Shown here piece by piece: positions 1 through 58,132 of a DNA stretch of 58,132 nucleotides. A program made the position numbers and the translations under genes. Where the stretch lies: positions 1-58,132 of the forward strand of contig JAJYJK010000010.1 in the NCBI GenBank assembly GCA_021789555.1, given 5' to 3'. The DNA is from Nitrospirota bacterium. GTDB lineage: Bacteria > Nitrospirota > Thermodesulfovibrionia > Thermodesulfovibrionales > JdFR-88. Position 1 is the first letter of the stretch; the number at the start of each line of letters is the position of its first letter. The notes beneath the pieces were generated by a model. It saw nothing but the letters and a program-made list of their open reading frames with translations. It did not search any database and had not been told where the DNA came from.

Positions 1-1604
1 GGCGTGAAGGCGGCATCCACGGCCCCTGCCTCTTCTATGTGCTTCATGACGTCGGCCATGTCAAAGCCGATAGCATCGACGGGGAAGTGGCCCTTCTGGG
101 TGAGCTTCATCTTCAGGTGCCCCTTGCCGACGACGCGCGGGTTCAGGATTTCAAGCCCCTTGGCCCCCATGAGCGGCTCGGGATTGCCAAAACCGTAGGG
201 CTCCAGCCGGCCCATCTCCTTCACCAGGTCCATACTGAGTTCCCTTAGGGCGACGTCCGCGTCTATCTTAAGCGTCGTTCTGAAGTCGGGGACCCGCCGG
301 AGGACCAGCTCCGAGAGGGCGCTCCGGAATTTCCCTATCATCCCGGCCTGGAGTTTCAGCCCGGCCGCCTGTTTGTGGCCGCCAAAGGCGAGGAGCATCT
401 CCCTTAGCTCGTTTAGCCCCTCATGGAGATTGAACTGCGGGATGCTGCGCGCCGAGCCCCTGGCCAGGTCCGCCTCCACGGAGAGCACCACGCAGGGGCG
501 GCGGTATTTTTCCGCTATCCTGGATGCCACGATCCCCAGTACGCCGCAATGCCAGCCCTCGCCCGAAACGACGATGGCGCCCTCAAAACCTTCCCTCTGG
601 ATGGCGGCCCTGGCCTCGGCATAAACGGCCTCCTCGAGGCGCTGCCTCTCCTTGTTTATCCTGTCAAGCTCCCGGGCGGCCGCATAGGCCTCTTCATCCC
701 TGTCTGAAAGCAGGAAGCGCACGGCCTTTGAGGCGTCTTCGAGTCTGCCGGCGGCGTTCAGCCGTGGGATGAGCCCGAAACAGACCGGCCGCGAGCCAAG
801 CCTTCCCGGGTATCCGGCGATCTCCCTCAGGGCCTTTATCGGCAGCCGCCCATTTTTCTCCATGAGTTCGAGGCCGGCCTTCGCAATCAGCCTGTTTTCG
901 CCCGAAAGCGGGACGAGGTCGGCAAGCGTGCCGAGGGCGGCAAGGTCCAGAAAACATAAGGCGTCGTCCCCCAGAAGGGCCTGGGCGAGTTTGAAGGCCA
1001 CGCCCGTGCCGGACAGCTCCGGCTCGCCGGGGGAGAGTTTCGGATTGATTAGCGCGCCCGCTTCAGGTATTAATGGGTTCCCTTCGGCGTCCCTCTCCGG
1101 CTCATGATGGTCGGTGATGATCACCTCGATGCCGTTTCCCCTTGCGAGCCTTGCGGCCTCAAAGGCCGTGATCCCGCAGTCGGTCGTGACTATAAGCCCC
1201 GCGCCCATCCGCTTCGCCCGCAAGACGGCCTCCTCGTGAAAACCATAGCCATGGTCGAAGCGGTTCGGGATGAAATAGTCCGCACTGAGGCCGAAGCGGC
1301 GAAGGGCGTCCACCATGATGGCCGTGGAGGCGACGCCGTCCACATCGTAGTCGCCGTGGACCAGGACCGGCTTGCCAATGGATTTCGCCGCGGTTATTAT
1401 CCGCACGGCCTCGGCAACTCCCCTCATCTCCAGGGGGTCCATGAGGCCCCGGATGTCATCGGAAAAAAAACCGGCAACGGCCTCCGGCGTCTTTATCCCG
1501 CGGTTGATGAGGATGCGGGCAAGGGAGCTGGAGACCCCCGATGCCTTCCCCAGGTATTCTACGTAGTCTTTATCGACGCGCTGGACGACCCAGAGGCGAT
1601 TCAT
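1..1604 (-). CDS. recJ: Single-stranded-DNA-specific exonuclease RecJ, 3' end cut by window edge
   Basis: An open frame runs from ATG at 1604 to the window edge, about 534 codons, with no stop. It reads MNRLWVVQRVDKDYVEYLG. The DHH phosphoesterase signatures are visible: VLVHGDYDVDGVASTA, then TTDCGI, and VIITDHHEP. The DHHA1 region carries the motif FGGHKQAAGL. RecJ degrades ssDNA 5' to 3' in recombination and mismatch repair using metals bound by these Asp/His residues. It lies about 110 bp downstream of secF on the same strand and may be the last gene of the yajC-secDF run. About 30-40 residues of the usual ~570 are probably missing beyond position 1. Confidence 0.95.
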   Translation of the reverse strand, partial: MNRLWVVQRVDKDYVEYLGKASGVSSSLARILINRGIKTPEAVAGFFSDDIRGLMDPLEMRGVAEAVRIITAAKSIGKPVLVHGDYDVDGVASTAIMVDALRRFGLSADYFIPNRFDHGYGFHEEAVLRAKRMGAGLIVTTDCGITAFEAARLARGNGIEVIITDHHEPERDAEGNPLIPEAGALINPKLSPGEPELSGTGVAFKLAQALLGDDALCFLDLAALGTLADLVPLSGENRLIAKAGLELMEKNGRLPIKALREIAGYPGRLGSRPVCFGLIPRLNAAGRLEDASKAVRFLLSDRDEEAYAAARELDRINKERQRLEEAVYAEARAAIQREGFEGAIVVSGEGWHCGVLGIVASRIAEKYRRPCVVLSVEADLARGSARSIPQFNLHEGLNELREMLLAFGGHKQAAGLKLQAGMIGKFRSALSELVLRRVPDFRTTLKIDADVALRELSMDLVKEMGRLEPYGFGNPEPLMGAKGLEILNPRVVGKGHLKMKLTQKGHFPVDAIGFDMADVMKHIEEAGAVDAAFT

Positions 1605-1715
1605 TGAATGGGGCGGGGCAGGGCAGGCAGATAATTAAACACGGGCATTAAAGATGGGCCGCTTGCCGTTAACAGGGAGCATGGGCGGGGACGGTTCATC
1701 AGCGGGGGCGGCCCA

Positions 1716-2627
1716 TCAGCGCTTCCGGTTTATCGTCTTGCCGCCTATTAGGATGACCATCGGGCTTGCCACGAACCAGGAGGAATAGGTGCCGACGATG
1801 ACGCCAAGCGTTATGGCAAGCGCGAAGTCGTGTATGACTTCCCCGCCGAAAAACAGCAGCGCAAGGGAGGAGAAAAGCACGGTAAGCGAGGTGATCGCCG
1901 TCCTTGAGAGGACCTCGTTTATGCTCACATTGACGATCTTCTCCACGGGTTCCCTGAGCATGGAGCGCATGTTCTCCCTGATACGGTCGAACACGACGAC
2001 CGTGTCCGTCAGCGAATAACCGGCGATTATCAGCAGCGCGCTTATCAGTATCAGGTTTACCTCCTTGCCCATGAGGTAGAAGACACCCAGCACCGCGAAG
2101 ACGTCATGGAAGGTGGCGATCGCCGCCCCCACGCTGAAGCGGAACTGGAAGCGGATCGTGATGTAGGCAAGTATGCCCAGGGTGGCGAACAGGATCGCCA
2201 CGACGGCGTCTTTCCTCAGGCGGTTGCCGACCTTCGGGCCCACCTCCGTCGTCAGGTCGACCACCGGGGAGTCGGCCTGGAAACGGCCCCGGAGCGTCGA
2301 GATTATGGTGTTTGAAATCCCGCCCAGGGCCTCCTGCCTTCCCTTTACCATCACGATGAGCTTGTTGACCGTGGGCAGCTCCTGGAGCTGGAGCCCCTTC
2401 AGGCCGGTCGCCTCCAGCGCGCTTCGCGCCTCGTTCATCGGGACCATCTTGTTGAACTTCACCTGCACCTCCGTGCCGCCGGCGAAGTCTATCCCCAGGT
2501 TGCCGTGCCCGCTCCATATCATCACCAGCCCGAAGATGCCAAGCGACACGAGCGCCCCCGAGATGAGGAACATGAATTTCCTTTTCCCCATGAAATCTAT
2601 CTTCGTATTCCTGATGAGCTCGATCAT
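1716..2627 (-). CDS. secF: Protein translocase subunit SecF
   Basis: 303 residues, normal for SecF. The N-terminal membrane segment is followed by the diagnostic [14 protein letters not shown] motif, a periplasmic domain, and a C-terminal block of membrane helices with the [15 protein letters not shown] segment typical of SecD/F. SecF with SecD and YajC uses the proton motive force to assist SecA-driven protein export. The start codon overlaps the secD stop (ATGA, 2624-2627), so the two are translationally coupled. Confidence 0.97.
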
Positions 2628-4246
2628 ATGCTGAGCTTCCTCACTTCCTTTTTCATGTGCAGAATGTCGAAGATGGTCTTCGTGCCGATGAGGGCTGTAA
2701 ACAGGTTTATGGCCACGCCCAGGGACAGCGTTACCGCGAACCCCTTGATGGGGCCGGTGCCGAACTGGAAGAGCACCGCCGAGGTGATGAGCGTGGTGAC
2801 GTGCGAGTCGAAGATGGTCCAGAACGCCTTGTGATAGCCGCTCTCGACGGCGGCCTTGGGCGTCTTTCCGGCCCGCAGTTCCTCCCTCATCCTCTCGAAC
2901 ATGAGGACGTTGGAGTCCACGGCCATCCCTATGGCCAGTATGACGCCGGCGATGCCCGGCAGCGAGAGCGTGGCGTTCAGGGAGGCCATCGCACCCATCA
3001 GCAGAAGCAGGTTCAGGATGACGGCAAAATCCGCTATGACCCCCGAAACCCTGTAGTAGAAGATCATGAAGCCAAGCACCACGATGAGGGCCGCGATGCC
3101 GGCCTTCTCGCCCGCCCGCACGGAGTCGCGGCCCAGAGAGGGCCCGACCGTCACGTTCTGGAGCATCCTTAGCGGGGCCTTCAGCGCGCCGGCATTGAGG
3201 ACGATCGAGAGGTCCTTGGCCTCCTGCATGCTGAAGCTCCCGGATATCTGCGCGTTGCCGCCGCTGATCCGCTCCCTTATGACCGGGGCGGAGTAGACAT
3301 TGTTGTCAAGTATGATGGCGAGCCTCTTTTTGACATTCTGCGCCGTGATCTGGTCGAAGAGCTTCGCCCCCTCGGAGTTGAATTTCAGCTCGACATACGG
3401 CTCGTTGAAACGGGGGTCTATCGCCACCCTGGCCTGGGTAAGATATGCGCCCGTCAGCAGCGCCTGCTTCTTCACCAGGTACGGGACCTCTCTCGTCGCG
3501 CCGGTGTCCCTGTCGGTGACCCTGCCAAAGAGTATCTCGTCGTCCTGGGGGATTTTGCCCCCGAATTGGGAGAGCACCTGGCCCTCCTCGCCGGGCATGA
3601 TGCTGCCCGGAAGCTGCGCGGCCGCCGTGGATTCATCATCGACTATCTTGAACTCCAGCAGCGCCGTCTTGCCGATGATCTTCAACGCCCGGGCGGGGTC
3701 CTTTATGCCCGGCAGCTCGACCACCACCTCGTTTTCCCCCTGCCTCTGCACCACGGGCTCGGCAACGCCGAACTGGTCCACCCTGTTTCTGATGACCTCC
3801 AGGGCCTGGTCCACCGCATTGCCCTTTATCTCCCGGACCGTCTTTGCGCTCTGGCTGTAAGTGACCATACCCGCGCCTTCATGCACCACGAGGTCCGGAT
3901 AATTGTTCTCTATGATCTTTCTGGCATCGAGGGAACCGGGCACTACCCGGATGTCCTGCCCGACAAGACTTACCTGGTCTTTGAGACCCTTCTCGGCAAT
4001 GGCGCTCTGCAGCGCCTGGGCTATCCTCTGGGTTGAATTCCGGACCGCCTCGTCCCCCTTGACCTCATAGACGAGATGGCTGCCCCCCTGCAGGTCGAGC
4101 CCAAGCGATATGCCCTTCGCCGGCATGTTGTCCTGCCACCACGCCGGCATATACTTGAATGCCGGGGTGTTCGGCAGGAAGAACACTACGGAGGCGGCGA
4201 CAACCGCCCCTATGAGAACAATACGCCAGAGAATCTTTTTTTTCAT
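2624..4246 (-). CDS. secD: Protein translocase subunit SecD
   Basis: Start placed at ATG 4246 ([13 protein letters not shown]), which begins the first membrane helix and has GGGAGG upstream. A longer frame to 4288 adds 14 non-conserved residues. The product is 540 residues. The D1 motif [15 protein letters not shown] follows TM1, then the large periplasmic P1 domain, then five C-terminal helices with [15 protein letters not shown]. It is the proton-driven partner of SecF. The operon order is yajC, HD protein, secD, secF. Confidence 0.97.
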
Positions 4247-4404
4247 CGCCCGAAAACCTCCCCGAGAGGTTCTGCTTCCCTCCGGCACATGGCCCGGAGA
4301 AACAAGAATTTATTCAAGACTCCAAAATTAAAACCCTGTGATACCAACAGGTATTGTGACATAAATGCGCCCGCAGGGGCAAGGGGTACAGGCAAAGAAA
4401 GAAC

Positions 4405-4442
4405 ACCCTCTCCCAACCCTCTCCCTGACAGGGAGAGGGTTT
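4405..4442. repeat. Dispersed palindromic repeat, copy 1
   Basis: Two CCCTCTCCC units followed by CTGACA and GGGAGAGGGTTT. This is a stem-loop of the family found seven times in the window. It sits in the 293-bp gap between secD and the HD gene, in which I see no gene. Confidence 0.8.
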
Positions 4443-4539
4443 CACTTTTTCGGGGCTCTTTTGAAATTCATTCGGGTGCTTTTTTACCGGCCCATTAATA
4501 GCGGAAAACCTTACGGGCGGGTGGCGGGTTCCGGAAAAA

Positions 4540-5247
4540 TCAGGCCATGCGGGTGCCGTTTATGAAAAGCTGGAACTCGGCCTCCAGGCGGCTGGCGGCC
4601 TCGCGGCAGCCCTTCATCCTCGTCAGGAATATCTCGAAATAATCTATGACATGGGAGATCCGGGTGTCTATGACAAGGTTCAGCTTTATCAGCCTGCTTT
4701 CGGAGTCAACGCTCAGGTCGGACTCCGTGGCCGCGTAGTTCACCCTGTCGTGGATGTCCCCCTTTATGTCGTTTACCTTCCTGACGCGGCTCCGGTGGAC
4801 ATCGGCCTTGTCCGCGATGATAAGGGCGCCGGCCACCGGGTGCGGGATGACCCCCTCCGAATCATCATGCACCATTATGGCCGTCATCACGGTGACGATG
4901 TCCCTCAGGGGATAGCCCAGCTCCTCCATTATCTCCTTGGCCAGAAGGGCGCCGGTCCTTTGGTGCTCGTTTCTGCCAAGCAGGTTGCCGGTGTCGTGCA
5001 GAAGCCCGGCCAGCCCCGCAAGACACGCCTCTTTCTCATCGAAACCGAGTTTCTTCAGTATCTTGTAGGCCGAGCTGGCCACTATCTTGACGTGCCTGGG
5101 CCCGTGCTCCGTATAGCCGAGCTGCTTCAGGAAATCATCGGCAAACTCGATGTAAAGGGCCGCCTTCCCGTTGGCCATGACGGACTCTACAAGCTTATGG
5201 AAACCGTTGTCGTTATTCCGGTTCTTTCTCAGTCCTGACGGTTGCAA
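4540..5247 (-). CDS. HD-domain phosphohydrolase-like protein in the yajC-secD operon
   Basis: Up to 235 residues. The frame opens at TTG 5247, overlapping yajC by 35 nt; an internal ATG at 5178 starts where recognisable sequence begins, but neither has a strong Shine-Dalgarno. Metal-binding HD residues are seen in order: His of GPRHVKI, HD of LLHDTGN, His of NEHQRTG, and His/Asp of MVHDDSEG. This pattern fits HD-superfamily metal-dependent phosphohydrolases. The substrate cannot be told from sequence. It lies between yajC and secD on the same strand, so it is probably co-expressed with the Sec accessory complex. Confidence 0.8.
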   Translation of the reverse strand: MQPSGLRKNRNNDNGFHKLVESVMANGKAALYIEFADDFLKQLGYTEHGPRHVKIVASSAYKILKKLGFDEKEACLAGLAGLLHDTGNLLGRNEHQRTGALLAKEIMEELGYPLRDIVTVMTAIMVHDDSEGVIPHPVAGALIIADKADVHRSRVRKVNDIKGDIHDRVNYAATESDLSVDSESRLIKLNLVIDTRISHVIDYFEIFLTRMKGCREAASRLEAEFQLFINGTRMA

Positions 5248-5533
5248 TGTAGTCTTTTCTGACCTTTACCTTCACGTTTTCGGCTATCTTGACTAAAATC
5301 GTGTTCTGCTCGACCTGCTCCACGACCCCGTATATGCCGCCCGAGGTCACAACCTTATCGCCTTTCTTGATGGCGTCGAGCATCAGTCTGTGTTCCTTCG
5401 CCTTCTTCTGCTGGGGCCTGATGAGGAGGAAATAGAAGATCACGAATATGAGTATGAGAGGGATAAAACTGGTTATCATGCTGCCGCCCCCGCCCGCAGG
5501 GGGCCCCGCGGCCCAGGCTGATGTAACAAACAT
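5213..5533 (-). CDS. yajC: Preprotein translocase subunit YajC
   Basis: 106 residues from ATG 5533, preceded by GGAGG at good spacing; the GTG two codons upstream (5539) overlaps that site and is unlikely. One membrane helix (FIPLILIFVIFYFLLI) is followed by the family motif RPQQKKAKEH and the GDKVVTSGGIYG motif of the cytoplasmic domain. YajC associates with SecDF. A TATAAT box on the minus strand at 5591-5596 could drive the operon yajC-HD-secD-secF. Confidence 0.95.
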   Translation of the reverse strand: MFVTSAWAAGPPAGGGGSMITSFIPLILIFVIFYFLLIRPQQKKAKEHRLMLDAIKKGDKVVTSGGIYGVVEQVEQNTILVKIAENVKVKVRKDYIATVRTEKEPE

Positions 5534-5754
5534 GGTCACCTCCAGAGGTTTTACTTGCTCGCTTATTTACCCAGTCTTGATTACAAAGCAATTATACAGG
5601 ATTTTCAAGGTTTTTTCTAAACCAACGGCCCTTCGGCTTTTGTGTGGGTGAAACCCTCTGAAGGGAGAGGCCCCCCGAAAAGCCAAGGGCTTTCCGGGAC
5701 AAAGGCAGGGTTGGCGGCGGGTGATGCCGCCCCAATTTTCGGCCTGCCCCCTGT

Positions 5755-5760
5755 TATAAT
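5755..5760 (+). promoter_or_regulatory. -10 box abutting the start codon (leaderless)
   Basis: TATAAT is followed by exactly five bases and then the ATG of the GT9 gene at 5766. A transcript started at normal distance would begin at or within the start codon. No Shine-Dalgarno fits between. The -35 region is weak. Confidence 0.6.
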
Positions 5761-5765
5761 CAAAT

Positions 5766-6875
5766 ATGCCTGAAATAAAGGGCGGCGGCGCTGCCTGCTG
5801 CAGGCCGCCTGATTATAGGTCGCGCGATTACAGGTCGCGCGATTACAAGTCGCCCGATTACAAGTCGATTGAAAGCGTCTGCCTTGTTTTTCTTCACGGG
5901 ATAGGGGATTTCGTCATGTTTACCCCCGCGCTTAAAAAAATAAAGACCATAAATCCCGGTATCAAAACCACAGTGGTCCTCAGAAAAGAGCTGGGCCTGA
6001 AAGCCCTGGCGGAAAGCCAGGACTATATCGACTGCGTGCTTGAGATGCCGCTTGAGAGGCACCCGCGCTTCTATCTGCCCTGGATTTTCTGGACAAAGGA
6101 ATACTGGATAATAAAGAGGCGCCTGGGCGCGCTCCTGACAGGTAAAAGGTTCGACCGCGTGCAGGTCATCTACAACCAGCTCCTCCCCACATTTCTCTAT
6201 CTGGTGTTCTGCCCGAAGCGGGCGCGGGCCCATAAGATATGCAGGCTGGCAAGGGAGGCCGGCCTCGCCCTCACCGAAGCGGAGCTTAACAGCCCGGTCC
6301 TTAAGGTCCCCGATGATGAAAAGCGCCAGGGCGCTTGCAGGCTCAGGGATTCGGCGCCCGCGGGCGCCCTTTTCATAGGCATCCAGAGAAACACGATGGA
6401 CAAAACACGCTCCATCCCCCTTGCCGCCGTCCAGGGTTTCATAGACGGCCTTAACAGGCAGTACGGGCAGCGCAAAGGGAAAATCTTTTTCGTGGTCTTC
6501 GCCAACGAGGCCGGTTTTGCGCTGGAGCAGAAGGCCGACGGCGGCCACCTGGAGGCCCCGAACCTGCTCTATTCCTTCCGCATGGACGGCGGAAGGGACG
6601 CGCTCTCACTCGCCGCCATAATCGAAAACTGCGACCTCATACTGAGCGTGGACTCCGCCGTCTTCAACATGGCCTGCGCTCTGGGGAAACCCACGATCGG
6701 GGTCTTCAATAACTATAAAGTGCGCTCGGGCCAACGCGCCCTGAAAAGCGAAAACATCCTGTGCATCGACAGCCCGCGGGTAAGCGGCGAAGAACTCCTC
6801 GATAAATTCCACGCCCTCCATGAAAAAGGCCCCCGCCCCCCCTCGACGAACAATCCCGACGAACAGTCCCGATGA
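5766..6875 (+). CDS. Glycosyltransferase family 9 (heptosyltransferase-like)
   Basis: 369 residues. The GT9 fold is recognised from the N-terminal VFLHGIGDFVMFTPALKKIK, which binds the acceptor side, and the C-terminal nucleotide-sugar site, LILSVDSAVFNMACALGKPTIGVF. The family transfers heptose or related sugars in LPS core assembly. The sugar here is unknown. The first ~33 residues are unusual: four 5-residue repeats of DYRSR/DYKSP type precede the domain and are encoded by a 15-bp tandem repeat. The real domain starts near residue 36. The next gene is a second GT9, starting 20 nt after this stop, so the pair is probably one LPS locus. Confidence 0.85.
   Translation: MPEIKGGGAACCRPPDYRSRDYRSRDYKSPDYKSIESVCLVFLHGIGDFVMFTPALKKIKTINPGIKTTVVLRKELGLKALAESQDYIDCVLEMPLERHPRFYLPWIFWTKEYWIIKRRLGALLTGKRFDRVQVIYNQLLPTFLYLVFCPKRARAHKICRLAREAGLALTEAELNSPVLKVPDDEKRQGACRLRDSAPAGALFIGIQRNTMDKTRSIPLAAVQGFIDGLNRQYGQRKGKIFFVVFANEAGFALEQKADGGHLEAPNLLYSFRMDGGRDALSLAAIIENCDLILSVDSAVFNMACALGKPTIGVFNNYKVRSGQRALKSENILCIDSPRVSGEELLDKFHALHEKGPRPPSTNNPDEQSR
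5811..5870 (+). repeat. Four 15-bp tandem repeats in GT9 N-terminus
   Basis: Units GATTATAGGTCGCGC, GATTACAGGTCGCGC, GATTACAAGTCGCCC and GATTACAAGTCGATT, in frame. They encode a DYxSx pentapeptide repeat ahead of the conserved domain. Confidence 0.9.
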
Positions 6876-6895
6876 AAAATCCCGATGGACAATCA
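6844..6895 (+). repeat. Four 13-bp tandem repeats between two GT9 genes
   Basis: Units CGACGAACAATCC, CGACGAACAGTCC, CGATGAAAAATCC and CGATGGACAATCA. They cover the last codons and stop of the first GT9 gene and end on the A of the ATG (6895) of the second. The period is not a multiple of 3, so the copies are read in different frames. Confidence 0.9.
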
Positions 6896-8001
6896 TGAGT
6901 AACCCGAGAATACTCGTGCTGCCCCTCTACGGCATAGGCGACGCCCTCATGACCACCCCCGCCCTCAAGAACATAAAGGAGAAAATCCCCTCCGCCCGCA
7001 TCACGTATCTGCACATGTTCAAGACCACAAGGGACATCCTCGCCGGAAACCCCAATATCGACGACAACATCCATTTCCCGTTTCTCGAGGCGGGCAGGCT
7101 CCGGAGCGTAAGATTCGCCCTGGGTCTAAGGGGCAGGTTCGATGTGGCCATAAATTTTTACCCCTCGAACCGCAGGGACTACAACATGGCCTCCTTCCTC
7201 TCCGGCTGCCGCGTCCGCATTGGCCATACATACAAGATGAACAATTTCAGGGAATTGAATTTCCTGAAAAACCGCACCCTGCCGGAAGACGACCGGCTGC
7301 ACAACGTGGAGGAAAACCTCAGGCTGCTCGGTTTCCTCGGCATAGAGGCCCCCCGCCCATATCCGCTTGAGGCATTCCTGGCCGAAGAGGAGGACCGTGC
7401 GGCCCTCGGCTGGATGGCGGAAAACGGCGTCGATGAGGGCGCGCCCCTAGTCGGGCTCCATCCGGGCACAAGCGCCTTCAAGGAGCACGTCAAAAGGAGA
7501 TGGCCCCCGGAGAGGTTCTCGGAGCTTATAGACGGCATCTCCTCCCTCCGGCCGGAGCACAGGTTTCTGCTGTTCGGGGGGCCGGAAGAGGCGCCGCTGA
7601 AAGAGACGGTCAGGGGAAAATGCGCCCCCTCGTCCAGGGGCAAGGTCCATGCGGTCCATGCGCCCGGCATCCGGCAGACGGCGGCCATCATGAAAAGGTG
7701 CCAGCTCTTCATCTCGAACGACTCCGGGCTCATGCACATAGCGGCGGCCCTGCAGTTGCCCACGGTGGCGATATTCGGCCCCACGGACCCGCGCTGGGTC
7801 TCCCCCTGGAAGTGTCCCTCGCGGGTGATACGGCCAGCCGGGCCGGCTGTCTCCTGCGCCCCCTGCTTCAGGTACTCGCCCGTGCCGCTGAAATGCTGGA
7901 AAAGGCTCGATTTCAAATGCCTCGCGGACATAAGCGCAAGCCGCGTGCTCGAGGCCGCCGTATCGCTGATGGGCTGGCCCCCGCCTCCCTCTCCCCTTTA
8001 A
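6895..8001 (+). CDS. Glycosyltransferase family 9 (heptosyltransferase II-like)
   Basis: 368 residues from ATG 6895 ([19 protein letters not shown]). A longer frame from 6820 would include the 13-bp repeat and is unlikely. Motifs seen: [20 protein letters not shown] at the N terminus, [13 protein letters not shown] in mid-protein, and the C-terminal [27 protein letters not shown] that binds the ADP-heptose type donor. A cluster of cysteines near the C terminus (CAPCFRY, CWKR, CLAD) is common in this subgroup. The stop overlaps the stop of the convergent cysE-cysS gene. Confidence 0.9.
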
Positions 8002-10130
8002 AGCTTTACGCGCCAGGCGGTGGAGTCCTTCTTGTCCTCCAGGGCGATGCCCTTTTGCTCCAGCTCCGAGCGGATTTCATCGGCGCGCAAAAAATCCTTC
8101 CGGGCCCTCGCCTCGCGCCTCTCCCCTATAAGCCGCTCTATCCCGGCGACCTCAAGCCCGATCTTCTTTATCTTCAGGAGCGCCCTTTGCCACTCGGCGG
8201 GCGTACGGTTGAAGACATTCAGGACGCCGGCGGCCTCAAACAGCCCTTCCTTTGCCCTGAGGAGAAACTCCTTTGCCTTTTTGCCCGTGGGGGCCTGGTC
8301 CAGAAAACGGTTCATCTCCTTTACCAGCTCGAAGACGTGCCCGATAGCTAAGGCTGTGTTGAAATCGTCATCCATCGCCTGCATGAAGCGCGCCTTGAAA
8401 CCCGATGGCGTCCCGCCAAGGATGCCGTCCTCGAAACCGGGGGGGCAATTTTCCTTCTTCCCTTCGGGCAGGGACAAAAATAAAAAATCATCGAGCCGCT
8501 CAAGGCCCTGGTAATAGCGCACGAGCGTCTGCGTGGCCTCCTCAAGCGGTTCGTTTGAAAACTCGATTGGGCTGCGGTAGTGCGTCTGAAGCAGAAACAG
8601 CCTCACGGCCTCGGGGTCGAAGATGTCCAGTATCTCCTGGATCGTGAAGAAATTGCCGAGGCTCTTTGACATCTTCTCCTTGTTGACCGTTATGAACCCG
8701 TTGTGCATCCAGTATCTCACGAACGGCTTACTATTGTAAGCTTCGGATTGGGCGATCTCGTTTTCATGATGGGGGAATATGAGGTCCGCCCCGCCCGCGT
8801 GGATATCGAGGGTCCGGCCCAGGTGCTTCATGCTCATCGCGGAGCATTCTATGTGCCAGCCCGGACGTCCCGGCCCCCAGGGGCTCTGCCATGCGGGCTC
8901 CCCTTCCTTGGAGGACTTCCAGAGGGCGAAATCCATCGGGTTTTTCTTCCTCGGGTCCACCTCCACCCTGGCCCCGGCAAGCATCTCGTCGAGTTTTCTG
9001 CCGGAGAGCTTCCCATACTCCGGGAAACTGGGGACGGAAAAATACACGTCTCCGTCTATACTGTAGGCGTGGCCCCTTTCAATCAGGCCCGCCACCAGCT
9101 CTATTATCTCCTTGATGTGCTCCGTCGCGCGGGGCTCGACGTCCGCGTCCTCAACGCCCAGCCTGTGCATGTCCGCATAATATTTCTCGGTGTATTTACC
9201 GGCGACCGCGTCCCAGCTTGCGCCCTCCGCGCGGGCCCTGTTTATTATCTTGTCGTCGATGTCCGTGAAATTCTTCACGAATTCCACGTCGAAACCCTTG
9301 TAGCGGAGATACCGCCTGACGACATCGAAGACCACGGCGCTCCTTGCGTGCCCGATGTGGCAGACGTCGTATACGGTCACGCCGCAGACATACATGCCGA
9401 TCCTGCCCTCCGCCAGGGGGACGAAGGTCTCCTTCCTGCCCGACAGGGTGTTAAAAATCTTCAAGGCCCCTTCCTTTCCCTCAAGCCTTTCCATCCTCCT
9501 TTGAAGTTCCTGCAAATGGCCCTCGATAACGGAGAATTTTTCCTCGTAGGGGTCCGGCATGCGGAAGTGGTCGAGCACCTCCTGCAGGCCGTCCTGGTAT
9601 ACCTTCAGGACCTTCCGTTTGATGACCCGCCCCGGGATGCCGACCACTATGGAATGCTCCGGCACGGATTTCAATACCACGGAATTGGCCCCTATCTTAA
9701 CATAATCCCCGATGGTTACAGGCCCGAGGATTTTCGCGCCCGCGCCCACGACAACGTTGTTTCCAAGCGTGGGATGCCTCTTGCCCTTCTCCTTGCCGGT
9801 GCCGCCCAGTGTTACGCCCTGATAGAGCAGACAGTCCGCGCCGATTTCCGTGGTCTCGCCGATAACGACACCCATGCCGTGGTCTATGAAAAAACCGGGG
9901 CCGATGACGGCGGCGGGGTGTATCTCGATGCCGGTGAGGGCGCGCGACAGGCAGGCCAGAAAGTTTGGCAGGACCGGCACGCCGAGCCTTTTAAGGCCAT
10001 GCGCCACCCTGTGAAAGACTATGGCGTGAAATCCCGGATAGGACAGGAGCACCTGGAGTCCGCTCTTCGCGGCCGGGTCCTTGTCGAACACCGCCCTGAA
10101 ATCCCGCCTCAGGTCGCCAAAAATGCCCAT
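7998..10130 (-). CDS. cysES: Fused serine O-acetyltransferase / cysteinyl-tRNA synthetase
   Basis: 710 residues from ATG 10130 ([15 protein letters not shown]), one uninterrupted frame. Residues ~1-220 are a short-type CysE: hexapeptide beta-helix with [16 protein letters not shown], catalytic His included, and [17 protein letters not shown]. Residues ~222-710 are a full-length Cys[19 protein letters not shown] (zinc Cys and HIGH), GWHIECSAM and [10 protein letters not shown] (zinc ligands), and EKMSKSLG (KMSKS loop). CysE makes O-acetylserine, the cysteine precursor, and CysS charges tRNA-Cys. The fusion joins supply and use of cysteine. A frameshift artefact is excluded by the single frame here. 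Confidence 0.93.
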
Positions 10131-10201
10131 TTTGCTTAATGTAACAGAAAAACCCGAAAAAAATAACCTGCCCGGTATAAAAACATATATCATATTTAGT
10201 C

Positions 10202-10612
10202 ATGGAAGACCGTAAAGAGCAATTCGCACGGACCGTCGCCGACCACATGGAGGCGGGCTTCCTTGAAAACATCATGGACCTGCTCAAGCATGACAAGACG
10301 CACTTCGGCCTCATCCCCCGTCTCATAAACGATGAGCGGCAAAGGGTCAGGATAGGCGCGCTCGTCCTGGTCGAGACCTTTCTGGAAAAAAACAGGGCCC
10401 AGATCGCGGGCCTCGTCCCCACAATCTGCGGCGCGCTTAAAAACGAAAACCCCGTGGTGCGCGCCGATGCGGCCTACATGCTGTCGATAATCGGAGATGA
10501 AAGGGCCGTTGCCTTCCTGGAAGGCTCGCTGCTGGACCCGCACCCGGTTGTGCGCGAGGCGGCAAGGGAAGCCATCGACGAAATTTCGCAAAAAAACGGA
10601 TTCCCGCCTTAA
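10202..10612 (+). CDS. HEAT-repeat protein
   Basis: 136 residues, all helical. It contains HEAT/PBS-lyase-like repeats seen as PRLINDERQRVRIGAL, GALKNENPVVRADAAYML and GSLLDPHPVVREAAREAI, each with the PxVRxxA-type signature. Such repeats form protein-binding scaffolds; no specific function can be given. It is divergent from cysES. Its ATG is preceded by CATATT and five bases, so it may also be leaderless. Confidence 0.7.
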   Translation: MEDRKEQFARTVADHMEAGFLENIMDLLKHDKTHFGLIPRLINDERQRVRIGALVLVETFLEKNRAQIAGLVPTICGALKNENPVVRADAAYMLSIIGDERAVAFLEGSLLDPHPVVREAAREAIDEISQKNGFPP

Positions 10613-10770
10613 ATCCCTTACCCTCGGCCTCGCTTCTCCCTCTGCCTGCCTGGCCGGAGGCGAACGGGGACATGCCTCGCACACGGGTTACTTACATCAG
10701 CTTTGTTTGAAAATGCCGCCGGGCAAAAGGAAGAAAAAAAGGATGGATAAATGGATTTTGTCATTAAGCA

Positions 10771-10794
10771 GGGCATGGGGCGCAGCCCCATACC
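10771..10794. repeat. Hairpin repeat GGGCATGGGGCGCAGCCCCAT
   Basis: Stem-loop of complementary ATGGGGC and GCCCCAT arms. A near copy in inverse orientation is at 45761-45784. It lies 3' of the minus-strand amidotransferase gene, where it may act as a transcript end. The rest of 10613-10828 shows nothing recognisable. Confidence 0.55.
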
Positions 10795-10828
10795 TTAAAA
10801 GGTCGGGCGGGCGGGAATAATAAAAAAT

Positions 10829-11524
10829 TTATTCCGAGAAAAATCCCCTGTAAAATTCCATCGCCCTCTTCGAGTACTCCGGGTATATTTCCACGGTTTT
10901 GTTGAAGAGCTTTTTGGCCTCGAGGAAATCCTTTTCGCCCTCGAACCACTGGGCGATGATGCCCGGGGTCACCTCTATGTGGAACTGGAGCGCGTAGACC
11001 TTTTGTTCCCGCTGCCCCCATCGAAACGCCTGGTTCGGATAGACGGGGGACGAGGCAAGCCTTACGGCGTCCGCCGGAAGCTCGAAGGTGTCTCCATGCC
11101 ATTGAAAGACCTGCGCCTTCGCCTGCCCGTTAACCGAGAGGCTTTTGAACACCCCGTCTTTCATCGCCTCCGGGGTCATCTCAACCTCATACCAGCCCAC
11201 CTCTTTCTGCCCGCCGGCATAGACCCTCGCCCCAAGGACATGGGCCAGCATCTGCGCCCCAAGGCATACACCAAGCGCTGATACCCCTTTTTTTATAAAA
11301 CCCTCCAGGAGCCTCGCCCCTTTTCCCATGTGGGGATACATATTCATCTCGTAAACGGCCATGGGGCCGCCCATCATCACGACATGGGTGTAATCGCGGC
11401 CGGCGGGGACTTCCCCGCCCTTCAAAAGCTCGACCTCATCGAAAGCAATCTGCCGCTTCCTCAGATAATCCTCAATCGTCCCCGGCCCCTCAATGGGTAT
11501 GTTCTTCAAAACAAGGACCCGCAT
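10829..11524 (-). CDS. Class I glutamine amidotransferase-like protein (GMP synthase type)
   Basis: 231 residues from ATG 11524 (MRVLVLKNIPIEGPG). The nucleophile elbow is ALGVCLGAQMLA with Cys, and the catalytic His is in ALQFHIEVTP. An oxyanion-loop-like MGGPMAVYE is also seen. Free-standing proteins of this type resemble the GATase domain of GuaA but have no synthetase domain; they may act on glutamine or on gamma-glutamyl compounds. The C-terminal ~30 residues after the domain are helical. It stands alone between repeats. Confidence 0.85.
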   Translation of the reverse strand: MRVLVLKNIPIEGPGTIEDYLRKRQIAFDEVELLKGGEVPAGRDYTHVVMMGGPMAVYEMNMYPHMGKGARLLEGFIKKGVSALGVCLGAQMLAHVLGARVYAGGQKEVGWYEVEMTPEAMKDGVFKSLSVNGQAKAQVFQWHGDTFELPADAVRLASSPVYPNQAFRWGQREQKVYALQFHIEVTPGIIAQWFEGEKDFLEAKKLFNKTVEIYPEYSKRAMEFYRGFFSE

Positions 11525-11580
11525 TTTTATATCTTCTTCATTATCCGGCCCCAAGTCAACCCCCTCTGCAAACCCCAAAG

Positions 11581-11617
11581 CCCCTCTCCCAACCCTCTCC
11601 CCGTGGGGAGAGGGTTT
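11581..11617. repeat. Dispersed palindromic repeat, copy 2
   Basis: CCCTCTCCC twice, then CCGT and GGGGAGAGGGTTT. It lies between the NifA-like gene stop and the amidotransferase start. Confidence 0.8.
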
Positions 11618-11670
11618 AACATAGCGTCAAAGGCAGGGGGGTTTTACACAAAGCCAAACCAGTTCTCTTT

Positions 11671-13224
11671 CTACTTAATCGCGGCCAGGTCTATGTCGTA
11701 TTTTTTTATACGGTAGGCGAGTTTCCTGGGGGTAATGCCGAGGGCGAAGGCTGTTTTTTGCTGGATGAAGTTGTTCTCCTTGAGGGCCTTTATGATCCTC
11801 TGCCTCTCCAGGTTCTTGACCTCCGCGCCCAGGGGAAAGTCCGTCTCGGAGGGCAGACGCCTCTGGGCGGCGGGCTCTTCCGCCCGGAAATTATAAGGCA
11901 GGTCCTCCGGATCGAGCGTATCCTTCTCGGCCATTATGACAAGCCTCTCGATGGTATTGGCAAGCTCCCGGATGTTACCGGGCCAGGAATATTTTATCAT
12001 GCATTTTAGCGTCTCCGTGCCCGCCCGGACGTTTTTCCCGTAGGTCCTGTTGAATTTCTCCAGGTAGTAGTCCACGAGCAGCGGGATGTCCTTTTGCCTC
12101 TCCCTCAGCGGGGGCAGGACTATGGAGACGACGTTCAGACGCCAGTAGAGGTCGGCCCGGAAGGCGCCCTTTTTCACCTCTTCTTCGAGGTTCCTGTTCG
12201 TGGCGGCTATTATGCGCACGTCCGCCCTGATGGACCTGGAGGAGCCCACGCGCTCGAACGTCTTTTCCTCCAGCACCCGGAGGAGTTTCGCCTGGAGCTG
12301 CAGGGGCAGCTCCCCTATCTCGTCCAGAAAGAGCGTGCCGCCGTTTGCGGCCTCGAACCTGCCGATCCTCCTGCGGTCGGCCCCGGTGAATGCGCCTTTT
12401 TCCTGGCCGAAGAGCTCGACCTCGAGGAGGTTCTCGGGCAGGGCCGCGCAGTTGACGGCCACGAAGGGCCCCTTGCCCCTCGGGCTCTGGTAGTGCGTGG
12501 TATGGGCTATAAGCTCCTTGCCCGTGCCGGATTCCCCCAGCAGAAGCACCGTCGTGTCCGTGCCGGCCACCTTCATTATGGCCTTCAGCACGCTCTGAAA
12601 TTTTTCGGACTCCCCGATTATGTTGGGCAGGCTGTAGCGCTGAAGGAGCTCCATCTTCAGGTTCTGTCTCTCCTCCTCCACCTTCCTGTAGCTCTCCCAG
12701 AGTTTCACGAATTGCGCTATAAGCGAGGAGACAATTTGAAGGACCCTTATGTCGTCGTCCACGCCGCCGCTGGAGGCGGAGTATATCCTGTCGGTGGTGA
12801 TCACGCCCAGCATCTCCCCTTTAAACCTTATCGGCTCGCAGATAAACGATATGCCGTTTTTATCGGGCCTTGAGCCGGTCTTGTTGAGGAATTTGGGCTC
12901 CTCCCCGATATTCGGGATGAACATCGCCTTGCCGCTTTCCATGACCCTGCCCACTATGCCCTCGCCGATCCTGTACTTGCCGCGGAGCACCTCCTCCCGT
13001 GTCAGCCCGTGGGCCGCCACGATGCGGACCTCCGCCGAGGAGGGGTCCCGCAAGAAGACGCACCCGCGCTGCATCTCCAGGCCGCCGCTCAGGACACGCA
13101 TGACCGCGCCAAGGTTCTCCTCGAGGTCGAAGGATGCCGTAAGGACCCTGCTTATCTCGAGTATCGCCGCAAGCTCCCTGTCTTTTCTTTCGAGCAGGCC
13201 CGCGCCCGGGGCCAAATTCACCAT
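11671..13224 (-). CDS. nifA: NifA-like sigma-54-dependent transcriptional activator (GAF-AAA-HTH)
   Basis: 517 residues. N-terminal GAF domain (~20-175), then the sigma-54 AAA+ domain with Walker A GESGTGKE, the sigma-54 contact loop KGAFTGAD, Walker [14 protein letters not shown] and arginine finger region YWRLNVV. The C-terminal Fis-type HTH ends with [16 protein letters not shown]. This domain order and sequence match NifA, the activator of nitrogen-fixation genes, but no nif structural genes are in the window, so other targets are possible. A perfect palindrome TCGGCAA-N4-TTGCCGA lies 27 nt upstream of the start. Confidence 0.85.
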
Positions 13225-13250
13225 AGGACCGCCTCTTTAGTTTTGTCGTG

Positions 13251-13268
13251 TCGGCAAATGATTGCCGA
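13251..13268. promoter_or_regulatory. Palindrome upstream of nifA-like gene
   Basis: TCGGCAA-ATGA-TTGCCGA, a perfect 7+7 inverted repeat in the 5' region of the nifA-like gene. Its position suits an operator. The regulator is unknown. Confidence 0.45.
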
Positions 13269-13368
13269 TACTATGATTTTAAATCGGCGGCGGGGCAATT
13301 ATCAAGAAACTGTATGCCGCGGAGAAAAAAGCGGAGGGTTTTGGGGTGAGGAGGCGGCAAAAAACAGA

Positions 13369-13388
13369 GGGGGGGCAATTGCCCCCCC
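13369..13388 (-). terminator. Rho-independent terminator of the lipoprotein gene
   Basis: GGGGGGGC-AATT-GCCCCCCC stem followed on the minus strand by TCTGTTTTTTG. It is placed 55 nt after the lipoprotein stop. Confidence 0.85.
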
Positions 13389-13443
13389 TTTGTCTATCCA
13401 GATAGACAACGAATTTTTCAAACAACCGGATAAATCTGTTTTA

Positions 13444-13629
13444 CTACTGGCCTGCAGGCGCGTTGGTCGCCGGAGCAGCAGGCGCATTGGCCGCCGGAGC
13501 CGCAGGCGCGTTGGTCGCCGGGGCAGCCGTTTCAGCAGGCTGCTCGGCCGCCTTCTTCTGGCATCCCGTCACTGACAGAAAAGAAACAAGCAGAAGCGCG
13601 CTCATTAACAGAACTACGAGTTTTTTCAT
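13444..13629 (-). CDS. Small lipoprotein with Ala/Pro/Asn tandem repeat
   Basis: 61 residues. A signal peptide (MKKLVVLLMSALLLVSF) ends in the lipobox SVTGC, so the mature protein is a lipid-anchored ~40-residue tail. That tail is QKKAAEQPAE followed by repeats of the type APATNAPA. The repeat is encoded by three 24-bp direct copies at 13454-13525. A GGGGGGAAAAATT leader with good Shine-Dalgarno precedes ATG 13629. The low-complexity tail suggests a periplasmic spacer or wall-spanning role; the function is unknown. Confidence 0.75.
   Translation of the reverse strand: MKKLVVLLMSALLLVSFLSVTGCQKKAAEQPAETAAPATNAPAAPAANAPAAPATNAPAGQ
13454..13525. repeat. Three 24-bp tandem repeats in lipoprotein tail
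   Basis: Three copies of GCAGGCGCGTTGGTCGCCGG plus four bases, differing by a few substitutions. The period is 8 codons and stays in frame. Confidence 0.9.
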
Positions 13630-13693
13630 AATTTTTCCCCCCTTTCTTTAAAAATATGGATTTAAAGACATAATACATTAACTACAAAAAACA

Positions 13694-13849
13694 TGCCATA
13701 TCGGCAATTATTCAAAAAAACTTTAAAAATGTCAACAAATTAATTGTTTGGATCGTTTGCTTTTCCGTCCGCACTGTTTTAATATCACTAAGTCGGCCAA
13801 AATGGCGCGGTTTGCCGGAAAAACCCGTCCTGAATATGCCAAAACGGCA
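13694..13849. promoter_or_regulatory. Three TGCC-N5-GGCA type sites in a divergent intergenic region
   Basis: TGCCATATCGGCA (13694-13706), GGCCAAAATGGCG (13795-13807) and TGCCAAAACGGCA (13837-13849) share a TGCCAWAWYGGCA-like pattern. They lie between the divergent lipoprotein and NtrC-type genes. They look like operators for one dimeric regulator. The 285-bp gap holds no gene. Confidence 0.5.
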
Positions 13850-13914
13850 TAGGGGACGTCCTTGGGCGGCGAGCGGGGGAAGTTTCCGGGCAAAAATATC
13901 GGAAAGGACGGCTT

Positions 13915-15267
13915 ATGGGCCTCAATCTGCTTCTAGTCGAGGGCGAGGGCGGGATGGAATGGGAGAAGGTAAGGGCCTATTTCAGGAAAAAGGGGTTCGC
14001 CGTCTACCAGACCGCCTCCGTGAAGGAGGCCTACCGCGTCCTCCGCAACGAGCCCATCCACATCGTCCTGGCGGATTTCAGGCTGAGCGGGATAAACGGC
14101 ATCAGCTTCCTTGCGAAGATAAAAAAGACCGTAAGGCCGCAGGTCGAGGTGATATTCCTTTCCGGCCGGGTGCCGCTTTCGGCCGCGATAGAGGCGATGA
14201 AGGCCGGCGCCTACGACTTCCATGAGTTCCCGTTGAACCACAGGCTCCTCATGGCCGTCGTGGAGAAGGCCCGCGAGAAGCAGTCCCTCTTTGTGGAGAA
14301 GGTGGAACTGGAGAGAAAGGTAAGGGAGCGGTTCAATTTCGGCAATATCGTGGGCAGAAGCAAACCGATGCAGCACGTCATAGAGATAGTGGGTTCCGTG
14401 GCCCCAAAAAACGTCAACATCCTCCTTGCGGGCGAAACCGGCACCGGCAAGGAGATGATAGCAAACGCAATCCACTACAACAGCCCCCGCTCCTCGAAAC
14501 CCTTCATAAAGGTGAACTGCGCGGCCTTCAACGAGGGGGTGCTGGAGTCCGAGCTCTTCGGGCATGAAAAGGGCTCCTTTACCGGGGCCATATCAAAGAG
14601 ACTGGGCAGGTTCGAGCTTGCAAACGGAGGGACGATATTCCTCGACGAGATAGGCGACGTGCCCCCCCAGACCCAGATAAAGCTCCTCCGGGTCCTGCAG
14701 GAGAAGGAGTTCGAGCGCGTCGGCGGCAACGAGACCATAAAGGTGGACGTCAGGGTGATAGCGGCGACCAACCAGGACCTCAAAAAGCTCATAGATTCCG
14801 GCAAGTTCAGGGAGGACCTCTACTACAGGCTGAACGTCGTGCGCCTGGAGCTGCCCCCCCTGAGGGAGCGCAAGGAAGACATCGCGCTTCTGGTGAGCTA
14901 TTTCATCAACAAACTCAACGAGGAAAAAGACTACCGCATAAAGGGCATCACGAAGGAGACGATGCAGCTCCTGCTGGCCTATCGCTGGCCCGGCAACGTA
15001 AGGGAGCTTGAAAACGCCCTGGAGTCCGCGATGGCGCTGGCCGAAAAAGACGTCATAGAGGCCAGGTACCTGCCCGCCTTCCTGTCGCTGGCCCAGCCCC
15101 AGAACGGAGACCACTACCACATACCCATAGACCTCCCGCTGCGGGAAATAGAGCGGGAGGTCATAAAGCACACCCTCGACAGGGCCGGAGGGAACAAGTC
15201 CCTGGCATCCAAATTGCTAGGGATTGGCCTCAGGACCCTTCAAAGGAAGGCCAAGGAGTTTCAATAA
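13915..15267 (+). CDS. NtrC-family sigma-54 activator with degenerate receiver domain
   Basis: 450 residues: receiver (~1-125), AAA+ sigma-54 domain (~140-375), Fis-type HTH (~410-450). The AAA+ part is intact: GETGTGKE, KGSFTGAI (a GAFTGA variant), GGTIFLDEIGD and YYRLNVVRLELPPLRER. The receiver keeps the phospho-acceptor-position Asp in VLADFRLSG, but the usual acidic pair reads VEGEGG, the switch Thr is Ser (LSGRVP), and the conserved Lys before Pro is Phe (HEFPLN). Phosphorylation control is therefore doubtful. It lies 61 bp upstream of the hydrogenase-related operon, same strand, and is its likely regulator. GAAAGGA precedes ATG 13915. Confidence 0.88.
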   Translation: MGLNLLLVEGEGGMEWEKVRAYFRKKGFAVYQTASVKEAYRVLRNEPIHIVLADFRLSGINGISFLAKIKKTVRPQVEVIFLSGRVPLSAAIEAMKAGAYDFHEFPLNHRLLMAVVEKAREKQSLFVEKVELERKVRERFNFGNIVGRSKPMQHVIEIVGSVAPKNVNILLAGETGTGKEMIANAIHYNSPRSSKPFIKVNCAAFNEGVLESELFGHEKGSFTGAISKRLGRFELANGGTIFLDEIGDVPPQTQIKLLRVLQEKEFERVGGNETIKVDVRVIAATNQDLKKLIDSGKFREDLYYRLNVVRLELPPLRERKEDIALLVSYFINKLNEEKDYRIKGITKETMQLLLAYRWPGNVRELENALESAMALAEKDVIEARYLPAFLSLAQPQNGDHYHIPIDLPLREIEREVIKHTLDRAGGNKSLASKLLGIGLRTLQRKAKEFQ

Positions 15268-15328
15268 AAAAATTTCTTATTGAAGCTGTTTGGTGCCCTT
15301 TTCCCGTTTGGACTGAAAAAGAAGGTTT

Positions 15329-17380
15329 TTGTTTTTTATTACGCTTTTGGGAGGTTTAGAGGCGGCAGCCTTGTTCTTACCCGGTCTGTTCCTGTTTTTA
15401 GCCGGAGCGCTCTTTTTTGCCCTTGCGCCCAGGAAGGGCCTGAATTACCTCTACCTGCTTTACGCGGCGGGAAGCGGGGCAATGGGCTTTTCCGCAGCCG
15501 GGGCGCTTTTACATGCGGACGCCCCCGCCCCCGCCCCCGCCTTTTCCTTCAGGATATCGCCGGTGCTGGCGATGGGGTTTCAGGGCGGGCCCCTGCAGAT
15601 GTTCTTCGTGCTCGTGCTGGCCATACTGGCCGCCTCCGTCTCCCTCTATTCGGTCGGTTATATGCGGAAATCGCAGGGCCCCCGCGCGCACGGCATCCTC
15701 TACGGGCTCTTCGTCCTGAGCATGGGCGCGGTCTTCCTCTCAGGGGACGCCCTTTCTTTCCTGGTCTCCTGGGAGGCCATGTCGCTGGTCTCCTACTTCC
15801 TTGTCGTCTCCGAGACGGAGAGCGATCATGCCAGGAGCGCGGGGCTTACCTACGCCACAATGACGCACATAGGGACGTCATTCATCATCGCCGCCTTCAT
15901 GCTGGCCTATCGGGCCTCGGGGAGTCTGAACTTCTCCGGGATGGCCGCCGGGCTTGCGGGCAAATCCGTCGCCCTGAAATCCGTCATATTCGTCCTGGCC
16001 TTTATCGGGTTCGGGACGAAGGCGGGCGTTGTGCCACTTCACATATGGCTGCCCAGGGCGCACCCGGCGGCCCCTTCGAACGTTTCGGCCCTCATGTCGG
16101 GGGTGATGATAAAGGCCGGCATCTACGGGATACTGCTCGTCTGCCTCGGCGTTTTGGGCGGCAATGTCGCGTGGTGGGGCATAGCCGTGCTGGCCGCCGG
16201 CGGCGTCTCCTCGGTCCTGGGCGTGCTTTACGCCCTCATGGAGCATGACCTGAAGAGGCTCCTGGCATACCACAGCGTCGAAAACATCGGGATCATACTG
16301 CTGGGGACCGGGGCGGCCATCCTTTTTTACTCGTTCGGCCAGACCGCCCTTGCTGGCCTTGCCCTTGCCGCCGCCCTCTACCATACGATGAACCACGCCA
16401 TCTTCAAGGGCCTGCTCTTTCTGGGGGCGGGCTCCGTGGCAAACCAGACGCACACGAAGAACATGGAGGAGATGGGCGGGCTCATAAAGAAAATGCCGGC
16501 CACCGGGCTTTTCTTCCTGGCGGGCTCCACGGCGATATGCGCCCTGCCTCCCTTTAACGGTTTTGTGAGCGAGTGGCTCACATTCCAGTCCCTGATACTT
16601 GGAAGCGCCACACCCTGGGCGTACTCGAAGGTCATCTCGCTTCTCGGGGCGGCGGCGCTGGCGCTCACCGGGGCGCTGGCCGCGGCCTGCTTCGTAAAGG
16701 CCTTCGGCATCTCGTTTCTGGGGCTTCCGAGGAGCGAGCGGGCCGCGGAGGCGAAGGAGGCTGGCCTGCCGATGACGGCGGCGATGGGGTTTCTGGCCAT
16801 CCTTTGTCTGCTGCTGGGGATAGCCCCCGGCATTTTCTTTCGACTCGTAAGGGGGATGCCGTTTGGGGGATTTGGAGAGGTGGGCGCGGGCCCCGGGCTG
16901 ACGGCAATCGTGTCGGGGCCCGCCTCGCCCGTCTCAGTCGCCAGCGGGTTTTCGAGTTTCTGGCCGGCGGCCATATGCGTTGTCCTGCTGGCGGGCTCCG
17001 CCCTTGCGCTCCTGCTTGCAAAGGCGGCAAGACGGAAGACGAGTTACGCGCCCGCCTGGGACTGCGGCATCAAGGCCCTCTCGCCGCGCATGCAATACAC
17101 GGCCACCGCGTTTACAAAACCCCTCCGGATCATCTTCAAGACTGTTTACATGCCCAGGAAGGAACTGAAAATCTCTTATAATCTAAAACCCCTTTTCGTA
17201 CGCAGCCTGGCCTATCATTCCGACATCACCCCGTTTTTCGAGACATACATATACGGGCCGTTTCTTGCCCTTGTGGGCAAGGCGGCCATGAGGATAAGAA
17301 ACCTTCAGTCCGGCAGCCTAAACCTCTATCTGGGCTATATAATGCTCACCCTGATAGGGCTGCTGCTCATGTGGGCGTAA
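15329..17380 (+). CDS. hyfB: Ehr complex antiporter-like subunit (HyfB/NuoL type)
   Basis: Up to 683 residues and many membrane helices. The proton-conducting transporter core is clear: SWEAMSLVSYFLV, GFGTKAGVVPLHIWLPRAHP (Lys/His helix), LMEHDLKRLLAYHSVENIG, and HTMNHAIFKGLLFLGAG. These match hydrogenase-4 subunit B and complex I antiporter-like subunits, which move ions coupled to redox chemistry. The start is uncertain: TTG 15329 or TTG 15371, the latter with GAGG at better spacing. First gene of the six-gene membrane complex. Confidence 0.9.
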   Translation: MFFITLLGGLEAAALFLPGLFLFLAGALFFALAPRKGLNYLYLLYAAGSGAMGFSAAGALLHADAPAPAPAFSFRISPVLAMGFQGGPLQMFFVLVLAILAASVSLYSVGYMRKSQGPRAHGILYGLFVLSMGAVFLSGDALSFLVSWEAMSLVSYFLVVSETESDHARSAGLTYATMTHIGTSFIIAAFMLAYRASGSLNFSGMAAGLAGKSVALKSVIFVLAFIGFGTKAGVVPLHIWLPRAHPAAPSNVSALMSGVMIKAGIYGILLVCLGVLGGNVAWWGIAVLAAGGVSSVLGVLYALMEHDLKRLLAYHSVENIGIILLGTGAAILFYSFGQTALAGLALAAALYHTMNHAIFKGLLFLGAGSVANQTHTKNMEEMGGLIKKMPATGLFFLAGSTAICALPPFNGFVSEWLTFQSLILGSATPWAYSKVISLLGAAALALTGALAAACFVKAFGISFLGLPRSERAAEAKEAGLPMTAAMGFLAILCLLLGIAPGIFFRLVRGMPFGGFGEVGAGPGLTAIVSGPASPVSVASGFSSFWPAAICVVLLAGSALALLLAKAARRKTSYAPAWDCGIKALSPRMQYTATAFTKPLRIIFKTVYMPRKELKISYNLKPLFVRSLAYHSDITPFFETYIYGPFLALVGKAAMRIRNLQSGSLNLYLGYIMLTLIGLLLMWA

Positions 17381-17389
17381 GCGACGGGA

Positions 17390-18316
17390 ATGTTAAACCT
17401 CCAGGTCCTGATAATAGTCATCTTCTCTCCCTTGCTCCAAGGCGTAATCAAAAAGTTGAAAGCGTTGGCGCAGGGGAGGGTCGGGGCGAGGGTGCTACAG
17501 CCCTACTGGGACCTCCTCAGGCTCTTCAAGAAGGAGATGGTGGTCCCGGAGAGCGCGTCGTGGGTCTTCCGTGCCGCCCCCTTCATAGTTTTTGCCTCGG
17601 CGCTGGCCGCCGGAATGATGCTCCCTGTGCTGAGCGCGGGCGACCCGGTTAAAAGCTTCCGTATGGGGGACATAATCGCGCTCCTCTACACGCTGGCCCT
17701 CGGGCGGTTTTTCCTCACTCTTGCGGGGCTTGACGCCGGGACGGCCTTCGGCGGGGAGGGATCGAGCCGCGAGGCGACGGTGGCCATCCTCGTGGAACCA
17801 ACCATGGCCCTCGCCATATTCACGGCGGCCATAGCCGCGGGCTCCACCAGCATAGCGGCAATCTCCAGGTCGACCGACATATTGCAATCGCCGGCCCATG
17901 TGCTCGCCTTCGCCGCCTTCTTCGTGGCGCTCATAGCCGAGACGGGCAGGATACCCGTGGACAACCCCGACACCCATCTGGAGCTTACGATGATCCACGA
18001 GGGGATGGTGCTCGAATACTCCGGGGGCTACCTGGCCCTCCTTGAGCTGGCCCACTTCATGAAGCAGATGCTGCTTTTCACCCTGGCGATAGACCTCTTT
18101 TTCCCTTACGGGATTTCACAAGGGGGCGCAACCCCGTACGCCCCGGCGCTGGCGGTTGCTTATTACGCCCTGAAACTGCTCGTCCTTGCCGCCGCGATGG
18201 CCTTTACCGAGTCTTCGAGGGCGAAGATGAGGTTTTTTCAGCTCCCCTCGCTTCTGGGGGGCGCCTTCGTGCTGGCCCTGCTGTCGATAATAACCTTCGT
18301 GATGCTGGGGAGGTGA
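17390..18316 (+). CDS. hyfC: Ehr complex NuoH-like membrane subunit (HyfC type)
   Basis: 308 residues, about eight membrane helices. Typical NuoH/HyfC features: the polar loop RVGARVLQPYWDLLRLFKKE near the N terminus and the conserved loop AETGRIPVDNPDTHLELTMIHE. This subunit links the hydrophilic redox module to the membrane ion pumps. It begins 9 nt after hyfB. Confidence 0.93.
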   Translation: MLNLQVLIIVIFSPLLQGVIKKLKALAQGRVGARVLQPYWDLLRLFKKEMVVPESASWVFRAAPFIVFASALAAGMMLPVLSAGDPVKSFRMGDIIALLYTLALGRFFLTLAGLDAGTAFGGEGSSREATVAILVEPTMALAIFTAAIAAGSTSIAAISRSTDILQSPAHVLAFAAFFVALIAETGRIPVDNPDTHLELTMIHEGMVLEYSGGYLALLELAHFMKQMLLFTLAIDLFFPYGISQGGATPYAPALAVAYYALKLLVLAAAMAFTESSRAKMRFFQLPSLLGGAFVLALLSIITFVMLGR

Positions 18317-18317
18317 G

Positions 18318-18986
18318 ATGCCGCTCGTAAAGAGATGGATAGAGGTATACCCGGTGACGGACTTCATCTCGATCGGGATGCTCCTGAGCGTGGTGGCGAT
18401 GAGCTCCATAAGGCGCGTCGAGAGCAGTCTGAAGGCCTACGTCATAAACTCCTGGCTGCTGGCGGGCCTGGTGGCCGCCTTCGCGGTCTGGCTCTCGATA
18501 CCGCACCTCTATGCGGCGGCCTTCTTCATAATAGCGGGCAAGTGCGTCCTGATCCCCTTTTTCCTTAGGAAGATAATCCGGGAGCTCAAGGTCGCGCGCG
18601 AGGCGGAGCCTTATGTGAGCACCCCCGTGGCGCTCATCATCTGCTTCGCCCTGGTCGTGCTCGTCTATTCCTTCATCTCGGAGGGCGTCTTTGTTGCCGG
18701 CGCGGCGAAAACCGTCCTGAAGGTCTCGGTCTCGATAATCCTCATAAGCCTCTTCACGATGATCACCCGCAGGAAGGCCGTCACCCAGGTGATGGGGCTG
18801 CTGTTCATGGAAAACGGGCTGTTCCTGGCCGGTTTTTCGCTTACTTACGGGATGCCCACGCTCATAGAGCTGGGGGTTCTCTTCGACATGCTCATGGGTG
18901 TGATGATACTGGGGCTCTTCCTCACGCAGATAAAAAAGAGTTTCGTGAGCGTGGATTTGGACAAGCTTACCAATCTCAAGGGATAG
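18318..18986 (+). CDS. hyfE: Ehr complex NuoK-like membrane subunit (HyfE type)
   Basis: 222 residues with about six or seven membrane helices. The NuoK-like region is GLLFMENGLFLAGFSLTYGMP with the conserved Glu-Asn pair. ATG 18318 is preceded by GGGAGG and follows the hyfC stop after one base. HyfE is a short antiporter-associated membrane subunit in group 4 hydrogenases. Confidence 0.9.
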   Translation: MPLVKRWIEVYPVTDFISIGMLLSVVAMSSIRRVESSLKAYVINSWLLAGLVAAFAVWLSIPHLYAAAFFIIAGKCVLIPFFLRKIIRELKVAREAEPYVSTPVALIICFALVVLVYSFISEGVFVAGAAKTVLKVSVSIILISLFTMITRRKAVTQVMGLLFMENGLFLAGFSLTYGMPTLIELGVLFDMLMGVMILGLFLTQIKKSFVSVDLDKLTNLKG

Positions 18987-19008
18987 AAAAGGGAGGGCCT
19001 CGGTAAAG

Positions 19009-20520
19009 ATGCTTTTTTTCCTGCTTGTGCCCCTCGGGACGGCGCTCATATGCCTCATCGTCAGGGGCCCGAGGGCGCTTGGATACGCCACCCTTGCCGG
19101 CTCCGCGGCAACGGCCCTCTGGGTGGCGGCCCTCGTGGCGGGTGCCGCGCACGGAAGCGTCTATTTCAGCCGGGGGGGGACGTTTTACTGCGATTCGCTG
19201 TCGGCCTACATATTGATGATAATAGCGCTGCTGTCGGCGGCGGCGTCCATCTATTCGATAGAGTACATGGCGGCGGAGCTGAAGGCGGGCGCGATCACGC
19301 CCCGGGGGTTGCGGTACTACTATTTCCTTCTAAACCTCTTTATCTTCACGATGATGCTGGTGCCCATCTCCAATAACCTTGCCCTCCTCTGGATCGCGAT
19401 AGAGGCGACGACGCTGGTTTCCGCTTTATTGGTGGGCATTTACAGAAAGCGAAAATCGATCGAGGCGGCATGGAAGTACATAGTGCTCTGCACCGTGGGG
19501 ATAACCTTTGCGCTGCTGGGCACTTTCATCATTTATTACGCGGGGGCGGGGGTGGTTCCAGGCGGGCCCGGGGAGGCCGGCACCCTGAACTGGACCAGCC
19601 TCCTGCCCGTTGCGGCCGCCCTGAATCCCGCCACGGTGAGGCTCGCCTTCATCCTCATCATGGTGGGCTACGGCACCAAGGCGGGGCTCGCCCCGGTGCA
19701 TAACTGGCTGCCCGACGCCCACAGCGAGGCCCCCACCCCGGTAAGCGCGCTCCTGTCGGGCATACTGCTGAACTGCGCCTTCTACGGCATAATGCGCTTC
19801 GCGGTCATCGCCAAGGCGGCCTGCGGACAGATATTCGTCCAGGACATAATGGCCGCCTTCGGCATGACCTCCATAGTGATTGCCGGGACGTTCATGCTCA
19901 TTCAAAAGAACGCCAAAAGGCTGCTTGCATACAGCAGCATAGAGCATATGGGCATCATCTGCCTGTCCTTCGGCATCGGGGGCGTCTACGGCCTTTACGC
20001 CGCGCTGCTGCATATCCTGAACCACGCCCTCGGCAAACCCCTGATGTTCTTCGTCACGGGCCGCATCCACTCCACCTGCCATTCGGTGGAGACGGAAGAG
20101 GTGAGCGGCTTCCTTAAGATGTCCCCGCTCACCGGCGCGTTGGGTTTCGCGGGCATCATGGCGCTTGCCGGCGCCCCGCCGTTTAATATCTTCCTGAGCG
20201 AGTTTCTGATGCTCAAGGGGCTCGCGGCGGGCGCCCACTGGTGCATGATGGCCATATTCCTTGGCGCAAGCGGCTTCGTGTTCTACGGCCTGCTGAAGGA
20301 TTTCGGGGGCATGTTTTTGGGCCGCCCGAAAGAGGAAAAAACAGAACTGTCCGGCCAGACGGAAAACCGGCCCGGAAATCCGCAAGGGGGCAACTGGTGG
20401 CCGGCAAGCCTGATGATGCTGACTCTCGGGGCCGGACTCCTGGCGCTCGGGCTCTTCACCCCGGCGGTGCTTGACAAGCTGATAACATCATCCATGAATA
20501 TAATCGGCCTGGGGACATAG
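19009..20520 (+). CDS. hyfF: Ehr complex antiporter-like subunit (HyfF type)
   Basis: 503 residues, about 14 membrane helices. Conserved blocks are LLWIAIEATTLVSALLV, GYGTKAGLAPVHNWLPDAHS and AKRLLAYSSIEHMGI, with HILNHALGKPLMFF. This is the second antiporter-like subunit of the complex, as in Hyf, which has HyfB, HyfD and HyfF; a HyfD equivalent is missing. A soluble loop (~440-465) precedes the last helix. Confidence 0.92.
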   Translation: MLFFLLVPLGTALICLIVRGPRALGYATLAGSAATALWVAALVAGAAHGSVYFSRGGTFYCDSLSAYILMIIALLSAAASIYSIEYMAAELKAGAITPRGLRYYYFLLNLFIFTMMLVPISNNLALLWIAIEATTLVSALLVGIYRKRKSIEAAWKYIVLCTVGITFALLGTFIIYYAGAGVVPGGPGEAGTLNWTSLLPVAAALNPATVRLAFILIMVGYGTKAGLAPVHNWLPDAHSEAPTPVSALLSGILLNCAFYGIMRFAVIAKAACGQIFVQDIMAAFGMTSIVIAGTFMLIQKNAKRLLAYSSIEHMGIICLSFGIGGVYGLYAALLHILNHALGKPLMFFVTGRIHSTCHSVETEEVSGFLKMSPLTGALGFAGIMALAGAPPFNIFLSEFLMLKGLAAGAHWCMMAIFLGASGFVFYGLLKDFGGMFLGRPKEEKTELSGQTENRPGNPQGGNWWPASLMMLTLGAGLLALGLFTPAVLDKLITSSMNIIGLGT

Positions 20521-20521
20521 G

Positions 20522-22090
20522 TTGGCTGAAAACGAAACATACAAATTGACTGACAACGAAACATACAGGGAAGTGGCCCCGGAGGAGTTTCGGCAGGAAT
20601 GCGCGAGGCTCTTCGATAACGGCCGGGGCCGCCTGAGAATGATGTTCGCCGTTGACAGCCGCGAGACGGGCGAGGGGTTTAACATCTATGCCGTATTCTC
20701 CCATCCAGGCAAGGACCTCTTCGAGATAGTCGTGCTGAAGGACCTCGAGGAAAAAGAGGGCGGCATCACATTTCCCAGCATCACGCCAAAAATTCCGGCC
20801 GCGCACTGGTATGAAAGACAGATTGCGGACATGTTCGGGCTGCTGCCCGAAGGCCATCCGGACCCGGCGCCCCTTGTGCTGCACGGCCTCTATCCCCCTG
20901 GGGTATACCCCTTGAGGAGGGACATAAGCCACGACCAGATAAGAGGGCTCCTGGATGAGGACAAGGAAGATCTCTCTTCGTTCATGAAGGTCAAGGGAGA
21001 GGGCATCTACGAGATCCCGGTGGGGCCCGTGCACGCGGGCATAATCGAGCCCGGCCATTTCAGGTTCAGCGCGGTGGGCGAGACGGTCTATTACCTGGAT
21101 GCCAGGCTCTTCTTCACGCATAAGGGAGTGGAAAAACTGTTCGAGCGCATGGGCTTCGATGAGGGGGTGAAACTCGCCGAGAGACTCTCGGGCGTTTCTT
21201 CCTTCGCCCACTCCGCCGCTTACTGCCACGCGGTCGAGCGCATGGCGGGGGTGGCGCTGCCGATAAGGGCCAGGGCCATACGCACCTTCCTGCTGGAGCT
21301 TGAACGTCTTTACAACCACATAGGCGACATCGGCAACATGTGCGCTGGCACCGGATTTGCTATCGGTTATGCGAAGGGGGCGTTGCTAAAGGAAAGGCTG
21401 ATGGGGCTGAACGAGCGATTGACGGGCAGCAGGTATCTGCGGGGCGTGAACGCGCCGGGGGGCGTGCTGGCGGACGTCCTTGAAAATCCGGCCGAGACCC
21501 TTCGGACGATTGAAGGCATCACGGGGCAGTACAAGTCCTTCATCGAGTTTCTCACGGGCGCCACGTCGCACATGGAGCGGCTCGACAACGCCGGCCTGCT
21601 CTCCAGGGAGATAGCCATGGCCCTCGGCGCCACGGGCGTAGCCGCCAGGGCCTCCGGCCTCGACGACGACATCCGGACGGCCCATCCGCACCTCTATTAC
21701 GGCCAGCTCGTCTTTGAAAGCCATACGCGGATGAAGGGCGATGTCTTCTCCAGGATGATGCTCAGGGCGGACGAGGCGGCCTGCTCGCTTGCGATCCTGA
21801 AATCCATACTCCACAAGGCGAAGGGCAAGCGGCTGGAGGGCGACATCGCCCTGCCGGCCGTCGAGGTCCCCGCGTTGGGCCGGGCCCTTGGCTACGTGGA
21901 GGGGCCGAGGGGCTCCATCTTCTATTACGTCAGCAGCGGCAGGGACGGCAGGCCGTTCCGGGTAAAGCCCAGGGCGGCGTCCTTCTGCAACTGGCCCCTC
22001 ATGCCGTTTGCCGTGCACGGCAACATCGTCCCGGACTTCCCCCTCATAAACAAGAGTTTTAACCTCTCATATTCGGGTTCGGACGCATGA
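20522..22090 (+). CDS. Ehr large subunit: NuoCD/HycE-like protein without the NiFe cysteines
   Basis: 522 residues from TTG 20522, directly after the hyfF stop. The N-terminal ~150 residues are NuoC-like (HWYERQIADMFGL) and the rest is a HycE/NuoD-like large subunit (VGPVHAGIIEPGHFRF). In group 4 hydrogenases the first nickel motif reads CGIC; here the aligned segment is LSGVSSFAHSAAYC. The C-terminal CxxC is replaced by LSYSGSDA. All four nickel ligands are therefore lost, as in energy-converting hydrogenase-related (Ehr) complexes, and H2 chemistry is not expected. The substrate is unknown. The N terminus has a 24-bp duplication (20526-20573). Confidence 0.9.
   Translation: MAENETYKLTDNETYREVAPEEFRQECARLFDNGRGRLRMMFAVDSRETGEGFNIYAVFSHPGKDLFEIVVLKDLEEKEGGITFPSITPKIPAAHWYERQIADMFGLLPEGHPDPAPLVLHGLYPPGVYPLRRDISHDQIRGLLDEDKEDLSSFMKVKGEGIYEIPVGPVHAGIIEPGHFRFSAVGETVYYLDARLFFTHKGVEKLFERMGFDEGVKLAERLSGVSSFAHSAAYCHAVERMAGVALPIRARAIRTFLLELERLYNHIGDIGNMCAGTGFAIGYAKGALLKERLMGLNERLTGSRYLRGVNAPGGVLADVLENPAETLRTIEGITGQYKSFIEFLTGATSHMERLDNAGLLSREIAMALGATGVAARASGLDDDIRTAHPHLYYGQLVFESHTRMKGDVFSRMMLRADEAACSLAILKSILHKAKGKRLEGDIALPAVEVPALGRALGYVEGPRGSIFYYVSSGRDGRPFRVKPRAASFCNWPLMPFAVHGNIVPDFPLINKSFNLSYSGSDA
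20526..20573 (+). repeat. Two 24-bp tandem repeats at large-subunit N terminus
   Basis: CTGAAAACGAAACATACAAA plus four bases is followed by CTGACAACGAAACATACAGG plus four bases, giving NETYK..NETYR in the protein. In frame (8 codons). Confidence 0.85.
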
Positions 22091-22119
22091 GGGCCATGGA
22101 AAGATTTGCTGTATTTGCA

Positions 22120-22254
22120 GGAAGGAGGCGTGATGGCATGGCTTGCTCCTTCTCGGCGGCCGTCCTGGCCGCCTCCGAGGCTTTTGCCTGTCCTGACGTC
22201 CATGTCCGGACTGCGGCAAAAAAATCCGCTCGCATGCCATTCCCGCCTCCTTCC
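22120..22254. other. Structured palindromic element between the Ehr large and small subunit genes
   Basis: Arms GGAAGGAGGCG-TG-ATGGCATG (22120-22140) and CATGCCAT-TCC-CGCCTCCTTCC (22233-22254) pair over 19 bp. Inside are two more hairpins: CTCGGCGGCC/GGCCGCC..CGAG (22152-22179) and TTTTGCC..GTCC/GGAC..GGCAAAA (22182-22222). The whole would fold as a three-way junction. It fills most of an unusual 261-bp gap inside an otherwise tight operon. It may be a MITE-like insertion or a processing/attenuation RNA. I see no gene in the gap. Confidence 0.6.
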
Positions 22255-22351
22255 ACCCAAAACGTGCGGGGAAGGCAGCCAGCCAATGGCGGTTCTCGCT
22301 TTTTTGAAATTATAAAAAAATTTTTCAAAAAATTAACATTTAGGGGTTCTT

Positions 22352-22888
22352 ATGCTCGCGCGCATTCTTTATAATATTATTGGCAGGAAGCAGGCGTTGC
22401 CTGAAAGTGAACTAAACGCGATGGCGGGTGAGGGTGACATTCTGATGGCCGCGGGGCTGAAGCCGGGAGGGATGGGCCGCATATTCAGGCGCTCCGTGAG
22501 GATAAGGCAGGTGGACGCCGGCTCCTGCAACGCCTGCGAATGGGAGTGCACCGCGCTTACAAACCCCGTATACGACATCCAGCGCTTCGGCATCGATTTC
22601 GTCGCCTCGCCCAGACACGCCGACATCCTGCTGGTGACCGGCCCGGTCTCGGCGGCCATGGCCAATGCGCTCAGAAAGACCTACCTGGCGACCCCCGGGC
22701 CCAAGCTGGTCATCGCCTGCGGGGACTGCGCGAGGGACGGCGGCATATACAGGGGAAGCTATGCCGTCACCGACGGGGTGGACAAGGTGGTGCCGGTGGA
22801 CGCGTATATACCGGGCTGCCCGCCCGCGCCCGCGCGGATAGCGGCCGGCATAATGAAAATTATAGAGGCATCGTCTAAAATAAAATGA
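22352..22888 (+). CDS. Ehr small subunit: NuoB/HyfI-like iron-sulfur protein
   Basis: 178 residues. Ligands for the proximal [4Fe-4S] cluster remain: SCNACEWEC, ACGDCARDGG and PGCPPAPARI. The family passes electrons between the active site in the large subunit and a ferredoxin-like partner. So this half looks functional while the partner large subunit lost its metal site. AGGGG lies just upstream of ATG 22352. No NuoI/HyfH ferredoxin subunit is present in the operon. Confidence 0.92.
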   Translation: MLARILYNIIGRKQALPESELNAMAGEGDILMAAGLKPGGMGRIFRRSVRIRQVDAGSCNACEWECTALTNPVYDIQRFGIDFVASPRHADILLVTGPVSAAMANALRKTYLATPGPKLVIACGDCARDGGIYRGSYAVTDGVDKVVPVDAYIPGCPPAPARIAAGIMKIIEASSKIK

Positions 22889-22935
22889 ATACTCGCGGGA
22901 GACTTTGTCCCCCGATATCCAAGCAGGAGGACGCA

Positions 22936-24474
22936 ATGGAAACACTGGTCACAAAAGAAACCGAAGAACCTCCAGGTAGAGCCGCAAACGCCATCTGCCG
23001 GCCGCTGCCCGAGGCGGACCTCTTCGGCACGGAAGGGATTGCCCGAAGACTCTGGCCCGGCGTCACCAGCCAGCAGTGGAGCGACTGGAGATGGCAGATG
23101 TTAAACAGACTGAGGACGCTGGAGGACATCTCCTGCCTGCTGGATTTGAAACCCTATCAGAGGGGGCGCTTCAAAAGGCTCATCGACACCTTCCACTGCT
23201 CCGTCACTCCGTACTATCTCTCATTGATCAGGGACATCTCCGACCCGGAAGACCCCATCAGGAAACAGTGCCTGCCGGACCTGCGGGAGCTTGACTTCCA
23301 GAGGGTCGGGGTCACGGACCCGCTGGAGGAGGAAGATGACATGCAGTCGCCGGGGCTCGTTCACCGGTATCCCGACCGGGTGCTGGCAATAGCGACCAAC
23401 ACCTGCAGCATGTACTGCCGCCACTGCACCCGAAAGAGGATCTGGCACGAGGGCGAATCCGAGAGGACCAAAAAAGAGCTGATGGGGATGGTCCGGTACG
23501 TGCGCGCAACCCCGGAGGTGAGGGAGGTCATAATCTCCGGCGGAGACCCCCTTACGATGAACCTGGAGCTTTTGGACTGGTTCATGGGGGAGCTGCGGAG
23601 GGTCTCCCAGCTGGAGGTCCTCAGGATCGGCACAAGGGTGCCGGTCGTGATGCCGATGAAGATAACCGAAGAACTGGTAAAAATGCTCAAGGGCCACAGG
23701 CCGCTCTGGGTAAATACCCAGTTCAATCACCCGCGGGAAGTGACTGAAGAGGCAAGAGACGCTTGCGACCGGCTGCTGACGGCGGGCATCCCCGTCTCCA
23801 ATCAGTCCGTGCTCCTGAAGGGGATTAACGATGCCCCCGATGTCATGAAGGAGCTCTGCCATGCCCTGCAGCGCATTATGGTCCGCCCCTACTACCTCTT
23901 CCAATGCGACCCGGTCAGGGGGGTGGAGCATTTCAGGACGAGCATCTGGAGGGGAATCGAGATAATGGAGACGATGAGGGGCTACACCGGGGGGCTCGCC
24001 ATACCGACCTTCGTTGTGGATGCCCCTGGAGGGGGCGGGAAGATCCCCCTTCAGCCCTTCTACCTGCTCTCCGTAAACGACAGGGACGTGCTGCTGAGAA
24101 ACTACGAGGGGATGATAATAAAATACTATAACCCCGAAACCAGCCAGCCCGAAAAAAGCCGGAAATCAAACGGCAACGGCAAACTGAGCGGCACGGCGCA
24201 GCTCCTGAAGGGCCAGAAGAAGGCCCTGGTGCCCGAGGAGACCCAGCGGTACAAGAGAAGGAAACAGAAGGACATGCTGTTTCCCCCCGTTTCGTCCACA
24301 GTTTCGCCCGCTGCTTCGGAGATATCGCGCATCGCGGAAAGACCGGGCGCCCCGGAAAAATTGCCCGCCTCTGCGCCGGATATCCCCGCCCCTCCGGGGG
24401 AAATCATAAAGGTGAAACGCCTGGGCCGGGAAGCGGCGCCCTTCGACAAGGAGCAGGACGCGGGAGCGGCATGA
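22936..24474 (+). CDS. kamA: Lysine 2,3-aminomutase (KamA family radical SAM)
   Basis: 512 residues from ATG 22936 with GCAGGAGGACGCA upstream; an upstream ATG at 22885 overlaps the small-subunit stop but has a weaker site. The radical SAM cluster motif is CSMYCRHC. PLP is bound by Lys in VVDAPGGGGKIPL. The Asp residues that hold the lysine side chain in known lysine aminomutases are both kept (QCDPV and FVVDAP), which favours lysine over glutamate. It would make beta-lysine. The C-terminal ~110 residues are a low-complexity basic/Pro-rich extension not typical of KamA. It is followed by two ATP-grasp genes with a 4-nt overlap. Confidence 0.9.
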   Translation: METLVTKETEEPPGRAANAICRPLPEADLFGTEGIARRLWPGVTSQQWSDWRWQMLNRLRTLEDISCLLDLKPYQRGRFKRLIDTFHCSVTPYYLSLIRDISDPEDPIRKQCLPDLRELDFQRVGVTDPLEEEDDMQSPGLVHRYPDRVLAIATNTCSMYCRHCTRKRIWHEGESERTKKELMGMVRYVRATPEVREVIISGGDPLTMNLELLDWFMGELRRVSQLEVLRIGTRVPVVMPMKITEELVKMLKGHRPLWVNTQFNHPREVTEEARDACDRLLTAGIPVSNQSVLLKGINDAPDVMKELCHALQRIMVRPYYLFQCDPVRGVEHFRTSIWRGIEIMETMRGYTGGLAIPTFVVDAPGGGGKIPLQPFYLLSVNDRDVLLRNYEGMIIKYYNPETSQPEKSRKSNGNGKLSGTAQLLKGQKKALVPEETQRYKRRKQKDMLFPPVSSTVSPAASEISRIAERPGAPEKLPASAPDIPAPPGEIIKVKRLGREAAPFDKEQDAGAA

Positions 24475-25571
24475 GTTTTTGCATCGGGCTTGTCTACGAT
24501 TTGCGGCGTGATTACCTGGAGATGGGTTTTTCCGAGGAGCAGACGGCGGAATTCGACAGCGAAGAGACCATAAACGCCCTCGCAAAGACCATATCGGCCC
24601 TCGGGTATAAGGTCGAGCGCATTGGCAACATCTACGAGCTGACAAAACTCCTCAGTTCCGGCAAAAGCTGGGACCTCGTATTCAACATCGCTGAGGGCCT
24701 CTACGGCAGGAGCCGCGAGGCGCAAGTCCCAGCCCTCCTGGAGGCCTTCAATATCCCTTACACGTTTTCGGACCCCCTTGCCCTCGCCCTCGCCCTCGAC
24801 AAGGCGATGGCAAAAAAAATCCTGCGCGCCAGCGGCATCCCCACCCCGGATTTTTACCTCATAAGCTCCCTTGCCGAGACGGAAGGTCTCGATGCGCCAG
24901 GCGCCGCCGGGCTTGACTTCCCGCTTTTTGTAAAACCGGTCTCGGAGGGGACGGGCAAGGGGGTCACTCCGTCGTCCATAGTCCAAAGCCAGTCGGAGCT
25001 CAAAGCCCAATCCAGGAGGCTCCTTGCCAAATACAATCAGCCCGTCCTGGTCGAGACATACCTGCCCGGAGAGGAGTTCACGGTCGGCATCCTGGGGACA
25101 GGCAAGAAGGCGCGCGCCCTTGGCGTCCTCGAGGTAAAGCTCCTGAAAAACGCGGAGCCGGGGGTCTATTCCTACACCAACAAGGAGCTTTGCGAGGAAC
25201 GGGTGAGATACACCCTGGTAAAAAACAGGAAACTGGCGGAAGAGGCGAGCGAACTGGCCCTCCGGGCCTACAGGGCGCTTGATTGCAGGGACGCCGGCCG
25301 GGTGGACATCAAGGCGGGCGGGCCAACCAGTTGGCCAACCAGTTGGCCAGTCCGCGGACCAGCCCGCGGGCCGGCTGGCAAAAACATGCTCCACGTCCTT
25401 GAGCTAAACCCCCTGGCGGGGCTCCACCCCACGCACTCGGACCTGCCGATACTCTGCGCGCAGGCCGGGATGAAATACGAAGAGCTTGTAAAGGGCATCA
25501 TCGATTCCGCCATGGAACGGCCCGGGATTGCCCCGATGAGGGGGCGCGCATTCGGCCTAAAGACCTTTTAA
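24471..25571 (+). CDS. ATP-grasp ligase, D-Ala-D-Ala ligase-like (first of two)
   Basis: 366 residues; ATG overlaps the kamA TGA. The pre-ATP-grasp and ATP-grasp parts are visible: DLVFNIAEGLYGRSREAQVPALLEAFNIPYTFSDP, LDKAMAKKILRASGIPTPDF (phosphate-binding Lys), FVKPVSEGTGKGV, VLVETYLPGEEFTVGIL and LELNPLAGLHPTHSDL (metal-binding Glu/Asn). Such enzymes join a carboxylate to an amine through an acyl phosphate. A 12-bp repeat tract (25321-25380) puts SWPTSWPVRGPARGPAG into a loop just before the metal-binding strand. The context suggests a beta-lysine-linked compound as product, but this is inference. Confidence 0.85.
   Translation: MSFCIGLVYDLRRDYLEMGFSEEQTAEFDSEETINALAKTISALGYKVERIGNIYELTKLLSSGKSWDLVFNIAEGLYGRSREAQVPALLEAFNIPYTFSDPLALALALDKAMAKKILRASGIPTPDFYLISSLAETEGLDAPGAAGLDFPLFVKPVSEGTGKGVTPSSIVQSQSELKAQSRRLLAKYNQPVLVETYLPGEEFTVGILGTGKKARALGVLEVKLLKNAEPGVYSYTNKELCEERVRYTLVKNRKLAEEASELALRAYRALDCRDAGRVDIKAGGPTSWPTSWPVRGPARGPAGKNMLHVLELNPLAGLHPTHSDLPILCAQAGMKYEELVKGIIDSAMERPGIAPMRGRAFGLKTF
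25321..25380 (+). repeat. Five 12-bp tandem repeats in ATP-grasp gene
   Basis: GGCCAACCAGTT twice, then GGCCAGTCCGCG, GACCAGCCCGCG and GGCCGGCTGGCA. The period is four codons; the tract is an insertion in a surface loop. A shorter related pair, GACCAGTCGCCC-GGCCAGCCGGGT, lies in the next gene near 26000. Confidence 0.88.
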
Positions 25572-25575
25572 AAAA

Positions 25576-27207
25576 ATGAAGGTCGCAATCCTTTACAACG
25601 GGCCCGAAAGGGAAAGCCCCGACTCGGTCGACGTCCTTGAAGAGGTCTTCCTGGTGGCGGAGGCCCTCCTTGCGCTCGGGCACGAGCCGGCAAAAATAAC
25701 GGTCCCGCTTTCGGGCGGCGCGCCGCAGGGCATAATGGTCCCGGAGCTTTTCAGGAAAATCGGCCGCTTTGCGCCGGATGTCATCTTCAACCTTGTTGAG
25801 GCAATCGGAGCAAATGCCGCAATGCACCCCCTGGCGGCCGGGCTCCTCGAGGCCGCGGGATTTCCGTTTACCGGGGCCCGCTGTAACGCCCTTTTTTTGA
25901 CCACGGACAAAAGGGCCACAAAGGCCATACTCGCCGCAAATGGCATCCCCACCGCAAAATGGGTCTCGTATCCGCCCGATGGTCCGGGGGCATCATACCC
26001 GACCAGTCGCCCGGCCAGCCGGGTTTTATTTCCGGGTGGCGGGTCCGATGGGGGCGGACTAAACGGGGCCTTCAGGAATTTGAATTTCCCGGTGATCGTA
26101 AAACCCGCATGCGAGGACGCCAGCATCGGTATAACCGACGACTCCGTCATACGGGATGAAAGGGCGCTGTCGAGGGCGCTGCCCTCGATTTACACGCGCC
26201 TGGGGGGAAAACCCCTCCTGATTGAGGAATTCATCGACGGCAGGGAATTTAACGTCTCCATTATCGAGCGCCGCGGGAAACCAAAAATCCTGCCGCCCGC
26301 CGAGATGCTCTTTGCGAACTGGCCCCCCGGCAAAAAACCGCGTATCGTGAACTATAAGGCCAAATGGCATCCCGACGCGTTCGAGTACAAAAACACGGTA
26401 AGGACCTTTAAACCCGTAAATGCGCCGGTTGAAGAAATACGACAGATATGCCTTGCCTGCTGGCAGGCATTGGGCCTGACGGGCTACGCAAGAGTGGATT
26501 TGAGACTCGATGAAAAAAACCGGCCCTTCGTGATGGAGGTAAACGCCAACCCGTGCATCGCGCCTTTCTCCGGTTTCATCTCGGCCGTCAAAATGGCCGG
26601 CTACACGGAAAAAGACGCCGTCGGGATGATCCTCGAAGCCGCGCTGCCGGCAAAGGCGGCAGGCAAAAAACAAAAGCAAAAACCCGGGCGGCAAAGGAAA
26701 CCGGCGGCAAAAAAGATAATCCGCGGCATCCGCTTCAGAAGTGAGCCCGTCCCCGAAGACAGAAAGGCGATTAAAAAAATACTCTCCGGGACAAAGGCCT
26801 TTCACAGGCGGGAGATAGAGGTGGCCCTCGAACTCCTCGACGACCGGCTTTTAAAGGGATTTGACAGCGAGTATATGTTCCTCTTTTGCGAAGTCGGCGG
26901 CAAGACCGCAGGCTACGCCTGCTATGGGCCGATCACGATGACAAAGGGCAGGTTCGACCTCTACTGGATAGCGGTGGACGTTTCTGCACAAGGCAAGGGG
27001 ATTGGCAGCGCCCTGCTGAAAAAGGCCGAAGCCGAGATGGCCAGGCTTGGCTGCCGGCACATCTACGCTGAGACCGCGTCAAAAAAAGAGTACGCCCTCA
27101 CGAGGGAGTTTTACAGAAAAAGCGGCTATTTCTTTGTCGCCCTCGTGCCGGAGTACTTTGCGCCGGACGACGACAAGCTCATATTCATGAAGACGCTTAA
27201 GCAATAA
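25576..27207 (+). CDS. ATP-grasp ligase fused to GNAT acetyltransferase
   Basis: 543 residues. Residues ~1-355 are a second D-Ala-D-Ala ligase-like ATP-grasp enzyme (FNLVEAIGANAAMHPLAAGLLEAAGFPFTG, FPVIVKPACEDASIGI, EFIDGREFNVSII, VMEVNANPCIAPFSGF). A Lys-rich linker follows. Residues ~385-543 are a GNAT domain with the acetyl-CoA loop VSAQGKGIGSALLKKAEAE. Known beta-lysine pathways pair KamA (AblA) with an acetyltransferase (AblB), so the GNAT domain may acetylate a beta-lysine product. The gene begins 4 nt after the previous stop. Confidence 0.87.
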   Translation: MKVAILYNGPERESPDSVDVLEEVFLVAEALLALGHEPAKITVPLSGGAPQGIMVPELFRKIGRFAPDVIFNLVEAIGANAAMHPLAAGLLEAAGFPFTGARCNALFLTTDKRATKAILAANGIPTAKWVSYPPDGPGASYPTSRPASRVLFPGGGSDGGGLNGAFRNLNFPVIVKPACEDASIGITDDSVIRDERALSRALPSIYTRLGGKPLLIEEFIDGREFNVSIIERRGKPKILPPAEMLFANWPPGKKPRIVNYKAKWHPDAFEYKNTVRTFKPVNAPVEEIRQICLACWQALGLTGYARVDLRLDEKNRPFVMEVNANPCIAPFSGFISAVKMAGYTEKDAVGMILEAALPAKAAGKKQKQKPGRQRKPAAKKIIRGIRFRSEPVPEDRKAIKKILSGTKAFHRREIEVALELLDDRLLKGFDSEYMFLFCEVGGKTAGYACYGPITMTKGRFDLYWIAVDVSAQGKGIGSALLKKAEAEMARLGCRHIYAETASKKEYALTREFYRKSGYFFVALVPEYFAPDDDKLIFMKTLKQ

Positions 27208-27289
27208 GGCCGCAACCAGCGTCCTTACAAACCCAGGTCCCCCTTGCCTGCCACTTCCATAAAATGGGCAGGGGCAATATTATATATCC

Positions 27290-28546
27290 ATGGCAATTGA
27301 CGGCATAAGCGGGCCAAATAGCCCCGCCTCAGGCGGTATTGGAGAAAAGGGGAAAGCCGGGCAGGATGATGCCCTGTCCAACTTTAAACAGGGCGATTTC
27401 CTTGAGGCAAAAATCCTTGAGGTCCTCTCCGATACAAATGCCATTGTCGATATCGGGGGCAGGGCGATCGCGGCAAAAACCCCTTTTTCCTTTTCCGGTA
27501 TGGAGGGGCAAAGCGTGTCGCTGAAAGTGCTCGGGCGCGCCCCCTCAGGCGAACTCATCCTCAAGCTGGGGGCCCAGTCCCCGGCCCAGTCCGCGGCCCA
27601 GTCCAGCGCAATCGCGGAGCTTTTAAATTCCCTTGAAGCCGGCGGGCCGGCGGAGGCGCTGCTTGGCAAGCTTGAGAACATGCTTCTTTCGTCGGGGGCG
27701 GCAGAGATGAAACCCGCGCAAAAATCCGTCCTGGGGGACCTCCTCGTCAGGTTTATAAAATCCGATGCCGCTTTCACTGCCGGCCTGAATGATCTCCTCT
27801 CCATGATGGCACGGGAAGACCCGCGGGAGGCGGCCCCCGCCGTAAATCAAGCTGACGTGAATCAGGAAACCGGCGCGCCCCTGCCTGGTGCTTTATCTCT
27901 TCCCGCGGCCGTATTTCCCGATATGGACGGGATGACCGGCCCCGCCCTCGAAGGGGCGCTCCTTGAAAGCGGGGTGCTTCTCGAAGCGAAACTCCTCGCG
28001 CTCGCAAAAGGGGGGGCGTCCGCAAAAGAGGCGGGGGATTTGGAGAAGGATTTTAAGGCGCTGCTGTTAAAATTCCATTTTCAACAGGCGCTTTCGGCGG
28101 GCGGCCCGGAGCGCGGAGGAAACAGGCAGGGCATTGAGCTGGCGGGCAGCCTCCTGAAAGACCTGCGGGCCTTCCAGTTTCTCTCCGGTCTGACCGGCTC
28201 CCTGTACAGCTTCCTTCCCGTCAGCTGGGAGGGGCTAAAGGACGGGCAGGCGGCCTTCAAATCCGGAGAGGCCGGGGCCTCATGCCTTATAAATCTGAAC
28301 CTCGACGCACTGGGGAAGCTAAACGTCTCGGTCTTCACGCGAAATGCCGGGTTTTATGTTACGCTGAGGGTGGAAAACCCGTCCTTCCGGGATGCGCTGG
28401 CGCAGGAGGCCGGCACGCTTAAAGACATCTTCCTCGAAAAGGGCCTCGCGCTTAAAATGGCCAATGTCACGGACTATGAGGAATCGCCAAGAAACCACCT
28501 GGAATTCCCGGGCGTGGCGGAGCGCCTGATAAACATAAGGTTATGA
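27290..28546 (+). CDS. FliK-like flagellar hook-length control protein
   Basis: 418 residues. The C-terminal ~90 residues carry the FliK-type domain, with LNLDALGKLNVSVFTRNAGFYVTLRVE and a final helix. The N-terminal region is Ala/Ser-rich and low in conservation, as in FliK. FliK measures hook length and triggers the export switch of FlhB. The next gene is an FlhB C-terminal homologue, which supports the call. A TATTAT box is six bases before the ATG. Residues 95-106 hold an AQS repeat from a 12-bp tandem tract (27571-27606). Confidence 0.75.
   Translation: MAIDGISGPNSPASGGIGEKGKAGQDDALSNFKQGDFLEAKILEVLSDTNAIVDIGGRAIAAKTPFSFSGMEGQSVSLKVLGRAPSGELILKLGAQSPAQSAAQSSAIAELLNSLEAGGPAEALLGKLENMLLSSGAAEMKPAQKSVLGDLLVRFIKSDAAFTAGLNDLLSMMAREDPREAAPAVNQADVNQETGAPLPGALSLPAAVFPDMDGMTGPALEGALLESGVLLEAKLLALAKGGASAKEAGDLEKDFKALLLKFHFQQALSAGGPERGGNRQGIELAGSLLKDLRAFQFLSGLTGSLYSFLPVSWEGLKDGQAAFKSGEAGASCLINLNLDALGKLNVSVFTRNAGFYVTLRVENPSFRDALAQEAGTLKDIFLEKGLALKMANVTDYEESPRNHLEFPGVAERLINIRL
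27571..27606 (+). repeat. Three 12-bp tandem repeats in fliK-like gene
   Basis: GGCCCAGTCCCC, GGCCCAGTCCGC and GGCCCAGTCCAG give AQSPAQSAAQS in frame. Confidence 0.88.
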
Positions 28547-28827
28547 AAGAGCTGGAAGGGAAAATGAAAAAGGCCGCCGCCCTGCGGTACAAAAAAGAGG
28601 AAGACCCGGCGCCGGTGCTCGTCGCCAAGGGACAGGGCAAGATGGCGGAGAAGATAATCCAACTGGCGCGGGAGCACGGCATACCGCTGAAAGAAGATAC
28701 AAAGGTCGTCGAGCTGCTCTCCGCCCTCGATGTAAACCAGGAGATACCGCCCGAACTCTACAAGGCGGTGGCCGAAATACTCGTCTTCATCTACGGGATG
28801 AGCAGGAAACAGAAACCCCGCGAATGA
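28543..28827 (+). CDS. FlhB C-terminal domain homologue (FhlB, EscU/YscU family)
   Basis: 94 residues. It matches the cytoplasmic C-terminal switch domain of FlhB (AALRYKKEEDPAPVLVAKGQG, then AREHGIPLKEDTKVVELL) without the membrane domain or the NPTH autocleavage motif; the corresponding site reads DPAPV. These short proteins resemble the cleaved fragment of FlhB. It overlaps the fliK-like stop by 4 nt. Confidence 0.88.
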   Translation: MKELEGKMKKAAALRYKKEEDPAPVLVAKGQGKMAEKIIQLAREHGIPLKEDTKVVELLSALDVNQEIPPELYKAVAEILVFIYGMSRKQKPRE

Positions 28828-30068
28828 GCCATCCAGAGACCGTGGCCGCCATATTCGCGCTTACCTATGTGGGCATCGCCCTTGGCGGCGTGCCGGGGCT
28901 CGCGCTCGACCGGACGGGCATCGCCCTGCTGGGGGCGATCGCGATGGTGGCCACGGGGGCCCTGAATCCCGAAGAGGCGGCAAAGGCGATAGACGCGCCC
29001 ACGATAATCCTTCTGTATTCCCTCATGGTGCTTTCGGGGCAGTTGAGGCTTAGCGGCTTTTACACAGCCGCGGCATTGAAGGCAAACAGGTTCATTGGCA
29101 AGCCGGCGTCTTTCCTCGGGGCCGTCATGCTGATTGCGGCCGTCCTTTCGGCCCTGCTTGCAAACGATATCGTATGCCTTGCCCTTACCCCCGTGATATG
29201 CTTCTCCCTTCTGGAAGCCGATATGAACCCGGTCCCGTTTCTGCTGGGGCTGGCCTGCGCCAGCAACATAGGCTCCGCCGCGACCATCATCGGCAACCCG
29301 CAAAACATGCTCATAGGGCAGGTGGCGGGACTTCATTTTGACGGGTTTCTCCTGTGGTGCGGCCCTCCGTCGGTCGTCTGCCTGGGGACGGCCTATCTTG
29401 TAATCCTTATGCTTTTTAAGGGGAAGTGGAAAAGAAAAGACGGGCGGGACGCCGCGCCGGCCGGCCAAATTTCAAAAGAAGAATGGCCCCCGTATGACCG
29501 GCATCAGTCCGTAAAGGGACTCGTCATTGCGTGCGCGCTGCTTGTCATGTTTTTTACGCCCGTGCCGAGGGAACTTTCGGCCGTCATTGCGGCGGGGGTC
29601 CTCCTTGCAAGCAGGAAGATAGAGACCCGCCAGATACTGGGCATGGTGGACTGGCACCTTATAACGCTCTTCTGCGCGCTTTTTATCGTGGTGGCGGGGG
29701 TGTCGAAATACGGGATGCCACGGCAGGCGGTCTCCTGGCTTGAAGGCCGCGGCGTGGATATTAATGCGCCCTATGTCCTCTCCCTCGTGACGCTTGTCCT
29801 CAGCAATATTTTGAGCAACGTCCCGGCCGTGATGCTCATCCTCAAACACATAAACCTCGCCGCCACGAAAAACCTCTACGTGCTTGCCCTCATCAGCACT
29901 TACGCGGGCAACCTCCTCATCGTGGGCAGCATCGCAAACCTCATAACCATAGAGCAGGCCAAATCCTTCGGCGTGAGAATCGGCTTCAGGGAGCACGCGA
30001 GGGTAGGGGTCCCGGTGACCGTGCTCTCCATGCTGATCGCCTTCGCCTGGATAGCGGTCGCGGCCTGA
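28824..30068 (+). CDS. SLC13/ArsB-CitT family anion permease
   Basis: 414 residues, about 11 membrane helices. Conserved signatures include ALLANDIVCLALTPVI, ASNIGSAATIIGNPQNMLIG and, in the second half, NILSNVPAVMLIL followed by NLLIVGSIANLITIEQA. The two Asn-Gly/Asn-Ile hairpin repeats fit an ion transporter of the ArsB/NhaD/CitT superfamily. The substrate (arsenite, citrate, sulfate or sodium) cannot be told. ATG overlaps the FhlB stop. Confidence 0.85.
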   Translation: MSHPETVAAIFALTYVGIALGGVPGLALDRTGIALLGAIAMVATGALNPEEAAKAIDAPTIILLYSLMVLSGQLRLSGFYTAAALKANRFIGKPASFLGAVMLIAAVLSALLANDIVCLALTPVICFSLLEADMNPVPFLLGLACASNIGSAATIIGNPQNMLIGQVAGLHFDGFLLWCGPPSVVCLGTAYLVILMLFKGKWKRKDGRDAAPAGQISKEEWPPYDRHQSVKGLVIACALLVMFFTPVPRELSAVIAAGVLLASRKIETRQILGMVDWHLITLFCALFIVVAGVSKYGMPRQAVSWLEGRGVDINAPYVLSLVTLVLSNILSNVPAVMLILKHINLAATKNLYVLALISTYAGNLLIVGSIANLITIEQAKSFGVRIGFREHARVGVPVTVLSMLIAFAWIAVAA

Positions 30069-30153
30069 GGCCGCGCCCGTTTCGCCGGTGCGCCCGCCGG
30101 TTTTTGATTTTTTTTTACTCCCCGGCAGGTGAAAACTCCGCCTATGCGCGGTA

Positions 30154-30181
30154 TTGACTGGAATTGGCTTCCCTGTATAAT
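30154..30181 (+). promoter_or_regulatory. Sigma-70 promoter of slp, leaderless
   Basis: TTGACT (30154-30159), 16-bp spacer, TATAAT (30176-30181), then six bases and the ATG at 30188. Transcription would start on or next to the start codon. Confidence 0.75.
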
Positions 30182-30187
30182 TTAACC

Positions 30188-30721
30188 ATGAAAAAGGCGG
30201 CCCCGATAATCATTGCGCTGCTCCTCTGCTCCTGTGTCTCGCCCGTGATAAGGCAGGAGTACCTGAAGACCGGCGCCAGAAACGTGGGACCCGATATCCT
30301 CGCCTCCCACCCCGCAGATTACAAGGGCAAGACCATCATACTCGGGGGCATCATAATCAATACGACCGTAACGGACAAGGAGTCGACCATCGAGGCCCTC
30401 TTCGTGCCGGTCGACCAAAACGGTTATCTGGAGAATACGGCCGGGCCGGGAAGATATCTGGTCGTCTGGCCGAGGGCAAACGGCATCCTGGACCCCCTGA
30501 TATACAGACGAAACAGGCGCATAACGGTGGCCGGGACTTTCGTGGGCACAAGCGAGGGCAAGATAGGCAAGGCCAGCTACACGTTCCCGGTCATAGACGC
30601 GCTTCAGATATTCCTCTGGGAGACGCCGCGCTATTATCCGGCATATTATTATCCGCCATATTACTATTACGGCCCGTACTGGTACCCGTACTGGGGGTCC
30701 AGGTATTACTGGTGGTACTAA
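30188..30721 (+). CDS. slp: Slp-family outer membrane lipoprotein
   Basis: 177 residues from ATG 30188. A short signal peptide (MKKAAPIIIALLLCSC) ends at the lipobox Cys. The Slp domain is seen as DILASHPADYKGKTIILGGIIINT and ITVAGTFVGTSEGKIGKASYTFPVI. The final ~30 residues are Tyr/Pro/Trp-rich (YYPAYYYPPYYYY), a C-terminal tail commonly found in the family. The stop codon lies inside an 18-bp duplication (30705-30740). No ribosome site is seen; the mRNA is probably leaderless. Confidence 0.88.
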   Translation: MKKAAPIIIALLLCSCVSPVIRQEYLKTGARNVGPDILASHPADYKGKTIILGGIIINTTVTDKESTIEALFVPVDQNGYLENTAGPGRYLVVWPRANGILDPLIYRRNRRITVAGTFVGTSEGKIGKASYTFPVIDALQIFLWETPRYYPAYYYPPYYYYGPYWYPYWGSRYYWWY

Positions 30722-30740
30722 GATTACTGGTGGTACTTGG
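30705..30740 (+). repeat. 18-bp tandem duplication across the slp stop codon
   Basis: ATTACTGGTGGTACTAAG followed by ATTACTGGTGGTACTTGG. The first copy contains the TAA stop; the second is downstream. Confidence 0.85.
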
Positions 30741-30755
30741 GCGCCCCGTCTTTTC

Positions 30756-30785
30756 TTGACAACGGAAAGAACAAGCTCTTATACT
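30756..30785 (+). promoter_or_regulatory. Sigma-70 promoter of the TPR gene
   Basis: TTGACA (30756-30761), 18-bp spacer and TATACT (30780-30785), 10 bases before the ATG at 30796. The predicted leader is only a few bases. Confidence 0.7.
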
Positions 30786-30795
30786 CAAGCTTGGT

Positions 30796-31521
30796 ATGGA
30801 TTCGGTCCTTAAAGAGCTTTACGCCCAGGGTTCCGCACTCTTTGAAGAAGGAAAATACGACGAGGCGGAGCCGTATTTCAAGGACATCATCAAGGCGAGA
30901 CCCGATTACGCGGACGTCCTGAACAAGCTTGGCCTCATCTCGTATCTCCGTGGGGACCTGAAAGAGGCGGCCCTGTATTTCGAGCGGGCAGTGAAAAAGA
31001 ACCCCGAGTATACGGAGGCCTCCCTGAACCTGGTCATAGCGTCAAACGACCTCGAAGAATTCGAGAAGGCCGAGGAAGTGATCACAAAGGCGGCCAATGC
31101 CGTCTACTCCTCGGAGGCCGCGAAGGCCCCAGCCGGCGTCCCGCTGGACCCTTATGTCGCCGGCAGGCTGGCAAACGAGCACCTGAGGCTTGGAAACGCC
31201 TACATGGAGCACGGCCTTGCCGGCGAGGCGATTGAGGAATACAGGAAGGCCGTGAGGCTCAGGGAGACGTCGCCCGACGCCCGCACCAGGCTGGGCATGG
31301 CCCTCAGGGAAAAAGGGATGTTCGACGAGGCCATCGCCGAGCTTACGAGGGCAAAGGAGCACAACCCCGGATACGGGCCTGCGTGGATACAGCTCGGCCT
31401 TACATACTATATGCGCGGCATGCGGGGCCTTGCCTTCAGGGAATGGGAAGGCGCCTCACAGAGGATGCCGGACTTGAAGGAAGCCCGCTTCTACCTGAAA
31501 CTCCTCAAGGACCAGCCTTAA
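30796..31521 (+). CDS. Tetratricopeptide repeat protein
   Basis: 241 residues made almost entirely of TPR units: GSALFEEGKYDEAEPYFKDI, GLISYLRGDLKEAALYFERA, GNAYMEHGLAGEAIEEYRKA, GMALREKGMFDEAIAELTRA and GLTYYMRGMRGLAFREWE. No signal peptide is seen. TPRs are protein-binding scaffolds; the partner is unknown. It abuts the OppD-type gene (GTG 31522 follows its TAA directly), so the two are co-transcribed. Confidence 0.85.
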   Translation: MDSVLKELYAQGSALFEEGKYDEAEPYFKDIIKARPDYADVLNKLGLISYLRGDLKEAALYFERAVKKNPEYTEASLNLVIASNDLEEFEKAEEVITKAANAVYSSEAAKAPAGVPLDPYVAGRLANEHLRLGNAYMEHGLAGEAIEEYRKAVRLRETSPDARTRLGMALREKGMFDEAIAELTRAKEHNPGYGPAWIQLGLTYYMRGMRGLAFREWEGASQRMPDLKEARFYLKLLKDQP

Positions 31522-32544
31522 GTGCCCGCCGGAATAAAAGACCCCCTCCCGGAGATCAAAAAACCCCTCTTGGAGATCAAAAATCTTGTCATCCGTTTTG
31601 GCCGCGCGGAGGGGGGCCAGGCCCCCCCAAGCGTGGTGAGCGATCTAAACCTTTCGATTGCGGAGGGCAGCGTCTTTGGCCTGGCCGGGGAGTCCGGCTC
31701 CGGCAAATCGCTGACCGCCCTGTCGATTATGGGGATTCTGCCAAACGGAGCACGGGCCGAAGGGAGCATAAAGTTCAAGGGCAGGGAGATACTGAACCTG
31801 CCGTCCGGGCAGATGCGCTCCATCAGGGGCAAGGAGATATCCATGGTCTTCCAGGAGCCCATGACCTCTTTAAACCCGGTGCTCAAGATAGGCTATCAGG
31901 TGAAGGAGGCCCTCCTGGCGCACCTGCCCATATCGAAGAGGCAGGCGCATGAGCGGGCCGTCGAGCTGCTGCGCTCCGTGATGATGCCGGCCCCGGGGGA
32001 GCGGATGAACGATTACCCGCACCAGCTCTCCGGAGGCATGAGACAGCGGGTGATGATAGCGATGGCCATAGCCTGCAACCCCTCGCTGCTGATAGCCGAT
32101 GAGCCGACGACGGCCCTCGACGTGACGATAGAGGCCCAGATCCTGGAGCTTATAAACAACCTGAAGACCGAGCGGAACATGTCCGTCCTGCTCATAACGC
32201 ACGACCTTGGCGTCATCAGCGGACATGCAAGCACGGTCGGGGTCATGTACGCGGGCAGGCTCGTGGAGTTCTGCCCCGCAAGGGAGATATTCGCATCGCC
32301 AAGGCACCCCTATACGGTCGGGCTGCTGGAGTCCATCCCGTTTCGCAAAAAGAAGGGCTCACCCCTGAAACCCATACCCGGCAGCGTGCCGCCCCCGTGG
32401 GCGCTTCCCCCGGGCTGCAAGTTCTCGGACCGGTGCGCCTTCATGATACCGCCATGCCGGCAGGCAGAACCCGAACTGAGACAGATAACGCCCGGACATC
32501 TTGCCAGGTGCATACGCGCCGGGGAGATCAGATGGAACCCCTGA
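31522..32544 (+). CDS. Peptide/nickel ABC transporter ATP-binding protein, OppD/DppD type
   Basis: 340 residues from GTG 31522. Walker A GESGSGKS, signature LSGGMRQRV, Walker [13 protein letters not shown] and the C-terminal Opp/Dpp extension (CKFSDRCAF) with cysteines that bind an iron-sulfur cluster in some members. The N-terminal segment has a 21-bp duplication (31537-31578) giving [14 protein letters not shown]. No permease or binding-protein genes lie nearby. Confidence 0.88.
31537..31578 (+). repeat. Two 21-bp tandem repeats at OppD-type N terminus
   Basis: AAAGACCCCCTCCCGGAGAT-C then AAAAAACCCCTCTTGGAGAT-C, seven codons each, in frame. Confidence 0.8.
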
Positions 32545-33542
32545 TAAATGCCCCCCTGATAAAAGCGGAAGACATCAGGAAATATTTCCCCGTCAAAAAA
32601 GGCGTCTTCGGGAAAGACCTTACCCTCAAGGCGGTCGACGGGGTGAGCCTCGAAGTGGCCGAAAACAGCGTCGTCGGGGTCGTGGGCGAAAGCGGCTCCG
32701 GGAAATCGACCCTGGCCAGGATAATCACCGCGCTTGACAGGCCGACCTCGGGGAACGTCCTTTTCAGGGGCAAGAACGTATTCGGGCTAAGCCGGCAGGA
32801 AATGCTGAAATTCCGGCGCGCCGTGCAGATAATCTTCCAGGACCCCTTCGCCTCCCTGAACCCGAGGGCCACCGTCTTTGAAACCATAGCGGAACCCATC
32901 AAGATACACCGCCTGGGGGGAAACGGCAAAAAGGACATCGAGGAGAAAGTGGCCGGGCTTCTCTCTGATGTGGGCCTCGGCCCGGAGATACTGCGCCGCT
33001 ACCCGCACGAGTTCAGCGGCGGGCAGCGCCAGAGGATATGCATAGCCAGGGCCCTTGCCGTCTCGCCGAGACTCGTCATCGCGGACGAACCCCTTTCGGC
33101 CCTGGACGTGAGCATCCAGGCCCAGATACTGAATATCCTCTCCGGCCTGAAAAAACGCGACCGCCTCTCCTTTGTCTTCATAAGCCATGACTTAAGGGTG
33201 GTCGAATATCTAAGCGACGTGGTCGCCGTCATGTACCTGGGCAAGATAGTGGAGAAGTCGGAGGCGGAAGGGCTCTTCGGAAATCCGCTGCATCCTTACA
33301 CCATCGGCCTCTTCGCCTCGGCCCCGTCGATAAAAATGAACGGGGCAACGGAAGAAATTGAAAGGAGAAATGAAACTCCGGCAGGCGATATCCCAAGCCC
33401 GATAGACATACCCCCGGGCTGTCCGTTCCACCCGAGGTGCCCAAGGAGGTTTGCGCCCTGCGACAAGATCGCGCCCGAGCTGGCCCAGCCGGCAGGCCGG
33501 CCCGGCAGACTCGTCTCCTGCCACCTCTGGAACCCGTACTAG
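32532..33542 (+). CDS. Peptide/nickel ABC transporter ATP-binding protein, OppF/DppF type
   Basis: 336 residues from ATG 32532, which overlaps the preceding gene by 13 nt and has GGGGAGATCAG upstream. Walker A GESGSGKS, signature FSGGQRQRI, Walker B LVIADEPLSALD, and the C-terminal Opp extension with CPFHPRCPRRFAPC. OppD and OppF drive import of peptides or metals through a separate permease. The N terminus holds a 15-bp duplication (32538-32567), [10 protein letters not shown]. Confidence 0.88.
   Translation: MEPLINAPLIKAEDIRKYFPVKKGVFGKDLTLKAVDGVSLEVAENSVVGVVGESGSGKSTLARIITALDRPTSGNVLFRGKNVFGLSRQEMLKFRRAVQIIFQDPFASLNPRATVFETIAEPIKIHRLGGNGKKDIEEKVAGLLSDVGLGPEILRRYPHEFSGGQRQRICIARALAVSPRLVIADEPLSALDVSIQAQILNILSGLKKRDRLSFVFISHDLRVVEYLSDVVAVMYLGKIVEKSEAEGLFGNPLHPYTIGLFASAPSIKMNGATEEIERRNETPAGDIPSPIDIPPGCPFHPRCPRRFAPCDKIAPELAQPAGRPGRLVSCHLWNPY
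32538..32567 (+). repeat. Two 15-bp tandem repeats at OppF-type N terminus
   Basis: CCCCTGATAAATGCC then CCCCTGATAAAAGCG, five codons each. Confidence 0.78.
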
Positions 33543-33548
33543 AAAAAT

Positions 33549-34040
33549 TTATTGAAGCAGCCGCACCACATCGCCCTCCAGCGCCTTCGCATCCGGCGGG
33601 CCGATGAATTTCCCCGCAATGACGCCGTCCCTGCCGATAAGGAAAGTGACCGGGATGGGAAGCACGTCATAGAGGATATGGGCCGTAGACTTCGTATCGA
33701 TGAGCACGGGATAATCAACGGGCCTCCTGGCCTCGTGATCCTTCACTTCCTTGAGCGTGTCGTTAGTTACGCCGAGGACCTCCACCCCCCTGGATTTGTA
33801 TTTTCCGTAAAGCCTGTTCAGGATGGATATCTCCTTATCGCACGGAGGACACCAGACGGCAAAGAAGTTGAGTATTACCACCTGGCCTTTGAGCGCCGCA
33901 ATGGAAACCGGCCTGCCGCAGGTGTCATCCAGGGCAAACCGTGGCGCGGGCTGGCCTGCCTGGACGGCGCCGGCCGTGCGGCACACAAGCAGGAGCGATA
34001 CCGCAAGGAGCGAAAAAGCAAAAAAAGGGCCTTTTCTCAT
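33549..34040 (-). CDS. TlpA/ResA-type thiol-disulfide oxidoreductase
   Basis: 163 residues. A signal peptide (MRKGPFFAFSLLAVSLLLVC, ending near GAVQ) is followed by a thioredoxin fold with active site WCPPC and the cis-Pro loop PIPVTFLIGRDG. These periplasmic proteins reduce disulfides, often of apocytochromes before heme attachment, which would suit a host with multiheme cytochromes. It is convergent with the oppF-type gene. Confidence 0.9.
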   Translation of the reverse strand: MRKGPFFAFSLLAVSLLLVCRTAGAVQAGQPAPRFALDDTCGRPVSIAALKGQVVILNFFAVWCPPCDKEISILNRLYGKYKSRGVEVLGVTNDTLKEVKDHEARRPVDYPVLIDTKSTAHILYDVLPIPVTFLIGRDGVIAGKFIGPPDAKALEGDVVRLLQ

Positions 34041-34116
34041 AAGGCAATTCTACCACTCTTCCTCGCCGTTTGGTGAAAGAAACTTAAACGGCCCGGCGGG
34101 CGTCAATAAAGTGAAC

Positions 34117-34146
34117 TTGACATTAAAAATATTTTTGATGTAATTT
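34117..34146 (+). promoter_or_regulatory. Promoter of speD
   Basis: TTGACA (34117-34122) and TAATTT (34141-34146) separated by 18 bp. The leader holds the hairpin AAGGGC-TTT-GCCCTT at 34160-34174. Confidence 0.55.
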
Positions 34147-34202
34147 AACTACTTTAGTAAAGGGCTTTGCCCTTAATTTCACCTCAGAAGGGGGGTAGAG
34201 AA

Positions 34203-34616
34203 TTGCATGCGTTGGGAACCCATCTTTTGGTTGATTTAAGGGATTGCAGCGTCGAAGCAATAAGGGACCTGGAATTTGTGAAAGATTCCCTGGTGCAGGC
34301 CGCGAAAGAGGCATCCGCAACGATTGTAGACGTTTCATTTCACGAGTTCAACCCGTTTGGAATCAGTGGCATGGTCGTCATAGCGGAATCACATCTCTCC
34401 ATTCACACGTGGCCGGAATACGGTTACGCAGCGGTGGACATCTTCACCTGCGGAGACCTGATAAAACCCGAAATCGCCGCTTCTTACCTGATTGAACGGT
34501 TCAGGAGTCTAAACCCTTCGGTGGTGGAGATGAAAAGGGGCATCATTTCTCCCTTTGACACGAAGCTTCCCCACAAGGTCTCCAGCCCCGGACAGGCAAT
34601 AGAAAGCCTCACATAA
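34203..34616 (+). CDS. speD: S-adenosylmethionine decarboxylase proenzyme, prokaryotic class
   Basis: 137 residues from TTG 34203, chosen because GGGGGT lies upstream at good spacing and the family begins with a [L/M]xxLGxHLL motif at this point. Processing occurs at the Ser in VIAESHLSIHTWPEYGYAA, giving the pyruvoyl group; the downstream FTCGD carries the conserved Cys. The product, decarboxylated SAM, is the aminopropyl donor for spermidine. Confidence 0.93.
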   Translation: MHALGTHLLVDLRDCSVEAIRDLEFVKDSLVQAAKEASATIVDVSFHEFNPFGISGMVVIAESHLSIHTWPEYGYAAVDIFTCGDLIKPEIAASYLIERFRSLNPSVVEMKRGIISPFDTKLPHKVSSPGQAIESLT

Positions 34617-34629
34617 GAAAAAGGGTCGG

Positions 34630-34728
34630 CTGCCCGGTCCGGATACGACATCTTGCTGCTGCTAGGGAGCGGCAACGCCGGATTTCGCCCTCTCAACTAA
34701 AGGGAAGCCGGCCTTGGGGACCGGGTGT
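34630..34728. ncRNA. Candidate structured RNA or 3' UTR element between speD and pgk
   Basis: The outer stem CCCGGTCC (34633) / GGACCGGG (34717) encloses TTGCTGC/GCGGCAA and GCCGG..CCCT/AGGG..CCGGC hairpins, a three-way junction. The genes on both sides converge on it. On the plus strand GGGAC-CGGGT-GTCCC plus a U-rich stretch follows, which could terminate speD; on the minus strand a run of five T follows. I do not recognise a known family. Confidence 0.4.
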
Positions 34729-34734
34729 CCCGTC

Positions 34735-35952
34735 TTATTTCTTGTCCCTGAGGGCGGCGATGCCCGGAAGCTCCTTGCCCTCCAGCAGCTGAAGCGACGC
34801 CCCGCCCCCCGTCGAGATGAAGGAGATCGAGTCCGAAACGCCGGCCCGGCTTACGGCCAGGTCCGTATCGCCCCCTCCCACTATCGTAAGGGCATAGGCG
34901 TCCGCCACGGCGTGGGCTATGGAGAAGGTGCCGCGGCTGAAGGCGTCAATCTCGAAGACCCCCATCGGGCCGTTCCATATGACGGTCTTGGCGTTGGCCA
35001 GCGCCTCCGAGAAGAGTTTTACCGAGGCCGGGCCGATGTCCAGCGCCTTCCAGCCCCTCGGTATCTCCTGCGTCGTCACCAGCTTGGTCTCGGCCTGCGG
35101 CTCGATGCTCTGGGCGATGACGCAGTCGACGGGCAGATAGAATTTCACGTTGTTCCTTATGAGGCTGCCTCTTATCTTTTCCGCGAGCTCGAGCATCTCG
35201 TTTTCCACAAGCGAGTCGCCGACCTCGTACCCCATCGCTTTTATAAAGGTAAAGGCCATCCCGCCGCCCACGATAACCTTGTCCACCTTGTCGATGAGGT
35301 TTTCGAGGACGCCGATCTTGCCTGAAACCTTTGCCCCGCCCAGGATGGCCGTGAAGGGCCGCACGGGGTTGCTCACGACGCCCTGCAGATAGCCGACCTC
35401 TTTCCTCAGCAGGAAGCCGGCCACCGCGGTGATGCTCCTGGGGATGCCCACTATGGAGGCGTGCTTCCTGTGGGCGGCCCCGAAGGCGTCGTTGACGTAT
35501 ATGTCGGCAAGCGAGGCCAGCTCCTCCGCGAACTTGGGGTCGCCTGCCTCCTCCCCCGGATCGAACCTGAGGTTCTCCAGCAGCAGCACGTCCCCGGGCC
35601 TCATCTTTGCCACCATGTCCTTCACCGGCTTGCCGTAGATGTCATGGCTGAAGAGGACCTCCTTGTTCAGCAGCCTCTGGAGCCTCCTGGCCACGGGGGC
35701 CAGGCTCCACCTGGGGTCCGGCCTGCCCTCGGGCCTTCCCATATGGGAGGCGAGCACCACTTTCGCCCCCTCGTCTATGGCGTAATTTATCGTGGGCAGG
35801 GCGGAGCGGACCCTCCGGTCGTCGGTTATCATCATGTTCTCGTCGAGAGGGACATTGAAATCGACGCGGATGAAGACGCGTTTGCCTTTTATGTCCACGT
35901 CCTCTATCGTGAGCTTCCCGAACTCGCCTTGTCCAAAGGCCCCTCTTGCCAT
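34735..35952 (-). CDS. pgk: Phosphoglycerate kinase
   Basis: 405 residues, usual length. N-terminal RVFIRVDFNVPLDE signature, SHMGRPEGRPD, and LGGAKVSGKIGVLENL, then the nucleotide loop GGGDTDLAV and TGGGASLQLLEGK at the C terminus. It transfers the phosphate of 1,3-bisphosphoglycerate to ADP. It starts one base after the gap stop, so gap-pgk is an operon; tpi is not attached. Confidence 0.97.
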   Translation of the reverse strand: MARGAFGQGEFGKLTIEDVDIKGKRVFIRVDFNVPLDENMMITDDRRVRSALPTINYAIDEGAKVVLASHMGRPEGRPDPRWSLAPVARRLQRLLNKEVLFSHDIYGKPVKDMVAKMRPGDVLLLENLRFDPGEEAGDPKFAEELASLADIYVNDAFGAAHRKHASIVGIPRSITAVAGFLLRKEVGYLQGVVSNPVRPFTAILGGAKVSGKIGVLENLIDKVDKVIVGGGMAFTFIKAMGYEVGDSLVENEMLELAEKIRGSLIRNNVKFYLPVDCVIAQSIEPQAETKLVTTQEIPRGWKALDIGPASVKLFSEALANAKTVIWNGPMGVFEIDAFSRGTFSIAHAVADAYALTIVGGGDTDLAVSRAGVSDSISFISTGGGASLQLLEGKELPGIAALRDKK

Positions 35953-35953
35953 G

Positions 35954-37000
<1,047 letters not shown>

Positions 37001-38257
37001 TCAGATGCGGCACATCACAAAGCCGGTCATTATCTTGGGATAAAAATAAGTGGATTTGGGCGGCATCCTCTGTCCGGAGAGCGCCACTTCCATGACCTCG
37101 TTGACGCTTGTGGGGTTCAGGAAGAAAGCGGCGTCCCAGGCGCCGCCGTCGACCTGCTCAAAGGCCACCCGGGCGTCCATCTCGTAAGCGACAGCCGAGG
37201 CGCGCAGGAGCTTGTTTATCACAAGCTCATGGAGTATGACGACGTCCAGCTCGCGCAGGGCGGGATGGAAATCGACCAGGTTCGAGCCGTCGTATGCCGC
37301 CCTGTAGAGCTTCCCCCGGCAGTAGATCCCGAAGGTGTTTTTCATGCCCTTTATGCCCTTCAGGATATCGGAGCCGGCGGGCGCCTCCTCGACCTCGAAG
37401 CGCTCCCCGAGGCACTCCGGGATTTTTTGCGCCGGGCCGCTCTTTATCAGCCTGTGGGTGGGCAGCACCGTCAGGCCGCCGTCGGCGATATTGGCGAGAA
37501 ACATCAACACGTAATTGAAAGGGGCGTCTTCCATCCCTTTTTGGCCGGGCGCAAGCCCGAGCCTTTCCCTGACGAGCCGCTGGTTCTCCAAAGCGGTCTC
37601 GTAGCGGTGATGCCCGTCCGCTATAAACACCGGCCTGCCGCTGATGTCCGCCTGGAAGGCGGCCGTGTCCTCCGGCCTGTCGATCACCCAGAGCCTGTGG
37701 ACAAAACCGTCCATGTCGGCGGCCTCCAGATACGGGGGCGCTCCCCCCTCTGAAAGGCGCGCCAGCAGGGCCGAGGTCCTGCTGGCGGGGTTTTCATAGA
37801 ATGAGAAGATAGGGCTGGTGTTCATACCGGTTGCCGTAAGCAGGCTCAGACGGTCGTCCCTCGCCTTCGAGTGCGTGCACTCATGGGGATAAATCTGGCC
37901 GCTGCCGAAGGGCTCCAGCCTCACCAGGGCAAACACGCCAAGGAGTTTTTTCCACTTCCCCCCCGCGGCGTAACGGGTCTCGTATGCATAAAGACACGGG
38001 GCCTCGGCCTGCCTGAGGATGTCCGCCTGCAGCCACTGCTGAAGCAGGGCGGCCGCGCGGGTGTATTTGTTGTCGCCGGGCGAGTCTGCCGGCAACTGCT
38101 CCCCGGCGTCCACGCGGGCGACGTTGTAGGGGCTCTTCCGGTAGAGTGCCCGCATGGTTTCAGGCCCGATGACATCGTAAGGCGGCGCCATCACAGCGCC
38201 GGCCTCAATCTTTTCGGGATTATAGCAAATCCCCCTGAAAGGGATGACCTCTGCCAA
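37001..38257 (-). CDS. DUF1015 family protein
   Basis: 418 residues from TTG 38257 (AEVIPFRGICYNPEKI), preceded by AAGGAG. Conserved DUF1015 features: APPYDVIGPE near the N terminus, YPHECTHSKARDDRLSLL and FIADGHHRYETALENQRL. The family is widespread in anaerobes but has no proven function; the His-rich GHHRYE motif suggests a metal or nucleotide site. It is downstream of nothing obvious and forms a single-gene unit. Confidence 0.88.
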   Translation of the reverse strand: MAEVIPFRGICYNPEKIEAGAVMAPPYDVIGPETMRALYRKSPYNVARVDAGEQLPADSPGDNKYTRAAALLQQWLQADILRQAEAPCLYAYETRYAAGGKWKKLLGVFALVRLEPFGSGQIYPHECTHSKARDDRLSLLTATGMNTSPIFSFYENPASRTSALLARLSEGGAPPYLEAADMDGFVHRLWVIDRPEDTAAFQADISGRPVFIADGHHRYETALENQRLVRERLGLAPGQKGMEDAPFNYVLMFLANIADGGLTVLPTHRLIKSGPAQKIPECLGERFEVEEAPAGSDILKGIKGMKNTFGIYCRGKLYRAAYDGSNLVDFHPALRELDVVILHELVINKLLRASAVAYEMDARVAFEQVDGGAWDAAFFLNPTSVNEVMEVALSGQRMPPKSTYFYPKIMTGFVMCRI

Positions 38258-38484
38258 GAGACAGCTTTCTCCTTAATTTTTTTTCGGAGGCAGGTTTATA
38301 TTATCATTACAGGCAGCCGGATTTCAAAATAGTTGCATTTTTTTATTTTATTCCGAGGGCCGGCCGCAGCCGCATAATATCCGAATTGACTTTTATTTTC
38401 CATCTTTTTTAACGAGTGCCTTCCCCCCGGACGTCTTATGTGATATCATTATGCCGGCTACCGGATCCGCAAATGGAGGCGACC

Positions 38485-39198
38485 ATGAAAACAAGGACGG
38501 CCTTAGTGCCTGCCGCGCTTTTTGCTATTATGCTTCTTTTGCCGTCGAATGCATCCGCCTTCACCAGGAACTATTCGGCCGACATGGTCACATACGCAAA
38601 CCAGAAAGAGCTGATGGCGGGGAAAATCTATGTCTCGGGAAAGAAATTCCGCATGGAAACCGGACGGCAGATGGGGCAGGCGCTCACTCAGGCTGTCACT
38701 ATTGTCAGGCTCGATAAAAAGGTCGTGTGGATTTTGATGCCCCAGCAGAAGATGTACATGGAGACCGCCATGCGGCCCCGGGACAGTTTCTCGGCGGCCG
38801 CCGAAAAAGTGCCGGGCGAGGTGAAAAGGGAATACCTCGGAGAGGAAAGCGTTGAAGGCAGGCCCGCCAAGAAATACAGGATAACCTACAAATATGAGGG
38901 CAAAACCGGGATTGTTTATTCCTGGATCGACGATGCTCTGGGGGTCCCCATAAAGGCCTCGGACGAAAAGGGCAAGTGGATGGTCATTTATAAAAATATA
39001 AAACCCGGCAGCCAGCCGGCTTCGCTCTTTGAGATACCGGAGGGCTACAAAAAGATGCCCTCTTTCGGCTTCTCCCCCGGGATGTTCGAAGGAGGCCGGG
39101 GGCAGACGGAAGAGCAGGAAAGACCGGCAGTCGAAAATTCTCCCAGGCAGGAGAAAAATGAAAACCCGGGCGGCATCAAGATACCGAAACTCTGGTAG
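38485..39198 (+). CDS. DUF4412-type periplasmic or outer-membrane protein
   Basis: 237 residues from ATG 38485 with GGAGGCGACC upstream. Signal peptide (MKTRTALVPAALFAIMLLLP, ending SNASAF). The body is a LolA-like beta domain with KIYVSGKKFRMETG, IVRLDKKVVWILMPQQKMYME and YSWIDDALGVPIK. These match DUF4412 proteins, predicted to bind lipids or lipoproteins. The last 45 residues are disordered and acidic. The gene has its own unit; TTGACT lies at 38388. Confidence 0.75.
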   Translation: MKTRTALVPAALFAIMLLLPSNASAFTRNYSADMVTYANQKELMAGKIYVSGKKFRMETGRQMGQALTQAVTIVRLDKKVVWILMPQQKMYMETAMRPRDSFSAAAEKVPGEVKREYLGEESVEGRPAKKYRITYKYEGKTGIVYSWIDDALGVPIKASDEKGKWMVIYKNIKPGSQPASLFEIPEGYKKMPSFGFSPGMFEGGRGQTEEQERPAVENSPRQEKNENPGGIKIPKLW

Positions 39199-39333
39199 GC
39201 GACGCGTCGCCCGCCGGTCAGTTGCGGGCATTTTTCAAACAGCGCCGGTTATAGTGAGCCGAACCGGATGTTCGGCGAGAATGATGCGAGCCATGCCCCC
39301 ATTCGCCTTCGGGCCCGGTCGAAACGAAAGCCA

Positions 39334-40032
39334 TTATTGACTGGCGACCGTCTGGACGCGGACCATCGCGAGCCCTTTCCTATGGAAGCCCAGCTTCTCT
39401 GCCGCGCCCATGCTGAGGTCTATTATCCTTTTGCCCGCGGAAGGGTTTAACCCGGAAGGGAAAGGCCCGCGGTCGTTCACCCGCACTATGATGCTCCGCC
39501 CGTTTTCCAGGTTCGTCACCTTCACGAAACAGGGAAGAGGCAGATACTTGTGCGCCGCCGTGAGCCCCCGGGGGTCGAAGACCTCGCCGTCCGCGGTCAT
39601 CGCGCCCCTGTTTTGCCTGAGTGTTTCATACCCGTACCAGGAGGCCAGGCCCGTCTGGCTGTAATCGCGGGCGTCATTTAGGCCCATGGGACGATACGTC
39701 CTGCCGTCAACGACGTAAGGGGAGGTCTTGACCTTGCCAAGCCGTATGGCCTCTTTCGGCGGAAGGCCCCCTATGGATTCTATCTCCTTGTGGGTCAGGG
39801 GCCAGGAAAGCGGCGCCATCACGACCCTGAACGTGAACTTCCCCACCTTGTAAACCGCTTTCGTCGTGCCGGCCGCCACCTCGCAGCCGGTCTTTACCGT
39901 CCAGACGCTTGCTTTGACGGCCGTTTTGGTGACCTCATAAGGCGCCTTAACGACTGTCTTGCAGCCGCCCGGAAAAACCGCGGCAATAAAACTTAAAAAT
40001 AAAAAAATGGCGGCGGTCTTTAAAAAACGCAC
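39334..40032 (-). CDS. rlpA: RlpA-like septal ring lytic transglycosylase
   Basis: 232 residues from GTG 40032. Signal/lipobox region (FLSFIAAVFPGGC), then the RlpA double-psi beta-barrel: GLASWYGYETLRQNRGAMTADGE, AAHKYLPLPCFVKVTNLENG, VRVNDRGPF and IIDLSMGAAEKLGF, with the catalytic Glu/Asp positions in place. RlpA cleaves peptidoglycan lacking stem peptides at the septum. There is no SPOR domain. The promoter TATATT ends five bases before the GTG: leaderless. Confidence 0.9.
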   Translation of the reverse strand: MRFLKTAAIFLFLSFIAAVFPGGCKTVVKAPYEVTKTAVKASVWTVKTGCEVAAGTTKAVYKVGKFTFRVVMAPLSWPLTHKEIESIGGLPPKEAIRLGKVKTSPYVVDGRTYRPMGLNDARDYSQTGLASWYGYETLRQNRGAMTADGEVFDPRGLTAAHKYLPLPCFVKVTNLENGRSIIVRVNDRGPFPSGLNPSAGKRIIDLSMGAAEKLGFHRKGLAMVRVQTVASQ

Positions 40033-40037
40033 GGCTT

Positions 40038-40043
40038 AATATA
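40038..40043 (-). promoter_or_regulatory. -10 box abutting rlpA start (leaderless)
   Basis: TATATT, five bases, then GTG at 40032. The -35 region is weak. Confidence 0.5.
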
Positions 40044-40086
40044 GCATCTTTAAAATGTATAGCGAGTGGGTGGAAATAAATAAAAA

Positions 40087-40650
40087 ATGAAAAAATTCCT
40101 CGATAACTCCCTGGCGCTCTGCGAGGTCTTCACCTTCAGGGAAGGCCTGCTCGCGGCCTTCGGACACGACCTCAGGATTAATGTAACCTCTTTCACCATA
40201 GAAATTGACAAAAACCCTCCCGGCATCCGGGCGGCATTCGACGCGGGCTCGCTTCGGGCCGACTGCGCCATGGAAGGCGGCCTCCCCCGGCCGGACCTCC
40301 TTAGCGATAAAGACCGGCGGGAGATAGATGACAATATAAGAAAAGGCGTGCTTGAGGCCGGCAAATACGAAGAAATCCGTTTTGTCTCCTCTAACATTGG
40401 GAAAAAAGAGCCCGGATATCAGGTCGAAGGCGAGCTTGTCCTGCACGGCGCAACAAGACGCATTTCCTTTGCAGCATCGAAAGAGGAGGCGTATTACGTC
40501 TCGGACGTCCGGCTCCATCTGCCCGATTTCGGCATAAAACCCTTCAGCGCGGCATGGGGGACGATGCGTGTAAAACCCGATGTGCTCGTCCGCGTGAGGC
40601 TGCCCGCGGCGGAGCTGGAGGGTTTCAAAAAAAACGAAAATAGTCCTTAA
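40087..40650 (+). CDS. YceI-like domain protein
   Basis: 187 residues with no clear signal peptide. It has the YceI-type lipocalin-like pattern: AFGHDLRINVTSFTIEI, AFDAGSLRAD, a run around DDNIRKGVLEAGKYEEIRFVSS (the D..N...V.E...YP.I.F block of YceI), and VEGELVLHGATRRI. YceI proteins bind isoprenoids or amides; here, without a signal, it would act in the cytoplasm. It is divergent from rlpA. Confidence 0.8.
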   Translation: MKKFLDNSLALCEVFTFREGLLAAFGHDLRINVTSFTIEIDKNPPGIRAAFDAGSLRADCAMEGGLPRPDLLSDKDRREIDDNIRKGVLEAGKYEEIRFVSSNIGKKEPGYQVEGELVLHGATRRISFAASKEEAYYVSDVRLHLPDFGIKPFSAAWGTMRVKPDVLVRVRLPAAELEGFKKNENSP

Positions 40651-40655
40651 AAAGT

Positions 40656-40696
40656 GACACCCTCTCCCTTGAGGGAGAGGGTTGGGAGAGGGTGTC
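40656..40696. repeat. Dispersed palindromic repeat, copy 3
   Basis: GACACCCTCTCCC-TTGA-GGGAGAGGGTTGGGAGAGGGTGTC, an interrupted palindrome between the convergent YceI-like gene and groEL. Confidence 0.8.
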
Positions 40697-40730
40697 TTCC
40701 GTGTTTAAGAAAAAGGGGAAGGCGAACTTG

Positions 40731-42649
<1,919 letters not shown>

Positions 42650-42696
42650 GCTCTCTCTCCTTTCCCGAAAATTTAGTGGCCGCTTATTTAGCCTTG

Positions 42697-42723
42697 TTAG
42701 CACTCAATTACAATGAGTGCTAA
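42697..42723. promoter_or_regulatory. CIRCE operator of groES-groEL
   Basis: Perfect TTAGCACTC-N9-GAGTGCTAA, the binding site of the HrcA heat-shock repressor. It lies 48 nt upstream of groES and just downstream of the promoter. Confidence 0.97.
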
Positions 42724-42725
42724 AA

Positions 42726-42754
42726 AATATATAACATTATGGGGGTTCGCGCAA
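42726..42754 (-). promoter_or_regulatory. groES promoter
   Basis: On the minus strand TTGCGC (42754-42749), 17-bp spacer, TATATT (42731-42726). The start of transcription would fall at the CIRCE edge, so bound HrcA blocks it. Confidence 0.7.
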
Positions 42755-42900
42755 GGGGGTAAAATAGGGCTAAATCGGCTTTTTTCCGGAAATAATCCAT
42801 CTTTTCTCGCATTACCTTTTTTTTATGAATACTGCTTAAAATCGAAAATCCCTCCGGCGTCCTCAGCGGCGGCGGCTCCCAAGCGCTCCCCGGCTGTCTT

Positions 42901-43581
42901 TCACCGCCAACTGCCGCCTCTTTTGACCCTGAACATGAAGAGTTTAATCGTCAGCAGGCCGAAGAGAAATCCGCCCACGTGGGCGAACCAGGCGATCCCG
43001 CCCCGCGTAGGCGCTACGGTGCCGAAAAAACCGTTTAAAAACTGGATGAAGGCCCAAAACCCTATGACTATCAGGGCCGGAAGCCTTATTATCTGGACGA
43101 AGATGCCTAGAAAAATTATTGTATAGACCTGCGCCCTGGGGAATAGGAGGATGTAAGCGCCAAGCACCCCCGCGATGGCCCCGCTTGCCCCTATCATCGG
43201 CATGGTGGAGGCGGGGTCGGTGAATGCAAAACTGTAGACGGCCACGACGCCGCAGAGCAGGTAAAAAATGATGAACCTGAAATGCCCAATCTTGTCTTCT
43301 ATGTTGTCGCCGAATATCCAGAGATAAAGCATGTTGCCCGCGATATGCAGAAACCCCCCGTGGACGAACATGGAGGTGAAGACCGAGACGATGGGGCTTA
43401 TGGGCTGCACTGTCCTCAGAAAGACGATGCTGTAGGGGATCGCCCCGTAATTGAAGGCGAATTTTTGCAGGCCGCCCGGATAGACAAGCTCATAGATAAA
43501 GACGAGACAATTGATGCCTATAATGGAAAACGTCACATAGGGGGTCGTAGCTGCGGGATTATCATCCTTGTAGGGAATCAA
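42901..43581 (-). CDS. Rhomboid-family intramembrane serine protease
   Basis: 226 residues from TTG 43581 (IPYKDDNPAATTPYVT), chosen because rhomboids of this class begin with a [M]IPxxDxNP motif; GTG 43605 is the alternative. Six or seven membrane helices. The catalytic Ser is in GASGAIAGVLGAY, the His in WFAHVGGFLFG, and FVHGGFLHIAGNMLYLWIFG carries the conserved His/Asn of TM2. It cleaves membrane proteins; the substrate is unknown. Confidence 0.9.
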   Translation of the reverse strand: MIPYKDDNPAATTPYVTFSIIGINCLVFIYELVYPGGLQKFAFNYGAIPYSIVFLRTVQPISPIVSVFTSMFVHGGFLHIAGNMLYLWIFGDNIEDKIGHFRFIIFYLLCGVVAVYSFAFTDPASTMPMIGASGAIAGVLGAYILLFPRAQVYTIIFLGIFVQIIRLPALIVIGFWAFIQFLNGFFGTVAPTRGGIAWFAHVGGFLFGLLTIKLFMFRVKRGGSWR

Positions 43582-44077
43582 CGCCCCGCACCATAAGACC
43601 TTCACGCGACAGGAGTTCGGCCGTTATGCCCCTTCCCGCCCGCTTTTGCCCCCCGGAGCACACATAAGATGTCCCGCAAGAGGGGCTTCCGTCCTTGAAG
43701 ACGGCCTCTTTTATCCCATAGAGCCGGGCTATCCGGAGCGTCTCACGCGCGCCCCGGACAAGCGTACCGGTATAATCGGCCTTTTCTCCGGCCGTTTCCC
43801 TCACCCAGACCCTCTCCCAATGGGAGAGGGAGGAGCGCAGCGGAGGGTGAGGGCGATTATCCACCATATGCACTTTTGTTTTCCCGTCGAGTGCGTCCGC
43901 GCCGTCTCCGGAGGCGAATTCCACTGCCGGTCTGGGAGTGGGCAGTCCGCCAAGCTGCTCCGGGCAGACAGGGACCGCCCTGCCGGCCAGCACGAGCCTT
44001 CGCACCCGTTCATCGAGGCAGTTGCCGCCGTCGTATCTCGTATTGAAACCGGCCAGGCAGGCGCTCACCAGATACAT
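43562..44077 (-). CDS. DUF523 protein carrying an in-frame palindromic repeat insertion
   Basis: 171 residues. Family motifs: YLVSACLAGFNTRYDGGNC, VPVCPEQLGGLPTPR, and DGSPSCGTSYV with the conserved cysteines. The usual DUF523 chain has about 150 residues and reads directly from the GKxKV strand to the helix VRGARETLRIA. Here ~20 extra residues (RPHPPLRSSLSHWERVWVRE) are encoded by a copy of the window's palindromic repeat at 43801-43856. The reading frame is kept. It is followed by the rhomboid gene with a 20-nt overlap. Confidence 0.85.
   Translation of the reverse strand: MYLVSACLAGFNTRYDGGNCLDERVRRLVLAGRAVPVCPEQLGGLPTPRPAVEFASGDGADALDGKTKVHMVDNRPHPPLRSSLSHWERVWVRETAGEKADYTGTLVRGARETLRIARLYGIKEAVFKDGSPSCGTSYVCSGGQKRAGRGITAELLSREGLMVRGVDSLQG
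43801..43856. repeat. Dispersed palindromic repeat, copy 4, inside DUF523 gene
   Basis: TCACCCAGACCCTCTCCC-AAT-GGGAGAGGG continues into GGAGCGCAGCGGAGGGTGA, so the element has an outer TCACCC/GGGTGA pair and the inner core. It interrupts a coding sequence without a frameshift. Confidence 0.8.
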
Positions 44078-44134
44078 TGAAAAATTATATCACACGGCAA
44101 AAAGCGCTTTCCCGATCATCAGGGATAATAAAAA

Positions 44135-44156
44135 GGGGGCTTCAACTGAAGCCCCC
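44135..44156 (-). terminator. Rho-independent terminator of degP
   Basis: GGGGGCTTC-AACT-GAAGCCCCC stem with TTTTTATT after it on the minus strand, about 40 nt past the degP stop. Confidence 0.85.
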
Positions 44157-44175
44157 TTTCAAGCGGACGGTTTTC

Positions 44176-44207
44176 CCCTTACTGTGTGGAGCCCTTACTG
44201 TGTGGAA
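44176..44207. repeat. 16-bp tandem duplication across the degP stop codon
   Basis: CCCTTACTGTGTGGAG followed by CCCTTACTGTGTGGAA. On the minus strand each copy ends in a TCC-ACA-CAG-TAA string; the first copy read contains the true stop. Confidence 0.88.
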
Positions 44208-45655
44208 ATAGTCACGTAGAAGACCTGGCCCTGCCGGAAAATAAGCAGCAGCACGCTCTGGGCCTTTCCGATCTTGGCGGCCTCCTCCAGATATTCCTTC
44301 ATGTCGCTTATCTTCTTGTGATTTACCTCCATAATGACGTCACCCGTATTGAGGACATCCTGGGCCGGGCTGCCTTCGGCCACCTGGGTGACGATCACGC
44401 CATTGATCCTGGCGGGCAGGCCAAGGCTGCTTCTGGCCGCCGGGGTTATGTCCTGCACATCGACTCCGCTCAAGGCATTCTCCAGGGCGGGTTTCTCCGC
44501 CCGGGCCGTCTCCCTGGGCTGTTCGACAATCTTCACGCGAAGTGTGATCTGTTTGCCCTCCCTTATCACCGTCATGGGCACGACGGCGCCCGGTTGCGTG
44601 TTGGCCACCATGTTTCTCAACTGGTTCGGGTCCTCGACGGTCTTGCCGTTGTACTCGACGATAAAGTCGCCCCGCTCCATGCCGGCCTTCTGCGCGGGGC
44701 TGCCCTCGGTGAAATCGGCGACCAGGGCGCCCTTTCCGCTCTTCAGGCCGAACTGTTTTCTAAGCTCCGTATTGACCGGCTGTATCCATACGCCAAGCCA
44801 GCCGCGGACCACCCGGCCCGTCTTGATAAGCTCGTTCATGACGACCTTCGCCATGTCGCTGGGGATTGCAAATCCGATGCCCTGGTAGCCCCCCGTGGTG
44901 CTGAAGATGGCGGTGTTTATGCCCACCAGCTCGCCTTTGGCGTTTACGAGCGCGCCGCCCGAGTTGCCCGGGTTTATGGCCGCGTCCGTCTGAATGAAGT
45001 CCTCGTAGGCCGCGATGCCGACATTCGCCCTTCCCACTGCGCTTACTATGCCCGAGGTGACCGTCCTGGTCAGGCCGAAGGGGCTTCCAATCGCCAGGAC
45101 GGTGTCGCCCGCCCTGAGCTTGTCGGAATCCCCCCACCTGATTGCGGGCAGACCGGTCGCCTTTATCTTTACGACGGCCAGGTCCGTTTTTGCGTCCGCG
45201 CCGATGACCTTGCCCCTGTAAGAGTTCTGGCCGATGGTGACGGTTATCTTCTGCGCCCCCTTAACCACATGGTTGTTGGTCAGTATGATCCCGTTGGGGT
45301 CCACGATGACGCCGGAGCCAAGGCTCATCTGCCTCTGTTCGCGCGGCTCCTCCGGGAGCTGATTGCCGAAGAAGCGCCGGAAAAACGGGTCGTTGAAGAA
45401 GGGGTTTGACACCCCTGGCGTCTTTACAATGCTGACGGTCGATATGTTCACAACCGAGGGTTTCACGGCCGCCGCCAGCTCCGCCATCGCATTGCTCATC
45501 TTTGTAAGGGTCTGCACGGCCTGGTCCGAAATCTTGTACTCCTGGCTGTACCCTTTTGTATTTATTCCGATGGTGGAGGACAGGACCAGGCCCACGACAA
45601 GCCCAATCGTTATAAGGCCCGCTGCCGCAATAAAATACTTCGTCCTTGATTTCAC
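44195..45655 (-). CDS. degP: DegP/HtrA-type periplasmic serine protease with two PDZ domains
   Basis: 486 residues from GTG 45655, which has GAGGAGG eight bases upstream; longer frames begin in a non-coding stretch. N-terminal signal anchor (FIAAAGLITIGLVVGLVL), then trypsin-like protease: His in ILTNNHVVKGA, Asp in AKTDLAVVKI, Ser in INPGNSGGALV. PDZ1 (~280-375) and PDZ2 (~395-485) follow. DegP degrades or holds misfolded envelope proteins. The motif MSLGSGVIVDPNGI is typical. It is a single-gene unit with its own terminator. Confidence 0.95.
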   Translation of the reverse strand: MKSRTKYFIAAAGLITIGLVVGLVLSSTIGINTKGYSQEYKISDQAVQTLTKMSNAMAELAAAVKPSVVNISTVSIVKTPGVSNPFFNDPFFRRFFGNQLPEEPREQRQMSLGSGVIVDPNGIILTNNHVVKGAQKITVTIGQNSYRGKVIGADAKTDLAVVKIKATGLPAIRWGDSDKLRAGDTVLAIGSPFGLTRTVTSGIVSAVGRANVGIAAYEDFIQTDAAINPGNSGGALVNAKGELVGINTAIFSTTGGYQGIGFAIPSDMAKVVMNELIKTGRVVRGWLGVWIQPVNTELRKQFGLKSGKGALVADFTEGSPAQKAGMERGDFIVEYNGKTVEDPNQLRNMVANTQPGAVVPMTVIREGKQITLRVKIVEQPRETARAEKPALENALSGVDVQDITPAARSSLGLPARINGVIVTQVAEGSPAQDVLNTGDVIMEVNHKKISDMKEYLEEAAKIGKAQSVLLLIFRQGQVFYVTISTQ

Positions 45656-45760
45656 GCGAATAGCCTCCTCGTGCCGGGTAAATTGGATTGGTCTGCTTTT
45701 CAATTTCAATTCTATCACAGAAAATAAAATATAAATTTGAATATAGTATGAAGATATTCT

Positions 45761-45784
45761 ATGGGCTTCGCCCCATGCCCCGCC
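45761..45784. repeat. Hairpin repeat, second copy
   Basis: ATGGGCTTCGCCCCATGCCC, inverse copy of the element at 10771-10794, in the gap upstream of degP. Confidence 0.5.
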
Positions 45785-45786
45785 AG

Positions 45787-45818
45787 CCCGCATTCATGAA
45801 AGCCCGTATTTATGAAAG
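45787..45818. repeat. 16-bp tandem duplication across the stop of the kinase-like gene
   Basis: CCCGCATTCATGAAAG followed by CCCGTATTTATGAAAG; on the minus strand each holds CTTTCAT, and the first copy read includes the TAG/TAA-side stop of the gene ending at 45810. Confidence 0.8.
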
Positions 45819-46874
45819 ATAGTCATTCACCCTGGCCGGGTCGAACTCCGGGGTATCAAGCACCGCGTTTATGAACCTGAATATGAGCTGCCGCCCCTCG
45901 CGTGAAAGCTCCGGGTAAAATACCGGGTTTGCCACGACGGCCCCCCTGAAGGCAAAAAATGGCGCCACAACCGACAGGAGCGCCGCATCCCCGGTCCGCC
46001 TCATATATTTCCTGAAAAAAATTCTCAATGCCTCAAGATACGCCCCTTCCACGCGCCCATGGTGCATGACCGAAAAAAATATGTAGTTTATGACCAGAGC
46101 GGTGACGTCGTCGGCCGGTTCCCCCCAGGGGCCGCGGCTCCTGTCCAAAAGCATGATATCCACCGCCCGGCTGTCTTTGCCCCCGCCAAACCAGACATTG
46201 CCGGGGTGAAAATCGCCATGCACCAGGCAGAGCCTCCGGTATCCCCTCTTGAGCTTCGCCCTCCAGTCGATGCATTTTTTCTCTATCCCGGCCATCTGCC
46301 TTGAAGGCAGAACGCCCCTTGGATATGTATCGAACACCCCCATCAGGCATTCCCCGTGCCCGATGATGTCCCTTAATTTCCTCAGATAGAGGCCCCTCGA
46401 TGTCTTTTTGAGCGAATGGATGCCGGCCAGATAGCGGACCATGCGGTCTATCTTCAGGACATCGCCGGCCCCGAGCGCCTCCTTTGTCCTGAATGACTCC
46501 AGGTCCTCGAAATAGTTTTTCCCCTCGGCCTTCCGCATCAGCAGGTAGTACTCCTTGCCCGCGCCCACCGAGCCAAGGGTGCCGTCTGCGCGAAGGCTGA
46601 TGACGTCCAGCGCCTTTACGTGATTGGGCAGGCTGTTGAAGGTGTCCAGGGCCAGAAGGAACATGCCCGCGCGGTCCGAGGGGTAATCGTGCCCCAGCCC
46701 CGCCGGCCTCACGCTCTTTATGACGAATTCGCCCTCGCCCGCCTGCCCTTGCGTGCGGATGAGCCAGCCCTCGCCGTGCGCCCCCCTGCCCATCGATTTT
46801 ACGGCAAGCACTTTTTCCACGCCGAAGGCCCGCAGATAGCCCAGTAGCGCGCCTTTTGTCACGGCCCTGTCCAT
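45810..46874 (-). CDS. Aminoglycoside-phosphotransferase-like kinase fold protein
   Basis: 354 residues. Kinase-like catalytic loop LVHGDFHPGNVWFGG (Brenner motif) followed by the metal site MLLDRSRGPWGEPADDV. The N-terminal lobe has SMGRGAHGEGWLIRT and the Lys of FVIKSVRP. The APH/choline-kinase superfamily phosphorylates small molecules; the substrate is unknown. A TATAAT five bases before the ATG makes the mRNA leaderless, and the -35-like TTGGGA falls inside the palindromic repeat just upstream. Confidence 0.8.
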   Translation of the reverse strand: MDRAVTKGALLGYLRAFGVEKVLAVKSMGRGAHGEGWLIRTQGQAGEGEFVIKSVRPAGLGHDYPSDRAGMFLLALDTFNSLPNHVKALDVISLRADGTLGSVGAGKEYYLLMRKAEGKNYFEDLESFRTKEALGAGDVLKIDRMVRYLAGIHSLKKTSRGLYLRKLRDIIGHGECLMGVFDTYPRGVLPSRQMAGIEKKCIDWRAKLKRGYRRLCLVHGDFHPGNVWFGGGKDSRAVDIMLLDRSRGPWGEPADDVTALVINYIFFSVMHHGRVEGAYLEALRIFFRKYMRRTGDAALLSVVAPFFAFRGAVVANPVFYPELSREGRQLIFRFINAVLDTPEFDPARVNDYLS

Positions 46875-46879
46875 GCCCC

Positions 46880-46908
46880 ATTATACCGCGGCGGACACCC
46901 TCTCCCAA
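46880..46908 (-). promoter_or_regulatory. Leaderless promoter using a -35 inside a palindromic repeat
   Basis: TATAAT (46885-46880), five bases GGGGC, then ATG 46874. TTGGGA (46908-46903) sits 17 bp upstream within repeat copy 5. Confidence 0.6.
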
Positions 46909-46934
46909 CCCTCTCCCCTTAGGGGAGAGGGTTT
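46896..46934. repeat. Dispersed palindromic repeat, copy 5
   Basis: CCCTCTCCC twice, then CTTA and GGGGAGAGGGTTT. Confidence 0.8.
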
Positions 46935-46959
46935 CGCAGGGTTAAAAACCGTGGGGGGG

Positions 46960-46981
46960 TGGGGGTGTTCAACACCCCCAC
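46960..46981 (-). terminator. Probable terminator of the CBS gene
   Basis: GTGGGGGTGTT-CA-ACACCCCCAC type stem 25 nt past the CBS stop; on the minus strand a GGTTTTTAA run follows after a C-rich stretch. Confidence 0.6.
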
Positions 46982-47006
46982 GGAAGGATTTTAAGGGCGC
47001 CAGCGC

Positions 47007-47438
47007 TCAGCCGCCGGTTATATAGTCCCTGAGATGATGGATTTCCGCCTTGAGCTTGCCTATGTGGGCCTGAATGACGTCCCTGGTGGAGAGCATCCCC
47101 ACGATGGAGCCGTTTTTGGCCACGGGCAGGTGCCTTATGTTTTCCTGGATCATTACGGACATGACGCTGTTTAAGTCCTCGTCGCCCTCGGCCACGATAA
47201 GGTCCCCCGTCATCGCCTGCTTCAGAGGGATGCCGGAAAAATCCTTGCCCCCTGAATGCACATAACACCGGATCACGTCCCGTTCGGTAAACATGCCCAC
47301 CGGACGGCCTTCCTCGGTTATCACCAGGGCGCTTATCTTCCGCGCGTTCATGGACTTTATTGCATCTTCCACAGTGTTGTTCAAGTCCATCGAGATGACT
47401 CCCTGCCCCTTTAATTTAAGAAGCTCGTTTACCTTCAT
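47007..47438 (-). CDS. CBS-domain pair protein
   Basis: 143 residues comprising two CBS motifs: GVISMDLNNTVEDAIKSMNARKISALVI and GDLIVAEGDEDLNSVMSVMIQENIRHLPVA (only parts quoted as landmarks), each ending with a [T/S]xRDVI helix (FTERDVI and LSTRDVI). CBS pairs bind adenosyl nucleotides and sense energy state. As a stand-alone protein its partner is unknown. GGGAGGCC precedes ATG 47438. Confidence 0.9.
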   Translation of the reverse strand: MKVNELLKLKGQGVISMDLNNTVEDAIKSMNARKISALVITEEGRPVGMFTERDVIRCYVHSGGKDFSGIPLKQAMTGDLIVAEGDEDLNSVMSVMIQENIRHLPVAKNGSIVGMLSTRDVIQAHIGKLKAEIHHLRDYITGG

Positions 47439-47582
47439 GGCCTCCCGCTGCCTCCTTGCCCTTTAGATGAAAAAAACCGCCTACGGGAAATTATAATCAC
47501 ATATTGCGAAGACTGAATCAAATGAAATTTAAAAGGACATTCATAAGTGAATTTTATAATGATAAATTATAATAAATATATT

Positions 47583-48251
47583 ATGAAGACGAAGAAGGAA
47601 GGGCCCTCTTTGCATTTCACCCCGTTTGAGGCCTTGAAAGATATCAACAATCCCAAGGCCGCAAAGTATGCGGGGGCGCGCGGGGAGGCCGGGCGGAAAA
47701 GCGGGAAATCCGACCAGGAGCTTTTCATGGAGGCCATGGCGGGTGTGAGGGAGATAAAGGAATTCAGGGAAGCGCCTGCTCCGGCCAGGTCCAAGCCGAG
47801 GGCGCCCCGAAGGGGCCCATCCTCCCGGAGGGAAGATGCTCAGGTATTGGACCGCCTCGCTGAGATCGTGCGCGGCAAGACGCCGATCGACCTGCGCCAG
47901 ACCGGCGAGTACATCGAGTGGACGGCGCCGGGCACGAACCCCGGCCTCGCCCGGCGGCTCCACAGCGGGGAATTTACGGTCAGGGAATATATCGACTTGC
48001 ACGGGATGACGCAGGAGAAGGCCTTCGAGGCGCTAAGTCTTTTTCTGCGGGAGGCCAGGAGGAAAAGGACCTTCTGCGTCAAGGTGATCCACGGCCGCGG
48101 GCTCCGCTCGCCCGACGGGCCGGTGCTCAAAGTGGCGATGCGGAAATGGCTGGAGGGGTCTTTCAGAAAATATGTCCGGGCATATTCTTCAGCCAGGGCC
48201 TGCGACGGCGGCCCCGGGGCCACCTATATAATGCTGGAAACCAGAGACTAG
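47583..48251 (+). CDS. Smr-domain protein (MutS2 C-terminal-like nuclease domain)
   Basis: 222 residues from ATG 47583; upstream ATGs at 47547 and 47559 lie in the AT-rich promoter. The C-terminal Smr domain has YIDLHGMTQEKAFEALSLFLREA, VKVIHGRGLRS and LKVAMRKWL. The N-terminal ~100 residues are basic and linker-like. Smr domains have DNA or RNA endonuclease activity. TATAAT at 47568-47573 is nine bases before the start, so the leader would be very short. The stop overlaps the convergent LOG-family gene. Confidence 0.88.
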   Translation: MKTKKEGPSLHFTPFEALKDINNPKAAKYAGARGEAGRKSGKSDQELFMEAMAGVREIKEFREAPAPARSKPRAPRRGPSSRREDAQVLDRLAEIVRGKTPIDLRQTGEYIEWTAPGTNPGLARRLHSGEFTVREYIDLHGMTQEKAFEALSLFLREARRKRTFCVKVIHGRGLRSPDGPVLKVAMRKWLEGSFRKYVRAYSSARACDGGPGATYIMLETRD

Positions 48252-48883
48252 TTTCCGGTCTCCGGTTTCCAGTCCGGGGGCAATGCCGCGCCGCTGGGTA
48301 CGTTGTTTTGCACCGTGAAATGCGTATGGACGCTCGGGTGCCTGAAATGCTTGCTCCTGTAATAGGAAAGAAGGCCCTTCACAAGCCTTTCCGGGTCTTC
48401 GTCATGCAGCACCCTGGCCCCCGTCTTCTTCTTTATCACCCGCAGGATATATTTGATCTCCGATGTTATGCCGCCTGTCCCGAGCACCACGCCCACAAGC
48501 TTGCCCTCGTCATAGGCGATACTGAATTCGCCCAGCGTGCCTGAGCGCCCCCCGATGATGACCACGATATCGGAGCTTCTTATGTTCACCACCTCGCGCC
48601 CCATAAGCCCGCTGCCGGTAAAGATGAGCACGTCATGGTGCTCCACGGGCGAGTGATACCTGTGCACGTGCTCCCATTCGCTCAGGCCGGGAGAGACGCC
48701 CACCACCAGCCCGCCCGCCTCCTTCGCGCCCCTTGCCGCCTCGAGCGGAAGCCCCGGACAGGCCCCGGTAACGGTTATGCAGTCGTTTTCGGCGATTGCG
48801 CGGCCCAGCCTGTAGGCGATCTCAAGATGCCTCCTGTGGAGGTCCCCCGAGGCGGACCCCATCACTCCTATCTTCAGTTTCAT
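48248..48883 (-). CDS. LOG-family (SLOG fold) protein
   Basis: 211 residues with a Rossmann-like core. Signatures: KIGVMGSASGD at the N terminus, TGACPGLPLEAARGAKEAGG, and VVIIGGRSGTLGEFSIAYDEGK, a variant of the PGGxGTxxE motif with a GGRSGT core. Such proteins include cytokinin-activating phosphoribohydrolases and molybdenum-cofactor-carrier-like proteins; this variant belongs nearer the latter group. A C-terminal ~45-residue tail is less conserved. Confidence 0.82.
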   Translation of the reverse strand: MKLKIGVMGSASGDLHRRHLEIAYRLGRAIAENDCITVTGACPGLPLEAARGAKEAGGLVVGVSPGLSEWEHVHRYHSPVEHHDVLIFTGSGLMGREVVNIRSSDIVVIIGGRSGTLGEFSIAYDEGKLVGVVLGTGGITSEIKYILRVIKKKTGARVLHDEDPERLVKGLLSYYRSKHFRHPSVHTHFTVQNNVPSGAALPPDWKPETGN

Positions 48884-48923
48884 GCTCGTCTCCTTCTGAA
48901 GGATACACGCTTTTTGTGAAATC

Positions 48924-48962
48924 CCCCCTCTCCCAACCCTCTCCCCATCCGGGGAGAGGATT
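48924..48962. repeat. Dispersed palindromic repeat, copy 6
   Basis: CCCTCTCCC twice, then CATCC and GGGGAGAGG, next to the pal terminator. Confidence 0.8.
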
Positions 48963-48985
48963 TTACAAAAGACTAAAAAACAAAA

Positions 48986-49010
48986 CCCCGCCCGCTTGCA
49001 GCGGGCGGGG
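48986..49010 (-). terminator. Rho-independent terminator of pal
   Basis: CCCCGCCCGC-TTGCA-GCGGGCGGGG stem with TTTTGTTTTTTAG after it on the minus strand. Confidence 0.88.
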
Positions 49011-49033
49011 CAAGCTCATTTCAACAGGAATGC

Positions 49034-49585
49034 TTATTTATAGTCGAAGTGATCGCTCCTGTTTACCGCCCAGCACTTCTCGCTATGGGAGAGGCAGAGG
49101 GGTTTATCTTTTCCGTAGCTCACGGTGGAGATCCTGCCGGCCGCCACGCCCAGGGCAACCAGATATTTTTCGGCCTGTGTCGCCCTCTTGTCCCCGAGGG
49201 CGAGGTTGTACTCCTCGGTGCCGCGCTCGTCGCAGCGCCCTTCGATCTTCACCGTCATGTTCTGGTCCTTCTGGAGCAGGCCGGAGAGCTTGTCCAGCGT
49301 GGACTTCGCGTTGCCGTTCAGGTCATATTTGTCGAATGCGAAATGAATGTCGCCGATCGCCTCGGCCTCCTTGACGGCCACAGCCGACGCCCCTTTGCCG
49401 GCGTTCTGGTTTTCAGAGACGTTTGCGTTTGCGGCCGGGTTAAGGTTCTCATTGGCCGGGGCCTTCTGCACGGCTTTCGGGGCCGGGGCCGTCTGGACCG
49501 CCTGCTCCGGGTTTTGTTTCACCGCATGTGAGCATCCCGCCGCTATCAATCCAAGGACAACAAGCAATAAAAGCGATCTTTTCAT
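49034..49585 (-). CDS. pal: Peptidoglycan-associated lipoprotein Pal
   Basis: 183 residues. Signal peptide with lipobox IAAGCSH, an Ala/Pro/Asn-rich linker (~25-75), then the OmpA-like domain: FAFDKYDLNGNAKSTLDKL and KIEGRCDERGTEEYNLALGDKRA. It binds peptidoglycan and works with Tol proteins in outer-membrane constriction; no tol genes lie nearby. The C-terminal KPLCLSHSEKCWAVNRSDHFDY has an unusual Cys pair. AAAGGAG precedes the ATG. Confidence 0.93.
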   Translation of the reverse strand: MKRSLLLLVVLGLIAAGCSHAVKQNPEQAVQTAPAPKAVQKAPANENLNPAANANVSENQNAGKGASAVAVKEAEAIGDIHFAFDKYDLNGNAKSTLDKLSGLLQKDQNMTVKIEGRCDERGTEEYNLALGDKRATQAEKYLVALGVAAGRISTVSYGKDKPLCLSHSEKCWAVNRSDHFDYK

Positions 49586-49662
49586 TTTATTTTTCTCCTT
49601 TTGCCTTTGAAATGTTTAATTTAAACAGATGATATCTTAAACCTTATCTGCGCCAAGCGCAA

Positions 49663-50076
49663 TCAGCCCGGCGGAGGGGACAGGAGGGGAGGGGAATGGA
49701 TCGGATGGATAGACAGCAGATGCCAGTCGGCATTACGCTCCGGCGGAGACCAGGCAATCCGCCCGTTAGGGAAATCCTCCTTCGGCGCGCGTCCGTCCTC
49801 CAGCAGGGGGTCTCCTATCAGGCAGCCCGCCGTTATCGCGCGTATCTTGTTGCAAAAAGCGACATCGTGCGTCTTGTTGTTTCTCCATAATTTCGAGCAG
49901 ACAAGCTCGCAGAAAAATACATCGAGCCTGTCTGCGACCGGCAAAGGGGTTTTCAGGGCGCGGACGCCAACCCTGCCGCCGTAAGCTGCGGAAACAGGCG
50001 ATACGGCATATATGCAGACGCAAAGGATCGAAAACAGCCTGAAGACGGGTCTTATGTTAAAATACGAATTATTCAT
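49663..50076 (-). CDS. Secreted protein of unknown function
   Basis: 137 residues from ATG 50076 (MNNSYFNIRPVFRLFSILCV), with GGTGGG upstream. A signal peptide ends near VSAAYGG. Mature part has five cysteines (FCELVC, AFCN, GCLIGD) and ends in a His/Pro-rich tail. A TTGACA-N17-TTAACT promoter lies about 45 nt upstream. I do not recognise a family. It is divergent from the exported proteasome-like gene, 243 bp away, which is the only contextual clue. Confidence 0.5.
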   Translation of the reverse strand: MNNSYFNIRPVFRLFSILCVCIYAVSPVSAAYGGRVGVRALKTPLPVADRLDVFFCELVCSKLWRNNKTHDVAFCNKIRAITAGCLIGDPLLEDGRAPKEDFPNGRIAWSPPERNADWHLLSIHPIHSPPLLSPPPG

Positions 50077-50227
50077 TTTCCCACCAGGAGCAATTCTGAA
50101 AGTTAAACAAAATGGGCGATTTCTGTCAAGGGCAAAAAAACAGCCCCGGTTTTTTCGGGGCGGCGCCTCCGGATGCATGCCCCGGCCCACTACAGGCCGG
50201 CGGGAGGGCGCACCTGCTCATCCGAGG

Positions 50228-50256
50228 ATGACAGGTTTTCCAAAAGCCAATATAAT
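50228..50256 (+). promoter_or_regulatory. Promoter of the proteasome-like gene
   Basis: ATGACA (50228-50233), 17-bp spacer, TATAAT (50251-50256), about 60 nt before ATG 50320. Confidence 0.65.
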
Positions 50257-50319
50257 ATTTTAAATTAGAGCGGGGCCATCAAGTTTTTCCGCTCCGGCCC
50301 TGCGAATGCGAATTCAGGG

Positions 50320-51126
50320 ATGAGGGCTTTGAGAATAAAAAGCATATTCATAATCATCTTTCTTGTCCCGTCGACCGCCTTTGCAACCTCCATCGTGGCC
50401 GTGAGAAATACCGATGAGGTGGTGATAGGCGCGGACAGCAGCACGACCCTGACCCGCATGGACGGCGGCGCGGGGGCTCCAAAGAGGATGGAGAAATGCA
50501 AAATCGTGCAGGCGGGAGACGGAGAGGTCTTTTTTGCCGCTGCCGGGCTTGCAGGCATCGGACCGGCCAGGATGCCCGGACGCATCTATCCCGAGTTCGA
50601 TCTGAAGAAGCTTATTGTCAGGGGGCTTGAGGGCAAGGGGAGGATCAAGGGCAAGGTCGATAACCTGGAGAAGATGCTCGTTGCCAATCTCTCGCAGATT
50701 GCGGAAAAGGCGCGAAAGGACAACCCCGCCTTTTTCACGGGAAAATTCGCCGAATATCCGCTTTTTACCATCATAATTGCCGGCCTGGACGACGGAAAGC
50801 CCGTACTCATGGTGAGGACATTCAAGCTGAATGTCTCACCGTCCGGGCCCTCGTTCGATATCGCCCGCTTTGCCTGCCCGGGTGATTGCCGCACGCCTTC
50901 TATCACCATAGTCGCGGGGGAAACCGGGGGGATCAGACGGTATCTCCGGCAGAATGCGGGGCTGCCGTCCAAGGCCGATTCAGTAACCTTTGTCCGAAGC
51001 CTGGTGGAATTTGAAATCTCGAAATCCCCTGCTTCCGTGGGGCCGCCTGTCGATATCCTGCGCCTGACCGGAAACGGCGGGCAGTGGGTCCAGAAAAAAT
51101 CCATCTGCCCGGACATCCGAAGATAG
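50320..51126 (+). CDS. Exported proteasome/HslV-like Ntn-hydrolase
   Basis: 268 residues. A signal peptide (MRALRIKSIFIIIFLVPST) ends with the AFA-TS site. Cleavage would leave TSIVAVRNTDEVVIGADSST, which is the proteasome beta/HslV start: Thr1, then Asp at mature position 17 in GADSS, and Lys at 33 in GAPKRMEKC, exactly the numbering of the proteasome Thr1/Asp17/Lys33 centre. More of the fold is seen in VFFAAAGLAG (strand after the Lys), FTIIIAGLDDGKPVLMV and SVGPPVDILRLTG near the C terminus. In known proteasomes Thr1 is freed by autocleavage; here signal peptidase could do it. Protease activity and substrate are unproven. Confidence 0.78.
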   Translation: MRALRIKSIFIIIFLVPSTAFATSIVAVRNTDEVVIGADSSTTLTRMDGGAGAPKRMEKCKIVQAGDGEVFFAAAGLAGIGPARMPGRIYPEFDLKKLIVRGLEGKGRIKGKVDNLEKMLVANLSQIAEKARKDNPAFFTGKFAEYPLFTIIIAGLDDGKPVLMVRTFKLNVSPSGPSFDIARFACPGDCRTPSITIVAGETGGIRRYLRQNAGLPSKADSVTFVRSLVEFEISKSPASVGPPVDILRLTGNGGQWVQKKSICPDIRR

Positions 51127-51128
51127 CG

Positions 51129-51301
51129 CTAAAATCTCAGCGTGCCCCCTACGAATGGCCCCTCGATCCTGAGCTTGGCGAAATCCGGCCGGGTTTATAT
51201 CGAGGGCCGCGCCTATCGTGGGCAGGCCAAAGGCGAGGCTCTTTTCTTCGTTTATATTTAAATCCGTGTCGTTCAGGCTAAAACCGGCTTCTCTTTTTAT
51301 G
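51129..51301 (-). pseudogene. Remnant of an outer-membrane beta-barrel protein
   Basis: On the minus strand FSLNDTDLNINEEKSLAFGL-PTIGAALDINPA is followed, after a frame change, by DFAKLRIEGPFVGGTLRF and stop TAG (51131-51129). Ending in aromatic Phe after GGTLR is typical of barrel proteins. An in-frame stop precedes it upstream. It looks like the decayed 3' end of a gene. No other gene fits 51127-51389. Confidence 0.55.
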
Positions 51302-51389
51302 GAGAAAACCTATAATGCAGACCCGGTTAACGCAGATGATGGTTATTGAAAATCAATTGCCTGCGCGTTGTCAAGATGGGGCCCCGGGT

Positions 51390-52637
51390 TTAACGGGCGG
51401 GGTTTTTGAGCAGGACGTACAGGAAACCGGAGGCGAACAGGGCCACGGTCCCCATCGCCCCGTAGCTCGTCGTAGGCAGGATGTGTTTGTTCATGAGGTT
51501 TGCCAGCGGGCCGGAGAGCATAATGCCGCCGAAGATGGCAAAATTTGCCGCAGCCAGCACGGTCCCCCTCTCGGCCGCCGTGGCGCGCACCTGGATAAAG
51601 CTCCTGCAGGCGACCAGCAGCATGCCGCCTCCCGCGCCCGCCGCAATGAATAAGGCAAGAAAGGCATACAACCGCTGTAGCGGCGCAAGCCCGGAGGTGG
51701 CCGGGATAAGGCCCATCGAGAGGGCCATCAATCCCGCCCCCGGGGAAAGCGCGCGGTGCCAGCCGGCGCCTCTTGCAAACAGGCTGCTGACAAACCCCCC
51801 GATGCCGAACCCGACAAGCTGCGCCACGACCATCAGCCCGGTAAGGGTCTCGCCGGCCCGGAGCTGCCATAGGCCAAGCTGGTTTATGACCTGGATCTGC
51901 AGCGACCCCAGCACGTAAACAAAGACGTCGGTGGCGACGGCAATTGCCAGCAGCCGGTCCTTGCGGAAGCGGTAGAGTTCGGCCAGTGTGGCTGCGGGGC
52001 CGCGCCAGGGGAACTTCTTCCGGGGGGCGGCGGCCGGAAAGCCGGGCACGCCGACGCTGAAGAGAAAACCCGCTATCGTGACCCCGATGGCGATGAACAT
52101 GACCAGCGTCCTTCCCTGGGGCCCGCCGCTCCAGACGGCCTCCTTCCGGCCCAGTGCGAATCCGGCGCCCGCAACCCCCGCCAGTATCGCCGACAGCACG
52201 GCAACCGTCATGATCGCGTTGGCCTTCACTACGTACCCGTCCGGAAACAACTCCGGTATGCTGCCGTTAATGGCCGGGCTGAAGATGACGCCCTGGGTGG
52301 CCATGAGGCTCGCCATGATGAAGATGAGGGTCCAGTTGCCGGTGTATAGTCCGTAGGCCCCGGTGGACATCGCCATCACCTCGAAGAGTTTTACGCCTAT
52401 GATGACGCGCCTCTTCGGGAACCGGTCGGCAAGCCACCCGGCCGGCGCGGCAAAAAGAAGAAACGGGAACGCGAATATCATGGTGCTGTAACCCTGCAGA
52501 TAGCTCTTGCCCGCCGCAATGGCCACCAGCATGGCCGCTTCCTTGAAGAAATTCTCGTTGAATGCCCCGAGTGCGTTGGTGGCGACCATCGCGGCAAACC
52601 TTTTTGCCGCGCCGGTATTTTGCGCCCTTTCCTGCAT
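51390..52637 (-). CDS. MFS transporter (LplT-like)
   Basis: 415 residues from ATG 52637. Twelve membrane helices predicted. The start of TM1, NALGAFNENFFKEAAMLVAI, resembles lysophospholipid transporter LplT and relatives; AGWLADRFPKRRVIIGVKL is the MFS motif A. Many LplT-like carriers are fused or next to acyltransferases, but none is here. The substrate is uncertain. Confidence 0.82.
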   Translation of the reverse strand: MQERAQNTGAAKRFAAMVATNALGAFNENFFKEAAMLVAIAAGKSYLQGYSTMIFAFPFLLFAAPAGWLADRFPKRRVIIGVKLFEVMAMSTGAYGLYTGNWTLIFIMASLMATQGVIFSPAINGSIPELFPDGYVVKANAIMTVAVLSAILAGVAGAGFALGRKEAVWSGGPQGRTLVMFIAIGVTIAGFLFSVGVPGFPAAAPRKKFPWRGPAATLAELYRFRKDRLLAIAVATDVFVYVLGSLQIQVINQLGLWQLRAGETLTGLMVVAQLVGFGIGGFVSSLFARGAGWHRALSPGAGLMALSMGLIPATSGLAPLQRLYAFLALFIAAGAGGGMLLVACRSFIQVRATAAERGTVLAAANFAIFGGIMLSGPLANLMNKHILPTTSYGAMGTVALFASGFLYVLLKNPAR

Positions 52638-52822
52638 TTCCACTTGCCTTGTCTTCTTCTGTTTCCGGCGGCCCCGAAATGGGGGGACCCTCCCCCCTGC
52701 GAAGCCCCCGTCCGGCATAGAGAAATTGTAGCAGCTTTTCAGGGATTTTCAGGTCCGGATGCGATGCCGGTCGCAAAGCGAATGTTCCGCCCGTTTTGAA
52801 ACCGTGTAGTTTCAGGTGGGTT

Positions 52823-54124
52823 TTAGTCCTGGATGTGGCACTTGTTGCAAAGCGAGTGCTGAAAGCGCGAAAATTTGCTTGCGGGCATATCGTAGTACGC
52901 CCTGCTGGTCTCGGCGGACGTGCGCCCCAGCGGGTCCCCGGTGGTGTCGATTCCCGGCCAGACAGTTTTGCCTTCCTGCGAGGCGGTTATGACGGTCTGG
53001 CTCGCGGTGAACCGAAGACCATAGATCCAGCCGGAAGCGTGCGCCCTGTGACAGGTAAGGCACATGACATTGGCGCTGCCGTCCGGGCCACGGAGGTACG
53101 AATCGTCATTTTTCGCATGGGATTTCAGGACGGCGTAGTCGGCTGTCCCCTCCTCAAACGGCACCAGCGAAAGAAATGAAGCGGCCTCGGAGCCCTGGTC
53201 GTCGCCGGAGCCGCTATACATGTTGTAATTTTTTGCCAGATTGCGCAGCTTCACGTCATCGCCGGCCGGATGAGACTGCTTCGGGCTCAGATACGACGTG
53301 TGGCAGTTGGCGCACCATTCGGACATCCCGGAGCCGTAGGCCACGCGGGTCTGCGTCAAACTCTCGGACCTGTTGTAGACGGAAGGCGCCACCGCAGCCG
53401 GCGAGTTGGCCATGAACGGTTTTGAAGCGCCGTCCGGCTGATATCCCGCGCCCCCAAGGAGCCTGTAGACCCCAACCGGACAGTCCGTTGTCGGATCGGC
53501 GCTGGTATCATATGAACCGGAAGCGCAAATCTTCGGCCCCTCCGTGGTGATCGTGCCGTCGACGTTCCTCCGGTAGGTCCCGTGAGGGTCGTGGCAGCTT
53601 GTGCATGTAAGACTCCCGGAGGGGAATGCCCCTCCGGGCGCATACAAATATATCGGACTGGGATCATACCCGTAATCTGCGGCGACTATATCGTGGCCGT
53701 GCGTGTAGCCGGAGTCATGGGGATAATTTTTATTGAGCCAGCCGAAATCCCCGCCCGGCGTGAGCTGCTTTGGGGGTATCCCGGCCGGCATCTCGTTGGC
53801 CGGGGTGCTTATGAAATAGCCCGTCGGCCCCACCAGGCCCGCTTTCTGATGGCACATGAGGCATGTGGAACCCGGGTCGGACCCCAGCAGCATGTATTGA
53901 GATGCCGCCGCGGTCTGGTTGCCGATTCCCCCCTGCGGATGTATGATATGGCAGCCGTCACAGCTGCCCGTTCCCCCGTTATGGAACAACTGCAGCTGCC
54001 CAGTCGGGCCGGTGTCGCCGCCCAGGGCATGCCCGGCGCCCGCGGCAAACATCAACCAGACAAAAAGAGCCGACAACCACGTTGCTTTCTTGCGGAACAT
54101 CCTTCCAAAACCCTGTGGTTGCAT
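52823..54124 (-). CDS. Six-heme c-type cytochrome
   Basis: 433 residues (ATG 54124; ATG 54100 is an alternative within the signal peptide). Signal peptide ATWLSALFVWLMFAAGAG. Six CxxCH heme sites: CDGCH, CLMCH, CTSCH, CANCH, CLTCH, CNKCH. Additional free His residues could serve as axial ligands. Sequence between heme sites, for example GLVGPTGYFISTPANEMP and PKQSHPAGDD, is typical of doubled-CXXCH-type proteins that carry periplasmic electrons. No quinol oxidase gene is adjacent. Confidence 0.92.
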   Translation of the reverse strand: MQPQGFGRMFRKKATWLSALFVWLMFAAGAGHALGGDTGPTGQLQLFHNGGTGSCDGCHIIHPQGGIGNQTAAASQYMLLGSDPGSTCLMCHQKAGLVGPTGYFISTPANEMPAGIPPKQLTPGGDFGWLNKNYPHDSGYTHGHDIVAADYGYDPSPIYLYAPGGAFPSGSLTCTSCHDPHGTYRRNVDGTITTEGPKICASGSYDTSADPTTDCPVGVYRLLGGAGYQPDGASKPFMANSPAAVAPSVYNRSESLTQTRVAYGSGMSEWCANCHTSYLSPKQSHPAGDDVKLRNLAKNYNMYSGSGDDQGSEAASFLSLVPFEEGTADYAVLKSHAKNDDSYLRGPDGSANVMCLTCHRAHASGWIYGLRFTASQTVITASQEGKTVWPGIDTTGDPLGRTSAETSRAYYDMPASKFSRFQHSLCNKCHIQD

Positions 54125-54263
54125 AAATTTACAAGAAAAACAACACTATTGCGCTTAAAATACAAAACAATCCGGCCTTGATCATATAACAGGTCTCCCG
54201 CATCGATCTTCCCCGCGCACCAGACCGCGGGGAATCTAATGTAAGGAATTTTTTCATTATATT

Positions 54264-54310
54264 CGCTCGCTTTGACCCCGCGGAAAGACTACGGGCAATA
54301 CGCTCGCTTT
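54264..54310. repeat. Direct repeat pair AAAGCGAGCG upstream of the cytochrome gene
   Basis: On the minus strand AAAGCGAGCG occurs at 54310-54301 and 54273-54264, 37 bp apart. A CCCCGCG/CGCGGGG hairpin (54211-54232) lies between them and the gene. The 300-bp gap 54125-54428 holds no confident gene; a minus-strand frame ending at 54129 could encode a ~24-residue membrane peptide. Confidence 0.4.
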
Positions 54311-54392
54311 CCATTTAAGTTTCCAAGGCCTGCGACCCGTTTCTTAATCTACTTATCGGAAATTTCCGGAAAAAGTTTAAAAAGGCCGGAAC

Positions 54393-54421
54393 TTGACATT
54401 ATAAGACCGCCTGTTTAGTAT
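54393..54421 (+). promoter_or_regulatory. Promoter of the PLD nuclease gene, leaderless
   Basis: TTGACA (54393-54398), 17-bp spacer, TAGTAT (54416-54421), then seven bases and GTG 54429. Confidence 0.75.
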
Positions 54422-54428
54422 AGCTTCA

Positions 54429-54989
54429 GTGCTCGGGGGTTTTAATAAAAAGCGCATCGCCGGCGCCTGGATCGCCTGCCTTTTCGTCCTCGTCCTGCAC
54501 TCGCCCGCCTCTGCCCTTGAGGCCGATATCATCGGATTGTGCTTCTCGCCCGGCGGCGGCTGTACGGACCTGGCGGTAAAAGAGATAGACCAGGCGAGGA
54601 AGGACGTCCGGGTGATGGCCTACAGCTTTACGTCCGCGCCCTTAGGCAAGGCGCTGATCAGGGCAAGAAGGAGGGGGGTGGACGTGGAGGTAATCATCGA
54701 CCGCCAGAAGGCCACCGGCCGTTATTCGGAGGTGAGGTTCTTCCGGAACCAGCGGATACCCGTCTACCTCGACTCCCGTGAGGAGCTGATGCACGACAAG
54801 GTGATGGTCATCGATTCCCGGATAGTCATCACCGGCAGTTTCAACTGGACCAGGGCGGCGGAGTTTTATAATGCGGAAAACCTGCTTGTGATCAGCTCAC
54901 CGGAGCTGGCCGGGCGGTATCTGCGAAACTGGTATCTCCACGCGAGGCACTCGGTCCTGCTTGCGCCGCCCGGCAGCAGCTTTTGGTAA
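54429..54989 (+). CDS. Phospholipase D-family nuclease, exported
   Basis: 186 residues from GTG 54429. A signal peptide (IAGAWIACLFVLVLHSPASA) is followed by a single HKD domain: ELMHDKVMVIDSRIVITGSF with NW, i.e. the HxKx4Dx6GSxxN motif. One HKD per chain means it acts as a dimer, as in the Nuc endonuclease. It likely cuts DNA in the periplasm. The promoter leaves no leader. Confidence 0.88.
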   Translation: MLGGFNKKRIAGAWIACLFVLVLHSPASALEADIIGLCFSPGGGCTDLAVKEIDQARKDVRVMAYSFTSAPLGKALIRARRRGVDVEVIIDRQKATGRYSEVRFFRNQRIPVYLDSREELMHDKVMVIDSRIVITGSFNWTRAAEFYNAENLLVISSPELAGRYLRNWYLHARHSVLLAPPGSSFW

Positions 54990-55016
54990 AAAGTAAAAAA
55001 ACAAAACCCCTTTTGT

Positions 55017-55043
55017 GGGGGCGTGAAACACCCCCACGCCCCC
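55017..55043 (+). terminator. Rho-independent terminator of the nuclease gene
   Basis: GGGGGCGTG-N9-CACGCCCCC stem followed by ATGGTTTTTAAA. Confidence 0.75.
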
Positions 55044-55060
55044 ATGGTTTTTAAAGTTAA

Positions 55061-55085
55061 ACCCTCTCCCTTGAAGGGAGAGGGT
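55061..55085. repeat. Dispersed palindromic repeat, copy 7
   Basis: ACCCTCTCCC-TTGAA-GGGAGAGGGT, just 3' of amtB, where it may serve as a transcript end. Confidence 0.8.
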
Positions 55086-55099
55086 GCAAACTTGAAAAA

Positions 55100-56431
55100 T
55101 TAAAGGTTGTAGCCGGATTCCTCGTGCTGGGAGAGGTCGAGGCCCAGCTCTTCCTCGCTCTCCGAGACCCTCAACCCTATCGTTGCGTCGATGAGTTTCA
55201 AGATGATATAAGTGACCAGGCCCGACCATACGAGCGTCGCGCCGCAGGCCTCGAACTGGATGATGACCTGGTGCGCGTTGCCGTAGAGGAGGCCCCTGCC
55301 GGCGGGGTTTGCCAGGGGCGAGGCGAAGATGCCGGTTGCGATTGCGCCCCAGAAGCCGCCAAGCCCGTGGACTCCGACCACGTCAAGGGAGTCGTCATAG
55401 CCCAGTTTGGGTCTGAGGTTGACCGCCGTATAGCATATGACCCCGGCGATTGCGCCCACGGCGATTGCGCCCATCGGCGTGATGAAGCCGGCCGTCGGCG
55501 TCACGGCGACCAGGCCCGCCACGGCGCCCGACGCGGCCCCGAGCACCGTGGGTCTGCCCTTGTGGGCCCATTCGGCAAACGCCCATCCCAGGGCCGCGGC
55601 GGCCGTTGCGGTGTTCGTCGTGACGAAGGCCAGGGCGGCCAGCCCCCCCGAGGTGATGGCGCTGCCCGCGTTGAAGCCAAACCACCCAAACCACAGCAGC
55701 GACGCGCCCAGCACCGTGTAGCCGATGTTGTGGGGCAGCATCGGGACCTCCAGATACCCCTTGCGCTTCCCGAGGACAATCGCGGCTACCAGCGCCGCGA
55801 TGCCCGCGTTCAGATGGACGACCGTGCCCCCCGCGAAGTCAAGGGCGCCCAGCGTGTAAAGCCAGCCGTGGGGGTTCCATACCCAGTGGGCAATCGGCGC
55901 ATATACAAAGGTGGACCACAGAATAATGAATACCGTGTAGGCGGAGAACTTCATCCGCTCCGCAAAGGCGCCCGTGATGAGGGCGGGCGTGATGACTGCA
56001 AACATCATCTGAAAGGACATAAATGCCAGATGCGGCACCGTGGGCGAGCCCAGGGGGGAGCTCTCCTGCCCCACTCCGTTTAAGCCAAACCAGCTCAGAT
56101 TGCCGATTATGCCGTGAATGCTCGGCCCAAAGGCCAGCGAGTAGCCCCACAGCACCCAGGTTACGCTCACCAGGCAGAGCGCCCAAAAACTGTGCATTAT
56201 GGTGCCAAGGACGTTTTTCCTCCTCACCATCCCGCCGTAGAAGAAGCCCAGCGCGGGCGTCATAAGGAGCACCAGCGCGGCGGAGACCAGCAGCCAGGCG
56301 GTGTCCCCGCTGTTTATCTTGCTTGTCGCCGGGGCCGCGTCCGCATAAACGGCCGGGGCCGAAAACGAAAAAAAGGCCATCGCAGCCGAAAGTGAAAAAA
56401 GCAGCTTCGAAACCGTCCTGATCCTCTTCAC
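55100..56431 (-). CDS. amtB: Ammonium transporter AmtB
   Basis: 443 residues from GTG 56431 (AAGGAGG upstream). Signal peptide (MKRIRTVSKLLFSLSAAMAF) then 11 helices. The pore His pair is in GGTVVHLNAG and VVGVHGLGGFWG; the Phe gate is in AFMSFQMMFAVITPALITGA. The C-terminal tail ends ESEEELGLDLSQHEESGYN, a GlnK-contact tail. It is co-transcribed with glnK, 2 nt away. Confidence 0.97.
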   Translation of the reverse strand: MKRIRTVSKLLFSLSAAMAFFSFSAPAVYADAAPATSKINSGDTAWLLVSAALVLLMTPALGFFYGGMVRRKNVLGTIMHSFWALCLVSVTWVLWGYSLAFGPSIHGIIGNLSWFGLNGVGQESSPLGSPTVPHLAFMSFQMMFAVITPALITGAFAERMKFSAYTVFIILWSTFVYAPIAHWVWNPHGWLYTLGALDFAGGTVVHLNAGIAALVAAIVLGKRKGYLEVPMLPHNIGYTVLGASLLWFGWFGFNAGSAITSGGLAALAFVTTNTATAAAALGWAFAEWAHKGRPTVLGAASGAVAGLVAVTPTAGFITPMGAIAVGAIAGVICYTAVNLRPKLGYDDSLDVVGVHGLGGFWGAIATGIFASPLANPAGRGLLYGNAHQVIIQFEACGATLVWSGLVTYIILKLIDATIGLRVSESEEELGLDLSQHEESGYNL

Positions 56432-56433
56432 CT

Positions 56434-56772
56434 CTATATCGCCTCCTTGCCTCTCTCGCCAGTCCTTATCCTTATGACGTCGGAAATCTCATAGACGAAT
56501 ATCTTGCCGTCTCCTATCTCGCCGGTGCGGGCCGCCGTCTGAATGGCGGCAAGCACCTCCTCCAGCTTCTCATCCGGGGTCGCAATCTCCAGCTTTATCT
56601 TCGGCAGAAACCGGACCTCGTATTCCACCCCCCTGTAAACCTCCGTGTGCCCCTTCTGGCGTCCGAAACCCTTCGCCTCGGTGAGGGTGACACCGTGGAC
56701 GTCTATCGCCATCAGGGCCTTTTGCACTGCGTCAAGCCGCGTGTGCTTGATAACAGCCTGCACCATCTTCAT
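56434..56772 (-). CDS. glnK: Nitrogen regulatory P-II protein GlnK
   Basis: 112 residues, standard. KGFGRQKGHTEVYRGVEYEV holds the T-loop with the uridylylated Tyr position (GVEY); ATP motif TGEIGDGKIFV and IRTGERGKEAI at the C terminus. GlnK senses 2-oxoglutarate/ATP and blocks AmtB when nitrogen is plentiful. GAAGGAGG lies upstream of the ATG. Confidence 0.97.
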   Translation of the reverse strand: MKMVQAVIKHTRLDAVQKALMAIDVHGVTLTEAKGFGRQKGHTEVYRGVEYEVRFLPKIKLEIATPDEKLEEVLAAIQTAARTGEIGDGKIFVYEISDVIRIRTGERGKEAI

Positions 56773-56811
56773 GCGCGCCTGCCTCCTTCAAAGAGATTTT
56801 AAATTGCAATT

Positions 56812-56831
56812 TCCTGTAGCCATCTACAGGA
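56812..56831. promoter_or_regulatory. Palindrome TCCTGTAG-N4-CTACAGGA in glnK leader
   Basis: A perfect 8+8 inverted repeat 40 nt before the glnK start and downstream of the sigma-54 promoter. It could be an operator or an RNA hairpin. Confidence 0.5.
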
Positions 56832-56860
56832 TGGTTCATTAAATAGCCTATATACCGCAC

Positions 56861-56875
56861 TCAAATCCCGTGCCA
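56861..56875 (-). promoter_or_regulatory. Sigma-54 promoter of glnK-amtB
   Basis: TGGCACG-GGAT-TTGA, differing from TGGCACG-N4-TTGC only at the last base, which fits nitrogen control of glnK-amtB. The predicted start lies about 75 nt before glnK. Confidence 0.78.
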
Positions 56876-56941
56876 GGGGGAAAATATCAATTATTCGAGG
56901 GATTTCCATCTCGATGGATGACAAAAATGTCGGAGCAATAA

Positions 56942-56967
56942 CAAATTTGTAGCACAAATTTGTAGCA
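56942..56967. promoter_or_regulatory. Tandem TTTGTAGCACAAA palindromes, probable activator site
   Basis: Two 13-bp tandem units, each containing TTTGT-AGC-ACAAA. They are centred roughly 100 bp upstream of the sigma-54 start, the usual place for an NtrC-class activator, and divergent from the orphan HTH gene. Confidence 0.6.
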
Positions 56968-57048
56968 CAAACTCGCGCCCGGCCGTGTATGGGCCGACTT
57001 TCCAATGGAATGCTTTTTGCAGCGAAGCTAAACCGAGGAAGTGGGACT

Positions 57049-57240
57049 ATGGGAGTAAAAAAGATTCCGCTCATTGAGAAGGTCGAAAGGCTCGAAAGGC
57101 AGGAGATACTGAAGGCGCTCGTCCGGATGGGCGGGGTCAAGGCCAGGGCCGCCTCGGCCCTCGGCATCACGGAGCGGATACTGGACTACAAGATGAAAAA
57201 ATACGGCATCCGCATCAAAAAAGAAGTCAACTGTAAATAA
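57049..57240 (+). CDS. Orphan Fis-type HTH protein
   Basis: 63 residues from ATG 57049 with GAGGAAG upstream. The whole protein is an NtrC/NifA-type C-terminal DNA-binding domain: EKVERLERQEILKALVRMGG then ALGITERILDYKMKKYGI. The recognition helix is close to that of the NifA-like protein in this window ([16 protein letters not shown]). It lacks AAA+ and sensor domains, so it cannot activate sigma-54 but could compete for sites. It is divergent from glnK. Confidence 0.75.
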   Translation: MGVKKIPLIEKVERLERQEILKALVRMGGVKARAASALGITERILDYKMKKYGIRIKKEVNCK

Positions 57241-57353
57241 CTTCAAAGACATCCTCCATCCCATCCCGCCTGCGGCGGGATTTCACAAACGGCTTTCACT
57301 TATTGCCCGCCTGATTCAAAAGAGGTAGGATTTCCCTATAAGGGCCATCCGAT

Positions 57354-58132
57354 ATGATCTCTCTTGAAATCAACGGGAAGACCTACCGCCTTGACGCGCG
57401 CCCCGACACGCCCCTTCTCTGGGTCATCCGTGAGGATGCCGGGCTCACCGGGACCAAATACGGCTGCGGCGCCGGCCTCTGCGGGGCCTGCACCGTCCAC
57501 CTGGACGGCAAGGCCGTCCGCTCCTGCATCACCCCGGCCGCCCGCGCCGAAGGCAGAAAAATTACCACGATAGAGGGGTTTAACAACAACAAAAACCATC
57601 CCCTCGTAATGGCATGGATAAAAGAGCAGACGCCGCAGTGCGGTTACTGCCAGCCCGGCCAGATAATGCAGGCCGCCGCCCTGCTCGCCGAAGACCCCAG
57701 CCCCAGCCGGCAAAAAATCCTCTCCGTTATGAATGGGAACCTCTGCCGCTGCGGGACTTACCGGCGCATCCTCAAGGCAATCGCCACAGCGGCCAGTGGC
57801 ATCCAGGGGATCCAGATACCTGAAGGTATCCAGATACCCATTGAAGGCATCCAGATACCTATCGCGGGCATCCAGATGCCCTCCGCAGGCATTCACATGC
57901 CTTCAGCCGGGGGGGCCGCGCCGGGTGCTTACGGTTTCGCGCCCAACCAATGGGTCAGGATAACGGACGAGGGGGCCGTGATAATTGCCGTGAACAAATC
58001 GGAGATGGGCCAGGGCGTCTACACGGCGCTTCCGATGCTACTGGCCGACGAGCTCGATGCCGCCTGGGACGATATCCGGGTGGTCCCGGCCCCCGTCTCT
58101 GACGAATATGAAGACCCCGTTTGGGGCGGGCA
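57354..58132 (+). CDS. Fused [2Fe-2S] / molybdopterin-binding oxidoreductase, 3' end cut by window edge
   Basis: An open frame of 259 codons runs from ATG 57354 to the window end. Residues ~1-150 are a CoxS/IorA-type small subunit with both cluster motifs (CGAGLCGAC and CGYCQPGQ plus NLCRCGTY). A 37-residue linker of GIQIPxE/A heptads follows. From residue ~195, [20 protein letters not shown] and [19 protein letters not shown] match the N terminus of isoquinoline-oxidoreductase-type Mo subunits (IorB). In most systems these are separate genes. The enzyme would hydroxylate an N-heterocycle or aldehyde; the substrate is unknown. Confidence 0.88.
57798..57908 (+). repeat. 21-bp tandem repeats at the fused-domain junction
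   Basis: A short unit (57798-57806), an 18-bp unit (57807-57824), and four 21-bp units from 57825. They encode the GIQ, GIQIPE and GIQIPxx linker. In frame. Confidence 0.9.

Follow-up and report, generated by a model that had tools for sequence, protein, structure and literature searches.

A proteasome-like hydrolase of Nitrospirota with a predicted signal peptide directly ahead of its N-terminal threonine

Analysis of a 58,132-nucleotide stretch of DNA from a Nitrospirota bacterium (the window) revealed a gene for a proteasome-like protein in which the predicted catalytic threonine, Thr1, lies directly behind a predicted signal peptidase site, an arrangement that is, as far as we found, new for a proteasome-type chain. 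The most probable reading of the evidence presented here is that the protein is an extracytoplasmic Thr-type N-terminal nucleophile (Ntn) hydrolase activated by signal peptidase I.

The open reading frame proposed in the first-pass annotation of the window was borne out in both extent and strand (Table 1), and the encoded precursor starts with MRALRIKSIFIIIFLVPSTAFA, followed by TSIVAVRNTDEVVIGADSSTT. A search for homologues in the whole order (176 genomes) identified family members in eight genomes including the window's own, distributed over three families and five genera, and the seven other members, all of the same order, share 57-68% identity with the window protein. In pairs with the window gene, dN (0.21-0.31) was well below dS (0.66-3.25), which marks the ORF as a genuine gene subject to purifying selection. 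A promoter match just upstream suggests, from sequence, independent transcription of the gene; two promoter-like sites scoring at least 9/12 were found against 0.7 expected by chance. Since both of the nearest flanking genes run in the opposite direction, and given this upstream promoter, the gene probably stands alone.

Table 1. Coordinates of the hydrolase gene and its features in the window
Feature	Position	Strand	Basis
Gene, exported (predicted) proteasome-like Ntn hydrolase, 268 aa	50320..51126	+	ORF and conservation
Predicted signal peptide, 22 aa, MRALRIKSIFIIIFLVPSTAFA, invariant A-x-A at -3/-1	50320..50385	+	Composition and conservation
Predicted mature chain, 246 aa, proteasome beta-type fold	50386..51123	+	Models
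Thr1 codon (T23 of precursor), invariant	50386..50388	+	Aligns with Thr1 of 20S beta subunits
Asp17 codon (D39 of precursor), invariant	50434..50436	+	Family alignment
K55 of precursor ("Lys33" of the first-pass annotation), not conserved	50482..50484	+	Family alignment
Codon for Cys38 (C60), invariant, lacking in cytoplasmic relatives	50497..50499	+	Alignments
Lys39 codon (K61), invariant, probable counterpart of proteasome/HslV Lys33	50500..50502	+	Alignments, model
CPGDC (C186, C190), invariant, lacking in cytoplasmic relatives	50875..50889	+	Alignments
GPPVDILRL strand motif, corresponding to GGPIDVxxI of group-II-like relatives	51040..51066	+	Alignments
Cys241 codon (C263), invariant	51106..51108	+	Alignments
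Sigma-70-like promoter ATGACA-17-TATAAT, 11/12, just upstream of gene	50228..50256	+	Consensus match only

We then analysed the leader, which was called a signal peptide on the basis of its composition and conservation. It has an n-region with a charge of +3, a hydrophobic core, SIFIIIFLV (mean Kyte-Doolittle value of 3.42 across nine residues), and ends in AFA directly before Thr, in agreement with the earlier proposal that cutting after AFA leaves Thr at mature position 1. The sequence S-x-A-x-A↓T-S-[IV]-V (the arrow marks the predicted cut) is kept in all eight members, with the hydrophobic core varying. Features of a signal peptidase I substrate (n-region charge, h-region and AxA at -3/-1) were present in all eight and in a more distant protein, L017, and signal peptidase I is itself encoded in the genome (186.8 bits). 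No Met adjoins Thr1, and this residue could therefore be exposed only by proteolysis.

Four cysteines, at mature positions 38, 164, 168 and 241, are invariant in the family, and the corresponding columns hold no Cys in cytoplasmic relatives, except for one near the end of L043. From the alignments, these cysteines would suit an oxidising compartment. Searches of the genome gave no match to DsbB or VKOR and only a marginal DsbA-like protein, so disulfide formation in the window protein is unsure; the cysteines may instead form a metal site.

Propeptide cleavage exposes Thr1 of proteasome beta subunits and of many HslV proteins, and beta propeptides usually carry Gly at position -1. The leader could thus be a hydrophobic propeptide that removes itself, leaving the protein in the cytoplasm, and the Thr and Lys required for such a reaction are present. 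Residue -1, however, is Ala in every member, each leader has the complete tripartite make-up of a signal peptide together with the AxA motif, and the invariant cysteines fit an oxidising compartment. According to the main text of Fuchs, Alva and Lupas 2021 (PMC8665760), which describes 22 new proteasome-like homologues, propeptides are found in most beta and HslV subunits and in no other homologue. We consider self-removal of the leader in the cytoplasm to be quite improbable.

Inspection of the remaining catalytic residues gave a mixed outcome for the first-pass annotation, which had placed Asp at mature position 17 and Lys at 33 by proteasome and HslV numbering and had proposed a search for homologues that conserve both along with the leader and Thr1. 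The leader, Thr1 and Asp17 are indeed conserved in all eight members across the five genera and three families, as is the motif VIGADSxTTL. Position 33, in contrast, reads K, G, G, T, G, E, E and E across the eight members; as the lysine occurs only in the window protein, its match to Lys33 numbering is a coincidence, and we rejected it as the catalytic lysine. The invariant lysines are at mature positions 37 and 39 (K59 and K61), within KCKIVQ. Lys39 aligns with Lys33 of the HslV from the same genome and with the lysine conserved among cytoplasmic relatives, and in the model it directly precedes strand S3, after an S2-S3 loop about six residues longer than that of HslV. Alignment and model together indicate that Lys39 is the probable functional equivalent of proteasome/HslV Lys33. 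The combination of Thr1, Asp17 and a Lys33 counterpart seen in the proteasome-like family (PMC8665760) is thus found here by way of Lys39 and not at position 33 itself.

For the beta-subunit residues Asp166 and Ser169, the sequence of the window protein offers no obvious equivalent. Together with the precedent of proteasome alpha subunits, which have lost activity, this could be taken to mean that the protein is exported but catalytically dead, keeping the fold for binding. The invariance of Thr1, Asp17 and Lys39, and of the placement of Thr1 exactly behind the cleavage site, would be needless in a dead protein, and the probability we give to this explanation is very small.

The Ntn fold suggested by the first-pass annotation is confirmed by structure prediction. 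Two AlphaFold2 models were generated without templates, one from six sequences (pLDDT 66, pTM 0.71) and one of the mature chain from 13 sequences (pLDDT 72, pTM 0.75); confidence is middling, with the S2-S3 loop and the stretch ahead of H1 below 50 pLDDT. Both show a proteasome-beta-type Ntn fold covering the whole mature chain. Among the Foldseek matches listed, all were proteasome subunits (E values of roughly 1e-8 to 1e-7), and VIA-align gave best Z scores against 20S subunits of 14.8 and 14.6 for models 1 and 2, respectively, over about 165-170 residues at 3-4 Å, with mature residue 1 superposing on residue 1 of 20S beta subunits. In model 2, the strands and helices H1-H4 occur in the expected order, and the chain ends with a strand (231-236) followed by a brief tail of low confidence.

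Sequence searches detected this relationship less directly. The window protein alone scored 13.4 bits against the Pfam Proteasome profile (PF00227), under the cut-off of 22.4, and yielded nothing in the PDB, where a profile of the family gave only weak matches of the Thr1 region to Pre3 beta1 (E 0.07). Nothing meaningful was retrieved from NCBIfam or PHROGs, and a single-protein search of the genome contigs returned one locus. L017, which comes from a different family within the phylum, scored 27.0 bits against PF00227, above the same cut-off, and matched the window family in a profile comparison with 96.9% probability over 223 columns. The tie of the window family to Pfam Proteasome is therefore transitive, through L017.

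Comparison with known systems places the protein within the proteasome-type group while setting it apart from each described type. It shares the fold, the N-terminal Thr1, Asp17 and the lysine before S3 with the 20S beta subunit (MEROPS T1), but has a predicted signal peptide instead of a propeptide, a longer S2-S3 loop, the CPGDC motif and no AAA+ partner, and alone it falls under the Pfam cut-off. HslV shows the same Thr1/Asp17/Lys pattern, but the window gene is not beside hslU, and its product is predicted to be exported and has 246 residues as opposed to about 175. An origin as an HslV paralogue was rejected, as only the first 25 residues align with HslV by profile and ordinary HslV and HslU are encoded side by side elsewhere in the same genome; no hslU was seen next to the hydrolase gene in the window or in homologous loci. 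HslV and the window gene are the only matches to PF00227 in the genome, and hence no alpha-like gene was seen. Anbu, a cytoplasmic protein, is as close in fold as the beta subunits (Z of 14.1 to 5nyw and 13.8 to 5lox for model 2), but the model of the window protein lacks the C-terminal helix H5.

The probable nearest kin of the window family, judged by the C-terminal motif, are the group II proteasome-like homologues (WPH, PMI and others) as described in the main text of PMC8665760. The window protein shares this motif with PMI-like proteins but lacks long H3/H4 insertions, so that it may or may not belong to the PMI subfamilies. Relatives ending in VGGPIDVxxI..W(I/V)xRK occur in Nitrospirota and in viral contigs. 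L015, L016, L018, L026 and relatives on seven viral contigs start with Met-Ser or Met-Thr where the start is seen, implying that their nucleophile would be freed by Met removal in the cytoplasm, and most of them end in GGPID[VI]...W[IV]x[RK]K; from their sequences, the relatives other than L017 look cytoplasmic. The window family has a leader, unlike the group-II-like relatives, of which L017 is the exception. Contigs classed as viral (L040, L041, L043, L044, L045 and L046) encode proteasome-like proteins with Met-Thr/Ser starts and mostly a GGPID-type ending. Two Nitrospirota loci (L053:340-1662 and L054:316-1662) encode proteasome-like proteins of ~440 aa that contain long insertions and end in VGGPxDVAVI. 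No member of the window protein's family was found in viral contigs, plasmids gave no match to the window protein or L017, and phage records none to L017.

The leader of L017, the second and distant proteasome-like protein (also at L039:3763-4677 and in L025), ends in ALA↓T. The source of L017 is not certain, since its genome (G106) has 6% contamination. In the tree, in which branches are long, L017 is placed apart from the window family. We therefore did not retain a single origin of secretion: the tree requires two changes, but the long branches weaken that conclusion. A broader proposal is that proteasome-like hydrolases were exported more than once, in the window family and in L017, with signal peptidase replacing Met removal or propeptide cleavage and giving rise to ATP-independent periplasmic Thr proteases, possibly assembled as compartmentalised rings. 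We regard this as rather unlikely.

There is precedent for an extracytoplasmic N-terminal nucleophile. In some exported choloylglycine hydrolases of the Cys type, signal-peptide removal exposes the nucleophile; these enzymes resemble the window protein in its predicted export and N-terminal nucleophile, with no sequence link to it. PvdQ and penicillin G acylase are likewise exported Ntn hydrolases with an N-terminal nucleophile and no sequence link to the window protein, but they self-cleave, at or after export (PMC5474475). The novelty claimed in the first-pass annotation thus stands, as far as we found, within the proteasome-type fold but not for Ntn hydrolases overall. Neither the main text of PMC8665760 nor the Anbu paper (PMC5666114) contains 'signal peptide', 'periplasm' or 'secret', and no later reports of exported proteasome-like proteins were found in the open-access literature.

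The genomic neighbourhood was also considered as a guide to function, but no operon partner is conserved in homologous loci beyond the congener, and a functional partner could not be assigned in this way; a multihaem cytochrome and an ABC transporter adjoin the gene in two f13 genomes only. Within the window, a multihaem cytochrome c-like gene with many CxxCH motifs (52823-54124, minus strand) also adjoins the homologue in the congener (L033), and an exported phospholipase D-like protein with an HDKVMVID motif (54429-54989, plus strand) is conserved in the congener too. An ammonium transporter gene at 55100-56772 (minus strand) adjoins a PII (GlnB-like) gene. A DegP/HtrA-like periplasmic serine protease is encoded ~4.5 kb upstream (44195-45793, minus strand), and this linkage was not seen in the homologous loci examined.

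The nature of the substrate bears on a further alternative, namely that the protein is exported and cut but acts as an amidase, acylase or protein ligase with a narrow substrate, and not as a general peptidase. An extracytoplasmic protein is not expected to have an ATP-driven unfoldase, and conserved partner genes are lacking; Ntn hydrolases are also diverse, and connectase is a ligase with a proteasome-like fold, as noted in the main text of PMC8665760. Nothing positive points to any such substrate, however, and helices H1-H4, which build the ring in proteasomes, are predicted in the window protein. A narrow substrate is a real possibility, though we hold it to be the less probable case.

Taken together, we favour activation by signal peptidase I outside the cytoplasm. 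We infer that Sec would carry the precursor across the inner membrane and that signal peptidase I would cut after the invariant AxA. The new N-terminus would be Thr1, with its hydroxyl as the nucleophile and its amine as the base, aided by Asp17 and Lys39, so that leader removal and enzyme activation would be one event. The product would most likely be a periplasmic or released Thr peptidase/amidase without an ATPase, perhaps stabilised by disulfides among the four invariant cysteines.

Described proteasome relatives have been treated as cytoplasmic. If the window protein is exported, the proteasome fold would work without ATP-driven unfoldases in another compartment, and a general export protease could serve as an activation switch. 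The family would also provide a clean test case, in which a single cut makes or breaks the active site.
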